A stretch of DNA of 64,000 bases from Rhizobium sp. 007 (GTDB lineage Bacteria > Pseudomonadota > Alphaproteobacteria > Rhizobiales > Rhizobiaceae): positions 4,037,001-4,101,000 of the forward strand of contig NZ_CP064187.1 in NCBI RefSeq assembly GCF_015353075.1, in the 5' to 3' direction. This document shows positions 1 through 64,000 of this stretch, piece after piece. A program made the translations under genes and the position numbers. The notes under the pieces are model-generated. The model was not told the DNA's origin, did not search any database, and saw only the letters and a list, made by a program, of their open reading frames with translations. The first letter of the stretch is position 1, and every line of letters starts with the position of its first letter.

Positions 1-2
1 TC

Positions 3-785
3 TACCTATCCTTCACCGACTTCGACATGTTGAGGTCGCCGGGCTGGGTGGGCGCGGCAAACTACGTGCGCATCGCCACTGCCGATCCGAAATTCGCCTC
101 GGCGATGTCGGTCACACTGACCTACGTGATGTTGGCCGTGCCCTTCAAGCTTGCTTTTGCGCTGATGGTTGCGCTGGCGTTGAACCGGGGCATCAAAGGC
201 TTACCAATCTATCGTGCTATCTTCTATCTGCCCTCGCTGCTCGGCGCGAGCGTGGCGATCGCCGTCCTCTGGCGCCAGCTTTTTGCCGGTGACGGCTTGG
301 TCAATGCGGCACTTGCACAATTTGGTATTCAGGGACCGAGCTGGATTTCGCATCCGAACTATTCAATCTATACGCTGGTTGCGCTCAGCGTCTGGCAGTT
401 CGGCTCGCCGATGATCATCTTCCTTGCCGGTCTGCGTCAGATCCCGCAGGACATGTACGAAGCCGCCAGTCTCGACGGCGCCTCGAAGTTCCGGCAGTTC
501 TACAAGATCACGCTGCCGCTTCTGACGCCGGTCATCTTCTTCAACGCCGTCGTGCAGACGATCGACGCCTTCAAGGCCTTCACGCCCGCCTTCATCATCT
601 CCGGCGGCACCGGCGGCCCGATCAATTCGACGCTGTTCTATACGCTTTATCTCTACCAGGAAGCCTTCGGGAACTTCCGCATGGGCTATGCCTCGGCGCT
701 TGCCTGGATCCTAGTGATCATTATCGCGATCTTCACCGCCTTCTCGTTCCTGTCCTCGCGTTACTGGGTGCACTACGATGACTGA
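3..785 (+). CDS. ABC transporter permease, CUT1 sugar type (MalF-like), 5' truncated by window edge
   Basis: Inner-membrane permease of a carbohydrate-type (CUT1) ABC importer. The open frame continues to the left edge (YLSFTDFD before the first Met at 27), so the true start lies outside the window and this is the C-terminal part of a roughly 290-residue protein. Hydrophobic segments alternate with loops, and the EAA loop that docks on the ATPase is visible near nt 459-530 (YEAASLDGASKF). The stop overlaps the next permease start by 8 bp, so the two are translationally coupled. The periplasmic binding protein expected for such a system is not in the window and is probably just upstream. The substrate is not readable from this gene. 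Confidence 0.93.
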   Translation, partial: YLSFTDFDMLRSPGWVGAANYVRIATADPKFASAMSVTLTYVMLAVPFKLAFALMVALALNRGIKGLPIYRAIFYLPSLLGASVAIAVLWRQLFAGDGLVNAALAQFGIQGPSWISHPNYSIYTLVALSVWQFGSPMIIFLAGLRQIPQDMYEAASLDGASKFRQFYKITLPLLTPVIFFNAVVQTIDAFKAFTPAFIISGGTGGPINSTLFYTLYLYQEAFGNFRMGYASALAWILVIIIAIFTAFSFLSSRYWVHYDD

Positions 786-1665
786 GATGACTGCCATTGT
801 CACCGCCCCTCAGCCGCCCTCGGACGTCAACAAGCGTAGCCTGCCGGGCTCGATCCTGGTCCATGCCCTGCTGATCGGCGGCTCGCTCCTGATGCTCTAT
901 CCGTTGCTGTGGATGGTTTCGGCTTCGGTGCGGCCGGAAAACGAAATCTTCACGTCAACGTCGATTTTTCCATCGTCCATTGATTTCTCATCCTATCTTC
1001 GTGGATGGGTCGGCCTCGATGTCAGCTTCGGTCGGTTCTTCTGGAACTCGCTGGTGATCTCGGTGCTGACGGTGGTCGGCAATGTCATTGCCTGTTCCCT
1101 CGCTGCCTTCGCCTTTGCGCGCCTGCGCTTTGCTGGCCGGAACTTCTGGTTCGCGATCATGCTCGGCACGCTGATGATCCCCTATCACGTGACGCTGATC
1201 CCGCAATATGTGCTCTTCCTGAACCTCGGCTGGGTGAATACCATCCTGCCGCTGGTGGTGCCGAAGTTCCTGGCAAGCGACGCCTTCTTCATCTTCCTCA
1301 TGGTGCAGTTTTTCCGCGGCATTCCGCGCGAACTGGATGAGGCCGCGATGATGGACGGCTGCAGCGCTTGGCGCATCTATTGGAAGATCATGCTGCCGCT
1401 ATCGCTGCCGGTGTTGGCGACAGCCGCAATCTTCTCCTTCATCTGGACCTGGGACGATTTCTTCGGTCCGCTGATCTACCTGAATGACATGAACACGTAC
1501 ACGATCCAGCTCGGTCTGCGAACCTTCGTCGACTCGACCAGTGCATCGGATTGGGGCGGCCTATTCGCCATGTCGACGCTCTCGCTCGTGCCCGTCTTCT
1601 TCTTCTTCCTCTTCTTCCAGCGCCTGCTGATCGAAGGCATCGCCACGACCGGCATGAAGCGCTGA
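778..1665 (+). CDS. ABC transporter permease, CUT1 sugar type (MalG-like)
   Basis: Second transmembrane subunit of the same importer, 295 residues, the normal length for MalG-type permeases. About six hydrophobic segments are visible. The EAA motif lies at residues about 187-208 (DEAAMMDGCSAWRIYWKI), as is usual for this subunit. It starts inside the end of the preceding permease and is followed 18 bp later by the oxidoreductase gene, so it belongs to one transcription unit running to 7254. CUT1 systems normally move sugars or glycerol phosphates; the neighbours here suggest an amine- or methyl-bearing substrate instead, which is inference. Confidence 0.95.
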   Translation: MTEMTAIVTAPQPPSDVNKRSLPGSILVHALLIGGSLLMLYPLLWMVSASVRPENEIFTSTSIFPSSIDFSSYLRGWVGLDVSFGRFFWNSLVISVLTVVGNVIACSLAAFAFARLRFAGRNFWFAIMLGTLMIPYHVTLIPQYVLFLNLGWVNTILPLVVPKFLASDAFFIFLMVQFFRGIPRELDEAAMMDGCSAWRIYWKIMLPLSLPVLATAAIFSFIWTWDDFFGPLIYLNDMNTYTIQLGLRTFVDSTSASDWGGLFAMSTLSLVPVFFFFLFFQRLLIEGIATTGMKR

Positions 1666-1683
1666 TGCGGATGGGAAAGTGAC

Positions 1684-2757
1684 ATGAGCATCAAGACTGT
1701 TGCCATCGTCGGCTGCGGTATCGGGCGTTCTCACATCGTCGAGGGCTACCTGCCGCATCCGGATAAGTTCAGGGTCGCAGCCATCTGCGATCTCAATGAG
1801 GAGCGCCTGAAAGCCGTCGGCGACGAGTTTGGAATTGAGAAGCGTACGACCTCCTTTACGGAGCTTCTGGGCGACGACGGCATCGACATCATCGACATCT
1901 GCACGCCACCCGGCATTCATCGTGAACAGGTCGTGGCAGCTCTTGCGGCGGGCAAGCATGTCGTCTGCGAAAAACCGCTCACCGGCTCCCTCGCCGCTGT
2001 TGATGAGATCGTGGAGGCTGAAAAAAGTGCCAAGGGCGCTTTGATGCCGATCTTTCAGTATCGCTATGGCGATGGCATCCAGAAGGCGAAATACATCATC
2101 GACGCAGGCATAGCCGGCAAGTTCTACATGGGCGCTGTCGAGACCTTTTGGCTGCGCAAGCCCGAATATTACGCGGTTCCCTGGCGCGGCAAATGGGCGA
2201 CTGAACTCGGCGGCGTACTCGTAACGCATGCGCTGCACCTGCACGATATGCTCTTCCACCTCGCAGGTCCGGCCGCCCGCGTTTTTGGCAGGGTTGCCAC
2301 TCGCGTCAATAACATCGAGGTGGAAGATTGCGCCTCCGTCAGCCTTCAGATGCAGAACGGCGCCTTCGTTTCGCTTTCCTGCACGCTGGGTTCGCAGCAG
2401 CAGATCAGCCGGCTGCGGCTGCATTTCGAGAACGTTACTTTCGAAAGCAACCACGATCCCTACGCGCCGGGCAAGGGGCCGTGGCAGATCATCGCCGCAA
2501 ATGACGAAGTGCAGGCAAGGATCGACGCTGCGGTTGGTGACTGGCGACCGGTTGCGCCGCGGTTCAACACGCAAATGGCCCGCTTTCATGATTACCTCAG
2601 CGGTCATGGTCCGCTGCCGGTCACCAGCGCCGATGCGCGGCGTGCGCTGGAACTGGTAACAGCAATCTATCAATCGTCCGATAGCGGCGCAGACATAGAG
2701 CTGCCCATCGGTCGCGACAGCCCTAAATACGCCGACTGGCGTGCAAAAACGAGATAA
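1684..2757 (+). CDS. Gfo/Idh/MocA family NAD(P)-dependent oxidoreductase
   Basis: Cytoplasmic dehydrogenase of 357 residues. The N-terminal Rossmann fold begins with a glycine-rich turn (VGCGIGRSHI, residues about 10-19), and the family's EKP motif is present (VVCEKPLTGS, about residue 97), where the Lys takes part in catalysis. The C-terminal beta-sheet domain carries the substrate. Family members oxidise or reduce sugars, inositols and sugar derivatives. The gene sits between permeases and ATPase of the importer, so it probably acts on the imported compound. The exact substrate cannot be assigned from sequence alone. Confidence 0.9.
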   Translation: MSIKTVAIVGCGIGRSHIVEGYLPHPDKFRVAAICDLNEERLKAVGDEFGIEKRTTSFTELLGDDGIDIIDICTPPGIHREQVVAALAAGKHVVCEKPLTGSLAAVDEIVEAEKSAKGALMPIFQYRYGDGIQKAKYIIDAGIAGKFYMGAVETFWLRKPEYYAVPWRGKWATELGGVLVTHALHLHDMLFHLAGPAARVFGRVATRVNNIEVEDCASVSLQMQNGAFVSLSCTLGSQQQISRLRLHFENVTFESNHDPYAPGKGPWQIIAANDEVQARIDAAVGDWRPVAPRFNTQMARFHDYLSGHGPLPVTSADARRALELVTAIYQSSDSGADIELPIGRDSPKYADWRAKTR

Positions 2758-2780
2758 CGGACCAGGAGAGGGTTTAGAAG

Positions 2781-3857
2781 ATGGCAACAAGTGTCGTTCT
2801 TCAGAAGGTCGAGAAGCGCTACGGGTCGCTGGATGTCATCCATGGCATCGACCTCACGATCGATCCCGGCGAGTTCGTGGTCTTCGTCGGTCCGTCCGGC
2901 TGCGGCAAGTCCACGCTGTTGCGCATGATCGCCGGCCTCGAGGAGATTTCAGGCGGCGGCCTGCTGCTCGACAACGAGCGCATGAACGAAGTGGCGCCTG
3001 CCAAGCGCGGCATCGCCATGGTCTTCCAGTCCTATGCGCTCTATCCGCATATGTCGGTCTACAAGAACCTCGCCTTTGGTCTTGAGACGGCTGGATACAA
3101 GAAGGCCCAGATCGAACCGAAGGTGCGCCGCGCCGCTGAAATCCTGCAGATCGAGAAGCTTCTGGAGCGCAAGCCGAAGGCCCTGTCCGGCGGTCAGCGC
3201 CAGCGTGTCGCGATCGGCCGCGCCATCGTGCGCGAGCCACGCATCTTTCTCTTCGACGAGCCGTTGTCGAACCTTGATGCGGAACTGCGTGTTCAGATGC
3301 GCGTCGAAATTTCCCGCCTGCACCGTAATCTCGGCAACACGATGATCTATGTCACCCACGATCAGGTCGAAGCCATGACCATGGCGGACAAGATCGTGGT
3401 GCTGAATTCGGGCCGCATCGAGCAGGTCGGCGCTCCGCTCGACCTTTACAACCATCCGGCAAATCGCTTCGTCGCAGGCTTCATCGGCAGTCCGAAGATG
3501 AACTTCCTGAAGGCGAAGATCGAGCGCGTCAATGACGGCGACACGACGATCAATGTCTGCGGCAATTCAATCCGCCTGCCGCGCCGCTTGAAAGGTTCGG
3601 CCGATCAGGAGGTTACCTTCGGCATCCGTCCGGAACACTTGTCCGTGGCCGATGGCGGCATTGCACTTGCGACCGTCGACATCGACCTGGTCGAAAACCT
3701 TGGCGGCGCCACCATGCTCTATACGAAGACGCCGGACGGCCAGCACCTGACGGTGGCTCTGGACGGTCAGCAGAAGGTTGAGCGCGGCACGAATGTGACG
3801 GCGTCCTTCGACCCCGCCCGCTGTCATGTTTTCGATGCTTCGGGCGCCACGATATAA
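2781..3857 (+). CDS. ABC transporter ATP-binding protein, UgpC/MalK-like
   Basis: Energising ATPase of the importer, 358 residues. Walker A is GPSGCGKST at residues 37-45, the ABC signature LSGGQ at 135-139, and Walker B with its catalytic Glu is at about 155-160 (IFLFDE), followed by SNLDA and the H-loop histidine in YVTHDQ. The C-terminal third is the TOBE/MalK-type regulatory domain. It lies 23 bp after the oxidoreductase. Domain order and length match the MalK/UgpC class that serves CUT1 permeases. The gene symbol ugpC is often given to such proteins but would imply a glycerol-3-phosphate substrate, which is not shown here. Confidence 0.94.
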   Translation: MATSVVLQKVEKRYGSLDVIHGIDLTIDPGEFVVFVGPSGCGKSTLLRMIAGLEEISGGGLLLDNERMNEVAPAKRGIAMVFQSYALYPHMSVYKNLAFGLETAGYKKAQIEPKVRRAAEILQIEKLLERKPKALSGGQRQRVAIGRAIVREPRIFLFDEPLSNLDAELRVQMRVEISRLHRNLGNTMIYVTHDQVEAMTMADKIVVLNSGRIEQVGAPLDLYNHPANRFVAGFIGSPKMNFLKAKIERVNDGDTTINVCGNSIRLPRRLKGSADQEVTFGIRPEHLSVADGGIALATVDIDLVENLGGATMLYTKTPDGQHLTVALDGQQKVERGTNVTASFDPARCHVFDASGATI

Positions 3858-3926
3858 AGCCTGCTCTGCTTGACAGCCAAGCCTGCTCTGGCCCATCCTT
3901 TGCAGGTGGGTTGCGAGGGGGAAAGC

Positions 3927-4802
3927 GTGACGCCTGAAGATAGGATTCATGCACTCGGCATCTGGCAAGGCCCGATCGAAATCGCACCGATTGCCGGCGG
4001 CATTACCAACCGGAACTATCTCGTAACCGATCGCATATCGCGCCGCGTCGTGCGCCTCGGCGCCGATATCCCGGTTCATCATATCAGTCGCCAGAACGAG
4101 CTTGCAGCGAGCCAGGCAGCCCACGCTGCCGGGCTTTCGCCTGCTGTCATCCATCATGAGCCCGGCGTGCTCGTCCTCGATTTCATCGAGGCGCGGGCTC
4201 TGACGGCGGAAGACATCCAGGATGCGCAAATGCTCGCACGCATCGTGCCACTGGTTCGCGCCTGCCATCATGACATCGCCCTTCATTTCCGTGGCCAGGC
4301 GATGATCTTCTGGGTCTTCCATGTCATCCGCGACTATGCGGCCACTCTGATTGCCGCGGAAAGCGACTATGCGCCGATGCTTCCCGCGCTGCTCGAAAAG
4401 GCCGAACGCCTCGAGCAGACCGCCGGGCCTTTCGATATCGCCTTCGGCCATAACGACCTTCTCGCCGCGAACTTCCTTGATGACGGCAAGCGTCTCTGGT
4501 TGATCGATTGGGACTACGCAGGTTTCAACACGCCGCTCTTTGATCTCGGCGGCCTCGCCTCGAACAACGAGTTTTCGGAAGGTGCCGAGCGGCAAATGCT
4601 GGAAACCTATTTCGGCCGGCCGCTGACGCGGGATCTCTGGCAGCGCTATAGCGCCATGAAATGTTCATCTCTGCTCCGCGAAACGCTTTGGAGCATGGTC
4701 TCCGAGATCCATTCGACCATCGATTTTAATTATGCGGCCTACACAGTCGAAAACCTCGCGCGCTTCGAGCGTGCCTACAAGGCATTTGAACAGGACCAGT
4801 AA
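3927..4802 (+). CDS. Choline/aminoglycoside kinase-like phosphotransferase
   Basis: Protein-kinase-fold small-molecule kinase, 291 residues. I chose the GTG at 3927 because GAGGGGG lies 6 bp upstream; an ATG-initiated longer frame from 3870 has no such site. The N-terminal GGITNRNYLV resembles the choline kinase nucleotide loop. The catalytic loop is HNDLLAAN (nt about 4448-4471), followed by the metal-binding IDWDYAG. These are the Brenner and DxD motifs of the choline kinase/APH superfamily. It sits in the operon between the ABC ATPase and a dimethylglycine dehydrogenase-like enzyme, so it may phosphorylate the imported amine or alcohol. The substrate is inferred only. Confidence 0.85.
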   Translation: MTPEDRIHALGIWQGPIEIAPIAGGITNRNYLVTDRISRRVVRLGADIPVHHISRQNELAASQAAHAAGLSPAVIHHEPGVLVLDFIEARALTAEDIQDAQMLARIVPLVRACHHDIALHFRGQAMIFWVFHVIRDYAATLIAAESDYAPMLPALLEKAERLEQTAGPFDIAFGHNDLLAANFLDDGKRLWLIDWDYAGFNTPLFDLGGLASNNEFSEGAERQMLETYFGRPLTRDLWQRYSAMKCSSLLRETLWSMVSEIHSTIDFNYAAYTVENLARFERAYKAFEQDQ

Positions 4803-4803
4803 T

Positions 4804-7254
4804 ATGGCGAAGGAATTACCGAAGACGGCGAAAGCTGTGGTCATCGGCGGCGGCATCATCGGTTGCTCGACGGCCTATCATTTGGGCAAGCTCGGCTGGA
4901 CGGATACGGTGCTGCTCGAGCGCAAGAAGCTCACCTCCGGCACCACCTTCCATGCGGCGGGCCTCGTCGGTCAGCTGCGTACCAGCGCCAACATCACCCA
5001 GCTGCTTGGCTATTCCGTTGATCTTTACAAAAAACTTGAAGCCGAAACCGGTCTCGGCACCGGCTGGAAAATGAACGGTGGATTGCGGCTTGCCTGCAAT
5101 GAAGAGCGCTGGACGGAGGTGAAGCGCCAGGCAACGACAGCGCAATCTTTCGGCCTCGACATGCGATTGCTCACTCCCCAGGAAGCCTTCGAACTCTGGC
5201 CGCTGATGACGATCGACGACCTTGTGGGCGCAGCCTATCTGCCGACCGACGGCCAGGCGAATCCTTCCGACATCACGCAGGCGCTGGCGAAAGGCGCCCG
5301 GATGTCCGGCATCTCGATCTTCGAGGATACGGAAGTTCTCGACCTGGAAATCGACAAAGGAAAGATCCGCGCCGTCATCACCGAAAAAGGCCGCATCGAA
5401 TGCGAACGCGTCATCGTCTGCGCCGGTCAGTGGACCCGGGCTTTCGCTGCTCGTTTCGGCGTCAACGTGCCGCTCGTCTCCGTCGAGCATCAGTACATCA
5501 TCACCGAATCCTTCGGCGTGCCTTCCAATCTGCCGACGCTGCGCGATCCGGATCGCCTCACCTACTACAAGGAAGAAGTTGGCGGGCTCGTCATGGGCGG
5601 CTATGAGCCAAATCCAATCCCCTGGGCGGTGAACGGCATTCCGGAAGGTTTCCATTACACGCTGCTCGACAGCAATTTCGATCACTTCGAGCAGATCATG
5701 GAGCAGGCGCTGGAGCGGGTTTCAGGCTTGCAGAAGGCGGGGGTCAAACAGCTCCTGAATGGACCGGAGAGTTTCACGCCGGATGGCAATTTCATTCTCG
5801 GCGAAGCGCCGGAGCTGAGGAATTTCTTCGTCGGCGCCGGGTTCAACGCTTTCGGCATAGCCTCGGGCGGCGGTGCCGGCATGGCGCTCGCCGAGTGGGT
5901 CGCCAAAGGTGAGCCGCCTTATGATCTCTGGCCGGTCGACATCCGCCGCTTCGGCCGCCCCCACTTCGATACCGACTGGGTGCGTACTCGCACGCTGGAG
6001 GCCTATGGCAAGCATTATACGATGGCTTGGCCTTTTGAAGAGCATTCGAGTGGTCGCCCCTGCCGCAAGTCGCCGCTTTACGATCGCCTCAAGGCTCAGG
6101 GCGCCTGCTTCGGCGAAAAGCTCGGCTGGGAGCGGCCGAACTGGTTCGCCGATCTCTTTGCCGACGAGGAGCCGAAGGACGTCTATACCTACGGCCGTCA
6201 GAACTGGTTCGATGCCGTCGGCCGCGAGCACAAGGCCGTGCGCGAAGCGGCTGTCATCTTCGATCAAACATCTTTTGCAAAGTTTGTTCTGAAGGGGAGG
6301 GATGCAGAGGCCGCGCTTTCGTGGATCGCCTCGAATGATGTCGCCAAGCCCGCCGGATCGCTCACCTACACGCAGATGCTGAACGACAAGGGCGGCATCG
6401 AATGCGACGTCACCGTCGCCCGCATCGCCGAGAACGAATTCTACATCGTTACCGGCACCGGCTTTGCCACTCACGATTTCGATTGGATCGCCCGCAATAT
6501 TCCGGCAGATATGCGGGCCGAGCTTGTCGATGTGACATCGGCCCATTCGGTTCTTTCCCTGATGGGGCCGAATTCCCGCGCTGTCCTTGAGAAAGTCACT
6601 ACCAGTGACGTGTCCAACGCCGCCTTTCCGTTCAGCCGGGTAAAGACCATCGGCATCGTCGGCTGCCCCGTCAGAGCTTTGCGGATCACCTATGTCGGCG
6701 AATTGGGCTATGAACTCCATGTCCCTGTCGAATATGCAACGACGGTCTATGATGCCTTGATGGCTGCCGGTAGTGGTTTCGGTCTCGTCAATGCCGGCTA
6801 CCGTGCCATCGAAAGCTGCCGTCTGGAGAAGGGCTATCGCGCCTGGGGTTCGGATATTGGCCCAGATCATACACCGATCGAGGCGGGGCTCGCCTGGGCA
6901 GTCAAAACGAAGAAGAACATCGACTTCCGTGGTCGCAAGGCGATCGAGCGCCAGCTTTCAGGCGGTGTGAAAAAGATGCTCGCTTGCGTCGTGCCGGACG
7001 ATCCGGAGACCGTCCTTCTCGGCCGCGAAACCATTTATCGGAATGGCAAACGTGTCGGCTGGCTTTCCAGCGGCGGCTTCGGCTACACGATCGGCAAACC
7101 GATCGGCTACGGCTATATCCGCAATCCCGACGGCGTGACCGAGGATTTCATGTTGTCGGGAACTTATGAACTGGACGTTGCGAGGGAGCGTATTCCCTGC
7201 ACGGTGTCGCTGAAGCCGCTCTATGACCCGGAGATGAAGCGCATCAAGGCTTAA
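4804..7254 (+). CDS. FAD-dependent dimethylglycine/sarcosine dehydrogenase-like protein with GcvT domain
   Basis: Large flavoenzyme, 816 residues, starting 1 bp after the kinase stop. The N-terminal FAD-binding DAO fold shows VIGGGIIG at residues 13-20 and the sequence TSGTTFHAAG; the His (residue 50) is at the place where dimethylglycine and sarcosine dehydrogenases bind FAD covalently. From about residue 400 onward a GcvT/aminomethyltransferase tetrahydrofolate-binding domain follows. Family members oxidatively demethylate N-methyl amino acids and pass the one-carbon unit to folate. In this operon it probably completes breakdown of the imported compound. Assignment to one exact substrate (dimethylglycine, sarcosine or another N-methyl amine) is not possible. 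Confidence 0.9.
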   Translation: MAKELPKTAKAVVIGGGIIGCSTAYHLGKLGWTDTVLLERKKLTSGTTFHAAGLVGQLRTSANITQLLGYSVDLYKKLEAETGLGTGWKMNGGLRLACNEERWTEVKRQATTAQSFGLDMRLLTPQEAFELWPLMTIDDLVGAAYLPTDGQANPSDITQALAKGARMSGISIFEDTEVLDLEIDKGKIRAVITEKGRIECERVIVCAGQWTRAFAARFGVNVPLVSVEHQYIITESFGVPSNLPTLRDPDRLTYYKEEVGGLVMGGYEPNPIPWAVNGIPEGFHYTLLDSNFDHFEQIMEQALERVSGLQKAGVKQLLNGPESFTPDGNFILGEAPELRNFFVGAGFNAFGIASGGGAGMALAEWVAKGEPPYDLWPVDIRRFGRPHFDTDWVRTRTLEAYGKHYTMAWPFEEHSSGRPCRKSPLYDRLKAQGACFGEKLGWERPNWFADLFADEEPKDVYTYGRQNWFDAVGREHKAVREAAVIFDQTSFAKFVLKGRDAEAALSWIASNDVAKPAGSLTYTQMLNDKGGIECDVTVARIAENEFYIVTGTGFATHDFDWIARNIPADMRAELVDVTSAHSVLSLMGPNSRAVLEKVTTSDVSNAAFPFSRVKTIGIVGCPVRALRITYVGELGYELHVPVEYATTVYDALMAAGSGFGLVNAGYRAIESCRLEKGYRAWGSDIGPDHTPIEAGLAWAVKTKKNIDFRGRKAIERQLSGGVKKMLACVVPDDPETVLLGRETIYRNGKRVGWLSSGGFGYTIGKPIGYGYIRNPDGVTEDFMLSGTYELDVARERIPCTVSLKPLYDPEMKRIKA

Positions 7255-7310
7255 TAGGTGTTTGCAATGCGGCTGTACTGCCAGATTTTGGCAAGCGCCC
7301 AACTTTCCGC

Positions 7311-7410
7311 TCATTCCTGTCCTTGTGACAGGAGCCCAGCCAGGGCGCGTCTCGCCGTGAATCACCCGCTTAAGGAGCCTTCAGCGCCCAATGACCTGGG
7401 CGCAGTGGCG
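7311..7410. repeat. Intergenic palindromic sequence between convergent genes, rhizobial repeat-like
   Basis: Two perfect inverted repeats lie between the convergent ends of the flavoenzyme and uxuB. The first is TCCTGTC/GACAGGA (7315-7321 and 7327-7333, loop CTTGT). The second is GCGCCCA/TGGGCGC (7384-7390 and 7397-7403, loop ATGACC). The first stem and the following CAGCCAGGGCGCGTC look like a decayed member of palindromic elements I know to be scattered in Rhizobium chromosomes; that family link is from memory. Either stem could also serve as a bidirectional termination hairpin, though no T-run follows. Confidence 0.4.
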
Positions 7411-7435
7411 GCGGAGTAACGCGGCGCGCCCCCAC

Positions 7436-8890
7436 TCAAATCAACGGCAGCCTGCTATCCTGGATCAGAATCTCCAGCTTGTTCGCCACGTCCTCGGTCC
7501 AGGCGGCGTTTTTCGCCAGTGCCGCTGGGAATAGCCCAGGCAGGCCGAAAAGCGCCGCTGCTACCGCAGCGCCGTTTCGCGGAACATCTGTAAGGAGATC
7601 TGCGATTTCACCAGCTCTCGGATCACGCAATTCGTAACTTTTGCCGTTCCGGTCGGCGCCCAGCGCATAGCGCATCCAGGCGGCGACTGCGATTGCATAA
7701 GTCTCCGCCTTGCTGCCATGAGCAAGCGCTTCCGTTGCCGGCTCCAGGAGACGTTGCGGCAGTTTCTGCGTCCCGTCCATGGCGATCTGATAGGTCCGGT
7801 GCGCGATCGCCTTATTTGCAAAGCGCGCTATGAGTTCTTCCGCATAATGCTCGAGATTGATCCCTGGAACGGGATCGAGGGTCGCAGCTGCCGCGCTCAT
7901 ATGCCGCCGCGCAAGCGCTGCCAACCCGGCATCTTCCATGACATCGCGGATGTATTCATAACCACCTATATATCCAAGATAGGCGAGCAGGGAATGCGCC
8001 CCGTTCAGCATGCGAAGCTTCATCTTCTCGTAGGCCGAGACCTCCTCGACCATCAGCACGCCAGCCTTGTCCCAGCCCGGGCGGCCATTGGCGAAATGGT
8101 CTTCGATCACCCATTGCGTGAAGGGTTCGGTCTCGATCGCCGCGAGATCCTGCCGCCCCGTCAGGCGCTCGGCATCGGCATAGGTAACGTCGGTACTGGC
8201 CGGGGTGATGCGATCCACCATCGTGGAGGGAAAGGGGACGGTCCGTTCGATCCAGTCGTGCAACGAAGGATCGACGCGGCTCGCGAATTCGAGAACCAGG
8301 CGCTTGAGGACTGCGCCGTTGCTCGGCAGGTTATCGCAACTTAGCGGCGTGAAGGGCGCAATACCCTTTTTACGCCGACGCGCTAGCCCTTCGACAAGAT
8401 AGCCGACAACGCCGCGCGGCGTTTGCGGATGGATAAGATCGGCGGCGATGTCGGGATGGTTGAGATCGAGGCCGCCGGTAAGGGTATCCAGACCATAGGC
8501 CTTCTCGGTCACCGTCAGGCTGACGATGCGGATTGCCGGATCTTCCAGGCGGGCAAGCAGCCCTGCCGGGTCTCGCGTTGCGACATGCGCCTTCAGGATC
8601 GGGCCGATCACCTGCCCTGTCGTTCCCGACGTATCGCGGATCAGCATCGTATAGAGGCCGTTCTGCTCGTTCAGGTGATCCGCGACATCGGCGGTGCGCA
8701 GGCTTGCGACTTCAATGCCCCACTCGCCGCCGGCGGCCGCAAGTGCCGCATCGGTAAAGGGTGCAAAATGCGCGCGGAAAAAGGCGCCCGGGCCGAGATG
8801 CAGGATGCCGCTTTTCAGCTTGCTTCGGTCATAGGCCGGAAGTTTTGCCGTCGGCGCGAGGCCCGTCAGGTTTTGCAGTCGATCCGTCAC
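7436..8890 (-). CDS. uxuB: Mannitol dehydrogenase family protein, probable fructuronate reductase (D-mannonate oxidoreductase)
   Basis: Long-chain mannitol dehydrogenase family enzyme, 484 residues, the usual length. The N-terminal HLGPGAFFRAHF is the family's Rossmann start, and a central DRITPAST segment and an HSLLAYLGY segment are typical. Family members include mannitol 2-dehydrogenase, fructuronate reductase and altronate oxidoreductase. The start ATG overlaps the stop of the glucuronate isomerase gene uxaC (ATGA), so the pair is co-translated. That neighbour makes fructuronate reductase (fructuronate to mannonate, NADH) the best call. Mannonate dehydratase is not in the window. Confidence 0.85.
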   Translation of the reverse strand: MTDRLQNLTGLAPTAKLPAYDRSKLKSGILHLGPGAFFRAHFAPFTDAALAAAGGEWGIEVASLRTADVADHLNEQNGLYTMLIRDTSGTTGQVIGPILKAHVATRDPAGLLARLEDPAIRIVSLTVTEKAYGLDTLTGGLDLNHPDIAADLIHPQTPRGVVGYLVEGLARRRKKGIAPFTPLSCDNLPSNGAVLKRLVLEFASRVDPSLHDWIERTVPFPSTMVDRITPASTDVTYADAERLTGRQDLAAIETEPFTQWVIEDHFANGRPGWDKAGVLMVEEVSAYEKMKLRMLNGAHSLLAYLGYIGGYEYIRDVMEDAGLAALARRHMSAAAATLDPVPGINLEHYAEELIARFANKAIAHRTYQIAMDGTQKLPQRLLEPATEALAHGSKAETYAIAVAAWMRYALGADRNGKSYELRDPRAGEIADLLTDVPRNGAAVAAALFGLPGLFPAALAKNAAWTEDVANKLEILIQDSRLPLI

Positions 8891-10302
8891 AACTTGTATG
8901 CCTTCTTCGCATTGTCATAGGAAAGTTCGCGCGCGACGATCTCGGCATCCTTCTTTGAAATCCGGTGCTCGGCTGCGAGCTGCGCCAGGAAGCGGCAGAC
9001 CTCGCGGCGCCAGACGTCGTGGCGGGCGGGGATTGAAAGCAGTGCCCGCGTATCGTCGTTGAAGCCGGCGAGATTGGCAAAGCCGGCCGTTTCAACGACC
9101 TGGTCTAGATAGCGGCGAATGCCGTTCGGGCTGTCATGGAACCACCAGGGCGGGCCGATCATCAGGCACTCCCAGTGCCCGGCCATCGGTGCCAGTTCGC
9201 GGGCATAGGTCGTCTCGTCGAGTGTGAAGAGCAGAACCCTGAGACCGGACGCATGGCCGTATTTCGATAGCAGAGCGTTCAAGCCGCCGACCCAGTCCGT
9301 GCGTGTCGGAATGTCGGCGCCCATGTTCGGACCGCGCGTCTGGAAAAGGCCGCTGTCGGTGTTTCGGCGGGAGCCGGCATGAATTTGCATCACCATGCCG
9401 TCTTCGGCCGAGAGGCCGGCCATCTCCGTCATCATCTGGCCACGGAAAAGCTCGGCATTTGCCCCAGAAAGAGGACCTCTCAGGGCTTTGTCGAGCAGCG
9501 CCTGCTTGTCGGCGAGCGGTAGATCGGCGGTAAAGGCCGTCGGCACGCCGTGGTCCGTGGCCGTTGCGCCGAACTGGCGGAAATAGGCGCGGCGCTTGCG
9601 GTGCGCATCGACCATGCCATCCCACCGGGTAATGTCGGTGCCGGTGATTTCGCCGAATTGCAGGAGATTGGCACGGAAACCGACGGCATCCGGATCGGTG
9701 ACGCTGTCCGGCCGGTATGTGGTGCGCACGCGGCCGATCCAGCCCTCAGCCGCCATCTTCTGGTGATGGGTCAGCGGGTCGAGCGCGCCTTCCGTCGTCG
9801 CAATCGTCTCGATACCGAAACGCTTGTGCAGCGCGCGCGGGCGGAACTCGGGCAGCGCCAATTGTGCGTTGATGTGGTCGTAAAGCTTATCGGCATTATC
9901 CGGGGTCAGCGGTTCGTCGCAGCCAAGCACGGCCGACATCGCATGATCGACCCAAAGACTGGAAGGCGTACCGCGGAAAAGGTGATGCTGTGCAGAAAAT
10001 GCCCGCCAGATCGCCCGGCCCTCCGCGACCGGCTTGCCGTCGAGCCGCGGCACGCCGAGATCGTCCAGCTTGACGCCGACACTGTGCAGCATGCGGAAAA
10101 GATAGTGATCGGGAATGACAAGCAGCGAAGCCGCATCCTCGAAAGGCTTGTCCTCGGCAAACCACGAAGGTTCGGTGTGCCCGTGCGGGCTGACAATCGG
10201 CAGATTGCGAACCGCTTCGTAAAGCTCGCGCGCGATGGTTCGCGTTGCCGGATCGGCCGGAAAGAGCCGGTCCGGATGAAGAAAGCCGTTTCCTACATCC
10301 AT
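8887..10302 (-). CDS. uxaC: Glucuronate isomerase
   Basis: Cytoplasmic isomerase converting D-glucuronate to fructuronate and galacturonate to tagaturonate, 471 residues, the normal UxaC length. The N-terminal LPIVSPHGHTEPSWF contains the HGH metal-binding signature of the amidohydrolase-type uronate isomerases. A further family block is RVLLFTLDETTYARELAP near the C-terminus. It is first in a two-gene operon with uxuB, overlapping by 4 bp. Upstream, 168 bp separate it from the divergent slyX; no uronate regulator gene is adjacent. Confidence 0.95.
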   Translation of the reverse strand: MDVGNGFLHPDRLFPADPATRTIARELYEAVRNLPIVSPHGHTEPSWFAEDKPFEDAASLLVIPDHYLFRMLHSVGVKLDDLGVPRLDGKPVAEGRAIWRAFSAQHHLFRGTPSSLWVDHAMSAVLGCDEPLTPDNADKLYDHINAQLALPEFRPRALHKRFGIETIATTEGALDPLTHHQKMAAEGWIGRVRTTYRPDSVTDPDAVGFRANLLQFGEITGTDITRWDGMVDAHRKRRAYFRQFGATATDHGVPTAFTADLPLADKQALLDKALRGPLSGANAELFRGQMMTEMAGLSAEDGMVMQIHAGSRRNTDSGLFQTRGPNMGADIPTRTDWVGGLNALLSKYGHASGLRVLLFTLDETTYARELAPMAGHWECLMIGPPWWFHDSPNGIRRYLDQVVETAGFANLAGFNDDTRALLSIPARHDVWRREVCRFLAQLAAEHRISKKDAEIVARELSYDNAKKAYKL

Positions 10303-10470
10303 CAGATTTCCTCCCTGATTAGACAGGGCCTATCCCACCTGGGCAAGGACGGCAAGCCCTATTAGTAACTAAACGGTTCACTTTCGGAATCGTTTTTTGC
10401 GAGCCTCGAAAGCATTGACGCAAAGACTTATTTCCGCTTTGGAAAGGCAGAAATTGCCGGGAGAAAACCG

Positions 10471-10680
10471 ATGTCCGACGAGACGGGTCGAATCACCAAA
10501 CTTGAGGAAATGGTCGCCCATCAGGCAAAGACGATCGACGAGCTTTCCGATCAACTCGCGGAGCAATGGAAGGTCGTCGAGCAGATGCGCACCAAGCTCG
10601 ACCGGCTGACGGAACGCTTTCTGTCCCTTGAGGAGCAAACCCTCGAAGCCCCGGCGATCACCCGTCCGCCGCACTATTGA
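10471..10680 (+). CDS. slyX: SlyX family protein
   Basis: Small 69-residue protein, almost entirely a heptad-patterned coiled coil from about residue 8 to 55 (ITKLEEMVAHQAKTIDELS), ending with the family's conserved short C-terminal tail PPHY. GGGAGAAAACCG just before the ATG contains a ribosome binding site. SlyX proteins are widespread in proteobacteria and their function is not established. It is divergent from uxaC and convergent with gabD, sharing a terminator with the latter. Confidence 0.9.
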   Translation: MSDETGRITKLEEMVAHQAKTIDELSDQLAEQWKVVEQMRTKLDRLTERFLSLEEQTLEAPAITRPPHY

Positions 10681-10687
10681 CTGGCAG

Positions 10688-10719
10688 TAAAAGGGCGCCG
10701 CCGCCGGCGCCCTTTTACT
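10688..10719. terminator. Bidirectional intrinsic terminator between slyX and gabD
   Basis: A GC-rich inverted repeat AAAAGGGCGCCG / GGCGCCCTTTT flanked by A-run and T-run lies between the two convergent genes, immediately after the slyX stop and 6 bp before the gabD stop. It reads as a rho-independent terminator on both strands. Confidence 0.85.
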
Positions 10720-10725
10720 TTCGGC

Positions 10726-12207
10726 TCAGAGATTGCCGATGCAGAGGTATTTCATTTCGAGATAATCGTCGACGCCATGGCGCGAACCTTCGCGGCCGTG
10801 TCCGGATTGCTTGACGCCGCCGAAAGGCGCCGTCTCCGTGGACATCAGGCCGGTATTGATACCGACCATGCCATATTCCAGCGCTTCGGCAACCTTCCAG
10901 ACCTTCTTCAGATCGCCGGCGAAGAAATATGCGGCAAGGCCGAATTCGGTGTCGTTAGCCTGTTCAATCACCTCTTCAACAGTATCGAAGCGGAAGAGTG
11001 GAGCAACAGGACCGAAAGTTTCTTCACGTGCTACCTTCATGCCGCGGGCAACGCCGGTCAATACGGTCGGCGTGAAGAAGGTGCCGGCGCCTTCGATGCG
11101 CTTGCCGCCGGTCAGCACCCTGGCGCCCTTGGAAAGCGCGTCGCTGACGTGATCTTCGACCTTTGCAAGGCCCTGCGCGTCGATCAGCGGGCCGATCGTG
11201 ACGCCTGCCTCGAAGCCGTCGCCGACGGACATGGCTTCGACCTTTGATGCCAGCTTGGCCGCAAATGCGTCGTAGACGCCTGACTGGACGTAGAGCCGGT
11301 TGGCGCAAACGCAAGTCTGGCCGGCATTGCGGTATTTGGAGGCGATCGCACCTTCGACGGCGGCATCGAGATCGGCATCGTCAAAGACGATGAAGGGTGC
11401 GTTGCCGCCGAGCTCGAGGCTCACCTTCTTGATCTGGTCGGCGCACTGGCGCATCAGGATGCGGCCGACTTCCGTCGAACCGGTAAAGCTGATCTTGCGC
11501 ACTTTGTCGTTGCTGCAAAGTTCCTTGCCGATCGCCGGACCGTCTTCGCCGACAATGACGTTGAAAACGCCAGCCGGAATGCCGGCCTGTTCGGCAAGAA
11601 CCGCAAGCGCGATCGCCGAGAGCGGGGTCTGCTCGGCGGGTTTCGAAACAACCGTGCAGCCGACAGCCAGCGCCGGAGCGATCTTGCGGGTGATCATCGC
11701 TGCCGGGAAGTTCCAAGGCGTGATGGTGCCGACGACTCCGACCGGCTGTTTGATAACGATCATGCGCTTGTCGTTGGAAGGAGCAGGGATCGTTTCGCCG
11801 TAGATGCGCTTGGCTTCCTCCGCATACCATTCGATATAAGCGGCGGCATAAAGGATCTCGCCGCGCGCCTCAGGAAAAGGCTTACCCATTTCCGCCGTCA
11901 GGATCGCCGCCAGCTCATCGGCGTTGGCAACCATCAGGTCGAACCACTTGCGCAGGATAGCGCTACGCTCCCTTGCAGGACGTGCTGCCCATGCAGGTTG
12001 CGCCGCATAGGCCGCGTCGATGGCTTTGCGGGTGTCGGCAGTACCCATGTCCGGCAGCGAGGCGAGCACTTCGCCTGTGGCCGGGTTCAAAACGTCGAAG
12101 GTTTTCGTTGCTTCGCCCCTCGTCCATTCGCCGTTGATGTATCCTAAGTCGCGGAGGAACGGCGAGGAAAAGGGCACATGCTTGGTCAGTGCAGTCGTGA
12201 ATGACAT
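10726..12207 (-). CDS. gabD: NAD(P)-dependent succinate-semialdehyde dehydrogenase
   Basis: Aldehyde dehydrogenase of 493 residues oxidising succinic semialdehyde to succinate, the second step of GABA catabolism. The catalytic general base lies in LELGGN (Glu265) and the nucleophile in GQTCVCAN (Cys299); both are present. The coenzyme segment PWNFPAAMITRK and the C-terminal GGVKQSGHGREGS block are typical of GabD. It is 21 bp downstream of gabT on the same strand, forming a gabT-gabD operon that feeds GABA carbon into the TCA cycle. Confidence 0.95.
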   Translation of the reverse strand: MSFTTALTKHVPFSSPFLRDLGYINGEWTRGEATKTFDVLNPATGEVLASLPDMGTADTRKAIDAAYAAQPAWAARPARERSAILRKWFDLMVANADELAAILTAEMGKPFPEARGEILYAAAYIEWYAEEAKRIYGETIPAPSNDKRMIVIKQPVGVVGTITPWNFPAAMITRKIAPALAVGCTVVSKPAEQTPLSAIALAVLAEQAGIPAGVFNVIVGEDGPAIGKELCSNDKVRKISFTGSTEVGRILMRQCADQIKKVSLELGGNAPFIVFDDADLDAAVEGAIASKYRNAGQTCVCANRLYVQSGVYDAFAAKLASKVEAMSVGDGFEAGVTIGPLIDAQGLAKVEDHVSDALSKGARVLTGGKRIEGAGTFFTPTVLTGVARGMKVAREETFGPVAPLFRFDTVEEVIEQANDTEFGLAAYFFAGDLKKVWKVAEALEYGMVGINTGLMSTETAPFGGVKQSGHGREGSRHGVDDYLEMKYLCIGNL

Positions 12208-12228
12208 GTCATTTACTCCGAAGGGCGG

Positions 12229-13509
12229 TTACTTGCCCGCACTTGCTTGAAGGATAGAGGCTTCGAGGATATCGAGCGCTTCGACGAAGATATTGTCCTG
12301 GATGGTGATCGGGGCAAGGAAGCGAATGACGTTTCCGTGCACGCCGCAGGTCAAAAGAATGAGACCCTTCTCCAGCGCGATCAGGCGGACCTTATTCGCG
12401 AAATCCGCGCTCGGCAGCTTTGTCGCCTTGTCGTTGAACTCGACGGCGTTCATGAAACCCGGGCCGCGGATGTCGACGATTTCCGGCACCTTGTCGCGCA
12501 GAGATTCCAACCGTTGCTTCAGGCGGCTGCCGAGCTGGTTGGCTCGGTTGCAGAGATCCTCATCTTTGATGACGTCGAGCACGGCATGCGCCGCGGCGAT
12601 GCCGAGCGGGTTGCCGCCATAGGTGCCGCCGAGACCGCCAGGGGCAGGTGCATCCATGATCTCCGCGCGGCCGGTGACGGCAGCCAGCGGAAAGCCGCCG
12701 GCAAGGCTCTTTGCCATGGTCATCAGGTCGGGCGCGACCTCATGGTGGTCCATCGCAAACATCTTACCCGTGCGTGCAAAGCCCGTCTGCACTTCGTCGG
12801 CAATCAGCAGAATGCCGTGCTGGTCGCAGAGTTCGCGTAGCGCCTTCATGAATGCGACCGGCGCCGGATAGAAACCGCCTTCGCCCTGAACCGGCTCGAT
12901 GATGATAGCGGCCACGCGCTGCGGATCGACATCGGCGGCGAAGAGCTTCTTCAGGGCGGCAAGCGACTGTTCAAGGGACACGCCATGCATCTCTACGGGG
13001 AAGGGCACGTGGAAAACATCGCCCGGCATCGCGCCGAAGCCAACCTTGTAGGGCACGACCTTGCCGGTCAGCGCCATGCCCATGAAGGTGCGCCCATGGA
13101 AGCCGCCGCCAAAGGCGATGACGGCGGAGCGGCCGGTCGCAGCACGCGCTATCTTCACGGCGTTTTCGACGGCCTCGGCGCCCGTCGTCACGAAGATCGT
13201 CTTCTTCGCAAAATTTCCGGGCGTCAGCGCGTTCAGGCGTTCGGCGAGATGCACGTAGCTTTCATAAGGCACGACTTGATGGCAGGTATGGGTGAAGTGA
13301 TCGAGTTGATCTTTTACCGCGGCGATCACCCGCGGATGGCGGTGGCCCGTGTTGAGCACTGCGATACCGGCCGCGAAATCGATGTAGCGGCGTCCCTCCT
13401 TGTCCCAGATCTCGGCATTCTCCGCTCGGTCGGCATAGATCTGCGTGGTCATGCCAACGCCGCGCGAAATTGCGGCATTCTTCCGGTCCGTAAGGGTGAT
13501 CGTGTCCAT
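12229..13509 (-). CDS. gabT: 4-aminobutyrate aminotransferase
   Basis: PLP-dependent class III aminotransferase, 426 residues, transferring the amino group of GABA to 2-oxoglutarate to give succinic semialdehyde and glutamate. Class III landmarks are the GAEAVENAVKIAR block, IIEPVQGEGG, the LIADEVQTGFARTG stretch, and the PLP lysine in MAKSLAGG (Lys267). It is the promoter-proximal gene of gabT-gabD and faces a divergent MerR/XRE/cupin regulator across 206 bp with palindromes, which probably controls it. Confidence 0.95.
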   Translation of the reverse strand: MDTITLTDRKNAAISRGVGMTTQIYADRAENAEIWDKEGRRYIDFAAGIAVLNTGHRHPRVIAAVKDQLDHFTHTCHQVVPYESYVHLAERLNALTPGNFAKKTIFVTTGAEAVENAVKIARAATGRSAVIAFGGGFHGRTFMGMALTGKVVPYKVGFGAMPGDVFHVPFPVEMHGVSLEQSLAALKKLFAADVDPQRVAAIIIEPVQGEGGFYPAPVAFMKALRELCDQHGILLIADEVQTGFARTGKMFAMDHHEVAPDLMTMAKSLAGGFPLAAVTGRAEIMDAPAPGGLGGTYGGNPLGIAAAHAVLDVIKDEDLCNRANQLGSRLKQRLESLRDKVPEIVDIRGPGFMNAVEFNDKATKLPSADFANKVRLIALEKGLILLTCGVHGNVIRFLAPITIQDNIFVEALDILEASILQASAGK

Positions 13510-13549
13510 CGTGCTCGCGCTCCTGCGCTGGAAAGGGTCGAGGAATTAT

Positions 13550-13604
13550 CTTGCATAATTTCTGCAAGGCATTTAGAAAATTCCTACATTTTTCCTGCAG
13601 GAAA
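13550..13604. promoter_or_regulatory. Candidate operator palindromes between gabT and its divergent regulator
   Basis: Two inverted repeats lie in the divergent intergenic region: CTTGCA-N7-TGCAAG (13550-13568) and the perfect 14-bp palindrome TTTCCTGCAGGAAA (13591-13604). They share a TGCA core and lie about 40 bp apart. Their place between gabT and a DNA-binding regulator suggests operators for that regulator. This is sequence pattern plus context only. Confidence 0.5.
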
Positions 13605-13715
13605 TCAAGCGGCATTTTTTGCTTCAAACATCACGCTTTTTGATGGATGCTCGCGCCAGAAGATTCTGACGCGCACAGCGCCTAAAACAAAACGGAATCA
13701 GGGATTTATTGCTTG

Positions 13716-14525
13716 ATGAACAACAACGGTCCGGTGCGCTACAAGGTGGCCGAAGCGGCAAGGCTGGCAGGCATTTCCGCCTCCACGGCGCGCCTCTGGG
13801 AAAGCCAGGGCCTGCTCGTTCCCGGCCGCTCGGAAACAGGGCATCGGCAATACAGCGCCGAGGATGTCGCCCGTCTGAAGCGGATTTCGTGGTATCGCGT
13901 CGAGCGCGGCCTCAATCCGGCGGCGATCCGCGAGGCACTGGAAAGCGAGGAGCCATCGGCCGAATCCGCCGAGAGCAGCAGCACTTCCGACATCGGCCGC
14001 AGGCTCCGCAGTCTTCGCCATGCGGCGGGCAAGACGCTGGAGCAGGTGGCGAGCGATATGGGCATCACCTCCTCGACCCTGTCGACGCTAGAGCGCACGT
14101 CGCAGGGCGTCAGCTTCAAGACGCTGCACGATCTCGCGGAATATTACGGCACCACAGTCTCGCGCCTTTCCGGCGAGGAGAGCGAAGACGTTACCGCAAT
14201 CATCCGTTCCGGCGAATGGCGCACCTGGCCGCAGACGACGCCCGGCGTTACGGTGCAACTGCTGGCCGAAGGCCGACGGATGATGGATTGCCATCGTTTC
14301 GTGCTGGCACCGGGGGCTGCCAGCGAAGGCGCCTACCGGCATGAAGGCGAGGAATTCATGCATGTGCTTTCCGGCCGCCTCGAACTCGTTCTGGATTCCG
14401 ACCAGTTCTTCGATCTCGGTCCCGGTGACTCGCTCTACTTCGAAAGCCGCCGCTATCATTCCTGGCGCAATCGTCACGATGGCGAGACCGTGCTCCTGTG
14501 GATCAATACGCCACCGACATTCTAA
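13716..14525 (+). CDS. Three-domain transcriptional regulator: MerR-type HTH + XRE-type HTH + cupin
   Basis: Regulator of 269 residues. Residues about 8-75 form a MerR-type winged helix (YKVAEAARLAGISASTARLW, then GHRQYSAEDVARLKRI). Residues about 90-145 form a second, XRE-type HTH (GRRLRSLRHAAGKTLEQVA, then STLSTLERTSQGVSFKTL). Residues about 190-265 form a cupin (EEFMHVLSGRLELVLD, then GPGDSLYFESRRYHSWRN). XRE-cupin regulators are common for polyamine and GABA genes; the extra N-terminal MerR domain is less usual. ATG at 13716 has CAGGGA upstream; a TTG immediately before it is less likely. Divergence from gabTD suggests it senses GABA or a related ligand and controls that operon. Confidence 0.88.
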   Translation: MNNNGPVRYKVAEAARLAGISASTARLWESQGLLVPGRSETGHRQYSAEDVARLKRISWYRVERGLNPAAIREALESEEPSAESAESSSTSDIGRRLRSLRHAAGKTLEQVASDMGITSSTLSTLERTSQGVSFKTLHDLAEYYGTTVSRLSGEESEDVTAIIRSGEWRTWPQTTPGVTVQLLAEGRRMMDCHRFVLAPGAASEGAYRHEGEEFMHVLSGRLELVLDSDQFFDLGPGDSLYFESRRYHSWRNRHDGETVLLWINTPPTF

Positions 14526-14610
14526 CTCTCGAAGAACGTTAAAGCGGTATCGCTACGGCTGCCTTTGCGCTATAGCGCGACGTGAGACATTGAAACGATA
14601 AGAGACAGCC

Positions 14611-15237
14611 ATGGCCGCCACCATCCGTTACCACGAAGGCGATATTTCAGAGCCGGACGCCGCCCGTTATACAGGTGCGATCGCGATCGATACGGAAACG
14701 CTCGGCCTCGTGCCGCGCCGCGACCGGCTCTGCGTCGTGCAGCTTTCTCCGGGCGACGGCACCGCCGATGTCATCCGCATTGCCGCCGGACAGAAGGAAG
14801 CGCCCAACCTCGTCGCCATGTTCGCCGATCCGGCTCGCCAGAAGATATTCCATTATGGACGCTTCGATATCGCTGTGCTGTTCCACACCTTCGGCGTCAC
14901 TACGGCGCCGGTCTTCTGCACCAAGATCGCATCGCGCCTGTGCCGCACCTATACGGATCGCCACGGCCTGAAGGACAATCTCAAGGAAATGCTCGACGTC
15001 GACATCTCCAAGGTGCAGCAGTCGTCGGATTGGGCAGCGGCGACCCTGTCGCCGGCGCAGCTCGAATATGCCGCCTCCGATGTGCTCTATCTGCATGCGT
15101 TGCGCGACAAGCTGACCGAGCGGCTGATCCGCGACGGCCGCATCGACCACGCAACCGCCTGCTTCGAATTCCTGCCGACCCGCGCCAAACTCGATCTGCT
15201 CGGCTGGGAAGAAGCGGATATCTTCGCCCATAGCTGA
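14611..15237 (+). CDS. Ribonuclease D-like 3'-5' exonuclease (no HRDC domain)
   Basis: DEDD-family 3'-5' exonuclease of 208 residues. ExoI holds Asp27 and Glu29 (AIDTETLG), ExoII lies in HYGRFDIAVL, and the ExoIII region is LEYAASDVLYLHAL with Tyr and Asp spaced as in the DEDDy class. Full-length RNase D is about 370-390 residues with C-terminal HRDC domains; here the protein ends after the nuclease domain, as in many alphaproteobacterial short forms. It probably trims tRNA or other RNA 3' ends in the cytoplasm. GAGACAGCC precedes the ATG. A GC hairpin follows the stop. Confidence 0.88.
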   Translation: MAATIRYHEGDISEPDAARYTGAIAIDTETLGLVPRRDRLCVVQLSPGDGTADVIRIAAGQKEAPNLVAMFADPARQKIFHYGRFDIAVLFHTFGVTTAPVFCTKIASRLCRTYTDRHGLKDNLKEMLDVDISKVQQSSDWAAATLSPAQLEYAASDVLYLHALRDKLTERLIRDGRIDHATACFEFLPTRAKLDLLGWEEADIFAHS

Positions 15238-15267
15238 AGTCTTTAAGGCCAAAAACACGCCTGCGGC

Positions 15268-15297
15268 GGCCGGGCGGGATTTCATCCCCGCCCGGCC
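15268..15297 (+). terminator. GC-rich hairpin after the RNase D-like gene
   Basis: Perfect inverted repeat GGCCGGGCGGG / CCCGCCCGGCC with loop ATTTCATC, 30 bp after the stop. The following sequence GTTAGCGTTTCATT has only a weak T tract, so termination strength is uncertain. Confidence 0.6.
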
Positions 15298-15471
15298 GTT
15301 AGCGTTTCATTAACGAGACTTCGGTAAGATTATCGCTAATTTTTATGCATTCGACGGTGCGATGACGCGCCATGCGGACAGGAGGATCTGCTGGAGAATG
15401 CGAGGGGCCGGATGAGCGCGGTCCTCTTGTGATCTGCTTCCATCGTCACTTTGCGACAAAAGGAGCATGCC

Positions 15472-16971
15472 ATGTTGACTCCGGTTCGTGCAGCGTCAAA
15501 TGCAAGCCTTTCCTCCCACGGCCAAACTGCGGTGATCGTTGCCAACGGGCTCGGTCGTTCAGTCGTTGCGCCGACGCCTGTCCAGGCAGTCGAAGCCACA
15601 GACCTCAATTCAGCGATTGCCGGCAAGCTCAATATCCTTCTCGCAGCCGCTCGCGAGCGCATGTTCGACGCGCTGCTCGATGCCATCAATGCCGCCTCCG
15701 GCGCGCTGCCGCTGCCGCGCCGGGAATTGGAAAGCAATCTCGCTTTTGCATCGCGTCTCGCAGAAGCCATCCAGAAGCTTCCGGCCGCCCGGATCAACGA
15801 GATCGAGACCCAGCTCGCGGGCGCCGGTCATACTCTGCCGCTGCGGTTGATTGCTGAGGCACTGAAGAATCCGGCCGGTCCGGAGGCAGCCCGCGTGATC
15901 GCCTATCTGGAAACGATCCGTTATAAGGATCGTGATCTGGCGGCCCGCGCCGTCGTTCGCTCCTATCGCCAGAACGATGCTTCGCCTCTGCGCCCGGAAG
16001 CACGGCCAAACATCGCAATCCAGGAAGAGAAACTGCTGCCAATCGCAAAGGCGCAGCAATCGCCCGTACGGGAAACTCAGGCCTCCATGCCAACCAAGAG
16101 TGCGTTGCCGCTTGCGCCAGCTGTGCTCATTGCCGAATTGGCGGAGCAACCGGTCAAAATCGTCGAGGCGGCATTTGAAGAGCCTGCGCGCGCAGAGGAC
16201 AACCCTCTCGAATTCCGTGATGCGGTTGACGTGCAGGCCGAGGATCCGGTTTCGGCGGATACGCTGAAGTTGATCGACGAGCCAATAGACGTTGAAGCTC
16301 AGATCCCGGCGGTGCGCTCCGATCCTTCGGAGCCGGTTATTCCCAAAGTCTGGACCGGTGTTCTTGCCTCGATGACCGAAGAAGCTTCGGAGCTCATCGT
16401 TGCAATCATCGGCGAGCAGGAAACGGCAACACTCCTGGACGATTTGGCAGCGGTGCCGGGGACAACCGAGAGGCCAGCCGGCGACATGGTAGCCGAGGCA
16501 GAGCCGGCGCCGGCAGACATTTCCGAAGCCGCGGTCCCTGCGAAGCTGCAGCAGACAGTGGTGACTGCGCGGTTACCGGTTGCCGATTCCACGCAGATTG
16601 TCCACCAGCAGAAAGACATCGTCGCGCAGCCGCAGGTTCTTCCTGCCGATATTGCAGAGGCCGTGCAGAAGTCAGGTTTGCTGAAGCCAATTGATGGGAT
16701 GCCATACGCCCAGCATCCTTACCAGTTCGCCAAGGACGGTGCCCCACGCCGCGACGGCGAAATGCATCGTCGCGACTACGAAGGCAGTGGCTCCGAGGGC
16801 GAGCAGCAGGCCAACACAGGCAGCGAGCATCAGGACGCAGAGGCTGAAGGCGAGCAACGAGCGGAAGGTGTCACGCCGCAGGATCTGCCCGAGGTCGACG
16901 CCACAGCATCAGGCAATACCGTCGCCGATCCGGTTTACGCACTCTATCAGCGCATGGCCGGCTGGGAATAA
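15472..16971 (+). CDS. Uncharacterised Ala/Glu/Pro-rich protein
   Basis: A 499-residue protein I do not recognise. ATG at 15472 is chosen because AAAGGAG lies 6 bp upstream. The first 170 residues look folded and helical (KLNILLAAARERMFDALLDA and RVIAYLETIRYKDRDLAARA). From about residue 180 the sequence becomes low-complexity and acidic, rich in Ala, Glu, Pro and Val. The last 90 residues are charged (HRRDYEGSGSEGEQQ). No signal peptide or membrane segment is visible. It is transcribed toward rpsA, with which it shares an intergenic terminator. Function unknown. Confidence 0.75.
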   Translation: MLTPVRAASNASLSSHGQTAVIVANGLGRSVVAPTPVQAVEATDLNSAIAGKLNILLAAARERMFDALLDAINAASGALPLPRRELESNLAFASRLAEAIQKLPAARINEIETQLAGAGHTLPLRLIAEALKNPAGPEAARVIAYLETIRYKDRDLAARAVVRSYRQNDASPLRPEARPNIAIQEEKLLPIAKAQQSPVRETQASMPTKSALPLAPAVLIAELAEQPVKIVEAAFEEPARAEDNPLEFRDAVDVQAEDPVSADTLKLIDEPIDVEAQIPAVRSDPSEPVIPKVWTGVLASMTEEASELIVAIIGEQETATLLDDLAAVPGTTERPAGDMVAEAEPAPADISEAAVPAKLQQTVVTARLPVADSTQIVHQQKDIVAQPQVLPADIAEAVQKSGLLKPIDGMPYAQHPYQFAKDGAPRRDGEMHRRDYEGSGSEGEQQANTGSEHQDAEAEGEQRAEGVTPQDLPEVDATASGNTVADPVYALYQRMAGWE

Positions 16972-16976
16972 GCAAA

Positions 16977-17006
16977 CAAAAAACCCGCCGGATCGCTCCA
17001 GCGGGA
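16977..17006 (-). terminator. Intrinsic terminator of rpsA
   Basis: Read on the minus strand, a CCCGC/GCGGG stem with loop is followed by TTTTTTG, 24 bp beyond the rpsA stop. The A-run seen on the plus strand at 16978-16983 is the T-tract of this terminator. Confidence 0.7.
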
Positions 17007-17029
17007 TCTTGATTTCAAAGGCTTGACGA

Positions 17030-18730
17030 TTACTCGCCGCGGTTCTTCAGAGCCGCGCCAAGGATGTCGCCGAGCGAAGCGCCGCTATCGGATGAACCGA
17101 ACTGAGCGACAGCTTCCTTCTCTTCTGCGATTTCCAGCGCCTTGATGGACAGCATTATCTTGCGGTCCTTCTTGGAGAAGTTGGTGACGCGGGCGTCAAC
17201 AACCTGGCCAACCGAGAAGCGTTCCGGACGCTGCTCGTCGCGGTCACGCGAGAGGTCTGCGCGGCGGATGAACGAAGTGATGTCTTCGTGGTCGACGAGC
17301 TTCACTTCGATGCCGCCGTCGTTGACTGCGATGACTTCGCAGGAAACGACTGCATTCTTGCGCAGGTCGCCGGAAGCAGCTGCTTCGCCAACCGCATCCT
17401 TGCCGAGCTGCTTGATGCCGAGCGAGATGCGTTCCTTCTCGACGTCGACGTCGAGAACAACTGCCTTGACGACGTCACCCTTGTTGAACTCTTCGATGAC
17501 CTGCTCGCCCGGACGGTTCCAGTCGAGGTCGGAGAGATGCACCATGCCGTCAACGTCGCCGTCGAGACCGATGAACAGGCCGAATTCGGTCTTGTTCTTG
17601 ACTTCGCCTTCAACTTCAGTGCCGGCCGGATGATTGCGGGCGAATGCTGCCCACGGATTTTCCAGCGTCTGCTTGAGGCCGAGCGAAATACGGCGCTTGG
17701 ACGGATCGACTTCGAGGACGACGACTTCGACTTCCTGGCTCGTGGACAGGATCTTGCCGGGGTGTACGTTCTTCTTGGTCCAGGACATTTCCGAGATGTG
17801 GATCAGGCCTTCGATGCCCGGCTCCAGCTCGACGAACGCACCGTAGTCGGTGATGTTCGTGACTGTACCGGAAATCTTCTTGCCTTCCGGATACTTGGCC
17901 TGGATGCCATCCCACGGATCGCTCTCGAGCTGCTTCATGCCAAGCGAGATGCGGTGGGTTTCCTGGTTGATGCGGATGATCTGAACCTTGACCTGCTGGC
18001 CGATGTTCAGGATTTCCGACGGATGGTTCACACGGCGCCATGCCATGTCGGTGACGTGCAGCAGGCCGTCGATGCCGCCCAGGTCAACGAATGCACCGTA
18101 ATCGGTGATGTTCTTGACGACGCCGTCAACAACCTGGCCTTCTTCGAGGTTCTGAACGATTTCAGAACGCTGCTCGGCACGGGACTCTTCCAGAACCGTA
18201 CGGCGCGAAACCACGATGTTGCCGCGGCGCTTGTCCATCTTGAGGATTTCGAAGGGCTGCGGGTTGTGCATCAGCGGGGAAACGTCGCGGATCGGACGGA
18301 TATCGACCTGAGAACGCGGCAGGAAGGCGATCGCACCGTCGAGGTCGACCGTGAAGCCGCCCTTGACCTGGTTGAAGATTACGCCTTCGACGCGCTCGCC
18401 GGCTTCGAACTTTGCTTCAAGCTTGATCCAGCTTTCTTCGCGGCGAGCCTTCTCGCGCGACAGAACCGCTTCGCCAAGCGCGTTTTCGATACGCTCGACA
18501 TACACTTCAACTTCGTCGCCGACCTTCAGCGAACCATCCTTGGCTTTCGCGCCGAATTCCTTGAGCGCGATGCGGCCTTCGACCTTCAGGCCGACGTCGA
18601 CAACGGCGACATCTTTTTCGATGCCGGTGACGATGCCCTTGGTGACATAGCCTTCAGCCAGATCGTTCTTGGCAAAGGACTCTTCGAGAAGGGCCGCGAA
18701 ATCCTCGCGAGAGGGAGTAGCTACTGACAT
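17030..18730 (-). CDS. rpsA: 30S ribosomal protein S1
   Basis: 566-residue S1, the normal size. Six repeated S1/OB folds are visible; the later copies share GTVTNITDYGAFVEL-type and RISLGLKQ-type blocks. S1 holds mRNA on the 30S subunit for initiation. I chose ATG at 18730 (MSVATPSREDF) because AGGAG stands 5 bp upstream; an upstream in-frame start adds 13 residues atypical of S1. It follows cmk on the same strand with 176 bp between them, as in many proteobacteria. Confidence 0.98.
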   Translation of the reverse strand: MSVATPSREDFAALLEESFAKNDLAEGYVTKGIVTGIEKDVAVVDVGLKVEGRIALKEFGAKAKDGSLKVGDEVEVYVERIENALGEAVLSREKARREESWIKLEAKFEAGERVEGVIFNQVKGGFTVDLDGAIAFLPRSQVDIRPIRDVSPLMHNPQPFEILKMDKRRGNIVVSRRTVLEESRAEQRSEIVQNLEEGQVVDGVVKNITDYGAFVDLGGIDGLLHVTDMAWRRVNHPSEILNIGQQVKVQIIRINQETHRISLGMKQLESDPWDGIQAKYPEGKKISGTVTNITDYGAFVELEPGIEGLIHISEMSWTKKNVHPGKILSTSQEVEVVVLEVDPSKRRISLGLKQTLENPWAAFARNHPAGTEVEGEVKNKTEFGLFIGLDGDVDGMVHLSDLDWNRPGEQVIEEFNKGDVVKAVVLDVDVEKERISLGIKQLGKDAVGEAAASGDLRKNAVVSCEVIAVNDGGIEVKLVDHEDITSFIRRADLSRDRDEQRPERFSVGQVVDARVTNFSKKDRKIMLSIKALEIAEEKEAVAQFGSSDSGASLGDILGAALKNRGE

Positions 18731-18906
18731 AAAATCTCCTGCGTGACCTTTGATACTGACAAGGCCCACGTATGCGCCGGTTGGTTCGTGTTAAACGGGC
18801 CTGAACCCAGTCCGCCTCCTTGCAAGGAAGCAATCCGGCGCTTGGACGGAATTTCAGGCTTTTAATAAAGCGCTTCCCGGCAAAAGCACGGAACGATCGC
18901 TCGAAT

Positions 18907-19551
18907 TCAGTTATTTCGGCTCAATGCTGCGTCGATGATCGATTTCGCAGCTTGAAACGCGGCCTCTATACTCATTTCCGACGTATCAAGCAAGTGTGCT
19001 TCTTCCGCTGGTTTCAAGGGGCTGTCGGCCCGTCCCATATCGCGCTCGTCGCGCCGCTTCACGTCCTCGAAGATCGCATCGAAATCCGCCGTTCCTCCCT
19101 TGCCGATGATCTCCTCGTAGCGGCGCCTGGCGCGCACCTCCGGGGAAGCCGTCACATAAAGCTTCACCGGCGCATCCGGGCAGACGACGGTGCCGATATC
19201 ACGTCCGTCGAGCACTGTTCCCGGAGCCTTTTCCGAAAACCGCCGCTGCGCCTCCACCAGCGCCCGGCGTACGGCCGGCATGACGGCAATCTTTGAGGCG
19301 GCTTCGCCGATCTCATGCTTTGAAAGTATATCGCGTTCGAGGTCGGCCAGTTCAACCTCGCGAGCGATCTTTTCGGCGACCTGCTCGTTATCGAGCGGCA
19401 GGCCGGCGTCGAGCAACGCCTTCGCAGCCGCTCGATAAGTCAGGCCAGTATCGAGATGATGAAAGCCGTACTCATCGGCGATCTGCCGCGAAAGGGTGCC
19501 CTTGCCCGCGGCTGCGGGTCCGTCGATGGCAATTGTAAATGTCTTGCTCAA
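18907..19551 (-). CDS. cmk: Cytidylate kinase
   Basis: CMP/dCMP kinase, 214 residues. The P-loop is GPAAAGKGT (residues 11-19). The LDTGLTYRA block, the [14 protein letters not shown] block and ARRRYEE are standard cytidylate kinase signatures. The start codon overlaps the stop of the upstream decayed paiB frame by 4 bp. In several Rhizobiales that I recall, aroA occupies the position directly upstream; here it is missing, so cmk may now be read from a different promoter. rpsA follows on the same strand. Confidence 0.96.
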
Positions 19552-19835
19552 TGGTTTCCTTCCAGCCTGCCGGAGCGCTTCACAAGATCCAGCATCTCGG
19601 CCTCACCAGTCGTCCCGCCGACGCCTGTCGCCACGCCTTCGCGACCTGCGACCGGCCTGTTTTGGCTGACCTTCCACTTGCCTTCGATCGCCGCAATCTC
19701 GAGTTCGACGCCGATGATGCCTTTCAGTTGCGCTCGGATAAAATCCTCAGGTGCGTCGACGACCCATGGATGGGCGCGGATCAGCTGGTGCTCTGTCGCC
19801 AGATCATCTTCCCTGAAATGGGGTGATTGATACAT
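19548..19835 (-). pseudogene. Internally deleted PaiB-like FMN-binding regulator
   Basis: A 95-residue open frame. Its first 24 residues (MYQSPHFREDDLATEHQL, then IRAHP) match the N-terminus of PaiB-family FMN-binding split-barrel proteins. It then passes directly into the family's C-terminal block: DAPEDFIRAQLKGIIG, VELEIAAIEGKWKVSQNR. Full PaiB proteins are about 205 residues; the central roughly 100-120 residues, including the PTWNY-type FMN-binding segment, are absent. The frame is intact, so this is an in-frame internal deletion, probably recombination between similar AHP/HPW segments. A residual product could be made but should not bind FMN. It overlaps cmk by 4 bp. Confidence 0.7.
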
Positions 19836-20052
19836 CTGTTTCTCGATGATTTATCGTTTCCGGCGCTACCTAACACAATGTTATTTACCGGTCATCTGAC
19901 GATCATTTCACCATACTGATTGCAGCGCGAAGTTTTAGCTTTGACATCGTTGGCCGCAACGATTATGGGGACCGGCTTATAAATTCCGATGAAACGCCGG
20001 TTTGAACGGCATTTGCCGAATTTAGCATTCGGCCATTCTCACGAGGCTTATA

Positions 20053-20436
20053 GTGGCGAAAGCGGAACTTGGAACCAAGCGTACCGATCCGGAAACCGGC
20101 AAGAAATTCTACGATCTGAACCGGGACCCGATCGTTTCTCCTTATACCGGAAAGTCCTACCCATTGTCGTTCTTCCAGGAAACCTCGGCCGCAGCAGCCG
20201 AGATCGCCGAAGAAGATGAGGTTCAGGAAGTCGATACCGAAAACACCGAAGTCGAACTCGTATCGCTGGAAGACGCTGATGAAGGCGCATCCGGCGATGA
20301 TATCCCAGATATCGGCGATGACGACGTCGAAATCGAAGGCGATGACGACGATACCTTCCTCGAAGCCGACGAAGACGATGAAGACGACGACATGAGCGAC
20401 ATCATCGGCGTCACCGGCGACGAAGACGAAGTCTGA
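20053..20436 (+). CDS. TIGR02300-type FYDLN acidic domain protein
   Basis: 127-residue protein of the alphaproteobacterial FYDLN acid family. The first 40 residues carry the hallmark KKFYDLNRDPIVSPYTG; the rest is highly acidic (runs of Asp and Glu from about residue 55), so it should be disordered and strongly negative. It starts at GTG 20053 behind ACGAGG. The family has no proven function. Its usual place next to a tRNA-Ala gene is kept here. A strong terminator follows. Confidence 0.92.
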   Translation: MAKAELGTKRTDPETGKKFYDLNRDPIVSPYTGKSYPLSFFQETSAAAAEIAEEDEVQEVDTENTEVELVSLEDADEGASGDDIPDIGDDDVEIEGDDDDTFLEADEDDEDDDMSDIIGVTGDEDEV

Positions 20437-20446
20437 TCGTAAAGCG

Positions 20447-20483
20447 CGGCCCGGACGACAAAAAGTCTCCGGGCCGTTTTTTT
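20447..20483 (+). terminator. Intrinsic terminator after the FYDLN gene
   Basis: Stem CGGCCCGGA / TCCGGGCCG (20447-20455 and 20467-20475) with an A-rich loop, followed by a run of eight T. Canonical rho-independent terminator 10 bp after the stop. Confidence 0.9.
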
Positions 20484-20583
20484 GGGCTTGCCATCTGCGA
20501 AAACCGCAAGTAAGAAGCCGCCACTCCGCCAGGCATATGCCACGGAGTATCCCAGGACCGGCAAAATACCGGACCACCCTGAT

Positions 20584-20659
<76 letters not shown>

Positions 20660-20815
20660 AATTATCCAAGCAAAACCCGACTACGAATTTGTGGGCAAGC
20701 AACGGGAAGTACGAGCGACTTCTTGTGTAGTTCTCCGAGCCGCGTTGTTGTTCGCCAGCTATCAGGGGCCTAATCTCGTGAGTGGAACCATTGATCATCA
20801 CAAAAAGTTTACGGG

Positions 20816-20870
20816 TTGCGGATATTGCAGTTATTGCGGATATTGCGAATACTGATTCGCACTGCTATAT
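20816..20870 (+). promoter_or_regulatory. Promoter with overlapping direct and inverted repeats upstream of the HTH/PIN pair
   Basis: Two exact copies of TTGCGGATATTGC (20816-20828 and 20834-20846) are spaced 18 bp apart. Overlapping the second is a perfect inverted repeat TGCGAAT-ACTG-ATTCGCA (20844-20861). A likely promoter has -35 TTGCGA (20843-20848) and -10 CTATAT (20865-20870), spacing 16, so the inverted repeat fills the spacer. This is the arrangement expected for autorepression by the HTH protein encoded next. Confidence 0.65.
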
Positions 20871-20904
20871 CCTCCTAAAAATTATAAAAAAAAGGATGTC
20901 ACCA

Positions 20905-21351
20905 ATGTCGCAACTGCTAGAACGCCCAATCCTGCCGTCGGCGGACGATACTGAATTGGCCGCCGAGGCCAGTCGCTACATTTCACGTGCGAAGCATGAA
21001 GGTGCTGAACTTCGAGTTCAAGTTGATGGCGGGGAGCTCCTAAAGCTTCCCAAGGCTGTCAGCGAGTTACTGTATCATCTCCTAACTGAAATGGCTCAGG
21101 GTAATGCTGTAACTTTGATACCCGTCCATGCTGAGCTGACAACTCAGGAGGCGGCAGATCATCTTAATGTGTCGCGGCCCTACCTGATCAAACTTTTGGA
21201 AGAGGGGAAAATCCCATTCCATATGGTTGGAAGCCATCGCCGAATAAAGTTTAGCGACCTGGACGGTTTCCGTCGAAAGGCTGAGGACGAAAGAAAACGG
21301 CTCATGGACGAGCTGGCGAGCCAGGCCCAAGATTTGGGGATGGGCTATTAA
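20905..21351 (+). CDS. Excisionase-type HTH DNA-binding protein, probable antitoxin
   Basis: 148-residue protein. The ATG at 20905 is chosen because AAAGGA lies 8 bp upstream; that box overlaps the alternative ATG at 20896. The second half holds an excisionase/MerR-like helix-turn-helix: TTQEAADHLNVSRPYLIKLL, then EEGKIPFHMVGSHRRIKFSDLD. Such proteins bind DNA and are often the antitoxin partner of PIN-domain ribonucleases. It overlaps the following PIN gene by about 5 bp. The promoter carries repeats suited to autoregulation. Codon use is less GC3-rich than in neighbours, in keeping with horizontal origin. Confidence 0.85.
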   Translation: MSQLLERPILPSADDTELAAEASRYISRAKHEGAELRVQVDGGELLKLPKAVSELLYHLLTEMAQGNAVTLIPVHAELTTQEAADHLNVSRPYLIKLLEEGKIPFHMVGSHRRIKFSDLDGFRRKAEDERKRLMDELASQAQDLGMGY

Positions 21352-21904
21352 GAAGTCTAGTTACACAGTCATCCTTGATGCTTGCGTCTTGTATCCCGCG
21401 CCGCTGCGAGATTTCCTTATGGAACTCGCTGCGGCGGGACAATTCAGAGCAAAGTGGTCAGATGAGATCCACGATGAATGGACACGAAACGTACTGAAAA
21501 ACCGTGACGACCTTACAATTGAGCAACTCGGTCGCACCAAGGATTTGATGAACGCAGCGGTGCCAGACAGTGTGGTCGATGGCTATAGTGATCTTGTGCC
21601 TGCGCTTGCGCTTCCGGACCCAGACGATCGGCATGTCCTGGCAGCGGCGATAGTCTCAGCGAGCGACGCCATAGTCACGTTTAATCTCTCAGACTTTCCT
21701 AGGAAGACCGTTTCACAGTACGATATCGAAGTCCTCCACCCGGACGATTTCATCCATCACCAATTTGGCCTGAACAATGCCGGCGTGATAATCGCCGCGC
21801 AACATTGTCGAGCTCGTTTGAAAAACCCGCCTAAGACGGCATCCGAATATTTAGAAACACTAGAGCGTCAGGGGTTAGCAAAGAGCTGCAACGGGAACTC
21901 TTAA
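21347..21904 (+). CDS. PIN-domain protein, probable toxin ribonuclease (likely ATT start)
   Basis: PIN domain protein of about 185 residues. The first acidic catalytic residue is in YTVILDACVLYP (Asp11 with the start chosen here); WSDEIHDEWTRN and LPDPDDRHVLAAAI supply the others, with VTFNLSDFP typical of this PIN subgroup. No ATG, GTG or TTG in frame precedes the catalytic Asp; the nearest usable one, TTG at 21389, would remove it. ATT at 21347, overlapping the partner's stop and 6 bp after TTGGGGA, is the best start. PIN toxins cut RNA in a metal-dependent way; paired with the HTH protein this resembles a type II toxin-antitoxin module. Confidence 0.78.
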   Translation: MKKSSYTVILDACVLYPAPLRDFLMELAAAGQFRAKWSDEIHDEWTRNVLKNRDDLTIEQLGRTKDLMNAAVPDSVVDGYSDLVPALALPDPDDRHVLAAAIVSASDAIVTFNLSDFPRKTVSQYDIEVLHPDDFIHHQFGLNNAGVIIAAQHCRARLKNPPKTASEYLETLERQGLAKSCNGNS

Positions 21905-21992
21905 GTTTGTGGCGCCGCATACCTGATCCGGCCGTTGTCGACAAACAACCCCGTCTCGTGTTCGTTACCGCTTCGCACCCAGTCACGCGCGT

Positions 21993-22012
21993 CGGTTCGA
22001 TAGCTCCACCAA
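21993..22012 (+). repeat. Degenerate copy of the tRNA-Ala 3' end (att-like)
   Basis: CGGTTCGAT followed directly by AGCTCCACCAA repeats the T-loop and acceptor end of the tRNA at 20634-20660, minus the seven bases CCCGCTT between the two blocks. Sequence further upstream does not resemble a tRNA. This is what an attachment-site duplication with a later 7-bp deletion would look like. Confidence 0.65.
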
Positions 22013-22183
22013 GATCTCCAGATTTCACGTTAATATTCGGTGCTGGTCGGCGTGTTGTCGTTTCCCAAGCAAACCATTCTAGCAGCTGCCCCGCAGTTTA
22101 AAGCGGCTAGTCTCATACCCGACCCTTGCCATGAACTGCCGTTCGGCATAGCTCTGCCCCAATGCCCCGAATCCGGATATTCG

Positions 22184-23308
22184 ATGCCCCACAAGGTTTC
22201 CCTTTCCCGTCTGAAGCTGACCGACTTCCGTAACTACGCGGCGGCTTCGCTCGTGCTCGACGGGCGGCATGTCGTGCTGACGGGGGATAACGGTGCCGGC
22301 AAGACCAATCTGATGGAGGCGGTTTCCTTCCTCTCGCCTGGCCGCGGTCTTCGCCGTGCCACCTATGCAGATGTCACGCGGGTCGGGGCCTCCGCGGGGT
22401 TTTCGATCTTCGTCGAGCTTGACGGCATGGAAGGTGAGGTCGAAATCGGGACTGGCATTGATGCTAGCGATGAAAATACCAGCCGCAAGCTGCGCATCAA
22501 CGGCACGCCGGCAAAGACGGCCGACGAGTTGACGGATCATCTGCGCGTGCTCTGGCTGACGCCTGCCATGGATGGCCTTTTTGCCGGCGGATCTTCAGAC
22601 CGGCGCCGCTTTCTCGACCGCCTCGTGCTGTCGCTCGATCCCGCACACGGTCGCCGCGCCACCGATTTCGAGCGCGCCATGCGCAGCCGCAACAAGCTAC
22701 TGGACGACGGCCGTTTCGATCCCGCCTGGCTCTCGGGCATCGAAGAGCAGATGGCAAGCCTCGGCATCGCCATGGCGCTTGCACGCGAGGAAATGCTCGG
22801 CCTGCTTGCCCGCCTGATAGAGGAAACGCGCGAAACCTCGCCTTTCCCCTCCGCCACACTCGAGCTTTCCGGTTTCATGGATGGCCAGTTCGCGCGCCCT
22901 TCCGTAGACCTGGAGGATGAATATGCCGCGATGCTCGCTGAAAACCGCTATCGCGACGCGGCCGCCGGCCGCACGCTTGACGGCCCGCACCGAGCCGATC
23001 TGCTGGTCCGGCACCGCGAAAAGCAGATGGAGGCGGAGCGTTGCTCGACGGGCGAACAGAAGGCGCTGCTTGTCGGCCTGATCCTCGCCCATGCCAAGCT
23101 CGTCGCCAATCTCACCGGCCATGCGCCGATTCTGCTTCTCGACGAAATCGCCGCCCATCTCGACGAGGCCCGCCGCGGCGCGCTCTTCGATCTCATTGAT
23201 GCGCTTGGCGGCCAGGCCTTCATGACCGGCACCGATCGCTCGATGTTTTCTCTCCTCGGCGACCGCGCTCAATTCTTCACTGTTGCCGAGGGCCGGGTCT
23301 TCGAATGA
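22184..23308 (+). CDS. recF: DNA replication/repair protein RecF
   Basis: SMC-like ATPase, 374 residues, that loads RecA at gaps with RecO and RecR. LTDFRNYAAASL is the typical N-terminus, Walker A is GDNGAGKT (residues 34-41), the signature region is STGEQKALL, and Walker B is ILLLDEIAAHLD. ATG 22184 fits the family N-terminus; the open frame extends upstream into the islet without homology. The stop overlaps the next start (ATGA). recR is also in this window, 16 kb away. Confidence 0.96.
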   Translation: MPHKVSLSRLKLTDFRNYAAASLVLDGRHVVLTGDNGAGKTNLMEAVSFLSPGRGLRRATYADVTRVGASAGFSIFVELDGMEGEVEIGTGIDASDENTSRKLRINGTPAKTADELTDHLRVLWLTPAMDGLFAGGSSDRRRFLDRLVLSLDPAHGRRATDFERAMRSRNKLLDDGRFDPAWLSGIEEQMASLGIAMALAREEMLGLLARLIEETRETSPFPSATLELSGFMDGQFARPSVDLEDEYAAMLAENRYRDAAAGRTLDGPHRADLLVRHREKQMEAERCSTGEQKALLVGLILAHAKLVANLTGHAPILLLDEIAAHLDEARRGALFDLIDALGGQAFMTGTDRSMFSLLGDRAQFFTVAEGRVFE

Positions 23309-24129
23309 CGGATGCCGCTTTCCCCGCGCCTTCAGGCCATGATAGCATTGCGTCCATGGAACCTTTGAGCCCGGAAGAAATCGCAAGATATCAGCGTCAT
23401 ATTCTGTTGCCTGAGATCGGCGGGGCGGGTCAGCAGAGACTGAAGGCCGCGCGTGTGCTGGTAATCGGCGCGGGCGGGCTTGGCGCACCTGTTCTGCAAT
23501 ATCTGGCAGCTGCCGGGATCGGCACACTCGGCATTGCCGATGACGATCGCGTTTCGCTCTCCAATCTGCAGCGGCAGGTCATCCATGACTCCGGCACAAT
23601 TGGCGAACTGAAGACGGAAAGCGCCGCCTTTGCAATCGCCCGGCTGAATCCGCATGTGAACATCATCCGCTTCGAAGAGCGCTTTTCGTCGGAGTCCGCC
23701 CGCCGGCATCTTTCTGGCTTCGATTTGCTGATCGATGCGTCGGACAATTTCGAGACGCGTTACGCCGCAGCCGATGCCGCTGAGAAAGCGGAAATTCCGC
23801 TCGTGAGCGGCGCTGTCGGCCGTTTCGACGGTTCCTTGACTGTGTTGAAACCTTACGAACGAGCCGAAGATGGCGCGCTCAACCCCGCCTATCGCGATCT
23901 CTTTCCGGAAATCCCGCCGGAGGGCCTCATTCCCGCCTGCGCCGAAACCGGCATCATCGGAGCACTGACCGGTGTCATCGGCACGCTGATGGCGATGGAG
24001 GCGATCAAGCTCATTACCGGCGCCGGCGAACCGCTTATCGGCCGGTTGCTGCTCTACGATGCGCTTTCTGCCCGTTTCGACAGCGTCCGTTACAAGCGCC
24101 GCCGCGCGCAAGGGCCGAGCGTTTCATGA
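23305..24129 (+). CDS. moeB: HesA/MoeB/ThiF family adenylyltransferase (MoeB-like)
   Basis: E1-like enzyme of 274 residues that adenylates the C-terminus of a small sulfur-carrier protein (MoaD or ThiS type). The nucleotide loop is VIGAGGLG at residues 53-60; LSNLQRQVIHDSGTIG and DASDNFETRY are family blocks. The usual zinc-binding YRCLFPE here reads YRDLFPE, so at least one Cys ligand is lost; CAETG is kept. Start ATG 23305 overlaps recF; an internal ATG at 23356 (MEPLSPEEIARYQRH) is closer to the family's usual beginning and may be the real start. Confidence 0.87.
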   Translation: MTDAAFPAPSGHDSIASMEPLSPEEIARYQRHILLPEIGGAGQQRLKAARVLVIGAGGLGAPVLQYLAAAGIGTLGIADDDRVSLSNLQRQVIHDSGTIGELKTESAAFAIARLNPHVNIIRFEERFSSESARRHLSGFDLLIDASDNFETRYAAADAAEKAEIPLVSGAVGRFDGSLTVLKPYERAEDGALNPAYRDLFPEIPPEGLIPACAETGIIGALTGVIGTLMAMEAIKLITGAGEPLIGRLLLYDALSARFDSVRYKRRRAQGPSVS

Positions 24130-24599
24130 ACATCGTCCGGATCGATGAGAATTTTCACCGCTGGAACGAGTTGCTGCAACTAATCCTCTCGTCCTTCGCC
24201 TATATGAATGGCCGCATCAATCCGCCGTCTTCGGCCTTGAGCCTGACACCGCAATCGCTTGCCGAGAAGACCCTAAACGAGATCGGCTACGTCGTGCTTG
24301 AAAACGAGGATTTGCTTGGCTGCATGTTCTTGAGGCCTGAGCCGGGATGTCTTTATCTCGGCAAACTCGCGGTCGCGCCGGAGGCGCAGGGCAGGAGTAT
24401 CGGCAGGCTGTTGCTGCAGGTAGCCGAGGCGGCTGCGAGAGAGCGCCTGCTATCTGCGCTGCGGCTCGATACGCGCATCGAATTGACCGGCAACCATTCA
24501 GTCTTTGCCGCCTGGGGCTTTGCGAAGACGGCCGAAAAATCTCATCCGGGTTTCGATCGGGTCACCTATATCGAAATGCGCAAGGTTCTCGCCGTTTAG
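24126..24599 (+). CDS. GNAT family N-acetyltransferase
   Basis: 157-residue GNAT acetyltransferase. The acetyl-CoA-binding motif A is LGKLAVAPEAQGRSIGRLLL (near residues 78-97), followed by LRLDTRIELTGNHSVFAAWGF, typical of the fold's last strands. The substrate cannot be predicted. It overlaps the MoeB-like gene by 4 bp and its stop overlaps the stop of the convergent hydroxyacid dehydrogenase gene, so the two transcripts must overlap. Confidence 0.88.
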   Translation: MNIVRIDENFHRWNELLQLILSSFAYMNGRINPPSSALSLTPQSLAEKTLNEIGYVVLENEDLLGCMFLRPEPGCLYLGKLAVAPEAQGRSIGRLLLQVAEAAARERLLSALRLDTRIELTGNHSVFAAWGFAKTAEKSHPGFDRVTYIEMRKVLAV

Positions 24600-25597
24600 C
24601 GGCCGGGCAGTACGCGATTCGGCGGTCGGTGGCCGTCGATGAAGGTGCGGATGTTGATAATCACCTTGTCGCCCATATCGATGCGGCCTTCGATCGTTGC
24701 CGAACTCATGTGCGGCAGCAGCACCACCTTGCCCTCGTTCGCAAGTTTGACAAGCTTCGGGTTGACGGCAGGTTCGTTTTCGAAAACGTCGAGGCCGGCG
24801 CCGGCGATCTTTCCCTCCCTCAGGCATTTGATCAAGGCGCTCTCATCCACGACGTCACCGCGCGCCGTGTTGACGATATAGGCTGTCGGCTGCAGCAGCG
24901 CGAGGCGGCGAGCGGAAATCAAGTGAAAGGTTGCGGGCGTCGAAGGGCAATTGATGGAAACGATGTCGACCCGTGCCAGCATCTGGTCGAGGCTTTCCCA
25001 ATAAGTCGCCTCTAGTTCGTCCTCGGTCGCCGGGCTCACCCGTTTGCGGTTGTGATAGTGGATCGACAGGCCGAATGCCTTGGCGCGGCGCGCGACGGCC
25101 GTGCCTATCCGGCCCATGCCGACGATGCCGATGCGCTTGCCGTGAATGCGCCGGCCGAGCATCCAGGTCGGCGACCATCCGGCCCATTCGCCGGGCTTGT
25201 CGGTAAGCACCCGTGCACCTTCGCCGAGGCGCCGGGGCACGGCGAGGATCAGCGCCATGGTCATGTCGGCCGTGTCCTCGGTCAGAACATTCGGCGTGTT
25301 GGTGACGGTAATGCCCCTGCGGGCTGCCGCCTCGACGTCGATGTGGTCGGTGCCGTTCGAAAAGCTCGCTATCAGCTTCATTTGCGGCCCGGACTGCTCG
25401 ATAAGAGCGGCATCGATGCGGTCCGTCACCGTCGGCACCAGGACGTCGGCTGTCTTTACGGCCTCGATGAGTTCAGCGGCGGAGCGTGGCGAATCATCGA
25501 TATTGAGCTCGGCGTCGAAAAGTTCCCGCATGCGGGTTTCCACCGCATCCGGCAGTTTCCGGGTGATGTAAACCTTCGGTTTTTTCTTTGATGTCAT
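24596..25597 (-). CDS. D-isomer-specific 2-hydroxyacid dehydrogenase (glyoxylate/hydroxypyruvate reductase-like)
   Basis: NAD(P)-dependent dehydrogenase, 333 residues. The Rossmann motif is GIVGMGRIGTAVARR, the catalytic Arg lies in NTARGDVVDE, the Glu in GAGLDVFENEP, and the His in LLPHMSSAT. Length and motifs fit glyoxylate/hydroxypyruvate reductases (GyaR type). It is monocistronic and overlaps the convergent GNAT gene by 4 bp. Upstream lies a perfect hairpin AGACGGG/CCCGTCT (25635-25658) that would fall in its leader. The specific substrate is inferred. Confidence 0.9.
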   Translation of the reverse strand: MTSKKKPKVYITRKLPDAVETRMRELFDAELNIDDSPRSAAELIEAVKTADVLVPTVTDRIDAALIEQSGPQMKLIASFSNGTDHIDVEAAARRGITVTNTPNVLTEDTADMTMALILAVPRRLGEGARVLTDKPGEWAGWSPTWMLGRRIHGKRIGIVGMGRIGTAVARRAKAFGLSIHYHNRKRVSPATEDELEATYWESLDQMLARVDIVSINCPSTPATFHLISARRLALLQPTAYIVNTARGDVVDESALIKCLREGKIAGAGLDVFENEPAVNPKLVKLANEGKVVLLPHMSSATIEGRIDMGDKVIINIRTFIDGHRPPNRVLPGR

Positions 25598-25783
25598 CGC
25601 GGCCGGCCATGCCTTGTTCAGAGGTCTTTAACCAAGACGGGGGATAATTTTCCCGTCTCGGGCATTTTCTACCAGACCCACACGCGAAGACAAACAAAAC
25701 TCGCGGGTAGCGTTAGGTGAATTTCAAAGCCCGGCGGCAAGCAGGCTGGATCTGCTGGCGTACTTGAGCGAACGGAAATCTCC

Positions 25784-26323
25784 ATGCGTGGAAAATATTT
25801 GAAGGTCTGCCTCGTCTTTGCGGTTGGTCTGATGTTTGCGGGGGAAGCCGTCGAACCCGCGTATGCGCAGGTGGCAAAGGGCCCGAGCGGCCTGCCGCTT
25901 CCGCGGTTCGTCTCGCTGAAGTCCAAGCGCGTCAATCTGCGCATCGGCCCGGGAACGGATTATGCCGCGTCGTGGATGTATCTGAAAGCCGGCCTGCCGG
26001 TCGAAATCATCCAGGAATACGACAACTGGCGCCGTATCCGCGATGCGGATGGCACGGAAGGTTGGGTCAACCAATCGCTGCTGTCAAGTCAGCGCGCGGC
26101 GATTGCCGCACCGTGGATGAAGGGCAAGGGCAAGTTCGTCTATGTCAACATGCGCCGTGAGCCGCAGTCGTCAGCGACCGTGGTTGCCAAGCTGGAGCCG
26201 GGTGTGATGATCCATATCGCTGAATGCAACGGCGATTGGTGTCATGCCGAAGCCGACAGCGCCGAAGGCTGGGTGGCGCAGTCGGAAATCTGGGGCGCTT
26301 ACCCGGGCGAAGCTTTCAAATAA
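25784..26323 (+). CDS. Secreted SH3 domain-containing protein
   Basis: 179-residue exported protein. A signal peptide is evident (MRGKYLKVCLVFAVGLMFAG, then EAVEPAYA-QV). Two bacterial SH3 (SH3b) modules follow: about residues 45-100 (SKRVNLRIGPGTDYAASWMY, ending GTEGWVNQSLL) and 115-175 (KFVYVNMRREPQSSATVVAK, ending AEGWVAQSEIWG). Such domains bind peptidoglycan or assist envelope enzymes. Convergent with the adenosine kinase gene, overlapping its 3' end by 8 bp. No enzymatic domain is present. Confidence 0.9.
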   Translation: MRGKYLKVCLVFAVGLMFAGEAVEPAYAQVAKGPSGLPLPRFVSLKSKRVNLRIGPGTDYAASWMYLKAGLPVEIIQEYDNWRRIRDADGTEGWVNQSLLSSQRAAIAAPWMKGKGKFVYVNMRREPQSSATVVAKLEPGVMIHIAECNGDWCHAEADSAEGWVAQSEIWGAYPGEAFK

Positions 26324-27308
26324 GCTGCGCGTCGCGGGCGGCTTCGGAAAGCGATTTCATCGGCCGCGGTCCGATCTGCTGAATGACGATCCCAGCTGCA
26401 AGGCAGCCAAGCTTGCCGCAATCTTCCAGCGTCCGTCCCTGCGTGTAACCATAGAGGAAGCCTGAAGCGAAGAGGTCGCCGGCACCGGTCGTATCGACCA
26501 CTTCCTTGATGCGGATCGCATCGACATACCAGCGCTCGTTGCCCTTCAGCATAACGGCGCCGTTTTCGCTCATCGTCACGGCCGCGATCTTGCAATCCTT
26601 GGCGATCTTGTTGAGCGCCACCTCGAAATCGTCCGTCTCATAGAGCGCGAGTACTTCCTGCCGGTTGGCAAACACGATGTCGACAGTGCCGGAGCGCATG
26701 AGGTCGAGGAACTCCGCGCGGTAGCGATCGACGCAGAAGCTGTCCGAAAGCGTCATGGAGACTTCGCGGCCGTTCTCATGGGCGATGCGGGCGCATTCGC
26801 GAATCGCTTCCTTGGCGCGCGGCGGATCCCAGAGATAGCCTTCGAAGTACGTCACCTTGGCTTGTGCCACGACCTCGGGCTCGACATCCTCCGGGCCGAG
26901 TTCGACGCAGGCGCCGAGATAGGTATTCATCGAGCGTTCGCCGTCATCCGTGACGAAGATCATCGAGCGCGCGGTCGGTGGGAACGTGCCCTTTGGTTTC
27001 GTCTGGTAATGTACGCCCTGTGCCCGGATGTCGTGCGCGAAAATCTCGCCGAGCTGATCCTCCGCTACCTTACCGAAATAGGCGGCCCTGCCGCCGAGGC
27101 TTGCAACGCCCGCTGCCGTATTGCCGGCGCTGCCGCCTGAAGCTTCGAGCGCCGGCCCCATGCGCGAATAGAGAAGTTCGGCGCGGGCGGCGTCGATAAG
27201 GTTCATCGCCGCCTTGGTGATATTGTTGTCAATGAGGAACTGGTCGTCGCAGCGCGCGATGATATCGACGATGGCGTTGCCGACAGTCAGAACATCGAAT
27301 TTTGTCAT
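26316..27308 (-). CDS. Adenosine kinase (PfkB family)
   Basis: Ribokinase/PfkB family kinase, 330 residues. The N-terminal TVGNAIVDIIARCDD and the GGSAGNTAAGVASLGGRAAY block fit the bacterial adenosine kinase-like group. The PfkB signature 2 with catalytic base is DTTGAGDLFASGF. It would phosphorylate adenosine to AMP using ATP for purine salvage. Single gene. Substrate specificity within PfkB kinases is easily misassigned, but length and the N-terminal pattern favour adenosine. Confidence 0.85.
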   Translation of the reverse strand: MTKFDVLTVGNAIVDIIARCDDQFLIDNNITKAAMNLIDAARAELLYSRMGPALEASGGSAGNTAAGVASLGGRAAYFGKVAEDQLGEIFAHDIRAQGVHYQTKPKGTFPPTARSMIFVTDDGERSMNTYLGACVELGPEDVEPEVVAQAKVTYFEGYLWDPPRAKEAIRECARIAHENGREVSMTLSDSFCVDRYRAEFLDLMRSGTVDIVFANRQEVLALYETDDFEVALNKIAKDCKIAAVTMSENGAVMLKGNERWYVDAIRIKEVVDTTGAGDLFASGFLYGYTQGRTLEDCGKLGCLAAGIVIQQIGPRPMKSLSEAARDAQLI

Positions 27309-27729
27309 GAAAGGGAAGGTTCCGGATTAGATGATAGCCGGGATCCGGTCTTACCGGAATTTCCGGGCTTTGGAAGAAAAAACGCCGCCAGTTGCCCATT
27401 TCTTCGCAAATGCCGTCGATCCGTCATGTCGTTGTCACCTTGAGCTTTTAGACACGATCACAAGCAGACCGGCATGAGCAGCCTTTGGGTTGCGGCCGGA
27501 TGAGAAGGGATGATGCCCTTCGACTGTGTACCGGAGCAGGCGCTGACCACGGATGAACTGGCAGCACCGGAACCGGGTGTCCGGCCAGTCCGGATGCGGA
27601 AAAGCGGGCAGTGCCCGCTTTTTTTGTTCCTGCCGTCCGGTTCGTTGCGCGCCTCTTTTGCCAATCCATTTGTCAACGAAGAAGTTTTGCTGCTAGAGCA
27701 GGATATCCCCGCGCAAGGCATCCCTCCGC
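27309..27729. other. 420-bp intergenic region with a hairpin and a strong terminator
   Basis: No convincing gene. The stretch contains a stem GAAGGG-ATGATG-CCCTTC (27504-27521) and ends in a strong plus-strand intrinsic terminator at 27600-27625 that no annotated plus-strand gene explains. An open frame of about 80 codons at 27510-27749 runs through the terminator and has no ribosome binding site. A small RNA of up to about 180 nt ending at the terminator is possible, but I see no clear promoter. Confidence 0.5.
27600..27625 (+). terminator. Orphan intrinsic terminator
   Basis: Stem AAGCGGGC / GCCCGCTT with a 3-nt loop followed by seven T. The nearest upstream gene on the plus strand ends 1.3 kb away, so it probably ends an unannotated transcript, such as a small RNA. 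Confidence 0.8.
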
Positions 27730-28677
27730 ATGATAGCCATCATTTTTGACGTCCTTCCCATCTTCATCATGATCCTGATCGGCTGGCTGATCGTCAAAAC
27801 TGGACTGATGAAGGCAGATGTCGGCGACGCCTTGAGCGATTTCGTTTTCAAGATTGCCGTCCCACTGCTCCTTTTCCGCACGATTGCCGAAGCGGATTTT
27901 CATGGCGCTTCGCCATTTCGTCTCTGGATCGCTTATTTCTCCGGCGTTGCGGTGACCTGGACGGCGGGCCACATCGCAGCGACCCGTTTTTTTGGCCGTG
28001 ATGATCGCATCGGCGTGCTTGCCGGCGTTTCGTCGGCATTTGCCAATACGATCTTCGTCGGTCTGCCGCTTGTTCAACGCACGGTCGGCAATGAGGGCCT
28101 TGTACCGCTTTCCATCCTCATCGCCGTGCATCTGCCGGTCATGATGGTCATCGGCACGATCATGATGGAGCGGGCGGAGCGGAAGATTGCGGGCAAAGGC
28201 GAACGCAGCATGCTGAAACTCTTTCGCCAGATCGGTCTCAATCTTGTCCGCAATCCGCTCGTTATCGGTCTTGTCGCAGGTGCCGCGGTTCACCTTGCAG
28301 GTCTTCCAATGCCGCTGCCGGTGGCGTCCATTGTCGACCAACTGGCGGGCGTTGCTGGGCCTGTGGCCCTGGTATCTCTGGGCATGGCGCTCGAGAAGTA
28401 TGGCGTTTCCGGCAATGTCGGCATTGCCAGCGTCACATCTGCCTTCAAACTGGTGTTGCTTCCATGCTGCGTCTGGGCCGCAAGCCATCTGGTTGGATTG
28501 ACCGGCAGTTGGACCGCGGCGCTGGTGCTGATCGCCGCTGTTCCCACCGGCGTCAACGCCTGGCTGATCGCCAACCGTTTCGGCGTCGGCCACAGCCTCG
28601 CGGCCTCCACCATCACGGTCACGACAGCACTCGGCGCCATTTCGGTTTCGCTCTGGGCCTACCTGCTCGGCGCCTGA
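27730..28677 (+). CDS. AEC family transporter
   Basis: Auxin efflux carrier family membrane protein, 315 residues, with about ten hydrophobic helices in two five-helix halves. The first half starts IFDVLPIFIMILIGWLIVKT and holds FKIAVPLLLFRTI; the second holds the conserved LVSLGMALEKYG and IAAVPTGVNAWLIANRFG. Relatives export organic acids, auxin-like compounds or unknown metabolites. It is a single gene following the orphan terminator and convergent with cycM. Confidence 0.92.
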   Translation: MIAIIFDVLPIFIMILIGWLIVKTGLMKADVGDALSDFVFKIAVPLLLFRTIAEADFHGASPFRLWIAYFSGVAVTWTAGHIAATRFFGRDDRIGVLAGVSSAFANTIFVGLPLVQRTVGNEGLVPLSILIAVHLPVMMVIGTIMMERAERKIAGKGERSMLKLFRQIGLNLVRNPLVIGLVAGAAVHLAGLPMPLPVASIVDQLAGVAGPVALVSLGMALEKYGVSGNVGIASVTSAFKLVLLPCCVWAASHLVGLTGSWTAALVLIAAVPTGVNAWLIANRFGVGHSLAASTITVTTALGAISVSLWAYLLGA

Positions 28678-28683
28678 TCGCAA

Positions 28684-28709
28684 CAAAAAAGCCCGGCGTC
28701 GGCCGGGCT
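28684..28709 (-). terminator. Intrinsic terminator of cycM
   Basis: On the minus strand GAGCCCGGCC-GAC-GCCGGGC is followed by TTTTTT. It lies about 30 bp past the cytochrome gene's stop and just after the AEC transporter's stop on the other strand. Confidence 0.85.
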
Positions 28710-28737
28710 CTCGATTCCGTCGGAAAGCTTTGAACGA

Positions 28738-29316
28738 TTACTGCGTAACGGTGTCAGGCGCGTTCGGATCCGGCAACGGAACCGGTGCGTCTGCCAGCGT
28801 GTGCAAGTAAAGGATCACGTTCGCGCGGTCCTGTTCCTTCGGCAGACCGGCAAAGCCCATGGCCGTGCCCGGAATCTGCTTTTTCGGTGCCAGCAGGAAG
28901 TGGTTCAGGTGATCGAAGGTCCACTTTTCGCTGCCGCCCTTGGAGAAATCCTTCATGGGGGAGGAATAGGCGAAGCCCTCATGCGAAGCGATCGGACGAT
29001 CGACGAGACCATAGAGGTTCGGGCCGACTTTGTTTGGCCCTCCCTTGGTCACGTCATGACAGGACTGACACTTCTTGAATACCGTTTCGCCTGCCTTGGC
29101 ATCGGCGCTGGCAAGAAGCTTGGCGATCGGAACCACAGCTGCTGCAGGTGCAGCCTCGCCACCGCCGGCAGCGGGTGCCTCTTCCGCAACGATGGCGAAA
29201 CCTTCCTTCTCCGGCGCTTCGGAGTGGAAGATCCCTTCGGACGCGATCGAGACTGACATCAGGACGAAAATCGTTCCGAGCAGCGCCCCAACGCCCATAT
29301 TGACATAAGAATTCAT
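28738..29316 (-). CDS. cycM: Membrane-anchored c-type cytochrome (CycM-like)
   Basis: 192-residue cytochrome c. An uncleaved N-terminal anchor ([17 protein letters not shown], residues 9-25) is followed by an Ala/Pro-rich linker (about 42-65) and a class I cytochrome domain with CQSCH at residues 83-87 and the axial Met in IPGTAMGF. This matches rhizobial CycM, which carries electrons to the aa3 oxidase in the periplasm. I chose ATG 29316 ([10 protein letters not shown]); the upstream 15-residue extension lacks membrane-protein character. Confidence 0.9.
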
Positions 29317-29471
29317 CTGCAATGCTCCCCGTGCAGTCGGCAGACCCTGAATAGGCACCATCTTGAAATCGCGCGGAACCTATGTCTTTTGGCAGTTCGT
29401 TGCAACTGTCTAAATGGTCTTGTACGTGAGACTTTTTGACACTTTCCCGCCTGGAATAGAAGGTCCGAACG

Positions 29472-30227
29472 ATGACTGCTTCAAATTTAGATGACGTGCT
29501 GGTTCTGATCCCCGCCCGCATGGCGTCCACCCGCCTTCCCGGCAAGCCGCTGGCCGATATTTGCGGATTGCCGATGATCGTCCAGGTCGCTTTGCGAGCG
29601 AAGGAAGCGGAGATCGGCCGTGTCGTCATCGCGGTCGACGACGAGGAGGTTTTCGAGGCGGTTTCGAAGGCCGGCTTCGAAGTCGTTATGACCCGCAAGG
29701 ATCATCAATCCGGCTCCGATCGCATTTTCGAAGCCTTGCACAAGGTCGACCCGGACGCGAGCGCCAGGATCGTCGTCAACGTCCAGGGCGATCTACCGAC
29801 CATCGATCCCGAAACGATCCGCGCTGCATTGCGCCCGTTGGAAGAGGAGACCGTCGATATCGCGACGCTCACCGTCGAGATCACTGATGAGGAAGAGAGG
29901 ACCAATCCGAACGTTGTCAAGGTCGTGGGGTCTCCGCTCTCCGAAACGCGTCTTCATGCGCTCTATTTCACCCGCGCGACAGCACCTTATGGCCAAGGGC
30001 CGCTCTATCACCATATCGGCCTATATGCATATCGCCGGGCTGCGCTCGAGAAATTCGTCTCGCTCGGACCGTCGGCCCTTGAGAAGCGCGAATCCCTGGA
30101 GCAGCTTCGCGCGCTCGAAGCCGGCATGCGCATCGACGTGGAGATCGTTAAAACCGTTCCGCTTGGGGTCGATACGCCGGCCGATCTCGATAAAGCCCGC
30201 CGCATTCTTTCGGCAAGGAAGGCATGA
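29472..30227 (+). CDS. kdsB: 3-deoxy-manno-octulosonate cytidylyltransferase
   Basis: CMP-Kdo synthetase, 251 residues, activating Kdo for lipopolysaccharide assembly. The nucleotide-binding [18 protein letters not shown], the [12 protein letters not shown] block and [16 protein letters not shown] are diagnostic. The stop overlaps the alternative pheA start at 30224 (ATGA), and pheA follows on the same strand. It is divergent from cycM with a 155-bp gap holding the promoters. Confidence 0.96.
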
Positions 30228-30238
30228 AGGACATCGTC

Positions 30239-31099
30239 ATGAACATCAAGACCAATCGAATCTCGTTTCAAGGCGAATTCGGCGCGAACTCCGACATGGC
30301 CTGCCGTGACATGTTCCCGACAATGGAGCCGTTGCCTTGCCAGACATTTGAAGACGCCTTCATGGCGGTCGACAACGGTGATGCCGATATTGCGATGATC
30401 CCGATTGAAAACACGATCGCGGGCCGAGTCGCCGATATCCACCACCTCCTGCCGGAGTCGCGGCTGCACATCATCGCCGAATACTTCATGCCGATCCGTT
30501 TTCAGCTGATGGTGCTGCCCGGAGTCGCGAAGGACGAAATACGCACCGTGCACAGCCACATCCACGCGCTGGGTCAATGCCGCAAGATCGTGCGGGCAAA
30601 TGGCTGGAAGCCGGTGATTGCGGGAGATACGGCAGGTGCCGCGAAGCTCGTCAAGGAAACCGGCGACCGAACCATGGCGGCGCTTGCGCCGCGTCTTGCC
30701 GCCGAACTCTATAGCCTCGACATCGTTGCCGAAAATGTCGAGGACACCGAGAGCAATGTTACGCGCTTCGTCGTGCTCTCGCGCGACGAGGAATGGGCAA
30801 ACCGCAGCTCCAAGGAAGAAAAGATCGTCACGACCTTCGTCTTCAACGTCCGCAACATCCCGGCCGCGCTCTATAAGGCTCTGGGTGGTTTCGCGACGAA
30901 CAACATCAACATGACGAAGCTAGAAAGCTATCAGCTGGGTGGCAAATTCGTGGCGACGCAGTTTTACGCCGATATCGAAGGCGATCCGAACGATGCCCAT
31001 GTGCGCCGGGCTTTGGAAGAGTTGCGGTTCTTTTCAGAGAATGTCCGCATTCTCGGGGTCTACAGAGGCCACCCGATGCGCGGCCAACTGCACAAGTGA
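30239..31099 (+). CDS. pheA: Prephenate dehydratase
   Basis: 286-residue monofunctional prephenate dehydratase converting prephenate to phenylpyruvate for phenylalanine synthesis. The catalytic domain starts RISFQGEFGANSDMACRD and contains ADIAMIPIENTIAGRV; a Thr-Arg-Phe element is in ESNVTRFVVLSRD. A C-terminal ACT domain (about 195-275, FNVRNIPAALYKALGGFATN) should give feedback control by phenylalanine. ATG 30239 has AAGGA 8 bp upstream; ATG 30224, overlapping kdsB, is the alternative start. A perfect 11-bp terminator stem follows directly. Confidence 0.95.
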   Translation: MNIKTNRISFQGEFGANSDMACRDMFPTMEPLPCQTFEDAFMAVDNGDADIAMIPIENTIAGRVADIHHLLPESRLHIIAEYFMPIRFQLMVLPGVAKDEIRTVHSHIHALGQCRKIVRANGWKPVIAGDTAGAAKLVKETGDRTMAALAPRLAAELYSLDIVAENVEDTESNVTRFVVLSRDEEWANRSSKEEKIVTTFVFNVRNIPAALYKALGGFATNNINMTKLESYQLGGKFVATQFYADIEGDPNDAHVRRALEELRFFSENVRILGVYRGHPMRGQLHK

Positions 31100-31124
31100 G
31101 GAAGGGCGCCGGCGGCGCCCTTCC
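31100..31124. terminator. Hairpin terminator between pheA and the VOC gene
   Basis: Perfect inverted repeat GGAAGGGCGCC / GGCGCCCTTCC with loop GGC, beginning right after the pheA stop, between two convergent genes. The T tract is short (TGCTCTTTC). Confidence 0.7.
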
Positions 31125-31131
31125 TGCTCTT

Positions 31132-31500
31132 TCACTTGTCGGGTTCGCAGACGCGCAACCGGTGGCCGTCCGGATCGAGCGCGACAAAGGTCGGGCCGAA
31201 ATCGAGATCGGTCAGCTCCTGAGCAATTGGCAGACCGCGCTTTCGCCAATCCTCGTATTGTTTGGCAACGGCATTTTCGCCAGCCACCATGAAGGCGACC
31301 TCGCCGCGATTGCCGATCGCGGAAGGTTGCGGCTCGACCGTGCTGCGCCGCCACAGCCCGAGCGTGAAGCCGCCGTCGAGCGGGAACGCGACGAAATTCG
31401 GCGCGGCTACCCCGGGTTCGCGGCCGAGCAGATCCTTGTAAAAGATCGCACTTTCGGCAGGATCCTTGACGTAAAGAATGATGAGGTTCGGGCTGGTCAT
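31132..31500 (-). CDS. VOC family protein (glyoxalase/bleomycin-resistance fold)
   Basis: 122-residue single VOC domain with two beta-alpha-beta-beta-beta units: LIILYVKDPAESAIFYKDLL at the N-terminus and FGPTFVALDPDGHRLRV at the C-terminus. Metal ligand positions are not fully conserved, so enzymatic, binding or resistance roles cannot be separated. The gene is downstream of the small protein and the WYL regulator on the same strand; YafY-type regulators are often found beside VOC genes. Confidence 0.88.
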   Translation of the reverse strand: MTSPNLIILYVKDPAESAIFYKDLLGREPGVAAPNFVAFPLDGGFTLGLWRRSTVEPQPSAIGNRGEVAFMVAGENAVAKQYEDWRKRGLPIAQELTDLDFGPTFVALDPDGHRLRVCEPDK

Positions 31501-31623
31501 ATCGGTGTCCCTCGTATTTGGAAAAGGTTTCGCAGATTCAGCGCTTGCCGGCGTCTAACGACGGCAAGCGCTAAAGCCGCCGCTGATGCGGCGGCGCTAC
31601 GTCGGTTAGACGGTTTAGTGAAT

Positions 31624-31851
31624 TCAGTTGCTCTCGTGGTGTGGGTGGTTCCAGTCCATGAACCCGATATCGCGCTTCATGTAATCGGACATCGCATCGA
31701 GATCGAGCTGAGGATAGCGGCTCCGCACCATCTTGCGCGATGCGTTCAGCATCATTCGCAGCATCAGAGATTGGGGGTATCTCGCTTGCGTAGTCGTGTC
31801 CTCGACCGCGCGATTTCTGCATGTCGATCGGGTGAGGTTCAAGCTCGTCAT
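31624..31851 (-). CDS. Small DUF1127-like protein
   Basis: 75-residue basic protein. The start at 31851 is the second of two adjacent Met codons and has GGAGG 7 bp upstream. The C-terminal half (LDLDAMSDYMKRDIGFMDWN) resembles the short DUF1127 motif (L-x-D-x-x-L-x-D-I-G-L), known in alphaproteobacterial small proteins linked to RNA and phosphate regulation; the match is approximate. It lies between the WYL regulator and the VOC gene, same strand. Confidence 0.6.
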   Translation of the reverse strand: MTSLNLTRSTCRNRAVEDTTTQARYPQSLMLRMMLNASRKMVRSRYPQLDLDAMSDYMKRDIGFMDWNHPHHESN

Positions 31852-31924
31852 CATCGGTCCTCCAGTTTGGGATTGTCCCGATAATAGCGCTGACCACTGT
31901 CAGTTTATGGCAGTAGCGTCGAGG

Positions 31925-32611
31925 CTAAGACGAAATTTCCTGCTGATCCCGCCACTCCTTGAGAAGCACTGCGCGGCGGCGCGGATAGCGTACGTCTTGG
32001 GGTCTCATTTCGACGATCCGGTCGGTGCGGAAATGACGGTAATCCTGCCGCAGTTCGCACCACGCCACCACGACGCGGACCTGCTCGAAGTAGCTGAGCG
32101 CAAAGGGCCAGATATTGCGGACGGAGACGGTTCCGCTCTCGTCGGAATAGGTCAGCTTGAGAATCCGTTCGCTGCGGATCGCCTTGCGAATGGCGTCAAG
32201 ATCCGCCTTGTCGGCAACGGGCGGACGCAGGTGAACGAGAAGCGTCGAGGTCTCGATTTCATCGCGCATTTCGTGTGGCAGGACATCGGCAATCTTCGCC
32301 AGTGCATCGGCGCCGGCAGCAGCAAGACGCGGATCGGCGGCGCGGGCGACCCAGCGCGAACCGAGGACCAATGCCTCGATCTCGTCCTGCGAAAACATCA
32401 TCGGCGGCAGCATGAAGCCGGGCTTCAAGACGTAGCCGATGCCGGGTTCGCCTTCGATCAGAGCCCCCTGCCCCTGGAGGCTGGCGATATCGCGATAGAG
32501 CGTGCGGATGCTGACGCCTGTTTCCGTAGCAAGGACGGCACCGCTCACCGGCCGTCGGTAGCGCCGCAACGTCTGAAGCAGGGTCAGAAGGCGTTCCGAG
32601 CGCGCCATCAC
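31925..32611 (-). CDS. YafY-type HTH/WYL-domain transcriptional regulator
   Basis: 228-residue regulator. The N-terminal DeoR-like winged helix is ERLLTLLQTLRRYRRPVSGA, then LATETGVSIRTLYRDIASLQ. The C-terminal WYL domain (about residues 135-210) holds LKLTYSDESGTVSVRNIWPF and a conserved basic patch. WYL regulators sense small ligands or nucleic-acid ends. It is 7 bp downstream of nudC on the same strand, so it may be co-transcribed with the HIT and NudC genes. The target is probably the small protein and VOC gene downstream. Confidence 0.9.
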   Translation of the reverse strand: MMARSERLLTLLQTLRRYRRPVSGAVLATETGVSIRTLYRDIASLQGQGALIEGEPGIGYVLKPGFMLPPMMFSQDEIEALVLGSRWVARAADPRLAAAGADALAKIADVLPHEMRDEIETSTLLVHLRPPVADKADLDAIRKAIRSERILKLTYSDESGTVSVRNIWPFALSYFEQVRVVVAWCELRQDYRHFRTDRIVEMRPQDVRYPRRRAVLLKEWRDQQEISS

Positions 32612-32617
32612 ATCAGC

Positions 32618-33580
32618 CTATTGCTTTTTCCACTCCACCCAATCGCGCATCAGGCGGTGCGCGATAGCGCCTTTGGGCGGCGAAGCCTGACCGTTGGCGC
32701 CGGGGCGTTCGAGCATTTCAAGTGTTTCCTCGCGGGTGAACCAGCGGCAATCTTCCAGTTCCGATTCGTCGCGGTGGACCTCTGTTGATTTCGCCTCGGC
32801 ATAGCAGCCGATCATCAGCGTATGCGGCATCGGCCAGGGCTGCGACGCGTGGTAGCGAATCCGGCCGGTTTTGATACCGGATTCTTCCAGCGTCTCGCGG
32901 CGCACGGCATTTTCGATCGTTTCGCCGGGCTCGACGAAGCCGGCGAGGCAGGAATACATGCCCGGCGTAAAATGGTGGCTGCGGCCGAGCAGGCAAAGGT
33001 CGCGCTGTTCATCGATCGTCAGCATGATGACCACCGGGTCGGTGCGCGGGAAGATCATGTGTTCGCAGGCCGTGCAAACCCGCTTGTAGCCGCCGATGCG
33101 CATCTCCATCGTGCTACCGCAACGGCCGCAGAAGCGGTTGTCGCCGTTCCAGCGGATGAGGCTTGCGGCCTGGGCGAATTCGCCAAGCAGAACGTCATCG
33201 ACGAGCTGGTCGCGGTAGAGCGTCCGGCCGTCGGCGGGCTTGTAGTGGCTTTCAAGTTCCTCGGCGGGAATGCCGACGGGAACGGCAAGCCGCGGTTCGC
33301 CCGTCTTGCGGTAGCCGAGCAGGATCGTCTCGTCCCAATGTGGCTGCAGTTCCTGCAGTTCGTAGCGGGCAAACAGCGGATCGAGCACTTGTCCATCATG
33401 CTTCAGGACAAGCTTGTCCTTGGCGAAGGCGAAGATATGCGTGCCGTCCTTCGCCAGTGCATTTTCGACGGACTGCTCGTCGCGATGTTCGGAATCGCGG
33501 TTGAGGTCGTTTGCGGCAAAGGCGGTGAGATTGCTGGGCTCCGGATGTGGGACATCCGAATCGAAAAGCGAACGGTTCAT
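32618..33580 (-). CDS. nudC: NAD(+) diphosphatase
   Basis: Nudix hydrolase of 320 residues that cleaves NADH, NAD+ and NAD caps on RNA. The zinc ribbon is CGRCG...CTAC (about 150-175) and the Nudix box is GFVEPGETIENAVRRETLEE, followed by ESGI. The downstream SQPWPMPHTLMIG contains the NudC SQPWPFP-type signature. The start overlaps the HIT gene stop (ATGA), so the two are coupled. Confidence 0.95.
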   Translation of the reverse strand: MNRSLFDSDVPHPEPSNLTAFAANDLNRDSEHRDEQSVENALAKDGTHIFAFAKDKLVLKHDGQVLDPLFARYELQELQPHWDETILLGYRKTGEPRLAVPVGIPAEELESHYKPADGRTLYRDQLVDDVLLGEFAQAASLIRWNGDNRFCGRCGSTMEMRIGGYKRVCTACEHMIFPRTDPVVIMLTIDEQRDLCLLGRSHHFTPGMYSCLAGFVEPGETIENAVRRETLEESGIKTGRIRYHASQPWPMPHTLMIGCYAEAKSTEVHRDESELEDCRWFTREETLEMLERPGANGQASPPKGAIAHRLMRDWVEWKKQ

Positions 33581-34002
33581 GATGAAAGGGCTTCCCGCAA
33601 CTTCGCTATGAATTCATCTCTCTTGCCCGCTTCGTAGGGCTCGGCCTTACCGAAGCTCCAAACGGGGCCTGGCCAGTTGGCATCGCCTTCGAAGCGGGCA
33701 ATGACATGAACATGAAGCTGACGGACGATATTGCCAAGGGCCCCGATGTTGATTTTTGTGGCACCGGTGATCTTCTTCAGCGCAGCCGCGGTCATTTCGG
33801 TTTCGAAGGTGAGAAGCACCTGATCGAGCGGCGTGAGTTCGAAGATCTCCGTCATGTTGGCCCTGCGTGGCACCAGGATCAGCCACGGCCAGCGGGCGTC
33901 CTTCGATAATCGGAGATCACACAGACCCGTCTGCATGACGCTGTCGCTATCGCTCTCCAGCCGACGGTCGAGAATGAAATCGTCCAACAGGCATTCCTCC
34001 AT
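33577..34002 (-). CDS. HIT family protein
   Basis: 141-residue histidine-triad superfamily protein. The near-triad is RQLHVHVIARFEGD; the first His of the usual H-x-H-x-H pattern is Gln here, as in a subgroup marked by the conserved RWPWLILVPR. ATG 34002 (MEECLLDDF) has AGGAAA upstream; an upstream start would run into the SRP RNA region. The family hydrolyses nucleotide phosphoramidates or related bonds. It is translationally coupled to nudC, which suggests a shared nucleotide-metabolism role. Confidence 0.85.
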   Translation of the reverse strand: MEECLLDDFILDRRLESDSDSVMQTGLCDLRLSKDARWPWLILVPRRANMTEIFELTPLDQVLLTFETEMTAAALKKITGATKINIGALGNIVRQLHVHVIARFEGDANWPGPVWSFGKAEPYEAGKRDEFIAKLREALSS

Positions 34003-34073
34003 ATTTTTCCTATGATTAGCAGTTTTTTTTGAGCTTGGCTTGCTTTTGATGGCGATATTGCCGATATGTGCAT

Positions 34074-34173
34074 CCGGGAGGTTGGTGGTGGACGAGCCAC
34101 TCGCCAACCGGGTCAGGTCCGGAAGGAAGCAGCCCTAACGAGCCCGGCACGGGTCATCGTGCCAGCCTCCCAC
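34074..34173 (+). ncRNA. ffs: Bacterial small signal recognition particle RNA (4.5S)
   Basis: About 100 nt forming one long hairpin. The outer stem is GGGAGGTTGG (34076-34085) with CCAGCCTCCC (34162-34171). The conserved apical part is GGTCAGGTCC-GGAA-GGAAGCAGCC around 34111-34134, holding the GGAA-type tetraloop and the asymmetric loop bound by Ffh. Location directly upstream of dnaX is typical for alphaproteobacteria. Ends are set from the stem and are accurate to a few bases. Confidence 0.93.
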
Positions 34174-34219
34174 CCTTCTCTCTTCCAAATGCCCGGCGTT
34201 CCGGGCGATAAGCAGGGCG

Positions 34220-36097
34220 ATGAGCGACACCGAGCGACAGTCACAAGATGCCGCCTCGACGGGCACCGGGTACCGGGTGCTGGCACGCAAATACCGCCCC
34301 AAGGATTTCACGGACCTCATGGTCGGCCAGGAGCCGATGGTCCGCACGCTGACCAACGCCTTCGAGACCGGCCGCATTGCGCAGGCCTACATGCTGACCG
34401 GCGTCCGTGGCGTCGGCAAGACGACGACAGCCCGTATTCTGGCGCGCGCGCTGAATTACAAGACGCCCGAGATCGACAAGCCGACGATCGACCTGCGCGT
34501 GCCGGGCGAGCATTGCCAGGCGATCATGGAAGGCCGCCATGTCGACGTGATCGAGATGGACGCCGCCTCCCATACCGGTATCGACGATATCCGTGAAATC
34601 ATCGAGCAGGTACGCTATCGGCCGGTGTCTGCGCGCTACAAGGTTTATATCATCGACGAAGTACACATGCTTTCGACACAGGCCTTCAACGGCTTGCTGA
34701 AGACGCTCGAAGAGCCGCCGGAGCACGTGAAGTTCATTTTTGCGACCACCGAAATCCGCAAGGTTCCGATTACCGTTCTCTCGCGCTGCCAGCGCTTCGA
34801 TCTCCGCCGCATCAGCGCGGCGGATCTGGTCGGCTTGTTTACAACCATCGCAGCGAAGGAAGGCATCGATGCGGAGCCGGATGCGCTGGCGATGATCGCG
34901 CGCGCCGCTGAAGGCTCGGCACGTGACGGCCTTTCGCTGCTTGACCAGGCAATCGCCCATGGTAGCGGCGCAGTCCAGGCGGAAGCGGTGCGCGGCATGC
35001 TGGGCCTTGCCGATCGTGCTCGCATCGTCGATCTCTTCGAGCATGTTGCCAGAGGCGATGTCGCTGCAGCGCTTGCCGAATTTCAGGCGCAGTACGAGGC
35101 GGGCGCAAATCCCGTCGTCGTGTTGACCGACCTTGCCGATTTCACCCATCTCGTTACCCGGCTGAAATATGTGCCGGACGCGGCTAATGACCCGTCGCTC
35201 AGCGAAGTCGAGCGAACCAGGGCTTCCGAGTTCGCGCAAGGGATTGCGGTAACGACGCTGTCGCGGATCTGGCAGATGTTGTTGAAGGGCATTCCGGAAA
35301 CCGAAAGCTCTTCGCGCACGGCCGGTGCGGCGGAAATGGTGCTGATACGGTTGGCGCATGCGGCGCATCTGCCGTCGCCCGAAGATGCCGCGCGTCGCCT
35401 TGCCGAGCTCTCCGAAAACGGCAGCGGTTCGCGTCCTTCGCCTACGCCGTCGGGTACCGGTAGCGGCAATGGTGTCCGTGTACCATATCAGTCGGCGGTA
35501 GCCGTACGCGCGACGGAGAGCACGCCGAGGCCGCAGCCTTCAGGGGGACCGGCCATGTTGCGTGCCGTACCCGATCCCGATCCGCAGCTGACGCAGACGG
35601 CAGGCCGCATCGAGACGAAGCCAGCGGAAGCGCCCAAGCCGCTCGTTCATGTCAATTCGATCGCCGATATCGTCAATCTCGCTGCGGAAAAGCGCGACCC
35701 GAAGCTGAAAGCACTCGTGCGCAATTTCGTGCGGCCCGTGAAGATCGAGACCGGCCGTCTCGACGTTAACCTTACCGACGGGGCGCCGGCGACACTGCTC
35801 AACGAGCTTGCCGTGAAGTTGAAGGAATGGACCGGCATACACTGGATCGTCAGCCTCAGCCGCGAGGCCGGCGACCCGACGATGGTCGAGGCAGAAGCCA
35901 AGGCCAAGGAGCAGCAGGTGAGCGACGCCCGGCAGGATCCGGATGTGGCGGCAATCCTGGCGCAGTTTCCGGGCGCAAAGATCATCGACGTCCGGGTAAG
36001 GGCACCCGAACCGGAGGAGGAAGGCGAGGCGAAGCCGCCTGCAGTCGCTGAATCCGAAGAGGGTGACATTCTGCCCGGCGACGACATAGAATTCTGA
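34220..36097 (+). CDS. dnaX: DNA polymerase III subunits gamma and tau
   Basis: Clamp-loader ATPase, 625 residues. ARKYRPKDFTDLMVGQE is the usual N-terminus. Walker A is GVRGVGKTT, Walker B with its acidic residues is YIIDEVHMLS, and the sensor region is TEIRKVPITVLSRCQRFDLR. The region after about residue 390 is Pro/Ser-rich and followed by the tau-specific C-terminal domain. In some bacteria a frameshift makes the shorter gamma; I did not see a convincing A-rich slippery site here. It forms an operon with ybaB 21 bp downstream. Confidence 0.97.
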   Translation: MSDTERQSQDAASTGTGYRVLARKYRPKDFTDLMVGQEPMVRTLTNAFETGRIAQAYMLTGVRGVGKTTTARILARALNYKTPEIDKPTIDLRVPGEHCQAIMEGRHVDVIEMDAASHTGIDDIREIIEQVRYRPVSARYKVYIIDEVHMLSTQAFNGLLKTLEEPPEHVKFIFATTEIRKVPITVLSRCQRFDLRRISAADLVGLFTTIAAKEGIDAEPDALAMIARAAEGSARDGLSLLDQAIAHGSGAVQAEAVRGMLGLADRARIVDLFEHVARGDVAAALAEFQAQYEAGANPVVVLTDLADFTHLVTRLKYVPDAANDPSLSEVERTRASEFAQGIAVTTLSRIWQMLLKGIPETESSSRTAGAAEMVLIRLAHAAHLPSPEDAARRLAELSENGSGSRPSPTPSGTGSGNGVRVPYQSAVAVRATESTPRPQPSGGPAMLRAVPDPDPQLTQTAGRIETKPAEAPKPLVHVNSIADIVNLAAEKRDPKLKALVRNFVRPVKIETGRLDVNLTDGAPATLLNELAVKLKEWTGIHWIVSLSREAGDPTMVEAEAKAKEQQVSDARQDPDVAAILAQFPGAKIIDVRVRAPEPEEEGEAKPPAVAESEEGDILPGDDIEF

Positions 36098-36118
36098 AGT
36101 TGAAGAAGGAACCAGACG

Positions 36119-36442
36119 ATGCGCGACCTCATGGGCATGATGGGCAAAGTCAAGGAAATGCAGGCCAAGATGGAGCAGATGCAGGCGGAAATAGCCGAGC
36201 TCCAGGCTGAAGGAAAGGCGGGCGGCGGTCTCGTGACCGTTGTCATGAGCGGCAAGGGCGAACTGAAGAGCCTGAAGATCGACCCGTCGCTCTTCAAGGA
36301 AGACGATGTCGAGATCCTCGAGGATCTGATCATTGCCGCCCACAAGGATGCCAAGGACAAGGCGGAAGCCGCTGCAGCCGAAAAGACGAAGGCGCTGACC
36401 GCCGGCCTGCCAATCCCGCCCGGCTTCAAGATGCCGTTCTGA
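36119..36442 (+). CDS. YbaB/EbfC family nucleoid-associated protein
   Basis: 107-residue DNA-binding protein. An amphipathic helix ([20 protein letters not shown]) precedes the family core [20 protein letters not shown] and ends with the conserved PGFKMPF tail. YbaB forms dimeric tweezers that bind DNA. The dnaX-ybaB-recR grouping is widely conserved; here recR is separated by a LysE gene and a MOSC gene. Confidence 0.95.
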
Positions 36443-36476
36443 GCTTTGCAGCGATCTACGCGGGAAGAGAGCGCCG

Positions 36477-37088
36477 ATGACGCTGACCAGTCTCCTTGTT
36501 TTTGCCGGCGCTCTCTTCATGGCCGCCGGTTCGCCGGGGCCGAGCGTTGCGGCGCTTGTCGCCCGCGTATTGTCGAAGGGCGCCCGTGATGTTCTGCCAT
36601 TCCTCGCCGCCATGTGGATTGGCGAAGCGATCTGGCTGACCTGTGCGGTGGCTGGCCTTGCCGCCGTTGCCGAAACCTTCCATTTGGCCTTTGTCGCCAT
36701 CAAGTGGCTCGGTGTCTGCTATCTGCTCTATCTCGCCTGGAAGATGTGGTTCGCCTCGTATGATGCGAGCGAGGAAAAGCTGCCTGAAGGGCAATCCGCC
36801 GCAAAGCTCTTCTTTGCGGGCATGACGGTGACGCTCGGCAATCCGAAGATCATGATGTTCTACGTCGCCCTGCTGCCTTCGATCATCGATATCCATTCGG
36901 TGACGATTGTTGGCTGGACAGAACTCGTCGCGACCATGTTCGTTGTGCTGATTCTGATCGACGTCAGCTGGGCACTGCTTGCCGCAAAAGCCCGCGGCTT
37001 CCTGAAAAGCCGCCGTGCGATCAGGATCGCAAACCGTGCCAGCGCCGGAACCATGGCCGGTGCCGCCGTCGCAATCGCGATGCGCTGA
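36477..37088 (+). CDS. LysE family translocator
   Basis: 203-residue inner-membrane exporter of the LysE/RhtB family, with about six hydrophobic segments. FMAAGSPGPSVAALVARVLS is the characteristic N-terminal GPG motif, and GMTVTLGNPKIMMFYVALLP is the second conserved block. Members export amino acids such as lysine, threonine or homoserine. The substrate is not predictable. It may belong to the dnaX transcript (34 bp gap). Confidence 0.92.
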   Translation: MTLTSLLVFAGALFMAAGSPGPSVAALVARVLSKGARDVLPFLAAMWIGEAIWLTCAVAGLAAVAETFHLAFVAIKWLGVCYLLYLAWKMWFASYDASEEKLPEGQSAAKLFFAGMTVTLGNPKIMMFYVALLPSIIDIHSVTIVGWTELVATMFVVLILIDVSWALLAAKARGFLKSRRAIRIANRASAGTMAGAAVAIAMR

Positions 37089-37196
37089 GTCACCTCAGGG
37101 CGAAAATCCAGAACATCGCTTTCGGCAACAAGCAGCGGACTGTCGAATCCGGTCAGGAGCGGCTTTAGGTCAGTCGCAACAGGTCGCGACCAACGG

Positions 37197-37424
37197 CTAT
37201 GGCGGTTCGCCGCGCAGCACGAGCGAAGTCGTGACCGCGCCCTGGCGCGCAATGCTGTCGACAATGGGTTCAAGTTCCAACGGGCGAGAGATTGGAGCAG
37301 TCTTCTGCCGTCAGCCGCAGCATCTCAATCACCTGCGGCATCTCGGAAAATTGCTTCAAGTAGGGGCGTACGTGCTCGCGCTTGGTTGGCAGCCTGATGA
37401 CCGCCATCATTGCAAGTCCGAGAG
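37197..37424 (-). pseudogene. Remnant of an Lrp/AsnC-family regulator (C-terminal part, frameshifted)
   Basis: Minus-strand reading gives MMAVIRLPTKREHVRPYLKQ, then FSEMPQVIEMLRLTAEDC, which fits the ligand-binding (RAM) domain of Lrp regulators. After a frame change the reading continues LEPIVDSIARQGAVTTSLVL, then RGEPP and a stop at 37197, which fits the family's C-terminus. The N-terminal HTH is absent and the 5' end of the fragment runs into the end of the MOSC gene in another frame. I infer deletion plus a frameshift. Confidence 0.65.
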
Positions 37425-38039
37425 CTGCGCTTCCAGAAGGCGGCGCAGTTTGTAATGGATGGGCGCGGCGAGATACCGCGCACGGTCCTCGGCGGAGAGC
37501 AACTTGCCGAATGTTGCGAGCATCTCGGGCATCGTCACCTTCTGACCTCCGTAAGGCACGTATTCGACGGGCATTCCGGCCTCCGCCACCCCACCAGTGA
37601 TAACCCGGCAATAAATGCCGGGGCGGCTGGCCTTGGTGTAGCGCTTCACGAATTTCGGATCGGCCATCTTGGCGGCGAAGGTCGCGCACGGAATGCGCGC
37701 CGACGTCGCCTCGAGAACGAGCTCGCCCGTTATCAAGCGATCGCCAACTGAAACTGCGCGGTTGTCGAGGCCATCGATCACAAGATTTTCGCCGAACGTG
37801 CCGGGCTCGATCGCGCGCCCAAGCTCTCCCGCCCACCAGTCGAGTGTCAGCGATCCTTCGAGATAGACGGCCTGATCGACACCGCCGTGATGCTCGCGGT
37901 TGCAAATGGCGTCGCCGACGAGACCTTCGGAGTCGATGATCACGGCGCCGTTGACGGCTTGCTTGTAGATACCCGTCTTGTATTTCTTGCCGGGCAGCCG
38001 CTCGGGATTGGCGGTGCAGACGGCACGTATTTTCATCAT
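37407..38039 (-). CDS. MOSC domain-containing protein
   Basis: 210-residue MOSC (molybdenum cofactor sulfurase C-terminal) protein, close in pattern to the E. coli YiiM group. Family blocks are GDAICNREHHGGVDQAVYLE and FGENLVIDGLDNRAVSVGDR, then GELVLEATSARIPCATFA with the conserved Cys. YiiM-like proteins use Moco to reduce N-hydroxylated compounds. It is divergent from recR, and its 3' end abuts the Lrp remnant. Confidence 0.9.
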   Translation of the reverse strand: MMKIRAVCTANPERLPGKKYKTGIYKQAVNGAVIIDSEGLVGDAICNREHHGGVDQAVYLEGSLTLDWWAGELGRAIEPGTFGENLVIDGLDNRAVSVGDRLITGELVLEATSARIPCATFAAKMADPKFVKRYTKASRPGIYCRVITGGVAEAGMPVEYVPYGGQKVTMPEMLATFGKLLSAEDRARYLAAPIHYKLRRLLEAQLSDLQ

Positions 38040-38094
38040 ATGGTCGACTCTTTCCGCGATTCCGTTTTGGCAACATATGGGCTAAGAACGGCAC

Positions 38095-38700
38095 ATGACA
38101 AAGCGAGTCACCGGCCCCGAAATCGAAAAACTCATCCAGCTTCTGGCGAAGGTGCCGGGCCTCGGGCCTCGCTCGGCCCGGCGCGCGGCGCTGCACTTGA
38201 TCAAGAAGAAGGACCAACTGCTCGGACCGTTGTCGACCGCGATGGGTGAGGCCTATGACAAGGTGAAGGTCTGCTCGCGCTGCGGCAATGTCGATACCGT
38301 CGATCCCTGCACCGTTTGCACCGACGAGCGCCGCGACCACTCCGTCATCATCGTCGTTGAGGACGTTTCCGACCTCTGGGCATTGGAACGCGCCGCAGCG
38401 ATGAACGCAGCATATCATGTACTCGGCGGCACGCTTTCGCCGCTCGATGGCATCGGGCCGGATGACCTGAACATTCGCGGGCTGATCGATCGCATCGGGG
38501 AAGGCGGTATTCGCGAACTCATCATCGCCGTTAACGCGACTGTCGAGGGCCAAACCACAGCGCACTATATAACGGACCAGCTGACGGGATTGGACGTGAA
38601 GATCACGCGGTTGGCGCATGGCGTGCCGGTCGGCGGTGAACTCGACTACCTCGACGAAGGGACACTGGCTGCCGCCTTGAGGGCAAGGACTGCGATCTGA
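38095..38700 (+). CDS. recR: Recombination protein RecR
   Basis: 201-residue recombination mediator. The helix-hairpin-helix is [20 protein letters not shown], the C4 zinc finger is [16 protein letters not shown], and the Toprim domain follows ([19 protein letters not shown]). It works with RecF and RecO to load RecA at gaps. The next gene's ribosome binding site overlaps the recR stop (TGAGGAGG). Confidence 0.97.
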
Positions 38701-38709
38701 GGAGGAAAA

Positions 38710-40086
38710 ATGCGAGACGACACCCCCCTCTACCACGTTGTGACATCCCCCCTACGAGGGGGGAGATCAGATGGAGCTCGGCGAGGGCGTTTCCTGCCGA
38801 CATCCCCCATTGTCGGAGAGATGCCCAGCAGGGCGGAGTGGGGCAGCATTTGCCGTTGGGCCATTGCTTTGGCATGTTTTTTCGCTCTCCTCCCTCTTCC
38901 TGCGCTTGCCCAGAACAGGCCGGCGGTGGAAAGACAATTCCAGCAATGGATCATCAGCGATCTTGGCCCTGATGCGAAGAAGGCCGGCATTTCAGAAAAG
39001 ACGCTGCAGGCCGCATTCAAGGGCATCGCGCTCAACTGGAGTCTTCCCGATCTTGCGCCTCCCGGATTCCCACCGGCGAAAGAGCGCAAGCAGACGCAGG
39101 CGGAGTTTTCTTCGCCCGGTCCGTATTTTAACGAGGACCGGCTGAAGAAGCTGGCGGCAACCGGACGCGGTTTTGCCTCGCAATATGCCTCGACGCTGAA
39201 GCGCATCGAAAAGACCTATGGCGTGCCGGGCTCGATCGTACTGGCGATCTGGGGCCGTGAGACGGGCTTCGGCGCGGCGAAGATCCCGAATTCGGCGATC
39301 GAGGTGCTGGCGACCAAGGCCTTCATGTCGACTCGCAAGGAAATGTTCCGGGTCGAGCTGATCGCGGCGCTTCACATTCTCGATGGCGGTGACGTGACGC
39401 CGGCCGGCTTCAGGAGCTCGTGGGCGGGAGCGCTCGGCCAGCCGCAATTCATGCCGACCAGCTATCTGAAATATGCGGTCGACTTCGATGGTGACGGGCA
39501 CCGCAATATCTGGACGTCCGTACCGGATACACTGGCATCCATAGCCAACTATCTTGTTAAGAAAGGCTGGCAGCGAAATCGTGACTGGGGCTTCGAGGTG
39601 ACGATCCCGGCGGCGGTTTCCTGCGCACAGGAGGGACCGGATATCGCACAGCCGCTTTCGCACTGGGCTTCGCTCGGCATCAATCGCAAGTCCGGCAAGG
39701 GCTTTCCATCCGGCGAAATGAAGGCTTCGGGTATGATGCTTGTGCCGGCGGGGCGGGATGGGCCGGAATTCATCGTCACGCCGAACTTCTACATCATCAA
39801 GGAATACAACAACTCCGATCTCTATGCGCTCTATATCGGCAACCTCGCCGACCGGATCGCTTATGGCTCCGGCGCCTTTCAGGGTGCTTGGGGCGATGTC
39901 GGCAAAATGCTGCGATCCGATGTGGCGGCAATGCAAAAAGCACTGGAGCGCCAAGGCTACGACGTCGGCGGATCGGACGGCTTGCCGGGCTACAAGACCC
40001 GCCGTTCGATCGGACAGTGGCAGGAAAAGAACGGTATGCAACCGACCTGTTTTCCCGATGCTTCGATGAAGGGCAAGCTGAAGTAA
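38710..40086 (+). CDS. Lytic murein transglycosylase (MltB-like) with repeat-derived N-terminal extension
   Basis: 458-residue periplasmic peptidoglycan lyase. The catalytic Glu lies in AIWGRETGFGA, with family blocks YGVPGSIVLA and GALGQPQFMPTSYLKYAVDF. A C-terminal peptidoglycan-binding domain ends the protein (ALERQGYDVGGSDGLPGYKT). ATG 38710 has a perfect AGGAGG 6 bp upstream, yet the first 44 codons are translated from a palindromic intergenic-type repeat. The real hydrophobic signal sequence (ICRWAIALACFFALLPLPA) starts only at about residue 47. ATG 38821 is an alternative start without a clear binding site. Confidence 0.9.
   Translation: MRDDTPLYHVVTSPLRGGRSDGARRGRFLPTSPIVGEMPSRAEWGSICRWAIALACFFALLPLPALAQNRPAVERQFQQWIISDLGPDAKKAGISEKTLQAAFKGIALNWSLPDLAPPGFPPAKERKQTQAEFSSPGPYFNEDRLKKLAATGRGFASQYASTLKRIEKTYGVPGSIVLAIWGRETGFGAAKIPNSAIEVLATKAFMSTRKEMFRVELIAALHILDGGDVTPAGFRSSWAGALGQPQFMPTSYLKYAVDFDGDGHRNIWTSVPDTLASIANYLVKKGWQRNRDWGFEVTIPAAVSCAQEGPDIAQPLSHWASLGINRKSGKGFPSGEMKASGMMLVPAGRDGPEFIVTPNFYIIKEYNNSDLYALYIGNLADRIAYGSGAFQGAWGDVGKMLRSDVAAMQKALERQGYDVGGSDGLPGYKTRRSIGQWQEKNGMQPTCFPDASMKGKLK
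38719..38838. repeat. Palindromic rhizobial-type repeat inside the transglycosylase frame
   Basis: This segment holds nested hairpins: CCCCCCT-ACG-AGGGGGG (about 38747-38763), CCGACA-TCCCCCAT-TGTCGG, and GCCC-AGCA-GGGC. Sequences such as CATCCCCC...GGGGGGAGATCAGATGG occur widely between rhizobial genes; the family link is from memory. Its length keeps the reading frame open. Confidence 0.55.
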
Positions 40087-40091
40087 CCGTC

Positions 40092-40550
40092 CTATAGGTT
40101 ACGCTTCAGACCTTCATGGCTCGCAGTAAAGCCGAGCTTTTCATAGAAGCGGATGGAATCCGCCCGGGATTTGTCCGAGGTGAGCTGCACGAGCTTGCAG
40201 CCGCGCGCACGGCATGTCTCTACCGCCCATTCGATGAATTCGGTCCCCAGCCCGCTGCCGCGCGCTTCCCTTGCAATCCTTACGCTCTCGATCTGCCCGC
40301 GCCACGTGCCGGTGCGCGACAGTCCGGGAATGAACGAGAGCTGCAAACAGCCGACGACGTGATGCTTTTGATCCACGGCAACCGCCAGCAGTTGGTTTTT
40401 ATCTGCGTCGATTGCGGCAAAGGCTGTCTGGTAGCGCCCATCGACGGGATTGGCGACGACCTCTCTGCCTTGGCCGATATCGCCGTCGGCAAGCAGCCGG
40501 ATGATGTCGACAAGGTCGGTTTCGCGGGCTTTTCGGAATGCGTGGATCAT
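40092..40550 (-). CDS. GNAT family N-acetyltransferase
   Basis: 152-residue acetyltransferase. Motif A is ESVRIAREARGSGLGTEFIE and the C-terminal part CKLVQLTSDKSRADSIRFYE, then KLGF, is typical of the family. Substrate unknown. It sits between the convergent transglycosylase gene and the MFS gene (9 bp downstream of the latter on the same strand), so it is probably co-transcribed with the exporter. Confidence 0.9.
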   Translation of the reverse strand: MIHAFRKARETDLVDIIRLLADGDIGQGREVVANPVDGRYQTAFAAIDADKNQLLAVAVDQKHHVVGCLQLSFIPGLSRTGTWRGQIESVRIAREARGSGLGTEFIEWAVETCRARGCKLVQLTSDKSRADSIRFYEKLGFTASHEGLKRNL

Positions 40551-40559
40551 CGCATTGCC

Positions 40560-42191
40560 TCAGTGGTGAAGATCGATCGGCGCCTTGTGGAACACATCGT
40601 CGGATGGCGGGATGGTCTGCCGCTCAATCATGCGGTGAACATGCGGCGCTGCCATGCCGCGGTGGAGGGCGCGAAGGCGATCGGCGTTTTCCGCATCGGC
40701 CTGCGTGCGGCGCTGGTTGTGGCGGATGTACTCGACCCAGGTCGGCGTGTGATAGGTTTCGGTCCAGGTGCCGGGATTTTCGAGGTCGCGCATCAGTGCC
40801 CAGTTGCGTGCGCCGTCGCGGATGCGGATGCGCCGCCGTTCACCCATCAGCTTCAGGAATTCGGGCAGGTCGCTATCGCCGATCTGATAATCGACCTGAA
40901 TGACGATCGGCCCGCTGCGGGGCGTGATGTCGAGCCCAAGCGCGGGCTCTATGAAACGGTTGAGCGGGTCGAGATTGAGCGAGGCAAAGGCCGGCATCGA
41001 GAAGCGAAAGCCGATAACGATGCCGATCAGCATCACTGCGGCTGAGCCATAAAGCGCATTCGAAACGCCGAAGCGATCGGCGGCCACACCCCAAAGCCAG
41101 CTGCCGCCGGCAATGCCGCCGAAGGTGACCGTCTGATAAAGCGACAGGGCCCGGCCGACGACCCAGCGCGGCGTCGAAAGCTGTACGATCGTGTTGAACA
41201 GCGAAAGCGCGAGTACCCAGCACGCGCCGGAAACGAGCAGCCCCGCCGAGGTGAGCACGGCAAACGGGCTCGACGCGGCAATCACCATGCTGATGGCAAA
41301 ACCGGCAAAGGCGTAGCGGATGATGGTCTCGCTGCTGAACATCTCGCGCAGCCGCGCATTGAGCGCCCCGCCGCCGATTGCGCCGATGCCGAAGGAGCCG
41401 AGCATGAAGCCGTAGGTCAGTGGCCCGCCGGCGACGAGATCGATTGCGACGATCGGCAGGAGCGCGAGCACCGAGCTCGCGCCCACGCCGAAGATCAAGC
41501 CGCGGATAAGTACCTTTTCAAGGTTGGGCGACATCGAGACATATCGAAGACCGGCGGAGATCGCACTCCCGAGGCTTTCGCGCGGAAGGCTGGAAGCGGG
41601 CAGCGATGGCTTCCAGCGCGTGAGTGCGTAGATAAGCGCAAAATAACTGAGCGTATTCACCATAAAGGCAGCGGCGGCACCCGCCGTCGCGACAATGACG
41701 CCGCCGATGGCGGGGCCGACGCTGCGGGTCATGTTGAAGCCCATACTGTTCAGCGTCACCGCGTTCGGCAGGTCTGCCCGCGGCACCATATCGCCGACGG
41801 AGGCCTGCCAGGAGGGGTTGTTGAGTGCCGTGCCGCAGCCGATCAGGAAGGTGAAGAACAGGAGCAGCCAGGGCGTGATCCAGCCGAGCAGGGCACAGGC
41901 GGTGAGGATCGTCGAGACGGCAAGCATGAGGAATTGCGCCGTCAGCATCACCTGCCGCCGGTCGAAATTGTCGGCGAGCGCGCCCGAGATGAGCGAGAAC
42001 AGCATTATGGGAAGCGCTGTCGAGGTCTGGACCAGCGCCACCATGTCCTCGGAAGCGGTGAGGGTCGTCATCATCCACGCGGCCCCTACCGCCTGGATCA
42101 ACCCGCCGAAATTCGAGGCGAGGCTTGCGAACCAGATTGTGCGGTAGGTTTCATGCTTCAGCGGCGCCAGCGTTGATGAATTGGATGGCAC
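40560..42191 (-). CDS. MFS transporter (EntS/MFS_3 type) with cytoplasmic C-terminal domain
   Basis: 543-residue major facilitator. About 12 hydrophobic helices span residues 20-400; LISGALADNFDRRQVMLTAQ is the MFS loop 2-3 motif. A soluble C-terminal domain of about 130 residues (from IVIQVDYQIGDSDLPEFLKL) resembles dimeric alpha-beta barrel domains fused to this subgroup, with ARNWALMRDLENPGTWTETY. Relatives export siderophores or other small molecules; the substrate here is unknown. The GNAT gene downstream could modify the exported compound (inference). Confidence 0.88.
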   Translation of the reverse strand: MPSNSSTLAPLKHETYRTIWFASLASNFGGLIQAVGAAWMMTTLTASEDMVALVQTSTALPIMLFSLISGALADNFDRRQVMLTAQFLMLAVSTILTACALLGWITPWLLLFFTFLIGCGTALNNPSWQASVGDMVPRADLPNAVTLNSMGFNMTRSVGPAIGGVIVATAGAAAAFMVNTLSYFALIYALTRWKPSLPASSLPRESLGSAISAGLRYVSMSPNLEKVLIRGLIFGVGASSVLALLPIVAIDLVAGGPLTYGFMLGSFGIGAIGGGALNARLREMFSSETIIRYAFAGFAISMVIAASSPFAVLTSAGLLVSGACWVLALSLFNTIVQLSTPRWVVGRALSLYQTVTFGGIAGGSWLWGVAADRFGVSNALYGSAAVMLIGIVIGFRFSMPAFASLNLDPLNRFIEPALGLDITPRSGPIVIQVDYQIGDSDLPEFLKLMGERRRIRIRDGARNWALMRDLENPGTWTETYHTPTWVEYIRHNQRRTQADAENADRLRALHRGMAAPHVHRMIERQTIPPSDDVFHKAPIDLHH

Positions 42192-42292
42192 GATTCCTCC
42201 CGCTTGCTAAATTTCCCTCGGCTCCAATATATGATGAAGCTCGACCGTGGCTAGGCGCGATTGCGCCTCCGCGGCGCATTTGAGTCGAGAGC

Positions 42293-42320
42293 TTGCAATT
42301 TCGTAAAAACAGGCCTATAT
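42293..42320 (+). promoter_or_regulatory. Housekeeping promoter of the rimP-nusA-infB operon
   Basis: -35 TTGCAA (42293-42298, within CTTGCAA) and a perfect rhizobial -10 CTATAT (42315-42320), spacing 16. The predicted transcript starts near 42327 and meets an intrinsic terminator within about 25-50 nt. Confidence 0.65.
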
Positions 42321-42347
42321 GCCACTCAAATTCTTGATCGTGCGATG

Positions 42348-42379
42348 AAGAGTGGGCCGCAAGGACCCGCTCTTTTTTA
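42348..42379 (+). terminator. Terminator/attenuator in the rimP-nusA leader
   Basis: AAGAGTGGG (42348-42356) pairs with CCCGCTCTT (42366-42374) with one G-U, followed by TTTTTTAT. It lies between the promoter and rimP, so most transcripts may stop here unless readthrough occurs. Confidence 0.75.
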
Positions 42380-42425
42380 TTAGCGCGATCGTCTAAATGC
42401 ATGAAAATTGCGAGGAGCGCATCGC

Positions 42426-43031
42426 TTGTCGGATCCGACGAACGCAGACAATGAACTTGAGCCGCGGTTGATTACCGAAACCGGGCTTGACCAGCGCCTT
42501 GCCGACATCATCGAACCCGTGCTCGTCGGCATGGGCTTCCGCCTGACCCGCGTGCGCATGCTCAACCAGAACGGCGCTACGCTGCAGATCATGGCAGAGC
42601 GCCACAATGGCACGATGAGCGTCGAAGACTGCGAAGAGGTCTCGATGGCCATTTCTCCGGTTCTTGATGTGGAAGATCCGATCGATCGGGAGTATCATCT
42701 GGAGGTGTCTTCGCCCGGTATCGACCGTCCTTTGGTGCGGAAATCCGATTTCACCCGTTGGCAGGGGCACCTTGTGAAGTGCGAAACGTCGATCATGATC
42801 GGCAACCGCAAGCGCTTTCGCGGAAAGATCATCGAAGCGGACGCGGATGGTTTCACGCTCGAACGTGACCAGGTTGCCGATGGCGAAGAGCAGAAGGTCA
42901 CCATTCCCTTCACGGCGCTCAGCGATGCGAAGCTCATTCTGACCGACGATCTGATTCGCGATGCGCTGCGCGCCGATAAGGCCGCGAAAGCGCAGGCAGC
43001 GAACCAGAACGAGGCGGACGACGAAGAATAA
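42426..43031 (+). CDS. rimP: Ribosome maturation factor RimP
   Basis: 201-residue factor for 30S subunit assembly. The N-terminal domain includes [19 protein letters not shown], and the [20 protein letters not shown] block is diagnostic. I chose TTG 42426 (MSDPTNADN) because GAGGAG lies 8 bp upstream. The C-terminal extension is charged. First gene of the rimP-nusA-ylxR-infB-rbfA-truB series. Confidence 0.95.
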
Positions 43032-43090
43032 CCGATCAACTACGGCTCCAGGGACGGGAACCCGCAAGGCCAAGACGGAGAGATAAGACA

Positions 43091-44695
43091 ATGGCAGTTA
43101 GTGCGAACCGGCTCGAACTTCTGCAGATCGCAGATGCAGTGGCGCGCGAAAAGGTCATCGACCGTGAAATCGTGCTTGCCGCGATGGCGGATGCGATCCA
43201 GAAGGCGGCGCGCTCCCGTTACGGCACGGAATCGAACATCCGCGCCGATATCAATCCGAAGACCGGCGAAATTCGCCTGCAGCGCCTGCTCGAAGTCGTC
43301 GAGAAGGCAGAAGACTACTCCACGCAGATCCCGTTGGAGCTGGCCCGCGACCGCAACCCCGACGCAGCGCTTGGCGACTTCATCGCTGATCCGCTGCCGC
43401 CGATGGATTTCGGCCGTATTGCCGCCCAGTCGGCCAAGCAGGTCATCGTCCAGAAGGTTCGCGAAGCCGAGCGCGACCGGCAGTTCGACGAATTCAAGGA
43501 TCGCGTCGGCGAAATTGTCAACGGTACCGTCAAGCGCGTCGAATATGGCAACGTCATCGTCGATCTCGGCCGTGGCGAAGGTATCATCCGCCGTGACGAA
43601 ATGATCCCGCGCGAAAACGTCCGCTACGGCGACCGCGTTCGCGCATATGTCTATGACGTCCGCCGCGAACAGCGCGGTCCGCAGATTTTCCTGTCGCGTA
43701 CGCATCCGCAGTTCATGGTCAAGCTCTTCACCATGGAAGTGCCTGAAATCTACGACGGCATCATCCAGGTCCGCTCGGTCGCCCGCGACCCGGGTTCGCG
43801 TGCCAAGATCGCTGTCATCTCGAACGATAGCTCGATCGATCCGGTCGGTGCCTGCGTCGGTATGCGCGGTTCGCGCGTCCAGGCCGTCGTTGGCGAGCTT
43901 CAGGGCGAAAAGATCGACATCATTCCCTGGTCGCAGGATCCGGCGACCTTCGTCGTCAACGCGTTGCAGCCGGCTGAAGTCGCCAAGGTCGTTCTCGACG
44001 AAGATGCAGAACGCATTGAAGTCGTGGTTCCCGACGAGCAGCTTTCGCTGGCGATCGGCCGTCGCGGTCAGAACGTGCGCCTCGCGTCGCAGCTGACCGG
44101 CTGGGATATCGACATCATGACGGAAGCCGAAGAATCCGAGCGCCGTCAGAAGGAATTCAACGAACGCACCAACCTCTTCATGGATGCGCTCGACGTTGAC
44201 GAAATGGTCGGCCAGGTTCTGGCTTCCGAAGGCTTTGCCGCCGTTGAAGAACTCGCCTACGTCGACCTCGACGAAATTTCGTCGATCGACGGCTTCGATG
44301 AAGAGACGGCGCAGGAAATCCAGCAGCGCGCTCGCGAATATCTCGAGAAGCTCGAAGCGGAGATGGACGAGAAGCGCAAGGCGCTCGGCGTTTCCGACGA
44401 ACTGCGTCAGATCGACGGTATGACCGCCCAGATGATGGTTGCGCTTGGCGAAGACGGCATCAAGACGCTGGAAGATTTCGCGGGCTGCGCGGCGGACGAT
44501 CTCGTCGGCTGGACAGAGCGCAAGAACGGCGAAACCAAGAAGTTCGAAGGCCTCTTCTCGAAGTTCGACGTTTCACGTGTCGAGGCCGAGCAGATGGTCG
44601 TCCAGGCACGCCTTGCTGCCGGCTGGATCACCGAGGAGGATCTTGCGAAGGACGCTGAAGTTGTCGAAGCCGACGCTGCCGAGCAGGAAGCATAA
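43091..44695 (+). CDS. nusA: Transcription termination/antitermination factor NusA
   Basis: 534-residue RNA polymerase-binding factor. The N-terminal domain is followed by an S1 domain (VNGTVKRVEYGNVIVDLGRG, about 145-200), two KH domains (with VGACVGMRGSRVQAVVGELQ and LAIGRRGQNVRLASQLTGWD), and C-terminal acidic helix-hairpin-helix repeats (LASEGFAAVEELAYVDLDEI; MMVALGEDGIKTLEDFAGCA). Its stop overlaps the next start (TAATG). NusA may act back on the leader terminator upstream of rimP. Confidence 0.98.
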   Translation: MAVSANRLELLQIADAVAREKVIDREIVLAAMADAIQKAARSRYGTESNIRADINPKTGEIRLQRLLEVVEKAEDYSTQIPLELARDRNPDAALGDFIADPLPPMDFGRIAAQSAKQVIVQKVREAERDRQFDEFKDRVGEIVNGTVKRVEYGNVIVDLGRGEGIIRRDEMIPRENVRYGDRVRAYVYDVRREQRGPQIFLSRTHPQFMVKLFTMEVPEIYDGIIQVRSVARDPGSRAKIAVISNDSSIDPVGACVGMRGSRVQAVVGELQGEKIDIIPWSQDPATFVVNALQPAEVAKVVLDEDAERIEVVVPDEQLSLAIGRRGQNVRLASQLTGWDIDIMTEAEESERRQKEFNERTNLFMDALDVDEMVGQVLASEGFAAVEELAYVDLDEISSIDGFDEETAQEIQQRAREYLEKLEAEMDEKRKALGVSDELRQIDGMTAQMMVALGEDGIKTLEDFAGCAADDLVGWTERKNGETKKFEGLFSKFDVSRVEAEQMVVQARLAAGWITEEDLAKDAEVVEADAAEQEA

Positions 44696-45381
44696 TGATC
44701 GCGGAGGTGCACGCTTCTCCTGAGGATGATGATCTTGCAGGTTATGACGTGAACAGCCGCATGTGCATCGTGACGCGTGAAAGCGGATCGCCGGATGAGT
44801 TGATCCGCTTCGTTGCAGCGCCCGACGGGACGGTGATCGCCGATCTGAAGCGTCAGCTTCCGGGACGCGGCTGCTGGGTCAAGCTTGATCGCGCGTTGGT
44901 CGACAAGGCGGTGGCGAAGAAGTCTTTCGCCCGCGCATTGAAGGCGGATGTGAAGGCAGCAGCCGATCTCGGTGAAACCGTCGACCGGCTGCTCGCACAG
45001 CAGCTGATGCAGATGATGAACATGGCGCGCAAGGCGGGCCAGTTCGTCAGCGGCTCCTCGAAAGTGGATGCCGCAGTCAGAAGCGGAGCAGCACTCGCCG
45101 TGTTCCATTCGACGGATGCCGCGGACGATGGCGTGAGAAAAATCGACCAGGCTCGCAAGGCTTGGCACCTCGGAATGGAAACCGAGGAGAAAATACCTTC
45201 TTTCCGGCTCTTCTCGGAGAGCGAAATGGAAGGCGTGATGGGCCAGAATGCTTTTATCCATGCCGCAGTGCTTGCAGGGCAGGCAGGTGAGGGTGTAGTG
45301 AAGCGCGCAAAGATGCTCGAAAAGTACCGCAGCGGCGGTCAATCCCGGGCACCAGGCGGCGCTGGCCAGCAAAAACAATGA
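44695..45381 (+). CDS. YlxR-L7Ae-like fused RNA-binding protein
   Basis: 228-residue protein. The N-terminal YlxR/DUF448 domain (residues about 20-90) contains MCIVTRESGSPDELIRFVAA and LPGRGCWV. A C-terminal L7Ae/YlxQ-like domain (about 105-190) contains MMNMARKAGQFVSGSSKVDA. In Firmicutes the two are separate genes between nusA and infB; the fusion is usual in alphaproteobacteria. Probably RNA binding linked to translation. A hairpin (CAATGATG/CATCATTG, 45376-45413) covers its stop. Confidence 0.93.
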   Translation: MIAEVHASPEDDDLAGYDVNSRMCIVTRESGSPDELIRFVAAPDGTVIADLKRQLPGRGCWVKLDRALVDKAVAKKSFARALKADVKAAADLGETVDRLLAQQLMQMMNMARKAGQFVSGSSKVDAAVRSGAALAVFHSTDAADDGVRKIDQARKAWHLGMETEEKIPSFRLFSESEMEGVMGQNAFIHAAVLAGQAGEGVVKRAKMLEKYRSGGQSRAPGGAGQQKQ

Positions 45382-45480
45382 TGCGGCGACCGGCACCGGC
45401 CGGCCCATCATTGATCGAAAAGTATTTGAACGATAGGGTTTGATGACGTCATCGCTCCCTGTCCGAAGGAACGGGAACGA

Positions 45481-48162
45481 ATGACAGATAGCAATGACGA
45501 CAAGACGCTTGGAGCAAAGAAGACGCTTACCCTGAAGCCATCGGGGATAAGCCAGGGCACCGTGCGCCAGGATATGGGCCGTGGCCGCACCAAGGCGGTC
45601 GTTGTCGAGACGCGCAAGCGGCGCCCGATGCGCCCCGAAGACGATCGCCCGACCACGCCGGCTCCAGCGCCCCGCGCGGCAGAACCCGCTCCGGCGGCAA
45701 CGCAGGCGCCTGCACCTCGCATCCAACAGCCGGGCGGCCAGCCTCCGCGCCCGCAGCAACCGGCTTCGCAGGCTCCTCGCCAGCAGGACCGCCCGCGTCC
45801 GGTTGTCCTGAACCATCTTTCGCCTGAGGAAATGGACGCCAGACGGCGCGCGCTAGCGCTGGCCCAGGTCCGTGATGCAGAAGATGCAGTCCGCCGGGCT
45901 GAAGAAGAAAAGCGCCGTGCAGCCGAAGACGCCGCCCGCCGCGAAGCGGAAGCAGCCGAAGCAGCCCGACGTGCAGCCGAAGAGGCCGCCCGTCCTTCTG
46001 CGCCGGTCGAGGAGGCTCCTGCGCCCGAAGCAGTTGAGGTCCAGGCTGAGGCTCCGCGCCCGGCGCCGGCCGTGCGCCGTCCCGAGACTTCGGCGCCTAC
46101 TTCTGCACGTCCGGCTCCAGCTGGGGTTGCACCCGCAGTCCGTGGCCGCCGTCCGGAAGGTGAGGAGGAAGAGCGCGGATCTCCTCGTGGGGCTCCTGCC
46201 CGTGGTAGGGTCGTTCGTCCGGAACCGGCAAAGCCGGTGACGACGCGTCCGAAGACCGAAGAGGAGCGCCGCCGCGGCAAGCTGACGATCACGACGGCAA
46301 ATGTCGATGACGACGGCAATGCGCGCGGCCGTTCGCTTTCCGCTATGCGTCGTCGCCAGGAGAAGTTCCGCCGCAGCCAGATGCAGGAAACGCGCGAGAA
46401 GATTTCCCGCGAAGTCATTCTGCCGGAAACCATCACCATTCAGGAACTGTCGCAGCGCATGTCCGAACGCGCTGTCGACGTCATCAAGTTCCTGATGAAG
46501 GAAGGCCAGATGATGAAGCCAGGCGACGTCATCGACGCCGATCTGGCAGAACTCATCGCTGGCGAATTCGGTCATACCGTCAAGCGTGTTTCTGAATCCG
46601 ACGTCGAACTCGGCATCTTCAATGTGACGGATGAAGGCGGCGAACAGGTCTCGCGTCCGCCGGTCGTCACCATCATGGGCCACGTCGACCACGGCAAAAC
46701 CTCGCTGCTCGACGCCATCCGCCATGCGAACGTGGTTGCCGGTGAAGCCGGCGGCATTACGCAGCATATCGGCGCTTACCAGGTGGAACAGAACGGTCAG
46801 AAGATCACCTTCATCGACACCCCCGGCCACGCCGCCTTCACGGCAATGCGTGCACGCGGTGCGCAGGCGACTGATATTGCCGTTCTCGTCGTCGCTGCCG
46901 ACGATAGCGTGATGCCGCAGACGATCGAATCGATCAACCATGCCAAGGCGGCAGGCGTTCCGATCATCGTTGCGATCAACAAAGTCGACAAGCCGACGGC
47001 CAATGCCCAGAAGGTCCGCACCGAACTTCTGCAGCACGAGGTCTTCGTCGAGTCCATGGGCGGTGAGGTTCTCGACGTCGAGGTTTCGGCGAAGAACGGC
47101 ACCAACCTCGACAAGCTGCTTGAGGCGATCCTGCTGCAGTCGGAAATCCTAGATCTGAAGGCCAACCCGGACCGCACCGCGGAAGGCACAGTCATCGAAG
47201 CTCAGCTTGATCGCGGTCGCGGTTCCGTTGCGACGGTCCTCGTTCAGAAGGGTACGCTGCGCCCCGGCCAGATTATCGTCGCTGGTGATGTCTGGGGCCG
47301 CGTGCGTGCCCTCGTCGATGACAAGGGCAACCATGTCAAGGAAGCGGGACCGGCCACTCCGGTTGAGGTTCTGGGTCTCTCAGGCACGCCGCAGGCGGGC
47401 GACAAGTTCGCCGTTGTCGAAAACGAAGCTCGCGCCCGCGAGATTTCCGAGTACCGTCAGCGGCTTGCCCGCGACAAGGCTGCTGCCCGCCATTCGGGCC
47501 AGCGCGGCTCGCTGGAACAGATGATGAGCCAGCTTCAGACGGCTGGCGTCAAGGAGTTCCCGCTGGTCGTCAAGGGCGACGTGCAGGGCTCGATCGAGGC
47601 GATCGCCGGTGCGCTCGACAAGCTGGGAACGGACGAAGTCCGCGCTCGCATCGTGCATTCTGCGGCTGGTGGCATCACCGAGTCGGATATCTCCCTTGCG
47701 GAAGCATCCGGTGCTGCAATCATCGGCTTCAACGTTCGTGCGAATGCGCAGGCGCGTACGCTCGCCGAGCGTCAGGGCATAGAAATCCGTTACTACAACA
47801 TCATCTACGATCTCGTGGATGACGTTAAGGCAGCGATGTCCGGCTTGCTCTCTCCGGAGCGGCGCGAAACCTTCCTCGGCAATGCCGAGATCCTCGAGGT
47901 GTTCAACATCACGAAGGTCGGAAAGGTCGCGGGTTGCCGCGTTACCGAAGGCAAGGTCGAGCGTGGCGTCGGCGTCCGCCTCATCCGCGACAACGTCGTC
48001 ATCCACGAAGGCAAGCTCAAGACACTCAAGCGCTTCAAGGATGAAGTCTCGGAAGTGCATTCCGGCCAGGAATGCGGTATGGCCTTCGAGAATTACGAAG
48101 ACATCCGCGCGGGCGACACGATCGAATGCTTCCGCGTCGAGCACATCACCCGCACGCTCTGA
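45481..48162 (+). CDS. infB: Translation initiation factor IF-2
   Basis: 893-residue GTPase that delivers initiator tRNA. A long low-complexity N-terminus rich in Ala, Pro, Arg and Glu (to about residue 290) precedes the IF2_N domain ([20 protein letters not shown]). G1 is GHVDHGKT (400-407), G3 is DTPGHAAF, and G4 is NKVDK. Domains II-IV follow, ending [13 protein letters not shown]. Only the plus-strand frame shows IF-2 domains; a long antisense open frame is a codon-bias shadow. Confidence 0.98.
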
Positions 48163-48185
48163 CGGCGCGAGACTGGTATTTTCGA

Positions 48186-48225
48186 CGGGCGCCGGATCAT
48201 CAGAGGCCGGCGCCCGAACCTTTTT
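48186..48225 (+). terminator. Terminator or attenuator between infB and rbfA
   Basis: Perfect 10-bp inverted repeat CGGGCGCCGG / CCGGCGCCCG, loop ATCATCAGAGG, then AACCTTTTT. It may reduce readthrough from infB into rbfA-truB. Confidence 0.7.
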
Positions 48226-48237
48226 GGGCAGAGAATA

Positions 48238-48645
48238 ATGGCAACAAAACCCACATCCTCGGCACCTTCGCAACGCATGCTGCGCGTCGGCGAACAAGTG
48301 CGTGCCGCGATCACGCAGGTTCTCCAGCGTGGCGAAGTGCGCGATGACGTGATCGAAAAGACCGTCATTTCGATCTCTGAAGTCCGCATGTCTCCGGACC
48401 TGAAGATCGCGACAGCCTACGTGACGCCGCTTGGCATTTCCGATCACGGCGCAGTCATCGATGCGCTGAACCGCAACGCAAAATACATCCGCGGCCGTCT
48501 CGGCCCGCAGCTTCGGCAGATGAAATACATGCCGGAGGTGCGTTTCCGCGACGATACGAGCTTCGACAACTATAAGAAGATCGATGAATTGCTGCGCTCG
48601 CCCGAAGTCCAGCGCGACCTCGACGGCGACACTGAAGAACAATAG
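48238..48645 (+). CDS. rbfA: 30S ribosome-binding factor A
   Basis: 135-residue KH-type factor for late 30S maturation and cold response. Family blocks are [24 protein letters not shown] at the N-terminus, [20 protein letters not shown], and [20 protein letters not shown]. It is 12 bp upstream of truB, a conserved pairing. Confidence 0.96.
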
Positions 48646-48657
48646 CAGAAGAAGCGA

Positions 48658-49590
48658 ATGTCCAAACCACGCAAACCCAAAGGCCGCCCGGTTTCCGGCT
48701 GGCTGATCCTCGACAAGCCCGTTGATTTCGGTTCGACGGAGGCGGTCTCCAAGATCAAGTGGCTCTTCAAGGCGCAGAAATGCGGTCATGCCGGCACCCT
48801 CGACCCGCTGGCGTCTGGAATGCTGCCGATTGCGCTGGGCGATGCGACGAAGACTGTTCCCTATGTCATGGACGGCCGCAAGATTTACGAATTCAAAGTG
48901 ACCTGGGGGGAGGAGCGCGCAACCGACGACCTCGAAGGCGAGGTGACTCGGAGTTCCAACAAGCGCCCGACAGAGGAGCAGATCCGCAATCTTCTTCCGA
49001 AATACACCGGTGTCATCAGCCAGGTGCCGCCGCAGTTTTCCGCGATCAAGATCGCCGGCGAGCGCGCATATGACCTGGCGCGCGACGGCGAGACGGTCGA
49101 GATTCCTTCCCGTGAAGTCGAGATTTTCCGCCTGACGCTGCTTGCCTGCCTGGATGAGAATACCGCGCATTTCGAAGTCGAGTGCGGCAAGGGCACGTAT
49201 GTACGCGCCCTGGCTCGCGATTTCGGCCGCGAGCTCGGCTGCTACGGCCATATTTCCGGGCTACGCCGGACCTTCGTGGCACCTTTTGGCGAAGACAGCA
49301 TGGTGGCGCTCGCAAGCCTCGTCGCGCTTGAGAAACTTGAAGACATGGACGAGCGTCTTGCCGCGCTCGACGCCCTGCTGATCGATACCAGCGAAGCCTT
49401 GTCCTCACTGCCACACCTTGCCGTCAACGACGATCAGGCACATCGCCTGAGGATGGGCAATCCCATCTTGGTGCGTGGCCGTGATGCGCCGGTTGCCGAA
49501 AGCGAAGCCTATGCGACGGCACGCGGAAAGCTCATCGCGATCGGCGAGATCGGTCAGGGAGAGTTCCGCCCGAAGCGCGTCTTCGTTTGA
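48658..49590 (+). CDS. truB: tRNA pseudouridine(55) synthase
   Basis: 310-residue enzyme making pseudouridine 55 in the T loop of tRNAs. The catalytic Asp49 lies in [39 protein letters not shown] and [20 protein letters not shown] are diagnostic. Last of the rimP-truB block; the next gene downstream is a decayed hydrolase. Confidence 0.97.
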
Positions 49591-49716
49591 GTCGCAATGC
49601 GTCTTTGCGGGAACGCGACCGCGCCGGAGTTACGGATGGTAATAGTCAATCATCCCCCTTGAGCTATGTTTCTCCTCCTTGCGGCTATGAAGGCCGCCCA
49701 GCTTGAGGAGCAGGTC

Positions 49717-50566
49717 ATGCGCGCAGTTGCGGTCGCAGTCGCGATGTTCTTTTCGGCCGTTCTCGCGGCCGCAAGCGCCCAGTCGGCCGAGCGCTGGGCG
49801 GAGTTGCCCGCCTTCCCTCCCATGCCGCCGGCGAAGACGAGCGGCATGGCGCCAGTAAACGACATCAAGATGTATTACGCCGAGTACGGTGCGGGCGACC
49901 CGATCTTGTTCATCCATGGGGGCCTCGGCAGTGCCGATGTCTGGGGCCGTCAGGTCGAGGATTTTGCCAAAGACCATCTTGTAATAGTCGCCGACAGCCG
50001 CGGGCACGGACGCTCGACACGCAGCGGGCAGCCTTTCGGCTATGATCTCATGACGTCCGATTATGTCGCACTGCTCGATTATCTGAAGCTCGACAAGGTC
50101 ACGCTTGTCGGCTGGTCGGATGGAGGCATCATCGGCATCGACATGGCGATGAAGCATCCCGAGAAGTTGACGCGTCTCATCGCGCAGGCTGCCAATGTGA
50201 CGACGGAGGCGTAAAGCCGGACGTGATGACGAACAAAACGTTCAGCGACTACATCAAGTCCGCGGGCGAGGCCTACAAGAAGCTCTCGCCGACACCGAAC
50301 GAATATGACGCATTCGTCAACCAGATTTCGGCGATGTGGATGAGTGAGCCCGCCTGGACTGCTGCCGACCTCGGCAAGATTACCGTGCCCGTCACCCTGG
50401 CAATCGGCGATCACGACGAAGCGATCAAGCTCGATCACACCGAAGGATGGCGAAGGAGATCCCCGGTGCAAAGCTCGTCATTCTGAAGGATGCCAGCCAT
50501 TTTGCAATGCTGCAGGATCCCGAAGGGTACGATGCGATGATCCGTGACGCGATGGCGGGCAAGTGA
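49717..50566 (+). pseudogene. Alpha/beta hydrolase disrupted by two single-base deletions
   Basis: The original gene encoded an exported alpha/beta hydrolase: a signal peptide (MRAVAVAVAMFFSAVLAAAS, start 49717 with GAGGAG upstream), an oxyanion region LFIHGGLGSADVWG, DSRGHGRSTR, and the nucleophile elbow VGWSDGGIIG. Near 50208 the frame shifts by -1 so that reading ends in VTTEA and a stop; the next frame resumes with VKPDVMTNKTFSDYI. Near 50446 a second -1 shift leads to MAKEIPGAKLVILKDASHFA, the catalytic His region, and the stop at 50566. Two independent lesions make a functional product unlikely, unless they are sequence errors. Confidence 0.82.
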
Positions 50567-50722
50567 TAAATCCGCCATCTGGTGCGGGCCCCTTTCCATC
50601 GAGGCTCATTTGGGTTATAGGCAGCGCCAGCATCAGGCAGGACCTGAGTGCATTCGCGGCCGAAGCTGGACGACATCCCGGCTTTTGGCGACCTAATCTC
50701 CTCTCATAGAAAGGAACATCCG

Positions 50723-50992
50723 ATGTCGATTACAGCTGAGCGCAAGACGGCTCTCATTAAGGAATACGCAACGTTCGAAGGCGACACCGGTTCTCCGGAA
50801 GTTCAGGTTGCGATCCTGACCGAGCGTATCAACAACCTGACGGAACACTTCAAGGGTCACAAGAAGGATAACCATTCCCGCCGTGGCCTGCTGACGATGG
50901 TTTCGAGCCGCCGCTCGCTTCTTGACTATCTCAAGAAGAAGAACGAAGGCCGCTACACCAAGCTGATCACCAGCCTGGGTATCCGCCGCTAA
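50723..50992 (+). CDS. rpsO: 30S ribosomal protein S15
   Basis: 89-residue S15, normal length, with [39 protein letters not shown] and the terminal [15 protein letters not shown] 50723 follows AAAGGAACATCCG. It binds 16S rRNA and often autoregulates its own mRNA. pnp follows after a structured 338-bp gap, the common rpsO-pnp order. Confidence 0.98.
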
Positions 50993-51330
50993 TGATTTCC
51001 GGCGGGCGTTCCTTATGGACGCCCGCCGGATGCTTTTGAGGGGCCGATGGCCCCATGAAATTCTGCCGCCGCGCCCTATCTTCGCGTGGAGGAAATACGG
51101 TGGACCCGGATGGGCCGGTTCTGCCAAACCAACCGTTGACCTGTCATGGGGCAGGATTGCCGGATGCTTTCGGCCAAAGTCTTTCAAGGAGGGCTTTGGT
51201 CCGGTTTCTCAGGAAGCTGGGGATGAAAAGCCTCCCGTTGTCTTGCCCATGATACGTCACACCAATTGCGGTCGACTGTGCGCTGCGCTTTCCGCGACGG
51301 CGCGCGCTCCCGCATCGAAGGACAAGACAT
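50993..51330 (+). other. Structured rpsO-pnp intergenic region
   Basis: No gene is seen. Directly after rpsO lies a long perfect hairpin TCCGGCGGGCGT / ACGCCCGCCGGA (50998-51030), then a short one GGGGCC-GAT-GGCCCC (51040-51054). The first may terminate rpsO or be the double-stranded leader element of pnp; in E. coli RNase III cuts such a hairpin in the pnp leader and PNPase then represses its own mRNA. TTGACC near 51136 could be part of a second promoter. Confidence 0.55.
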
Positions 51331-53472
51331 ATGTTCGATACCCATACCGTGGAAATCGAGTGGGCTGGCCGCCCGCTGAAGCTCGAAACTGGCAAGATCG
51401 CCCGTCAGGCTGATGGTGCCGTTCTCGCGACTTACGGCGAAACCGTGGTTCTCGCCACCGTCGTTTCCGCCAAGGCGCCGAAGCCAGGCCAGGACTTCTT
51501 TCCGCTCACCGTCAACTACCAGGAAAAGACCTACGCGGCCGGCAAGATCCCCGGCGGCTATTTCAAGCGCGAAGGCCGTCCGAGCGAAAACGAAACCCTC
51601 GTTTCCCGCCTGATCGACCGCCCAATCCGTCCGCTCTTCCCGGAAGGCTACAAGAACGACACGCAGGTCGTCGTGACTGTCGTCCAGCATGACCTGGAGA
51701 ACAACCCGGACATCCTATCGATGATCGCAACCTCGGCCGCCCTGACGCTCTCCGGCGTTCCCTTTATGGGTCCGGTCGGCGGCGCGCGCGTCGGATATAT
51801 CAATGGTGAATACGTCCTGAACCCGCATCTCGACGAGATGGACGAATCGAGCCTCGACCTCGTCGTCGCCGGCACGCATGACGCGGTTCTGATGGTCGAA
51901 TCTGAAGCCAAAGAGCTTCCGGAAGACGTCATGCTCGGCGCCGTCATGTTCGGCCACAAGGGCTTCCAGCCGGTTCTCGAAGCGATCATCAAGCTCGCTG
52001 AAGTTGCCGCCAAGGAGCCTCGCGATTTTGCACCGGAAGACTATTCGACTCTCGAAAACGAAATGCTTGGCCTTGCAGAAGCCGAACTTCGCGAAGCCTA
52101 CAAGATCACCCAGAAGGCTGATCGCTACGCCGCTGTCGATGCAGTCAAGGCGAAGGTAAAGGAGCACTTCCTGCCGGAAGAAGGCGAAGCCGAATATACG
52201 GCCGAAGAAGTCGGCGCGATTTTCAAGCACCTGCAGGCAAAGATCGTTCGCTGGAACATTCTCGACACCAAGAGCCGCATCGACGGCCGCGATCTCGCGA
52301 CTGTTCGCCCGATCGTCGCTGAAGTCGGCCTGCTGCCGCGCACGCACGGTTCGGCTCTGTTCACCCGCGGTGAAACGCAGGCGATCGTCGTTGCCACGCT
52401 CGGCACCGGCGAAGACGAGCAGTACGTCGATTCCTTGACGGGTATGTACAAGGAAAACTTCATGCTGCACTACAACTTCCCGCCCTACTCGGTCGGCGAA
52501 ACGGGCCGCATGGGTTCCCCGGGCCGCCGCGAGATCGGCCATGGCAAGCTTGCATGGCGCGCCATCCACCCGATGCTGCCGTCGGTTGAGCAGTTCCCCT
52601 ATACGCTCCGCGTCGTCTCGGAAATCACCGAGTCCAATGGTTCCTCCTCGATGGCAACCGTCTGCGGTACGTCGCTGGCGCTGATGGATGCAGGCGTTCC
52701 GCTCGCAAAGCCGGTCGCCGGGATCGCCATGGGCCTGATCAAGGAGGAAGAGCGCTTCGCCGTTCTTTCCGACATCCTCGGCGATGAAGACCATCTCGGC
52801 GACATGGACTTCAAGGTTGCCGGCACGGAAGCAGGCATCACCTCGCTGCAGATGGACATCAAGATCCACGGCATCACCGAAGAGATCATGCAGATCGCTT
52901 TGGATCAGGCCAAGGGTGGCCGTCTGCACATCCTCGGCGAGATGGCGAAGGCCATTTCCGAAAGCCGCGGCCAGCTCGGCGAATTCGCTCCGCGCATCGA
53001 AGTCATGAACATCCCGGTCGACAAGATCCGCGAAGTCATTGGCTCCGGCGGCAAGGTCATTCGCGAAATCGTCGAAAAGACGGGCGCGAAGATCAACATC
53101 GAAGACGACGGCACCGTCAAGATCGCATCGTCTTCCGGCAAGGAAATCGAAGCGGCCCGCAAGTGGATCCATTCGATCGTCGCCGAGCCGGAGATTGGCC
53201 AGATCTACGAAGGCACGGTCGTCAAGACCGCTGACTTCGGCGCTTTCGTCAATTTCTTCGGCGCCCGTGATGGTCTCGTCCATATTTCGCAACTGGCTTC
53301 CGAGCGCGTTGCCAAGACGCAGGACGTCGTCAAGGAAGGCCAAAAGGTCTGGGTCAAGCTCCTCGGCTTCGATGAGCGCGGCAAGGTCCGCCTGTCGATG
53401 AAGGTCGTCGACCAGACGACTGGCCAGGAACTCCCGGCTGCCGAAAAGAAGAAGGAGGAGGCGGCTGAGTAA
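51331..53472 (+). CDS. pnp: Polyribonucleotide nucleotidyltransferase (PNPase)
   Basis: 713-residue phosphorolytic 3'-5' exoribonuclease. Two RNase PH cores are present ([20 protein letters not shown] at the N-terminus and the second with [20 protein letters not shown]), followed by KH ([20 protein letters not shown]) and S1 ([20 protein letters not shown]) domains. It degrades mRNA and sRNA. A long antisense open frame here is a composition shadow. Confidence 0.98.
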
Positions 53473-53495
53473 GCCGCGCCTTTCCAACCGTTCAT

Positions 53496-53525
53496 GGGCG
53501 CGGGATTTTTCTCGCGCCCTTTTTG
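53496..53525 (+). terminator. Intrinsic terminator of pnp
   Basis: GGGCGCG / CGCGCCC stem (53496-53502 and 53513-53519) with an AT-rich loop, followed by TTTTTG. Confidence 0.85.
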
Positions 53526-53545
53526 TATGAAGTCGAGAAGAGATC

Positions 53546-54562
53546 ATGAGCCGCGAAACGCTGAAGACCCTGCTCCATCCCTTTGCGAGCGGTACCATTG
53601 ATCCGCCGCGCGAGGGTTCGCGCGTGCTGTTCCTGGGTGCCGAAGCAGGCTTTGTGCTGCCGGAGGGCTTTGCCGCGTCCCTCAGCGCCGTACAGGGCTT
53701 CCGGCCGCTCTACAGGCAGCTTCTGTCGCAGCGTATCGAAGCATCGCCTGAGATCGAGGGCGAAGATTATGATGTGGCGCTCGTGCTCTGCACGAAGCAC
53801 AAAGGCGAGAACGAAGCGAATATCGCTGCAGCACTTTCCCGCTTGAGGGCCGGTGGCCTGATCGTCGTTGCCGGTGGCAAGGAAGACGGCATCCAGCCGC
53901 TGCGCAAGCATCTGGAAGGCTTCGGCCTCGATATCAAGCACATGCCGAAATATCACGGTGTTGCATTCTGGTTTACGCGGCCGAAGGACGTCAGCGAAGC
54001 TGTTTCGAAATTCGCCAAGTCACCGGTGCGCGTCGACGGACGCTTCAATGCTTCAGCCGGCATGTTCTCACATGACCGCATCGATGACGGCTCGGAGTTG
54101 CTCGCCTCGCGCCTTCCGACAAATTTCACCGGCGACGCGGCCGATTTCGGCGCAGGCTGGGGCTATCTCTCAGTCGAGCTTGCGGAGAAATCGCCGAACC
54201 TCGAGCGCCTCGACCTCTACGAGGCCAACCACGCGGCTTTGGAGGCCGCCAAGGCCAATCTGGCAGAGAACTGCCCGATCGCACCGGCACGCTTCTTCTG
54301 GCACGATCTGGCGGCCGAACCGGTCAAGGACAAGTACGATCTGATCGTCATGAACCCGCCCTTTCATGAAGGACACGCGGCGGAGCCTTCGCTCGGCCAA
54401 GCAATGATCAAGACGGCTGCATCGGCGCTACGCGGTGGCGGCCGTCTCATGCTCGTCGCCAATCGCGGTTTGCCCTACGAGCCGGTGCTTGCTGCAAATT
54501 TCAAGGAAAGCGGCGAAACCTGCCGAAACGCACGCTTCAAAGTGCTGTGGGCGAAGAAATAA
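53546..54562 (+). CDS. Class I SAM-dependent methyltransferase, RsmC-like
   Basis: 338-residue protein with the two-domain RsmC layout: a degenerate N-terminal methyltransferase-like domain and an active C-terminal one. Motif I is DFGAGWGYLSVEL, and motif IV is IVMNPPFHEG, the NPPF signature of exocyclic N-methylation of guanine or adenine in rRNA. It probably makes m2G in 16S rRNA (position 1207 in E. coli); alternative is the related 23S enzyme. It follows the pnp terminator. Confidence 0.87.
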   Translation: MSRETLKTLLHPFASGTIDPPREGSRVLFLGAEAGFVLPEGFAASLSAVQGFRPLYRQLLSQRIEASPEIEGEDYDVALVLCTKHKGENEANIAAALSRLRAGGLIVVAGGKEDGIQPLRKHLEGFGLDIKHMPKYHGVAFWFTRPKDVSEAVSKFAKSPVRVDGRFNASAGMFSHDRIDDGSELLASRLPTNFTGDAADFGAGWGYLSVELAEKSPNLERLDLYEANHAALEAAKANLAENCPIAPARFFWHDLAAEPVKDKYDLIVMNPPFHEGHAAEPSLGQAMIKTAASALRGGGRLMLVANRGLPYEPVLAANFKESGETCRNARFKVLWAKK

Positions 54563-54964
54563 GAAAGACGGCCAGTCCGCCATCCCACAACCTGAATTTC
54601 CTCCGGGGACTGGAGAAGAACAGGACCGCCGGCTGATTGACGCCTGGCCGCGCGATGAGCACCGCTATACAGCCGGTATACAACATCTTCAACGAAGCCC
54701 ATGTGAAGGGGCGCTACCCGAAGCACTTCGACCGAAGAAACGCTTGGCTGGCTCCTTGAGCGGACCGAACCCTTTGCACCAGATTGTCGCGGCGATTTGT
54801 AAGCAGCGCCTTTCGGAATTGGAGAGGGAAAGCGGTGACAACTGACGGCTTTCCGAACTCTGTCCAGTAACAGAGCAGATACCCGCTGCAGCCGTTTCGC
54901 TGATAGAAAACCGGTGTCCTGCCGCCCGGAGCAACAGGCGTCGCCGGCGACCAATCTGCCTCGC
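54563..54964. other. 400-bp intergenic region without a recognised gene
   Basis: Between the RsmC-like gene and fabI, which are convergent. A 34-codon frame (54655-54759, starting MSTAIQPVYNIFNEAHV) has a protein-like composition but no ribosome binding site. Another frame runs out of the upstream gene to 54845. Nothing in either strand is recognisable; the region may hold the eroded end of a lost gene. Confidence 0.4.
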
Positions 54965-55771
54965 TTACTCTACATCTGCCTTGCGCAGCGTATCCAGCGT
55001 CGGCATCGAGGTTATGTTGTAGCCGGCGTCCACAAAATGGATTTCGCCGGTCACGCCGGCGGACAGGTCGGAGAGCAGGTAGAGGGCGGAGTTTCCGACC
55101 TGATCGATGCTGACGGTCTTGCGCAGGGGAGCATTCCGCTGGTTCCAGGAGAGGATTGCACGGGCATCCGAAATGCCGGCGCCGGCCAGCGTACGGATCG
55201 GGCCCGCGGAGATGGCGTTAACGCGGATGCCGCGCGGACCGTAGTCGGCGGCGAGATAGCGCACGGAGGCCTCCAGAGCAGCCTTTGCAACCCCCATGAC
55301 GTTGTAGTTCGGGATGACGCGTGTGGAACCGTTATATGTCAGCGTCAGCATCGAACCGCCCTCGGCCATCAGCGGTGCGCAGCGCCTGGCGATCTCCGTA
55401 AAGGAAAAGCAGGAGATGACCATCGTTCGGGTGAAGTTTTCGCGCGTAGTATCCGCGTAGAGACCCTTCAGCTCGTTCTTGTCGGAAAAACCGATGGCAT
55501 GGACGATGAAATCCAGTTTGCCCCAACGCTCCTCGACTGCACCGACAACGCCGTCGACTGAGGCAATGTCTTCGACGTCGCAGGGTACGACGAAATCCGA
55601 GCCGACTTCCGCTGCGAGCGGTTTCACCCGCTTGCCAAGCGCCTCTCCCTGATAGGTAAAGGCAAGCTCGGCGCCTTGGGCTGCAAGCGCCCTTGATATA
55701 CCCCAGGCGATAGAATGGTTGTTGGCGACGCCCATGATGAGCCCGCGCTTACCCTGCATGATTGCGGTCAT
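54965..55771 (-). CDS. fabI: Enoyl-ACP reductase
   Basis: 268-residue NADH-dependent enoyl-ACP reductase, last step of the fatty-acid elongation cycle. The cofactor region GLIMGVANNHSIAWGISRAL is diagnostic; catalytic Tyr and Lys sit in YNVMGVAK. ATG 55771 (MTAIMQGKRG) starts 4 bp after the fabB stop; the longer frame upstream overlaps fabB. It is the third gene of fabA-fabB-fabI. Confidence 0.96.
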   Translation of the reverse strand: MTAIMQGKRGLIMGVANNHSIAWGISRALAAQGAELAFTYQGEALGKRVKPLAAEVGSDFVVPCDVEDIASVDGVVGAVEERWGKLDFIVHAIGFSDKNELKGLYADTTRENFTRTMVISCFSFTEIARRCAPLMAEGGSMLTLTYNGSTRVIPNYNVMGVAKAALEASVRYLAADYGPRGIRVNAISAGPIRTLAGAGISDARAILSWNQRNAPLRKTVSIDQVGNSALYLLSDLSAGVTGEIHFVDAGYNITSMPTLDTLRKADVE

Positions 55772-55775
55772 GTTC

Positions 55776-56999
55776 TTATCCGTTGTAGCGCTGGAAAACG
55801 AGCGTCGCGTTGGTGCCGCCGAAGCCGAAGGAGTTGGAGAGGGCGATGTCGATCTTGGCGTTGTCGATGCGCTTGCGGACGATAGGCACTCCATCGAATT
55901 CTGGATCGAGTTCCTTGATGTGGGCGCTTTCGCCGATGAAGCCTTCCTGCATCATCAGGATCGAATAGATCGACTCCTGGACGCCGGCTGCACCCAGCGA
56001 GTGACCCGTCAGCGACTTGGTCGACTGGATGTGAGGCATCTTGTCGCCGAAGACCTCCCGGATCGCGCCGATTTCCTTGCTGTCGCCCACCGGCGTAGAG
56101 GTGCCGTGCGTATTGATGTAATCGATATCACCCTTCACCGTCGAGAGTGCCTGACGCATGCAGCGCACGGCGCCTTCGCCGGAAGGAGCGACCATGTCGT
56201 AACCGTCGGAGGTCGCGCCGTAGCCGACGATCTCGGCGTAGATCTTCGCACCGCGTGCCTTGGCACGCTCCAACTCTTCAAGAACGAGAACGCCGGCACC
56301 GCCAGCGATGACGAAGCCGTCACGGTTGACGTCGTAGGCGCGCGAAGCCATTTCCGGTGTGTCGTTGTACTTGGAAGACATCGCGCCCATGGCGTCGAAG
56401 AGATTGGACATGGTCCAGTCGAGGTCTTCGTGACCGCCGGCGAACATCACGTCCTGCTTGCCCCACTGGATCATTTCTGCGGCATTGCCGATGCAGTGCG
56501 CAGAAGTCGAGCAGGCCGACGAGATCGAGTAGTTGACGCCGTGAATCTTGAACCAGGTTGCAAGTGTCGCCGATGCCGTGGACGACATTGCCTTCGGCAC
56601 GGCAAACGGGCCGATGCGCTTCGGGCTGTTGTTTTTGATGGTGATCTCGGCAGCTTCGATCAGCGTGCGGGTGGACGGACCGCCGGAGCCCATGATGATG
56701 CCGGTGCGTTCGTTGCCGCTGATCACGGACTCTTCGAGACCGGAATCGGCAATCGCCTGCTTCATGGCGACATGGTTCCAGGCGCCGCCTTGCGACAGGA
56801 AGCGCATTGCGCGGCGATCGACCAGATCGGTCGGATCGAGGCTGGGACGACCCCAGACCTGGCACTTAAAGCCATGCTCGGCAAAATCGTTGGAGAAGGA
56901 AATGCCGGACTTGGCATCGCGCAGCGAGGCCGTGACCTCAGCGGCATCTTTGCCGATCGAGGAAACAACGCCCAGACCCGTGACAACTACCCGTCTCAT
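55776..56999 (-). CDS. fabB: Beta-ketoacyl-ACP synthase I
   Basis: 407-residue condensing enzyme that elongates unsaturated acyl chains. The catalytic Cys is in [12 protein letters not shown]; the two His are in [12 protein letters not shown] and [11 protein letters not shown]. Immediate linkage to fabA, which introduces the cis double bond, supports KAS I rather than KAS II. A hairpin (ACCGGGC/GCCCGGT, 57035-57054) lies between fabA and fabB. Confidence 0.95.
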
Positions 57000-57058
57000 G
57001 TGTTTCGACCTTTTCGTTTTTTCTATCTTGGAATACCGGGCCGTTTCGCCCGGTAGAG

Positions 57059-57574
57059 TCAGGCGGCCTTTTCCTGGAAAAGGCCGACGCGCAGATCGGT
57101 AGCCTTGTAGATGACCTCACCGTCGGCCTTCATCCAGCCATCGGCGATGCCGAGAACGAGACGGCCGCGCATGACGCGCTTGAAGTCGATGCCGTATTCG
57201 ACAAGCTTCGTCTTCGGCGTCACCATGCCGGTGAACTTCACCTCGCCGGTAGAGATTGCACGGCCCTTGCCAGGCTCGCCCAGCCAGCCAAGGAAGAAGC
57301 CGGTCAGCTGCCACATGGCGTCAAGGCCGAGGCAGCCCGGCATCACGGGATCGCCCAGGAAGTGACAGGGGAAGAACCAGAGGTCCGGCGTGATGTCGAA
57401 TTCGGCGCGAATGAAACCCTTGCCATGCGGTCCACCGTCTTCGGAAATCTGCGTAATGCGATTGAACATCAGCATCGGCGGCAGCGGCAGCTGCGCATTA
57501 CCCGGGCCGAACATTTCGCCGCGGCCGCAGGTCAGGATTTCCTCATAGGTGAAGCTGGATTGTTTCGTTGTCAT
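57059..57574 (-). CDS. fabA: 3-hydroxydecanoyl-ACP dehydratase/isomerase
   Basis: 171-residue bifunctional dehydratase-isomerase that starts anaerobic unsaturated fatty-acid synthesis. The active-site His and surrounding sequence are in [20 protein letters not shown], with the catalytic Asp in [12 protein letters not shown] 57574 ([10 protein letters not shown]) fits the family start. It is divergent from irr across 298 bp. Confidence 0.97.
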
Positions 57575-57793
57575 CAAAATTCTGTTTCCCCCGCACGTGC
57601 CAATGGAGTGAGTGTTTAGTCCAAGTTCCAAGGAAAATGAAGCATAACCATGGCTAGTTCTACCCCGCCCTTGAACTGACTTGTCGCCTTATTTGGTGGT
57701 CGCATACAGGAAGGCCAAGGCCCCGGCCAGACCCAATTGCGTCAAAAGCCCGATTTTCCGGCGTTTCGAGGGCCATTGTCCCCATTGGAACTA

Positions 57794-57821
57794 TTGAAAG
57801 GCTTCCGCGCAAAAGATATAT
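57794..57821 (+). promoter_or_regulatory. Candidate promoter of irr
   Basis: -35 TTGAAA (57794-57799) and -10 ATATAT (57816-57821), spacing 16, about 50 bp before the irr start. The rest of the 298-bp divergent region holds the fabA promoter, which I could not place. Confidence 0.35.
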
Positions 57822-57872
57822 GGCTTAGGAAACCTGATTGATTGACGCTAGAATAACCGGAGTTCTTCCCTT

Positions 57873-58289
57873 ATGGCGGCTGCAGCCCCGATCGCAATCG
57901 AAGCCAGACTGCGCAGCGCAGGCCTGCGACCGACGCGTCAACGCGTTGCGCTCGGCGATCTGCTTTTTGCGAAAGGCGACCGGCATCTGACTGTCGAGGA
58001 ACTGCACGAGGAAGCAGTTACCGCCGGCGTCCCGGTTTCTCTGGCGACCGTCTACAACACGCTGCACCAGTTTACCGAAGCCGGCATGATCCGTGTTCTC
58101 GCCGTCGAGAGCGCCAAGACCTATTTTGACACCAACGTCTCCGATCATCATCACTTCTTTGTCGAAGGCGATAATGAAGTGCTGGATATTCCGGTCAGCA
58201 ACTTGACGATCGGCAATCTACCGGAGCCGCCGCAGGGCATGGAAATCGCCCATGTCGACGTTGTAATCCGCCTGCGCCCGAAGCGCTGA
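57873..58289 (+). CDS. irr: Iron response regulator Irr (Fur family)
   Basis: 138-residue Fur-family regulator. The DNA-binding domain is LRPTRQRVALGDLLFAKGDR, the recognition helix VSLATVYNTLHQF, and a His cluster DHHHFF (His 92-94) matches the haem-binding HxH motif of Irr. There is no Cys in the whole protein, so the N-terminal haem regulatory motif (GCPW) of Bradyrhizobium Irr is absent, as known for Rhizobium-type Irr. It represses or activates iron and haem genes under iron limitation. Position divergent from fabA is typical of rhizobia. Confidence 0.93.
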   Translation: MAAAAPIAIEARLRSAGLRPTRQRVALGDLLFAKGDRHLTVEELHEEAVTAGVPVSLATVYNTLHQFTEAGMIRVLAVESAKTYFDTNVSDHHHFFVEGDNEVLDIPVSNLTIGNLPEPPQGMEIAHVDVVIRLRPKR

Positions 58290-58292
58290 ATT

Positions 58293-58928
58293 TCACATTA
58301 CATCGTCAGGGTGGCGACCGGGCTTATGCCTGTAGGTCGGGAACGTCCATCCGAACCACAATGCGCCGCCGCGTACGGCGAAGGCTGCGACAACGCCAAG
58401 GGCGGATGCGCCATAAAGCGGCAGGCCGAGTTCAGTTGCACCAGTAAAGATGCCCGCACCGAAGAGTGCCGCAGTGATGTAGATTTCGGGTCTCAGGAGC
58501 ACGGAAGGCTCGTTAGCCATCAGATCGCGCAACACGCCCCCGAAGGTTGCCGTCAGTGTCCCCGTCACGATCGCGATCGTCGGCGAGCCTGTCGCGGCAA
58601 GTCCCTTGGCCGCACCCATGACGCAATAGGCGGCGAGGCCCACCGCATCGAGCCAGATCAGCAGCCGGTAACGCGACTCCACGAGATGGGCGGTGAAGAA
58701 AACCACGATGCCTACCAGACAGCAGATGACGATATAGGCTGGGTTCAGCACCCAGAATACGGGCACGCGGCCAAGCACGATATCGCGCACCGTGCCGCCG
58801 CCGGTGCCTGTTACCATCGCGAAGAAAAGGAAGCCGATGAGGTCGAGCTGCTTGCGCGAGGCGGCGAGTGCACCCGTCGCGGCAAAGAGTGCGATGCCAG
58901 CATAATCGAGATAGACGAGCAGAGACAT
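58293..58928 (-). CDS. Trimeric intracellular cation (TRIC) channel family protein
   Basis: 211-residue integral membrane protein of the former UPF0126 family with seven hydrophobic helices in an inverted repeat. Each half holds a GGG-containing pore motif: TGTGGGTVRDIVLGRVPVFW and TATFGGVLRDLMANEPSVLL. Bacterial TRIC homologues conduct K+ and Na+. Convergent with irr (3 bp apart). Confidence 0.92.
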   Translation of the reverse strand: MSLLVYLDYAGIALFAATGALAASRKQLDLIGFLFFAMVTGTGGGTVRDIVLGRVPVFWVLNPAYIVICCLVGIVVFFTAHLVESRYRLLIWLDAVGLAAYCVMGAAKGLAATGSPTIAIVTGTLTATFGGVLRDLMANEPSVLLRPEIYITAALFGAGIFTGATELGLPLYGASALGVVAAFAVRGGALWFGWTFPTYRHKPGRHPDDVM

Positions 58929-59046
58929 TGATTGGCCCCCAGAGCCGGCAGACGATACTGAACTGAATCACGGCGGCAAGGGCGGCGCAAGGCGGATCGT
59001 CCAGAATGGGCGCCTGTCAGTGTCCATCCGACAAAAGAGGAAAGCC

Positions 59047-59514
59047 GTGAAAGCGCTTCTCATCGTCCTGAACTTCATAGCCCTCCTTGTGGCTCAGTCG
59101 GCCTCTGCGCAGCAATCGCTGATCTCGGACCCGGAAATCTACGAGAAGAAGCATTTCACCGAGCAATGCACGAAGGCCGAATTTTCCGACGCTTACATCA
59201 CGCGCCAGGACATCAACAATGACGGCCTTATCGACGCCGTGGTCAATGAGGGCGAATTGACCTGCGACGGAAAGAAGGGGCCGCAGTGCAACGACGATGG
59301 CTGCACCTATAATTTCTACCTGCAGGTGGCCGAGGGCGGCTATTTCATGATCGCGACGGCGCAGATTTACGGCTACGATTTCATCAAGCGCTTTGGCAAT
59401 ATGGTGCTGGCCATGAAGATGCATCCGCGCTTCTGCGATCGCACCGATGGCGGTCCCTGCATCGTAACGGCGCGTGTTCGCGGCACGAAGTTTGTCACCA
59501 TTTCAAAGAAATAA
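59047..59514 (+). CDS. Secreted protein of unknown function
   Basis: 155-residue exported protein. GTG 59047 has AGAGG 6 bp upstream and gives a clear signal peptide (MKALLIVLNFIALLVAQSAS-AQ). The mature part has four Cys that may form disulfides and a DINNDGLIDAVV segment resembling an EF-hand/FG-GAP-like calcium loop. Family not recognised. It is convergent with the ydcF gene. Confidence 0.75.
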   Translation: MKALLIVLNFIALLVAQSASAQQSLISDPEIYEKKHFTEQCTKAEFSDAYITRQDINNDGLIDAVVNEGELTCDGKKGPQCNDDGCTYNFYLQVAEGGYFMIATAQIYGYDFIKRFGNMVLAMKMHPRFCDRTDGGPCIVTARVRGTKFVTISKK

Positions 59515-59518
59515 TGCT

Positions 59519-60337
59519 TCAGGCTGGATAGAGCTCGGACGTTCGACCAGCAAAGTAATAGCCGACGAGACCGAACCATTCGCGCACGGCGGTCGCCATG
59601 TTCAGGGCATTGAGGCTCGGCTGCGTGAAGTCGATGCCCAGCGCTACATGACCATCCGTCCGGAAATCCGTCGGCCACGGCACGACATCGATGCCCTGCT
59701 TGCGGAAAATGCCGACCGAACGCGGCATGTGATAGCCGGATGTGATCATCAGGCAGTTCGAAAGTCCCTGGCTTGCAAGCAGTTCCTTGGTATTAATCGC
59801 ATTTTCGAAGGTCGTGCGGGATGTTCTGTCTTCGACAAGCCGTTCACGCGCAATCCCGAAAAGCGGAAAGAAGCGCGCCGAGGCGGCCGCATCGCCTTCA
59901 TATTTTCCAGACATCGAGCCATCCCCGCCGGAAATCAGAATACGCGATTGCGGATATCGCTGCGCCAGCCGTAGCGCTTCGATAAAACGGTCCGCGCCTG
60001 CATTGAACTCGATTCCGTGGCTGGTCGTATTCACTTCATTTTCAAACGCGCCGCCGAGAACGATCATGCATTGCAAATTATCCGGATCACGGTCCGGCTT
60101 TGGAAACCGCAATTCCAGATCCTGGAGGAGGTAATTGCCTGTTGTGGTGAAAAGGATGACGAAGAGCAGCAGTGTGCCGAGCGCCGAGAAAAATACGGCG
60201 AGGCTCCTGAAGCGGAGAACGACGGCAAGGAATGCGAAGAGAATTAGGAAGAACACCAGCGATAGCGGCTGGCCGAAGACCCAGACTAACTTCGAGAACA
60301 GAAACAATGATACCCCCCATGTCAAAACCAGCGGCAT
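59519..60337 (-). CDS. YdcF family protein (DUF218)
   Basis: 272-residue membrane-anchored protein. Two N-terminal hydrophobic segments (LVLTWGVSLFLFSKLVWVFG and ALGTLLLFVILFTTTGNYLL) precede the DUF218 domain, with IVLGGAFENEV, SRILISGGDGS, DRTSRTTFENAINT and LMITSGYHMPRSVGIFRKQG. The family (YdcF, SanA, ElyC) acts in envelope integrity, including lipid-carrier recycling, mechanism unclear. It is read away from the DUF2798 gene. Confidence 0.9.
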   Translation of the reverse strand: MPLVLTWGVSLFLFSKLVWVFGQPLSLVFFLILFAFLAVVLRFRSLAVFFSALGTLLLFVILFTTTGNYLLQDLELRFPKPDRDPDNLQCMIVLGGAFENEVNTTSHGIEFNAGADRFIEALRLAQRYPQSRILISGGDGSMSGKYEGDAAASARFFPLFGIARERLVEDRTSRTTFENAINTKELLASQGLSNCLMITSGYHMPRSVGIFRKQGIDVVPWPTDFRTDGHVALGIDFTQPSLNALNMATAVREWFGLVGYYFAGRTSELYPA

Positions 60338-60526
60338 CTTATCCGATTCGATTGTGACGGGAATGACGGACGCATGGCACGATCAAAAGCTTGTATTGGG
60401 ATGGGGCTTTCGGCATAGGAACACCGTTGCTTCAAGCAAAGCTCCGTAAGCGTTTACGTCAATCAACGCGCAATCCGCCACCTGGGCATTCGCATTGGTT
60501 CGTCCGATATCTTACGGAGAAATTCA

Positions 60527-60763
60527 ATGCCCTATGGCAAACTCTCCACACGCAATAACACGATTGCCGTGCCGTTTATCTTGTCGATGCTGATGACAGG
60601 CGTCGTCTCCGCCATCAGTATCGTCGCCATGCAGGGCGTTGGCCCGCTTGCTTTGGCCATGTGGCCATCCGCATGGGTGCTGTCTTGGGTCGCCGCTTTT
60701 CCGGTGCTGTTGCGGGTCACGCCGGCTGTCCGGCGCATCGCTTCATTCATCGTTGAATCATAA
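60527..60763 (+). CDS. DUF2798 domain-containing small membrane protein
   Basis: 78-residue protein with two transmembrane helices (VPFILSMLMTGVVSAISIVA and WPSAWVLSWVAAFPVLLRVT), the DUF2798 pattern. GGAGAAATTCA precedes the ATG. Function unknown; such proteins are common small inner-membrane proteins in proteobacteria. Confidence 0.85.
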   Translation: MPYGKLSTRNNTIAVPFILSMLMTGVVSAISIVAMQGVGPLALAMWPSAWVLSWVAAFPVLLRVTPAVRRIASFIVES

Positions 60764-60928
60764 CGAAAAAAATACCGGCAGAGCACATGGCCTGCCGGCA
60801 CTGTGTATCGCCGCCGCGCAGATCAGGCTCAATCGGATCATCCCCGGATTTGTCTTGCCGCCCGTTTGTGTTCCGTCTTTTGAGCCGCTAGTTTGAGGCC
60901 GACTCATCTCCTGGAAGCCATCGCGGAC

Positions 60929-61732
60929 ATGTCTGCACTTGAGAATTTCGCCGAAAATCTGCGGCGCCTCTGCCTTGCCAAGGCAGGCAGCATCAGCGCT
61001 GCCGCGCGCGGTATGCAAATCGGCCGCTCGCAGATTGAATCCTATCTTCAGGCGCGGCGCGCACCGGGCCGGGCCTCTGTAAAGAGGATCTGTGAATATC
61101 TCGGTGTGACCGAGGAAGAGATGTACCAGCGGCCGGTTGCGGTCGATTTGGACCACGGCCGTCCATCGGCGCAACGCATCTTGTCTGCGGCGAGGGATGC
61201 CCTGGAACCGCTCCTCTTTGCCGATCCTTCCGCCGGTATCGCACCCGGCATTTATCATGCCTACATGACGATCCCTGGTACGCCGGAGAGCCTACTTTGT
61301 GCCGTTGTTGTTATTGCCAAGCAGGGAAGCGCCACGACTTTCCGGCGACTTACCAATCGAGCGATCAAGAAGGGCGAATATTGGTCCCGCTTCACCGGCG
61401 ATCACAAAGGCATCGTCGTCGAGCGGCTCAATTGCCTTTCCTTCGTCGCAGCCAATCAGATTGGTACACAAGAGCCGACGCTGATGCGCCTTCGGTGGCT
61501 GCCATTCTCCGAGAAGCTGCTTGGAGGGCACGCCATGATTTTTACGCCTGCTGGACCGTCCTTCAGCGCCGTTGTGATGGTGCCGCTGAGCACGAAGATA
61601 AACCTCAGAACGGCGCTGCGCCTCGCGAAAGTCTACCGAACGGCCGATGAGGCCGTTCCGCGGATCGTACGGGACATGATTACCCAGCAGCGTGCCGATT
61701 TCATCTCTTCGGTCACACGCGATCTCGGTTAG
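60929..61732 (+). CDS. XRE-like HTH regulator with large C-terminal domain
   Basis: 267-residue protein. ATG 60929 (MSALENFAENLRRLCLAKAG) is preferred over an upstream TTG. The N-terminal 60 residues form an HTH: ISAAARGMQIGRSQIESYLQ, then ARRAPGRASVKRICEYLGVT. The C-terminal 180 residues (ALEPLLFADPSAGIAPGIYH, GEYWSRFTGDHKGIVVERLN) are not a domain I recognise; similar proteins exist in rhizobia as HTH proteins with phage-repressor-like N-termini. Its stop overlaps the convergent small gene. Confidence 0.82.
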   Translation: MSALENFAENLRRLCLAKAGSISAAARGMQIGRSQIESYLQARRAPGRASVKRICEYLGVTEEEMYQRPVAVDLDHGRPSAQRILSAARDALEPLLFADPSAGIAPGIYHAYMTIPGTPESLLCAVVVIAKQGSATTFRRLTNRAIKKGEYWSRFTGDHKGIVVERLNCLSFVAANQIGTQEPTLMRLRWLPFSEKLLGGHAMIFTPAGPSFSAVVMVPLSTKINLRTALRLAKVYRTADEAVPRIVRDMITQQRADFISSVTRDLG

Positions 61733-61947
61733 TTGAGCGACAGCCCGGCTTCATGGGTCGCGGGCGCGTGATCGACGTTGACGCGGTGCGCCTCGATCAG
61801 CGCCATTGACAAGAGGTAGGTCAGCATCGGCTGCCGGGCGCTGCGGCTTTGCGCGATCAGCGTGTTCAGCATGTCGATCGTATAGTCACCGACCCCGTCA
61901 TCCAAATTCAGCGTTTGTTCGGCTTGTGCAGTCTTTTTATGGGCCAT
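61729..61947 (-). CDS. Small conserved-type hypothetical protein
   Basis: 72-residue protein, largely helical (DYTIDMLNTLIAQSRSARQP, then MLTYLLSMALIEAHRV), starting MAHKKTAQAEQTL with GGAGAAAG upstream. No domain recognised. It is divergent from the peptide/SagB unit across 259 bp and overlaps the 3' end of the HTH gene by 4 bp. Any link to the peptide system is speculative. Confidence 0.7.
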   Translation of the reverse strand: MAHKKTAQAEQTLNLDDGVGDYTIDMLNTLIAQSRSARQPMLTYLLSMALIEAHRVNVDHAPATHEAGLSLN

Positions 61948-62114
61948 CGTGCTTTCTCCGGCGTCTTGTCGAGTTCATTCGCGCATTATGATTGGCATAG
62001 TTCACGTTTTTCGGCTAGATATTTCTGTATAAACACAAAAATAACGATTTTAATTCAGAAATTCCAGGATTTTGACTTAAATTGAAGCAATACGCCACTG
62101 TGATGTATCAAACT

Positions 62115-62139
62115 AATATTTGCGAATTAATCGAATATT
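62115..62139. promoter_or_regulatory. AT-rich imperfect palindrome upstream of the peptide gene
   Basis: AATATT (62115-62120) and AATATT (62134-62139) flank an ATTAAT core in a strongly AT-rich 259-bp divergent region (61948-62206). It could be an operator or promoter element for the 30-residue peptide gene or for the divergent small gene. No unambiguous -35/-10 pair was found. Confidence 0.35.
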
Positions 62140-62206
62140 TTCAGTTGGCGCCTCATTGTTCGGGCTGCGATCAACACCGATTGCTTTCGAACCGAGGAGA
62201 TGGAGC

Positions 62207-62299
62207 ATGCAGAAGAAGAGCAAGCCGAACCTTAAGGTTACCGCAGCCAAGGCTAAGCCGACTTTTGTCAGCCGCGGCATGATGTTCCGCATCGATTAA
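62207..62299 (+). CDS. 30-residue Lys-rich peptide, candidate RiPP precursor
   Basis: A 31-codon gene with a strong ribosome binding site (GAGGAG, 62194-62199, before ATG 62207). The peptide starts MQKKSKPNLKVTAAKAKP and ends TFVSRGMMFRID. It has six Lys, no Cys and no signal peptide. It is followed after 8 bp by a terminator and then by a SagB-type dehydrogenase on the same strand. Short K-P-x-x-V-x-R peptides beside SagB-like enzymes are, as far as I recall, known as putative RiPP precursors in proteobacteria. I infer that residues near T19-D30 are the modified core. It could also be a leader peptide. Confidence 0.7.
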   Translation: MQKKSKPNLKVTAAKAKPTFVSRGMMFRID

Positions 62300-62307
62300 G
62301 CGATGAG

Positions 62308-62344
62308 ATGCCTGCCGCGCGAATGAGTTGCGGCGGGCATTTTT
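62308..62344 (+). terminator. Terminator/attenuator between peptide gene and sagB-like gene
   Basis: ATGCCTGCCGC (62308-62318) pairs with GCGGCGGGCAT (62330-62340), an 11-bp stem with one G-U, then five T. It should make the peptide transcript much more abundant than the downstream enzyme. It also covers ATG 62308, making that an unlikely start for the enzyme. Confidence 0.85.
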
Positions 62345-62349
62345 CTGCG

Positions 62350-63393
62350 ATGCGCTATCGTTCCTCCCGCACGCTCGTCTTCCATAATGATGGTGCCGAG
62401 TTCGTAGCCTGTAATTTCCTCACCAAGGCTGTCTTCGAGTGCAGTCCGGACCTTCTGGATTTTTTGGGCGCTATTGCCGAGTGGAGTGATCGCGCCGCGA
62501 TCCGCGATCAAGCGCCCGGCCATAGTGAGGACGAACTCGATGAAACGCTTGTGGCGCTTGTCGAGATGTCCGCACTCGTCGTCGAAGGATCCGAACTTGA
62601 GATGCGAGAGGACGCCTTCCGTCAGCATTGGAAGTGGGGCGTGCCCGCCGCCCTGATGCATTTTTGCGTTCAGGACCCCGATTACATGTCCCTTAATGAG
62701 GCCGAAGATCTGCAGCGCGCTGCGCTCGCAAGCGATGGCGAGATCGAGCTCTACAGCCTCAATTCGGGGCAAGGCGATGTCATTTCGTTATCCGCCGAAC
62801 CCTCCGGAAATTCCTTGCTGGAGCTGATGGCGAGGCGGCGGACTCAACGCAAGGGCCTTACGAAAGCCGTGTCATTGCACGCGCTCTCCGAAGCGCTTTT
62901 CGCAGGCCTTGGGATTACAGGTACTGCACGAAATTCGGTGGTGACGCTGCCGCTGTCGATGACACCGTCCGGCGGCGCACGCAACCCTTATGAAGCCTAT
63001 GTTTTTGTGAAGGCGGTCGACGGGCTGGCGCCAGGAATCTATCACTATTCGGCCTTCGAGCATTCGCTGGCAAAGATATCGGACGCTTCGCCCTCTTTCG
63101 GCGATCTGGTGGGCGGCCAGGAGTGGGCGGATACCATGCCCTGCATGATCGTACTCGTTGCCCATATGGACCGCAGCATGTGGAAATATAGCGATGCCAA
63201 CGCCTACCGCGTGGTTTTGATCGAGGCCGGGCACATTGGGCAAAACATCATGCTTTCGGCCACGGCGCACGGCATGACGGCTTGCCCAACCGCGGCTCTG
63301 AGCCATACGCGGATAGGCGAATTGGTTGGTCTGCGCAATCCTGCTCATGCGCCGATCTACGCACTGACGCTTGGTTTCCCTGACGTAGCGTAA
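62350..63393 (+). CDS. SagB/ThcOx family FMN-dependent dehydrogenase
   Basis: 347-residue nitroreductase-fold protein. ATG 62350 (MRYRSSRTLVFHNDGAEF) is preferred; an earlier ATG at 62308 lies in the terminator. An N-terminal region of about 155 residues with QHWKWG (92-97) precedes the flavin domain: ARRRTQRKG (161-169, FMN phosphate contact), LSMTPSGGARNPYEAYVFVK (202-221), GLAPGIYHYSAFEHSL (225-240) and GHIGQNIMLSATAHGM (294-309). These are the SagB-type blocks. SagB enzymes oxidise azolines to azoles in thiazole/oxazole peptides, but the neighbouring peptide has no Cys and no cyclodehydratase is nearby, so a different oxidation is likely. Confidence 0.88.
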   Translation: MRYRSSRTLVFHNDGAEFVACNFLTKAVFECSPDLLDFLGAIAEWSDRAAIRDQAPGHSEDELDETLVALVEMSALVVEGSELEMREDAFRQHWKWGVPAALMHFCVQDPDYMSLNEAEDLQRAALASDGEIELYSLNSGQGDVISLSAEPSGNSLLELMARRRTQRKGLTKAVSLHALSEALFAGLGITGTARNSVVTLPLSMTPSGGARNPYEAYVFVKAVDGLAPGIYHYSAFEHSLAKISDASPSFGDLVGGQEWADTMPCMIVLVAHMDRSMWKYSDANAYRVVLIEAGHIGQNIMLSATAHGMTACPTAALSHTRIGELVGLRNPAHAPIYALTLGFPDVA

Positions 63394-63496
63394 AGCCCAA
63401 AAAAAGTCGGTTGAATTTTGCAACTATCGGGTTGAGTTCTGCTCAAGAACCGGCATAGTATCGTTAGCAATTCGTTAATATATGAGGGAATGCTAG

Positions 63497-63853
63497 GTGC
63501 CTGATCCCGTAGATATCCTCGTCGGTCGCAATGTCAGACAGCTCCGCGCCCGCCGCCGTGTCTCGCAACTGGAGCTGGGGGAAGCTCTTGGTTTGACGTT
63601 CCAGCAAATTCAGAAATACGAAAAAGGCACCAACCGGGTCTCCGCCAGCAAGTTGCACCAGATCGCGGTCTTTCTTGGCGTTGAGATCTCCGCACTCTTT
63701 GAAGGCGCGGAAACGTCGCAATTCCCGTCAAAAGTTGCGCTAAGCCCCGAGGCTTATGAACTGGCTGTCAATTATGACAGGCTTCACTCGCCCGCGGGCA
63801 AGGAAGCGGTCAAAACCATTCTGACGCTGATGAGCGCGGAAAAGGCTGCCTGA
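63497..63853 (+). CDS. XRE family transcriptional regulator
   Basis: 118-residue HTH regulator. GTG 63497 has GAGGGA about 8 bp upstream. The HTH is VGRNVRQLRARRRVSQLELG, then EALGLTFQQIQKYEKGTNRV, a form very common in rhizobia. The C-terminal tail (LSPEAYELAVNYDRLHSPAG) may act in dimer formation. It lies 103 bp after the SagB-like gene on the same strand and could regulate it, but its own upstream region may hold a separate promoter. Confidence 0.9.
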   Translation: MPDPVDILVGRNVRQLRARRRVSQLELGEALGLTFQQIQKYEKGTNRVSASKLHQIAVFLGVEISALFEGAETSQFPSKVALSPEAYELAVNYDRLHSPAGKEAVKTILTLMSAEKAA

Positions 63854-63896
63854 CGCTCCGATTCCGGCGATAGCAAAAGAGTATCCCGGTACCTTA

Positions 63897-63925
63897 TGCC
63901 CGCCGCAGGCGGGTTTCTTTTTGTT
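63897..63925. terminator. Intrinsic terminator after the XRE gene
   Basis: GCCCGCC-GCA-GGCGGGT (63898-63914) followed by TTCTTTTTG. It lies between the XRE gene and a possible minus-strand gene at the right edge. Confidence 0.8.
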
Positions 63926-63933
63926 TCGGGATT

Positions 63934-64000
63934 CTAATGAAGTTCGCGCTCGTGCAGCGCGACAAGCAAGTCGTCCTGCGTGTGATGCCCGGCGTGATAA
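63934..64000 (-). CDS. Possible C-terminal end of a minus-strand gene at the window edge
   Basis: Minus-strand reading from the edge gives YHAGHHTQDDLLVALHEREL-H and a stop at 63934, which looks protein-like. The plus strand also offers a short frame from ATG 63937 (MKFALVQRDKQVVLRV) without a ribosome binding site. I cannot decide from 67 bp. Family unknown. Confidence 0.3.
   Translation of the reverse strand, partial: YHAGHHTQDDLLVALHERELH

Follow-up and report, generated by a model that had tools for sequence, protein, structure and literature searches.

The window, the whole stretch of 64,000 nucleotides analysed here, is part of a 4.3-Mb contig in a genome of 7.6 Mb and carries a gene for a 30-residue peptide just upstream of a gene for a SagB/ThcOx-type dehydrogenase. 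This peptide-SagB unit is real, conserved and genetically coupled, and it looks like a YcaO-free oxidase RiPP in very small form, of a kind that is apparently unstudied; the RiPP-like reading already given by a first-pass annotation is supported by our results. On balance, we favour the explanation that the peptide is a RiPP precursor and the SagB-type protein a stand-alone, leader-guided oxidase that desaturates an aromatic residue of the core. The peptide gene, a hairpin and the dehydrogenase gene together span 62207-63393, and the features of the locus are as follows.

60929-61732, plus strand: regulator with an N-terminal HTH (XRE type) and a C-terminal eight-stranded barrel of lipocalin-like shape (PF13560, model)
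61729-61947, minus strand: 72-residue protein of a conserved small family (alignment of family ORFs)
61948-62206, no strand assigned: AT-rich divergent intergenic region with conserved blocks and presumed promoters (alignment, five Rhizobium-type loci)
62194-62199, plus strand: Shine-Dalgarno sequence GAGGAG, 7 nt 5' of the peptide ATG
62207-62299, plus strand: proposed 30-residue precursor peptide, an ATG ORF (conservation, constraint, profile matches)
62305-62343, plus strand: GC-rich hairpin whose 3' foot carries a T run, a leaky terminator or 3'-end stabiliser (folding, paired changes)
62350-63393, plus strand: SagB/ThcOx-type oxidase with an RRE-like N-terminal domain (residues ~1-80), a nitroreductase domain (~150-345) and W278-K279-Y280 (profiles, alignment, model)

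The ORF and its strong ribosome binding site are as first annotated. The same annotation described a compact two-gene unit; peptide and SagB are indeed coupled, but it overlooked the regulator and the 72-residue protein, which are co-conserved with them. The intergenic region has a mean column identity of 90% in the alignment of five Rhizobium-type loci. A promoter scan of the window returned one site against 1.7 expected, and the only Rfam matches in the window, SRP RNA and a tRNA, both lie away from the peptide-SagB locus. A downstream HTH (XRE) gene (63497-63853) also occurs 3' of SagB in R. mongolense relatives; no evidence ties it to the unit.

Several lines of evidence indicate that the peptide and the enzyme belong together. 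We scanned genome contigs with an alignment of five SagB proteins and used the best 80 of 195 confirmed relatives; the window SagB and its counterpart in Rhizobium mongolense USDA 1844 share 98% identity. The search for the peptide beside SagB homologues, which the first-pass annotation had put forward as a check, found a small peptide ORF just 5' of SagB in 70 of these 80 loci, 65 with a single tail and 5 with tandem repeats of the Caulobacteraceae type (69 loci were found by rule, after which L095 was removed as spurious and L053 and L054 were added by reading). The ten loci without a counted peptide comprise seven without one (L074, L078, L084, L090, L091, L095 and L097, the last matching from residue 155 only, so that its true upstream region is covered only in part), L087, which is cut inside the enzyme gene, and L085 and L089, which have at most 200 bases upstream, a leader being seen in L085 and repeats in L089. 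In 76 loci the sequence preceding the match is 450 nt or longer (4 were omitted for length); among these, a loose tail rule is matched 5' of SagB in 62, against 12 of 1413 control segments, and a strict rule in 53, against 0 of 1413, with the reservation that the rules were written after the peptides had been seen and that related loci are not independent. A profile of 19 peptides gave six matches in 179 whole genomes; five, at 1.2e-8 or better, each end within 80 bases 5' of SagB on the same strand, and the sixth (E 0.009), with two internal stop codons, was taken as chance. At least one SagB genome escaped the profile: G042, with a peptide ending in VCLNKA.

SagB is present at E 1e-40 in 13 of 397 genomes of the order, and in the family to which G1051 belongs (Caulobacteraceae) 7 of 149 genomes gave a match, six being already known loci; the unit is sporadic and therefore accessory. 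A wider search of the class, with hits in 11 of 385 genomes including that of the window, added more distant SagB relatives only, and no tail peptide was found in 12 further class loci (in L117, L119 and L121-L124 the wrong ORF had been taken as the enzyme). On a SagB tree of 54 rows, made by a quick method with SH-aLRT support only, a branch with support 99 separates the 35 single-tail rows from the rest, and another, with support 100, sets seven repeat rows apart; outside both peptide clades lie the truncated repeat row L089 and the rows that are NRPS-linked, belong to TIGR04511 or have no peptide. When SagB and the regulator are set aside, most of the larger homology clusters found within 6 kb are restricted to Mesorhizobium. 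One result speaks against the pairing: contig C55 of G397 (L189, 13274-14628) has genes for the regulator and for a tail peptide (GMHYRPE) next to a DUF5939-guanylate cyclase gene, but SagB is missing from their vicinity and the genome gave no match to it at E 1e-40; this is possibly an orphan or decayed unit. A literature search, whose coverage mostly excluded subscription journals, found no paper on this peptide-SagB family and none linking SagB to Mesorhizobium, or SagB to Rhizobiales and RiPP.

The window peptide, MQKKSKPNLKVTAAKAKPTFVSRGMMFRID, would split into a leader, MQKKSKPNLKVTAAKAKPTFVSR, and a core, GMMFRID. A conserved TFVSRG-type core had been expected at first; the most conserved part is instead the pattern F-x-x-x-G-[ML]-x-[FY]-x-K at the very C-terminal end, found in the 65 single-tail loci. 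When the 57 distinct single-tail peptides are anchored on the C-terminal aromatic (or Leu) as position 0, that position is Tyr or Phe in 54 and Leu in 3, with Phe at -7 in 43, Gly at -3 in 51, Met at -2 in 37 and Lys at +2 in 47. Sixty-two of 73 collected peptides (the 70 above plus those of the window, L004 and L153) are distinct, and GMHYNKR ends 32 peptides of a set weighted towards Mesorhizobium. The peptide had been described as free of Cys and poor in Ser/Thr, which holds: the window peptide has no Cys and its tail is free of Cys, Ser and Thr, while 5 of the 57 distinct single-tail peptides contain Cys. Rather than the nonsynonymous drift that the earlier reading had raised as a ground for doubt, the last 16 codons of the window peptide and four Rhizobium-type relatives are free of nonsynonymous differences in all 10 pairwise comparisons, each of which shows 1-6 synonymous ones. 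The 29 distinct Mesorhizobium-type peptide DNAs give a pN/pS of 0.24 overall, with a value of 0.19 for their last 14 codons; judged by these codon comparisons, the tail is under purifying selection. Upstream of the tail, 26 of 35 representatives carry a leader segment [LI]-x-[VI], where shuffling would give 11.8, a motif chosen after the peptides had been seen and a set in which L093 was entered in shortened form.

Two further ORFs deserve mention. L106 (genome G221) has a 28-residue ORF, MKKLSLNIAKSDVRKAGIVNVSLQYRNS, at -147 to -61 from SagB, which ends VSLQYRNS and departs from the tail rule. In L091, a Pedobacter MAG, a 61-residue ORF at -244 to -59 has an internal GG, ends YDINIYSCN and may be another precursor type. 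The one annotated record that we examined at such a module, a Roseateles sp. XES5 plasmid, has no CDS for the peptide in its gene table, which is itself incomplete.

The Caulobacteraceae-type precursors are longer ORFs with 2-5 tandem repeats of R-[MI]-x-[FWY], and [GR]-[MLI]-x-[FYW] is common to repeats and single tails. L077 has five RIVFSTGSASAAQ-type repeats, in the same place as in L138; L081 has four RIVFATGSA, L083 three RMLWATGSA, L088 three RMPYAAVG-type and L093 two RMPYC repeats, and L137, from a further genome, has four of the RMPYAAGAMDLRATKT type. Most of these precursors have a leader segment D-L-G-I, and the window peptide has N-L-K-V. A cytochrome P450 gene lies 5' of the repeat precursor and SagB in L138 and L141 (Pfam), with a similar ORF in L081 by eye, and a CHASE2 histidine kinase gene is upstream in L137 and L138; these neighbours hint at further modification or signalling.

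The assignment of the enzyme to the SagB/ThcOx group, already made in the first reading, is borne out by TIGR03605 (103 bits, cut-off 78.4) and PF00881 (63.4 bits, cut-off 23.5), and all 36 aligned relatives match TIGR03605 at E 0.001 or better. The mechanical ORF (361 residues) starts at 62308, inside the hairpin; the relatives align from the ATG at 62350, so the enzyme most likely starts there and would be 347 residues long. PF00881 is the only domain found in the 361-residue ORF, which shows no MNIO-nitroreductase fusion. W278, K279 and Y280 are invariant in 36 of 36 aligned relatives and align with the W-K-Y of ThcOx; K279 is presumably the active-site Lys. An active-site role of the Tyr has been proposed for the NRPS oxidase BmdC (PMC8795117), the best full-length structural match of the modelled enzyme. 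The N-terminus of the model, strands followed by three helices, aligns with the front domain of BmdC, described as the remnant of a RiPP recognition element (PMC8795117). No RRE or PqqD model was matched by the enzyme in the Pfam and family profile search, and thus the RRE-like assignment is based on fold; among the structure matches listed there is no PqqD or RRE chain, but one domain fills these lists, which makes them uninformative on this point. The nearest NCBIfam model besides TIGR03605 is the SagB-related TIGR04511, 'putative peptide maturation dehydrogenase'; membership was rejected, as the enzyme scores 140.6 bits against a cut-off of 240 and four true members form a separate clade on the SagB tree. 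By eye, three of those members have TPR-like ORFs upstream, and L111 has an opposite-strand ORF for a longer leader-like peptide. A defence-system reading was dropped because SagB, the regulator and the 72-residue protein have no PADLOC match; the downstream HTH protein matches regulator-type models.

As the first-pass annotation had remarked, no cyclodehydratase is adjacent: no YcaO gene lies near SagB, and PF02624 has no match in 12 of 19 SagB-bearing genomes, including 6 of the 11 of known high quality (one of these six, G221, is the genome with the 28-residue ORF off the tail rule). The other seven genomes have eight YcaO matches, all on other contigs or more than 1.7 Mb from SagB; in the window's own genome (G000), two YcaO genes are on contig C2 (445508-446449 and 1039204-1040136). 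SagB can thus act without cyclodehydration, and azole chemistry is unlikely given the YcaO-free high-quality genomes. Linear azol(in)e peptide systems (SagB, McbC, ThcOx) share the oxidase fold, and ThcOx the W-K-Y motif, but the window unit has neither an adjacent cyclodehydratase nor a Cys/Ser/Thr-rich core. Cyclodipeptide oxidases (AlbAB) differ from the window enzyme in being filamentous, acting on diketopiperazines and having no known leader recognition. These enzymes have the same fold, carry out alpha,beta-dehydrogenation and consume aromatic substrates well.

The closest experimental precedent, described in a preprint, is PflA/PflD of Pseudomonas, in which PflD uses its nitroreductase domain to convert a Phe of the RiPP precursor to Z-dehydro-Phe (PMC12636437). 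Like the window unit with its putative precursor, it combines a RiPP precursor with a nitroreductase-type domain and lacks YcaO, and the desaturated Phe is near the precursor C-terminus, as is the aromatic proposed to be oxidised in the window peptide. PflD, however, carries a fused MNIO domain and acts alongside a HEXXH enzyme, whereas the window enzyme is stand-alone with its own RRE-like domain; in addition the precursors of the window family, unlike PflA, are ~30 residues long or multi-core. The preprint describes YcaO-free nitroreductases as a rare group that has not been characterised, and raises the possibility that further ones produce dehydroamino acids (PMC12636437). The first-pass view that the oxidation chemistry would be new or little studied needs refining, as one case of YcaO-free nitroreductase chemistry in RiPPs has now been published there. 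A protein with a 'SagB-type dehydrogenase domain' is also encoded in the related cluster of Pseudomonas Os17 (PMC7726476).

The genomes with SagB and without YcaO, the PflD precedent and the chemistry of cyclodipeptide oxidases together make leader-guided desaturation of the core aromatic the simplest reading. We propose that the N-terminal winged-helix (RRE-like) domain would bind the strand-forming leader segment (N-L-K-V here, D-L-G-I in most Caulobacteraceae-type precursors) and present the C-terminal core to FMN. There the Trp-Lys-Tyr site would dehydrogenate the aromatic residue conserved in the [GR]-[MLI]-x-[FYW] core, and the product would be alpha,beta-dehydro-Phe, -Tyr or -Trp, with a loss of 2 Da per core. 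Against the leader-binding step, [LI]-x-[VI] is missing in 9 of the 35 representatives; against desaturation of the aromatic, Leu takes its place in 3 of 57 distinct peptides. The latter, together with conservation of the whole tail G-M-x-Y-N-K rather than of the aromatic only, and the P450 genes upstream in L138 and L141 (and the similar ORF in L081), would also suit a different oxidation by the same precursor-enzyme pair, for example one that targets Met, His, Lys or the C-terminus of the peptide, or that cross-links core side chains. We consider this unlikely, though well within reason, because the aromatic is what single-tail and repeat peptides have in common while its flanks differ (RMPYA, RIVFS, RMLWA), and because PflD desaturates Phe (PMC12636437).

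The hairpin between the two genes has a core stem at 62308-62340 and a five-T run at 62340-62344. It folds at -29.2 kcal/mol (z -4.55), with 0 of 200 shuffles equally stable, and three pairs have changed on both sides among five relatives, a number equalled in 10 of 500 shuffles and approached by a +3 slide, which gives two. The intrinsic terminator first annotated here is a stable hairpin with a T run, but a simple terminator scan of the window does not list it. Peptide-SagB spacers have z below -2 in 30 of 39 folded. We suggest that the hairpin would hold precursor output above enzyme output. Such an element between a short ORF with a conserved C-terminal end and an enzyme gene whose start at 62350 has no obvious Shine-Dalgarno sequence of its own could also mean that the peptide is a regulatory leader peptide and no substrate of the enzyme; either its translation or ribosome stalling on it would then control the hairpin and hence SagB. 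This seems improbable to us, as Caulobacteraceae-type relatives have long repeat precursors with spacers of z -1.2 or weaker in L081, L083, L088 and L093 (-2.0 in L077), and as the enzyme has what the model suggests is a peptide-recognition-like domain.

That SagB tailors a small molecule or non-ribosomal peptide, with the small ORF an unrelated neighbour, is suggested by relatives of ~35-39% identity on Sinorhizobium medicae conjugative plasmids (L154, L157), which are beside NRPS-type and phosphopantetheinyl transferase genes and serve NRPS-type clusters, and by the match to BmdC. BmdC, an NRPS thiazoline oxidase, has the same two-domain architecture with an N-terminal RRE-like domain; its substrate is a thiazoline bound to a carrier, and the RRE-like domain is regarded as a relic (PMC8795117), whereas the window enzyme has a candidate peptide partner. 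We regard this explanation as very improbable, since L154, the one such relative on the tree, falls outside the peptide clades and the peptide, under constraint, stays with SagB through 65 single-tail loci. Azole formation with a distant YcaO in trans, for which the two YcaO genes on C2 and at least one in 7 of 19 SagB-bearing genomes could be cited, was rejected as the main reading on YcaO absence and distance and, with Cys in so few of the peptides, has a slight chance at best.

The regulator matches PF13560 above cut-off, and its model (pLDDT 86.9, pTM 0.63) has structure matches to an HTH over residues 1-70 and to a barrel over 97-220, the latter mainly to designed barrels and weakly to lipocalins. 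By profile count it is present in 63 of the 80 loci, all but two of the 65 single-tail loci (63/65). Its family also occurs without this SagB (66 of 397 genomes, against 13 of 397 for SagB). A regulator paralogue (L190 5231-5554, in G171) is near an ORF ending MKKTYQKPVLVKRDRLSAIAAVACPISHPCG that we take to resemble lasso-type leaders, and thus the regulator family may serve several peptide systems. The 72-residue protein belongs to a small, helical family with the pattern Y..DML..L...A.....L.YLL.MA..EA, represented by 37 ORFs in the 80 loci. Of these, 27 lie just 3' of SagB on the plus strand, and the other 10 are upstream and on the minus strand. It is the single family match in its own genome, and members of the family likewise occur where this SagB is lacking (34 of 100 Rhizobium genomes). 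We suggest that the unit is under the control of the adjacent HTH-barrel protein, which may act by sensing the product.

The peptide and SagB genes show the arrangement by which RiPPs are recognised, a precursor gene conserved beside that of a modifying enzyme. Tentatively, and with more doubt than confidence, we extend the desaturation reading to a new RiPP class in which a short precursor and an RRE-fused flavoenzyme would make dehydro-aromatics, single-core in Hyphomicrobiales and multi-core in Caulobacteraceae, the product being an internal signal sensed by the lipocalin-like barrel of the HTH regulator and not an exported antibiotic. On the role of SagB-type oxidases without a cyclodehydratase we found a single answer, given for a fused enzyme by the 2025 preprint (PMC12636437). 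The peptide-SagB family offers a very small test system, a 30-residue peptide and one enzyme, whose natural variants differ in target residue (Phe, Tyr, Trp or Leu) and in core number. If desaturation is true, the unit would be a compact biocatalyst for dehydro-aromatic residues, and its products a class hidden in common soil and legume-nodule bacteria.
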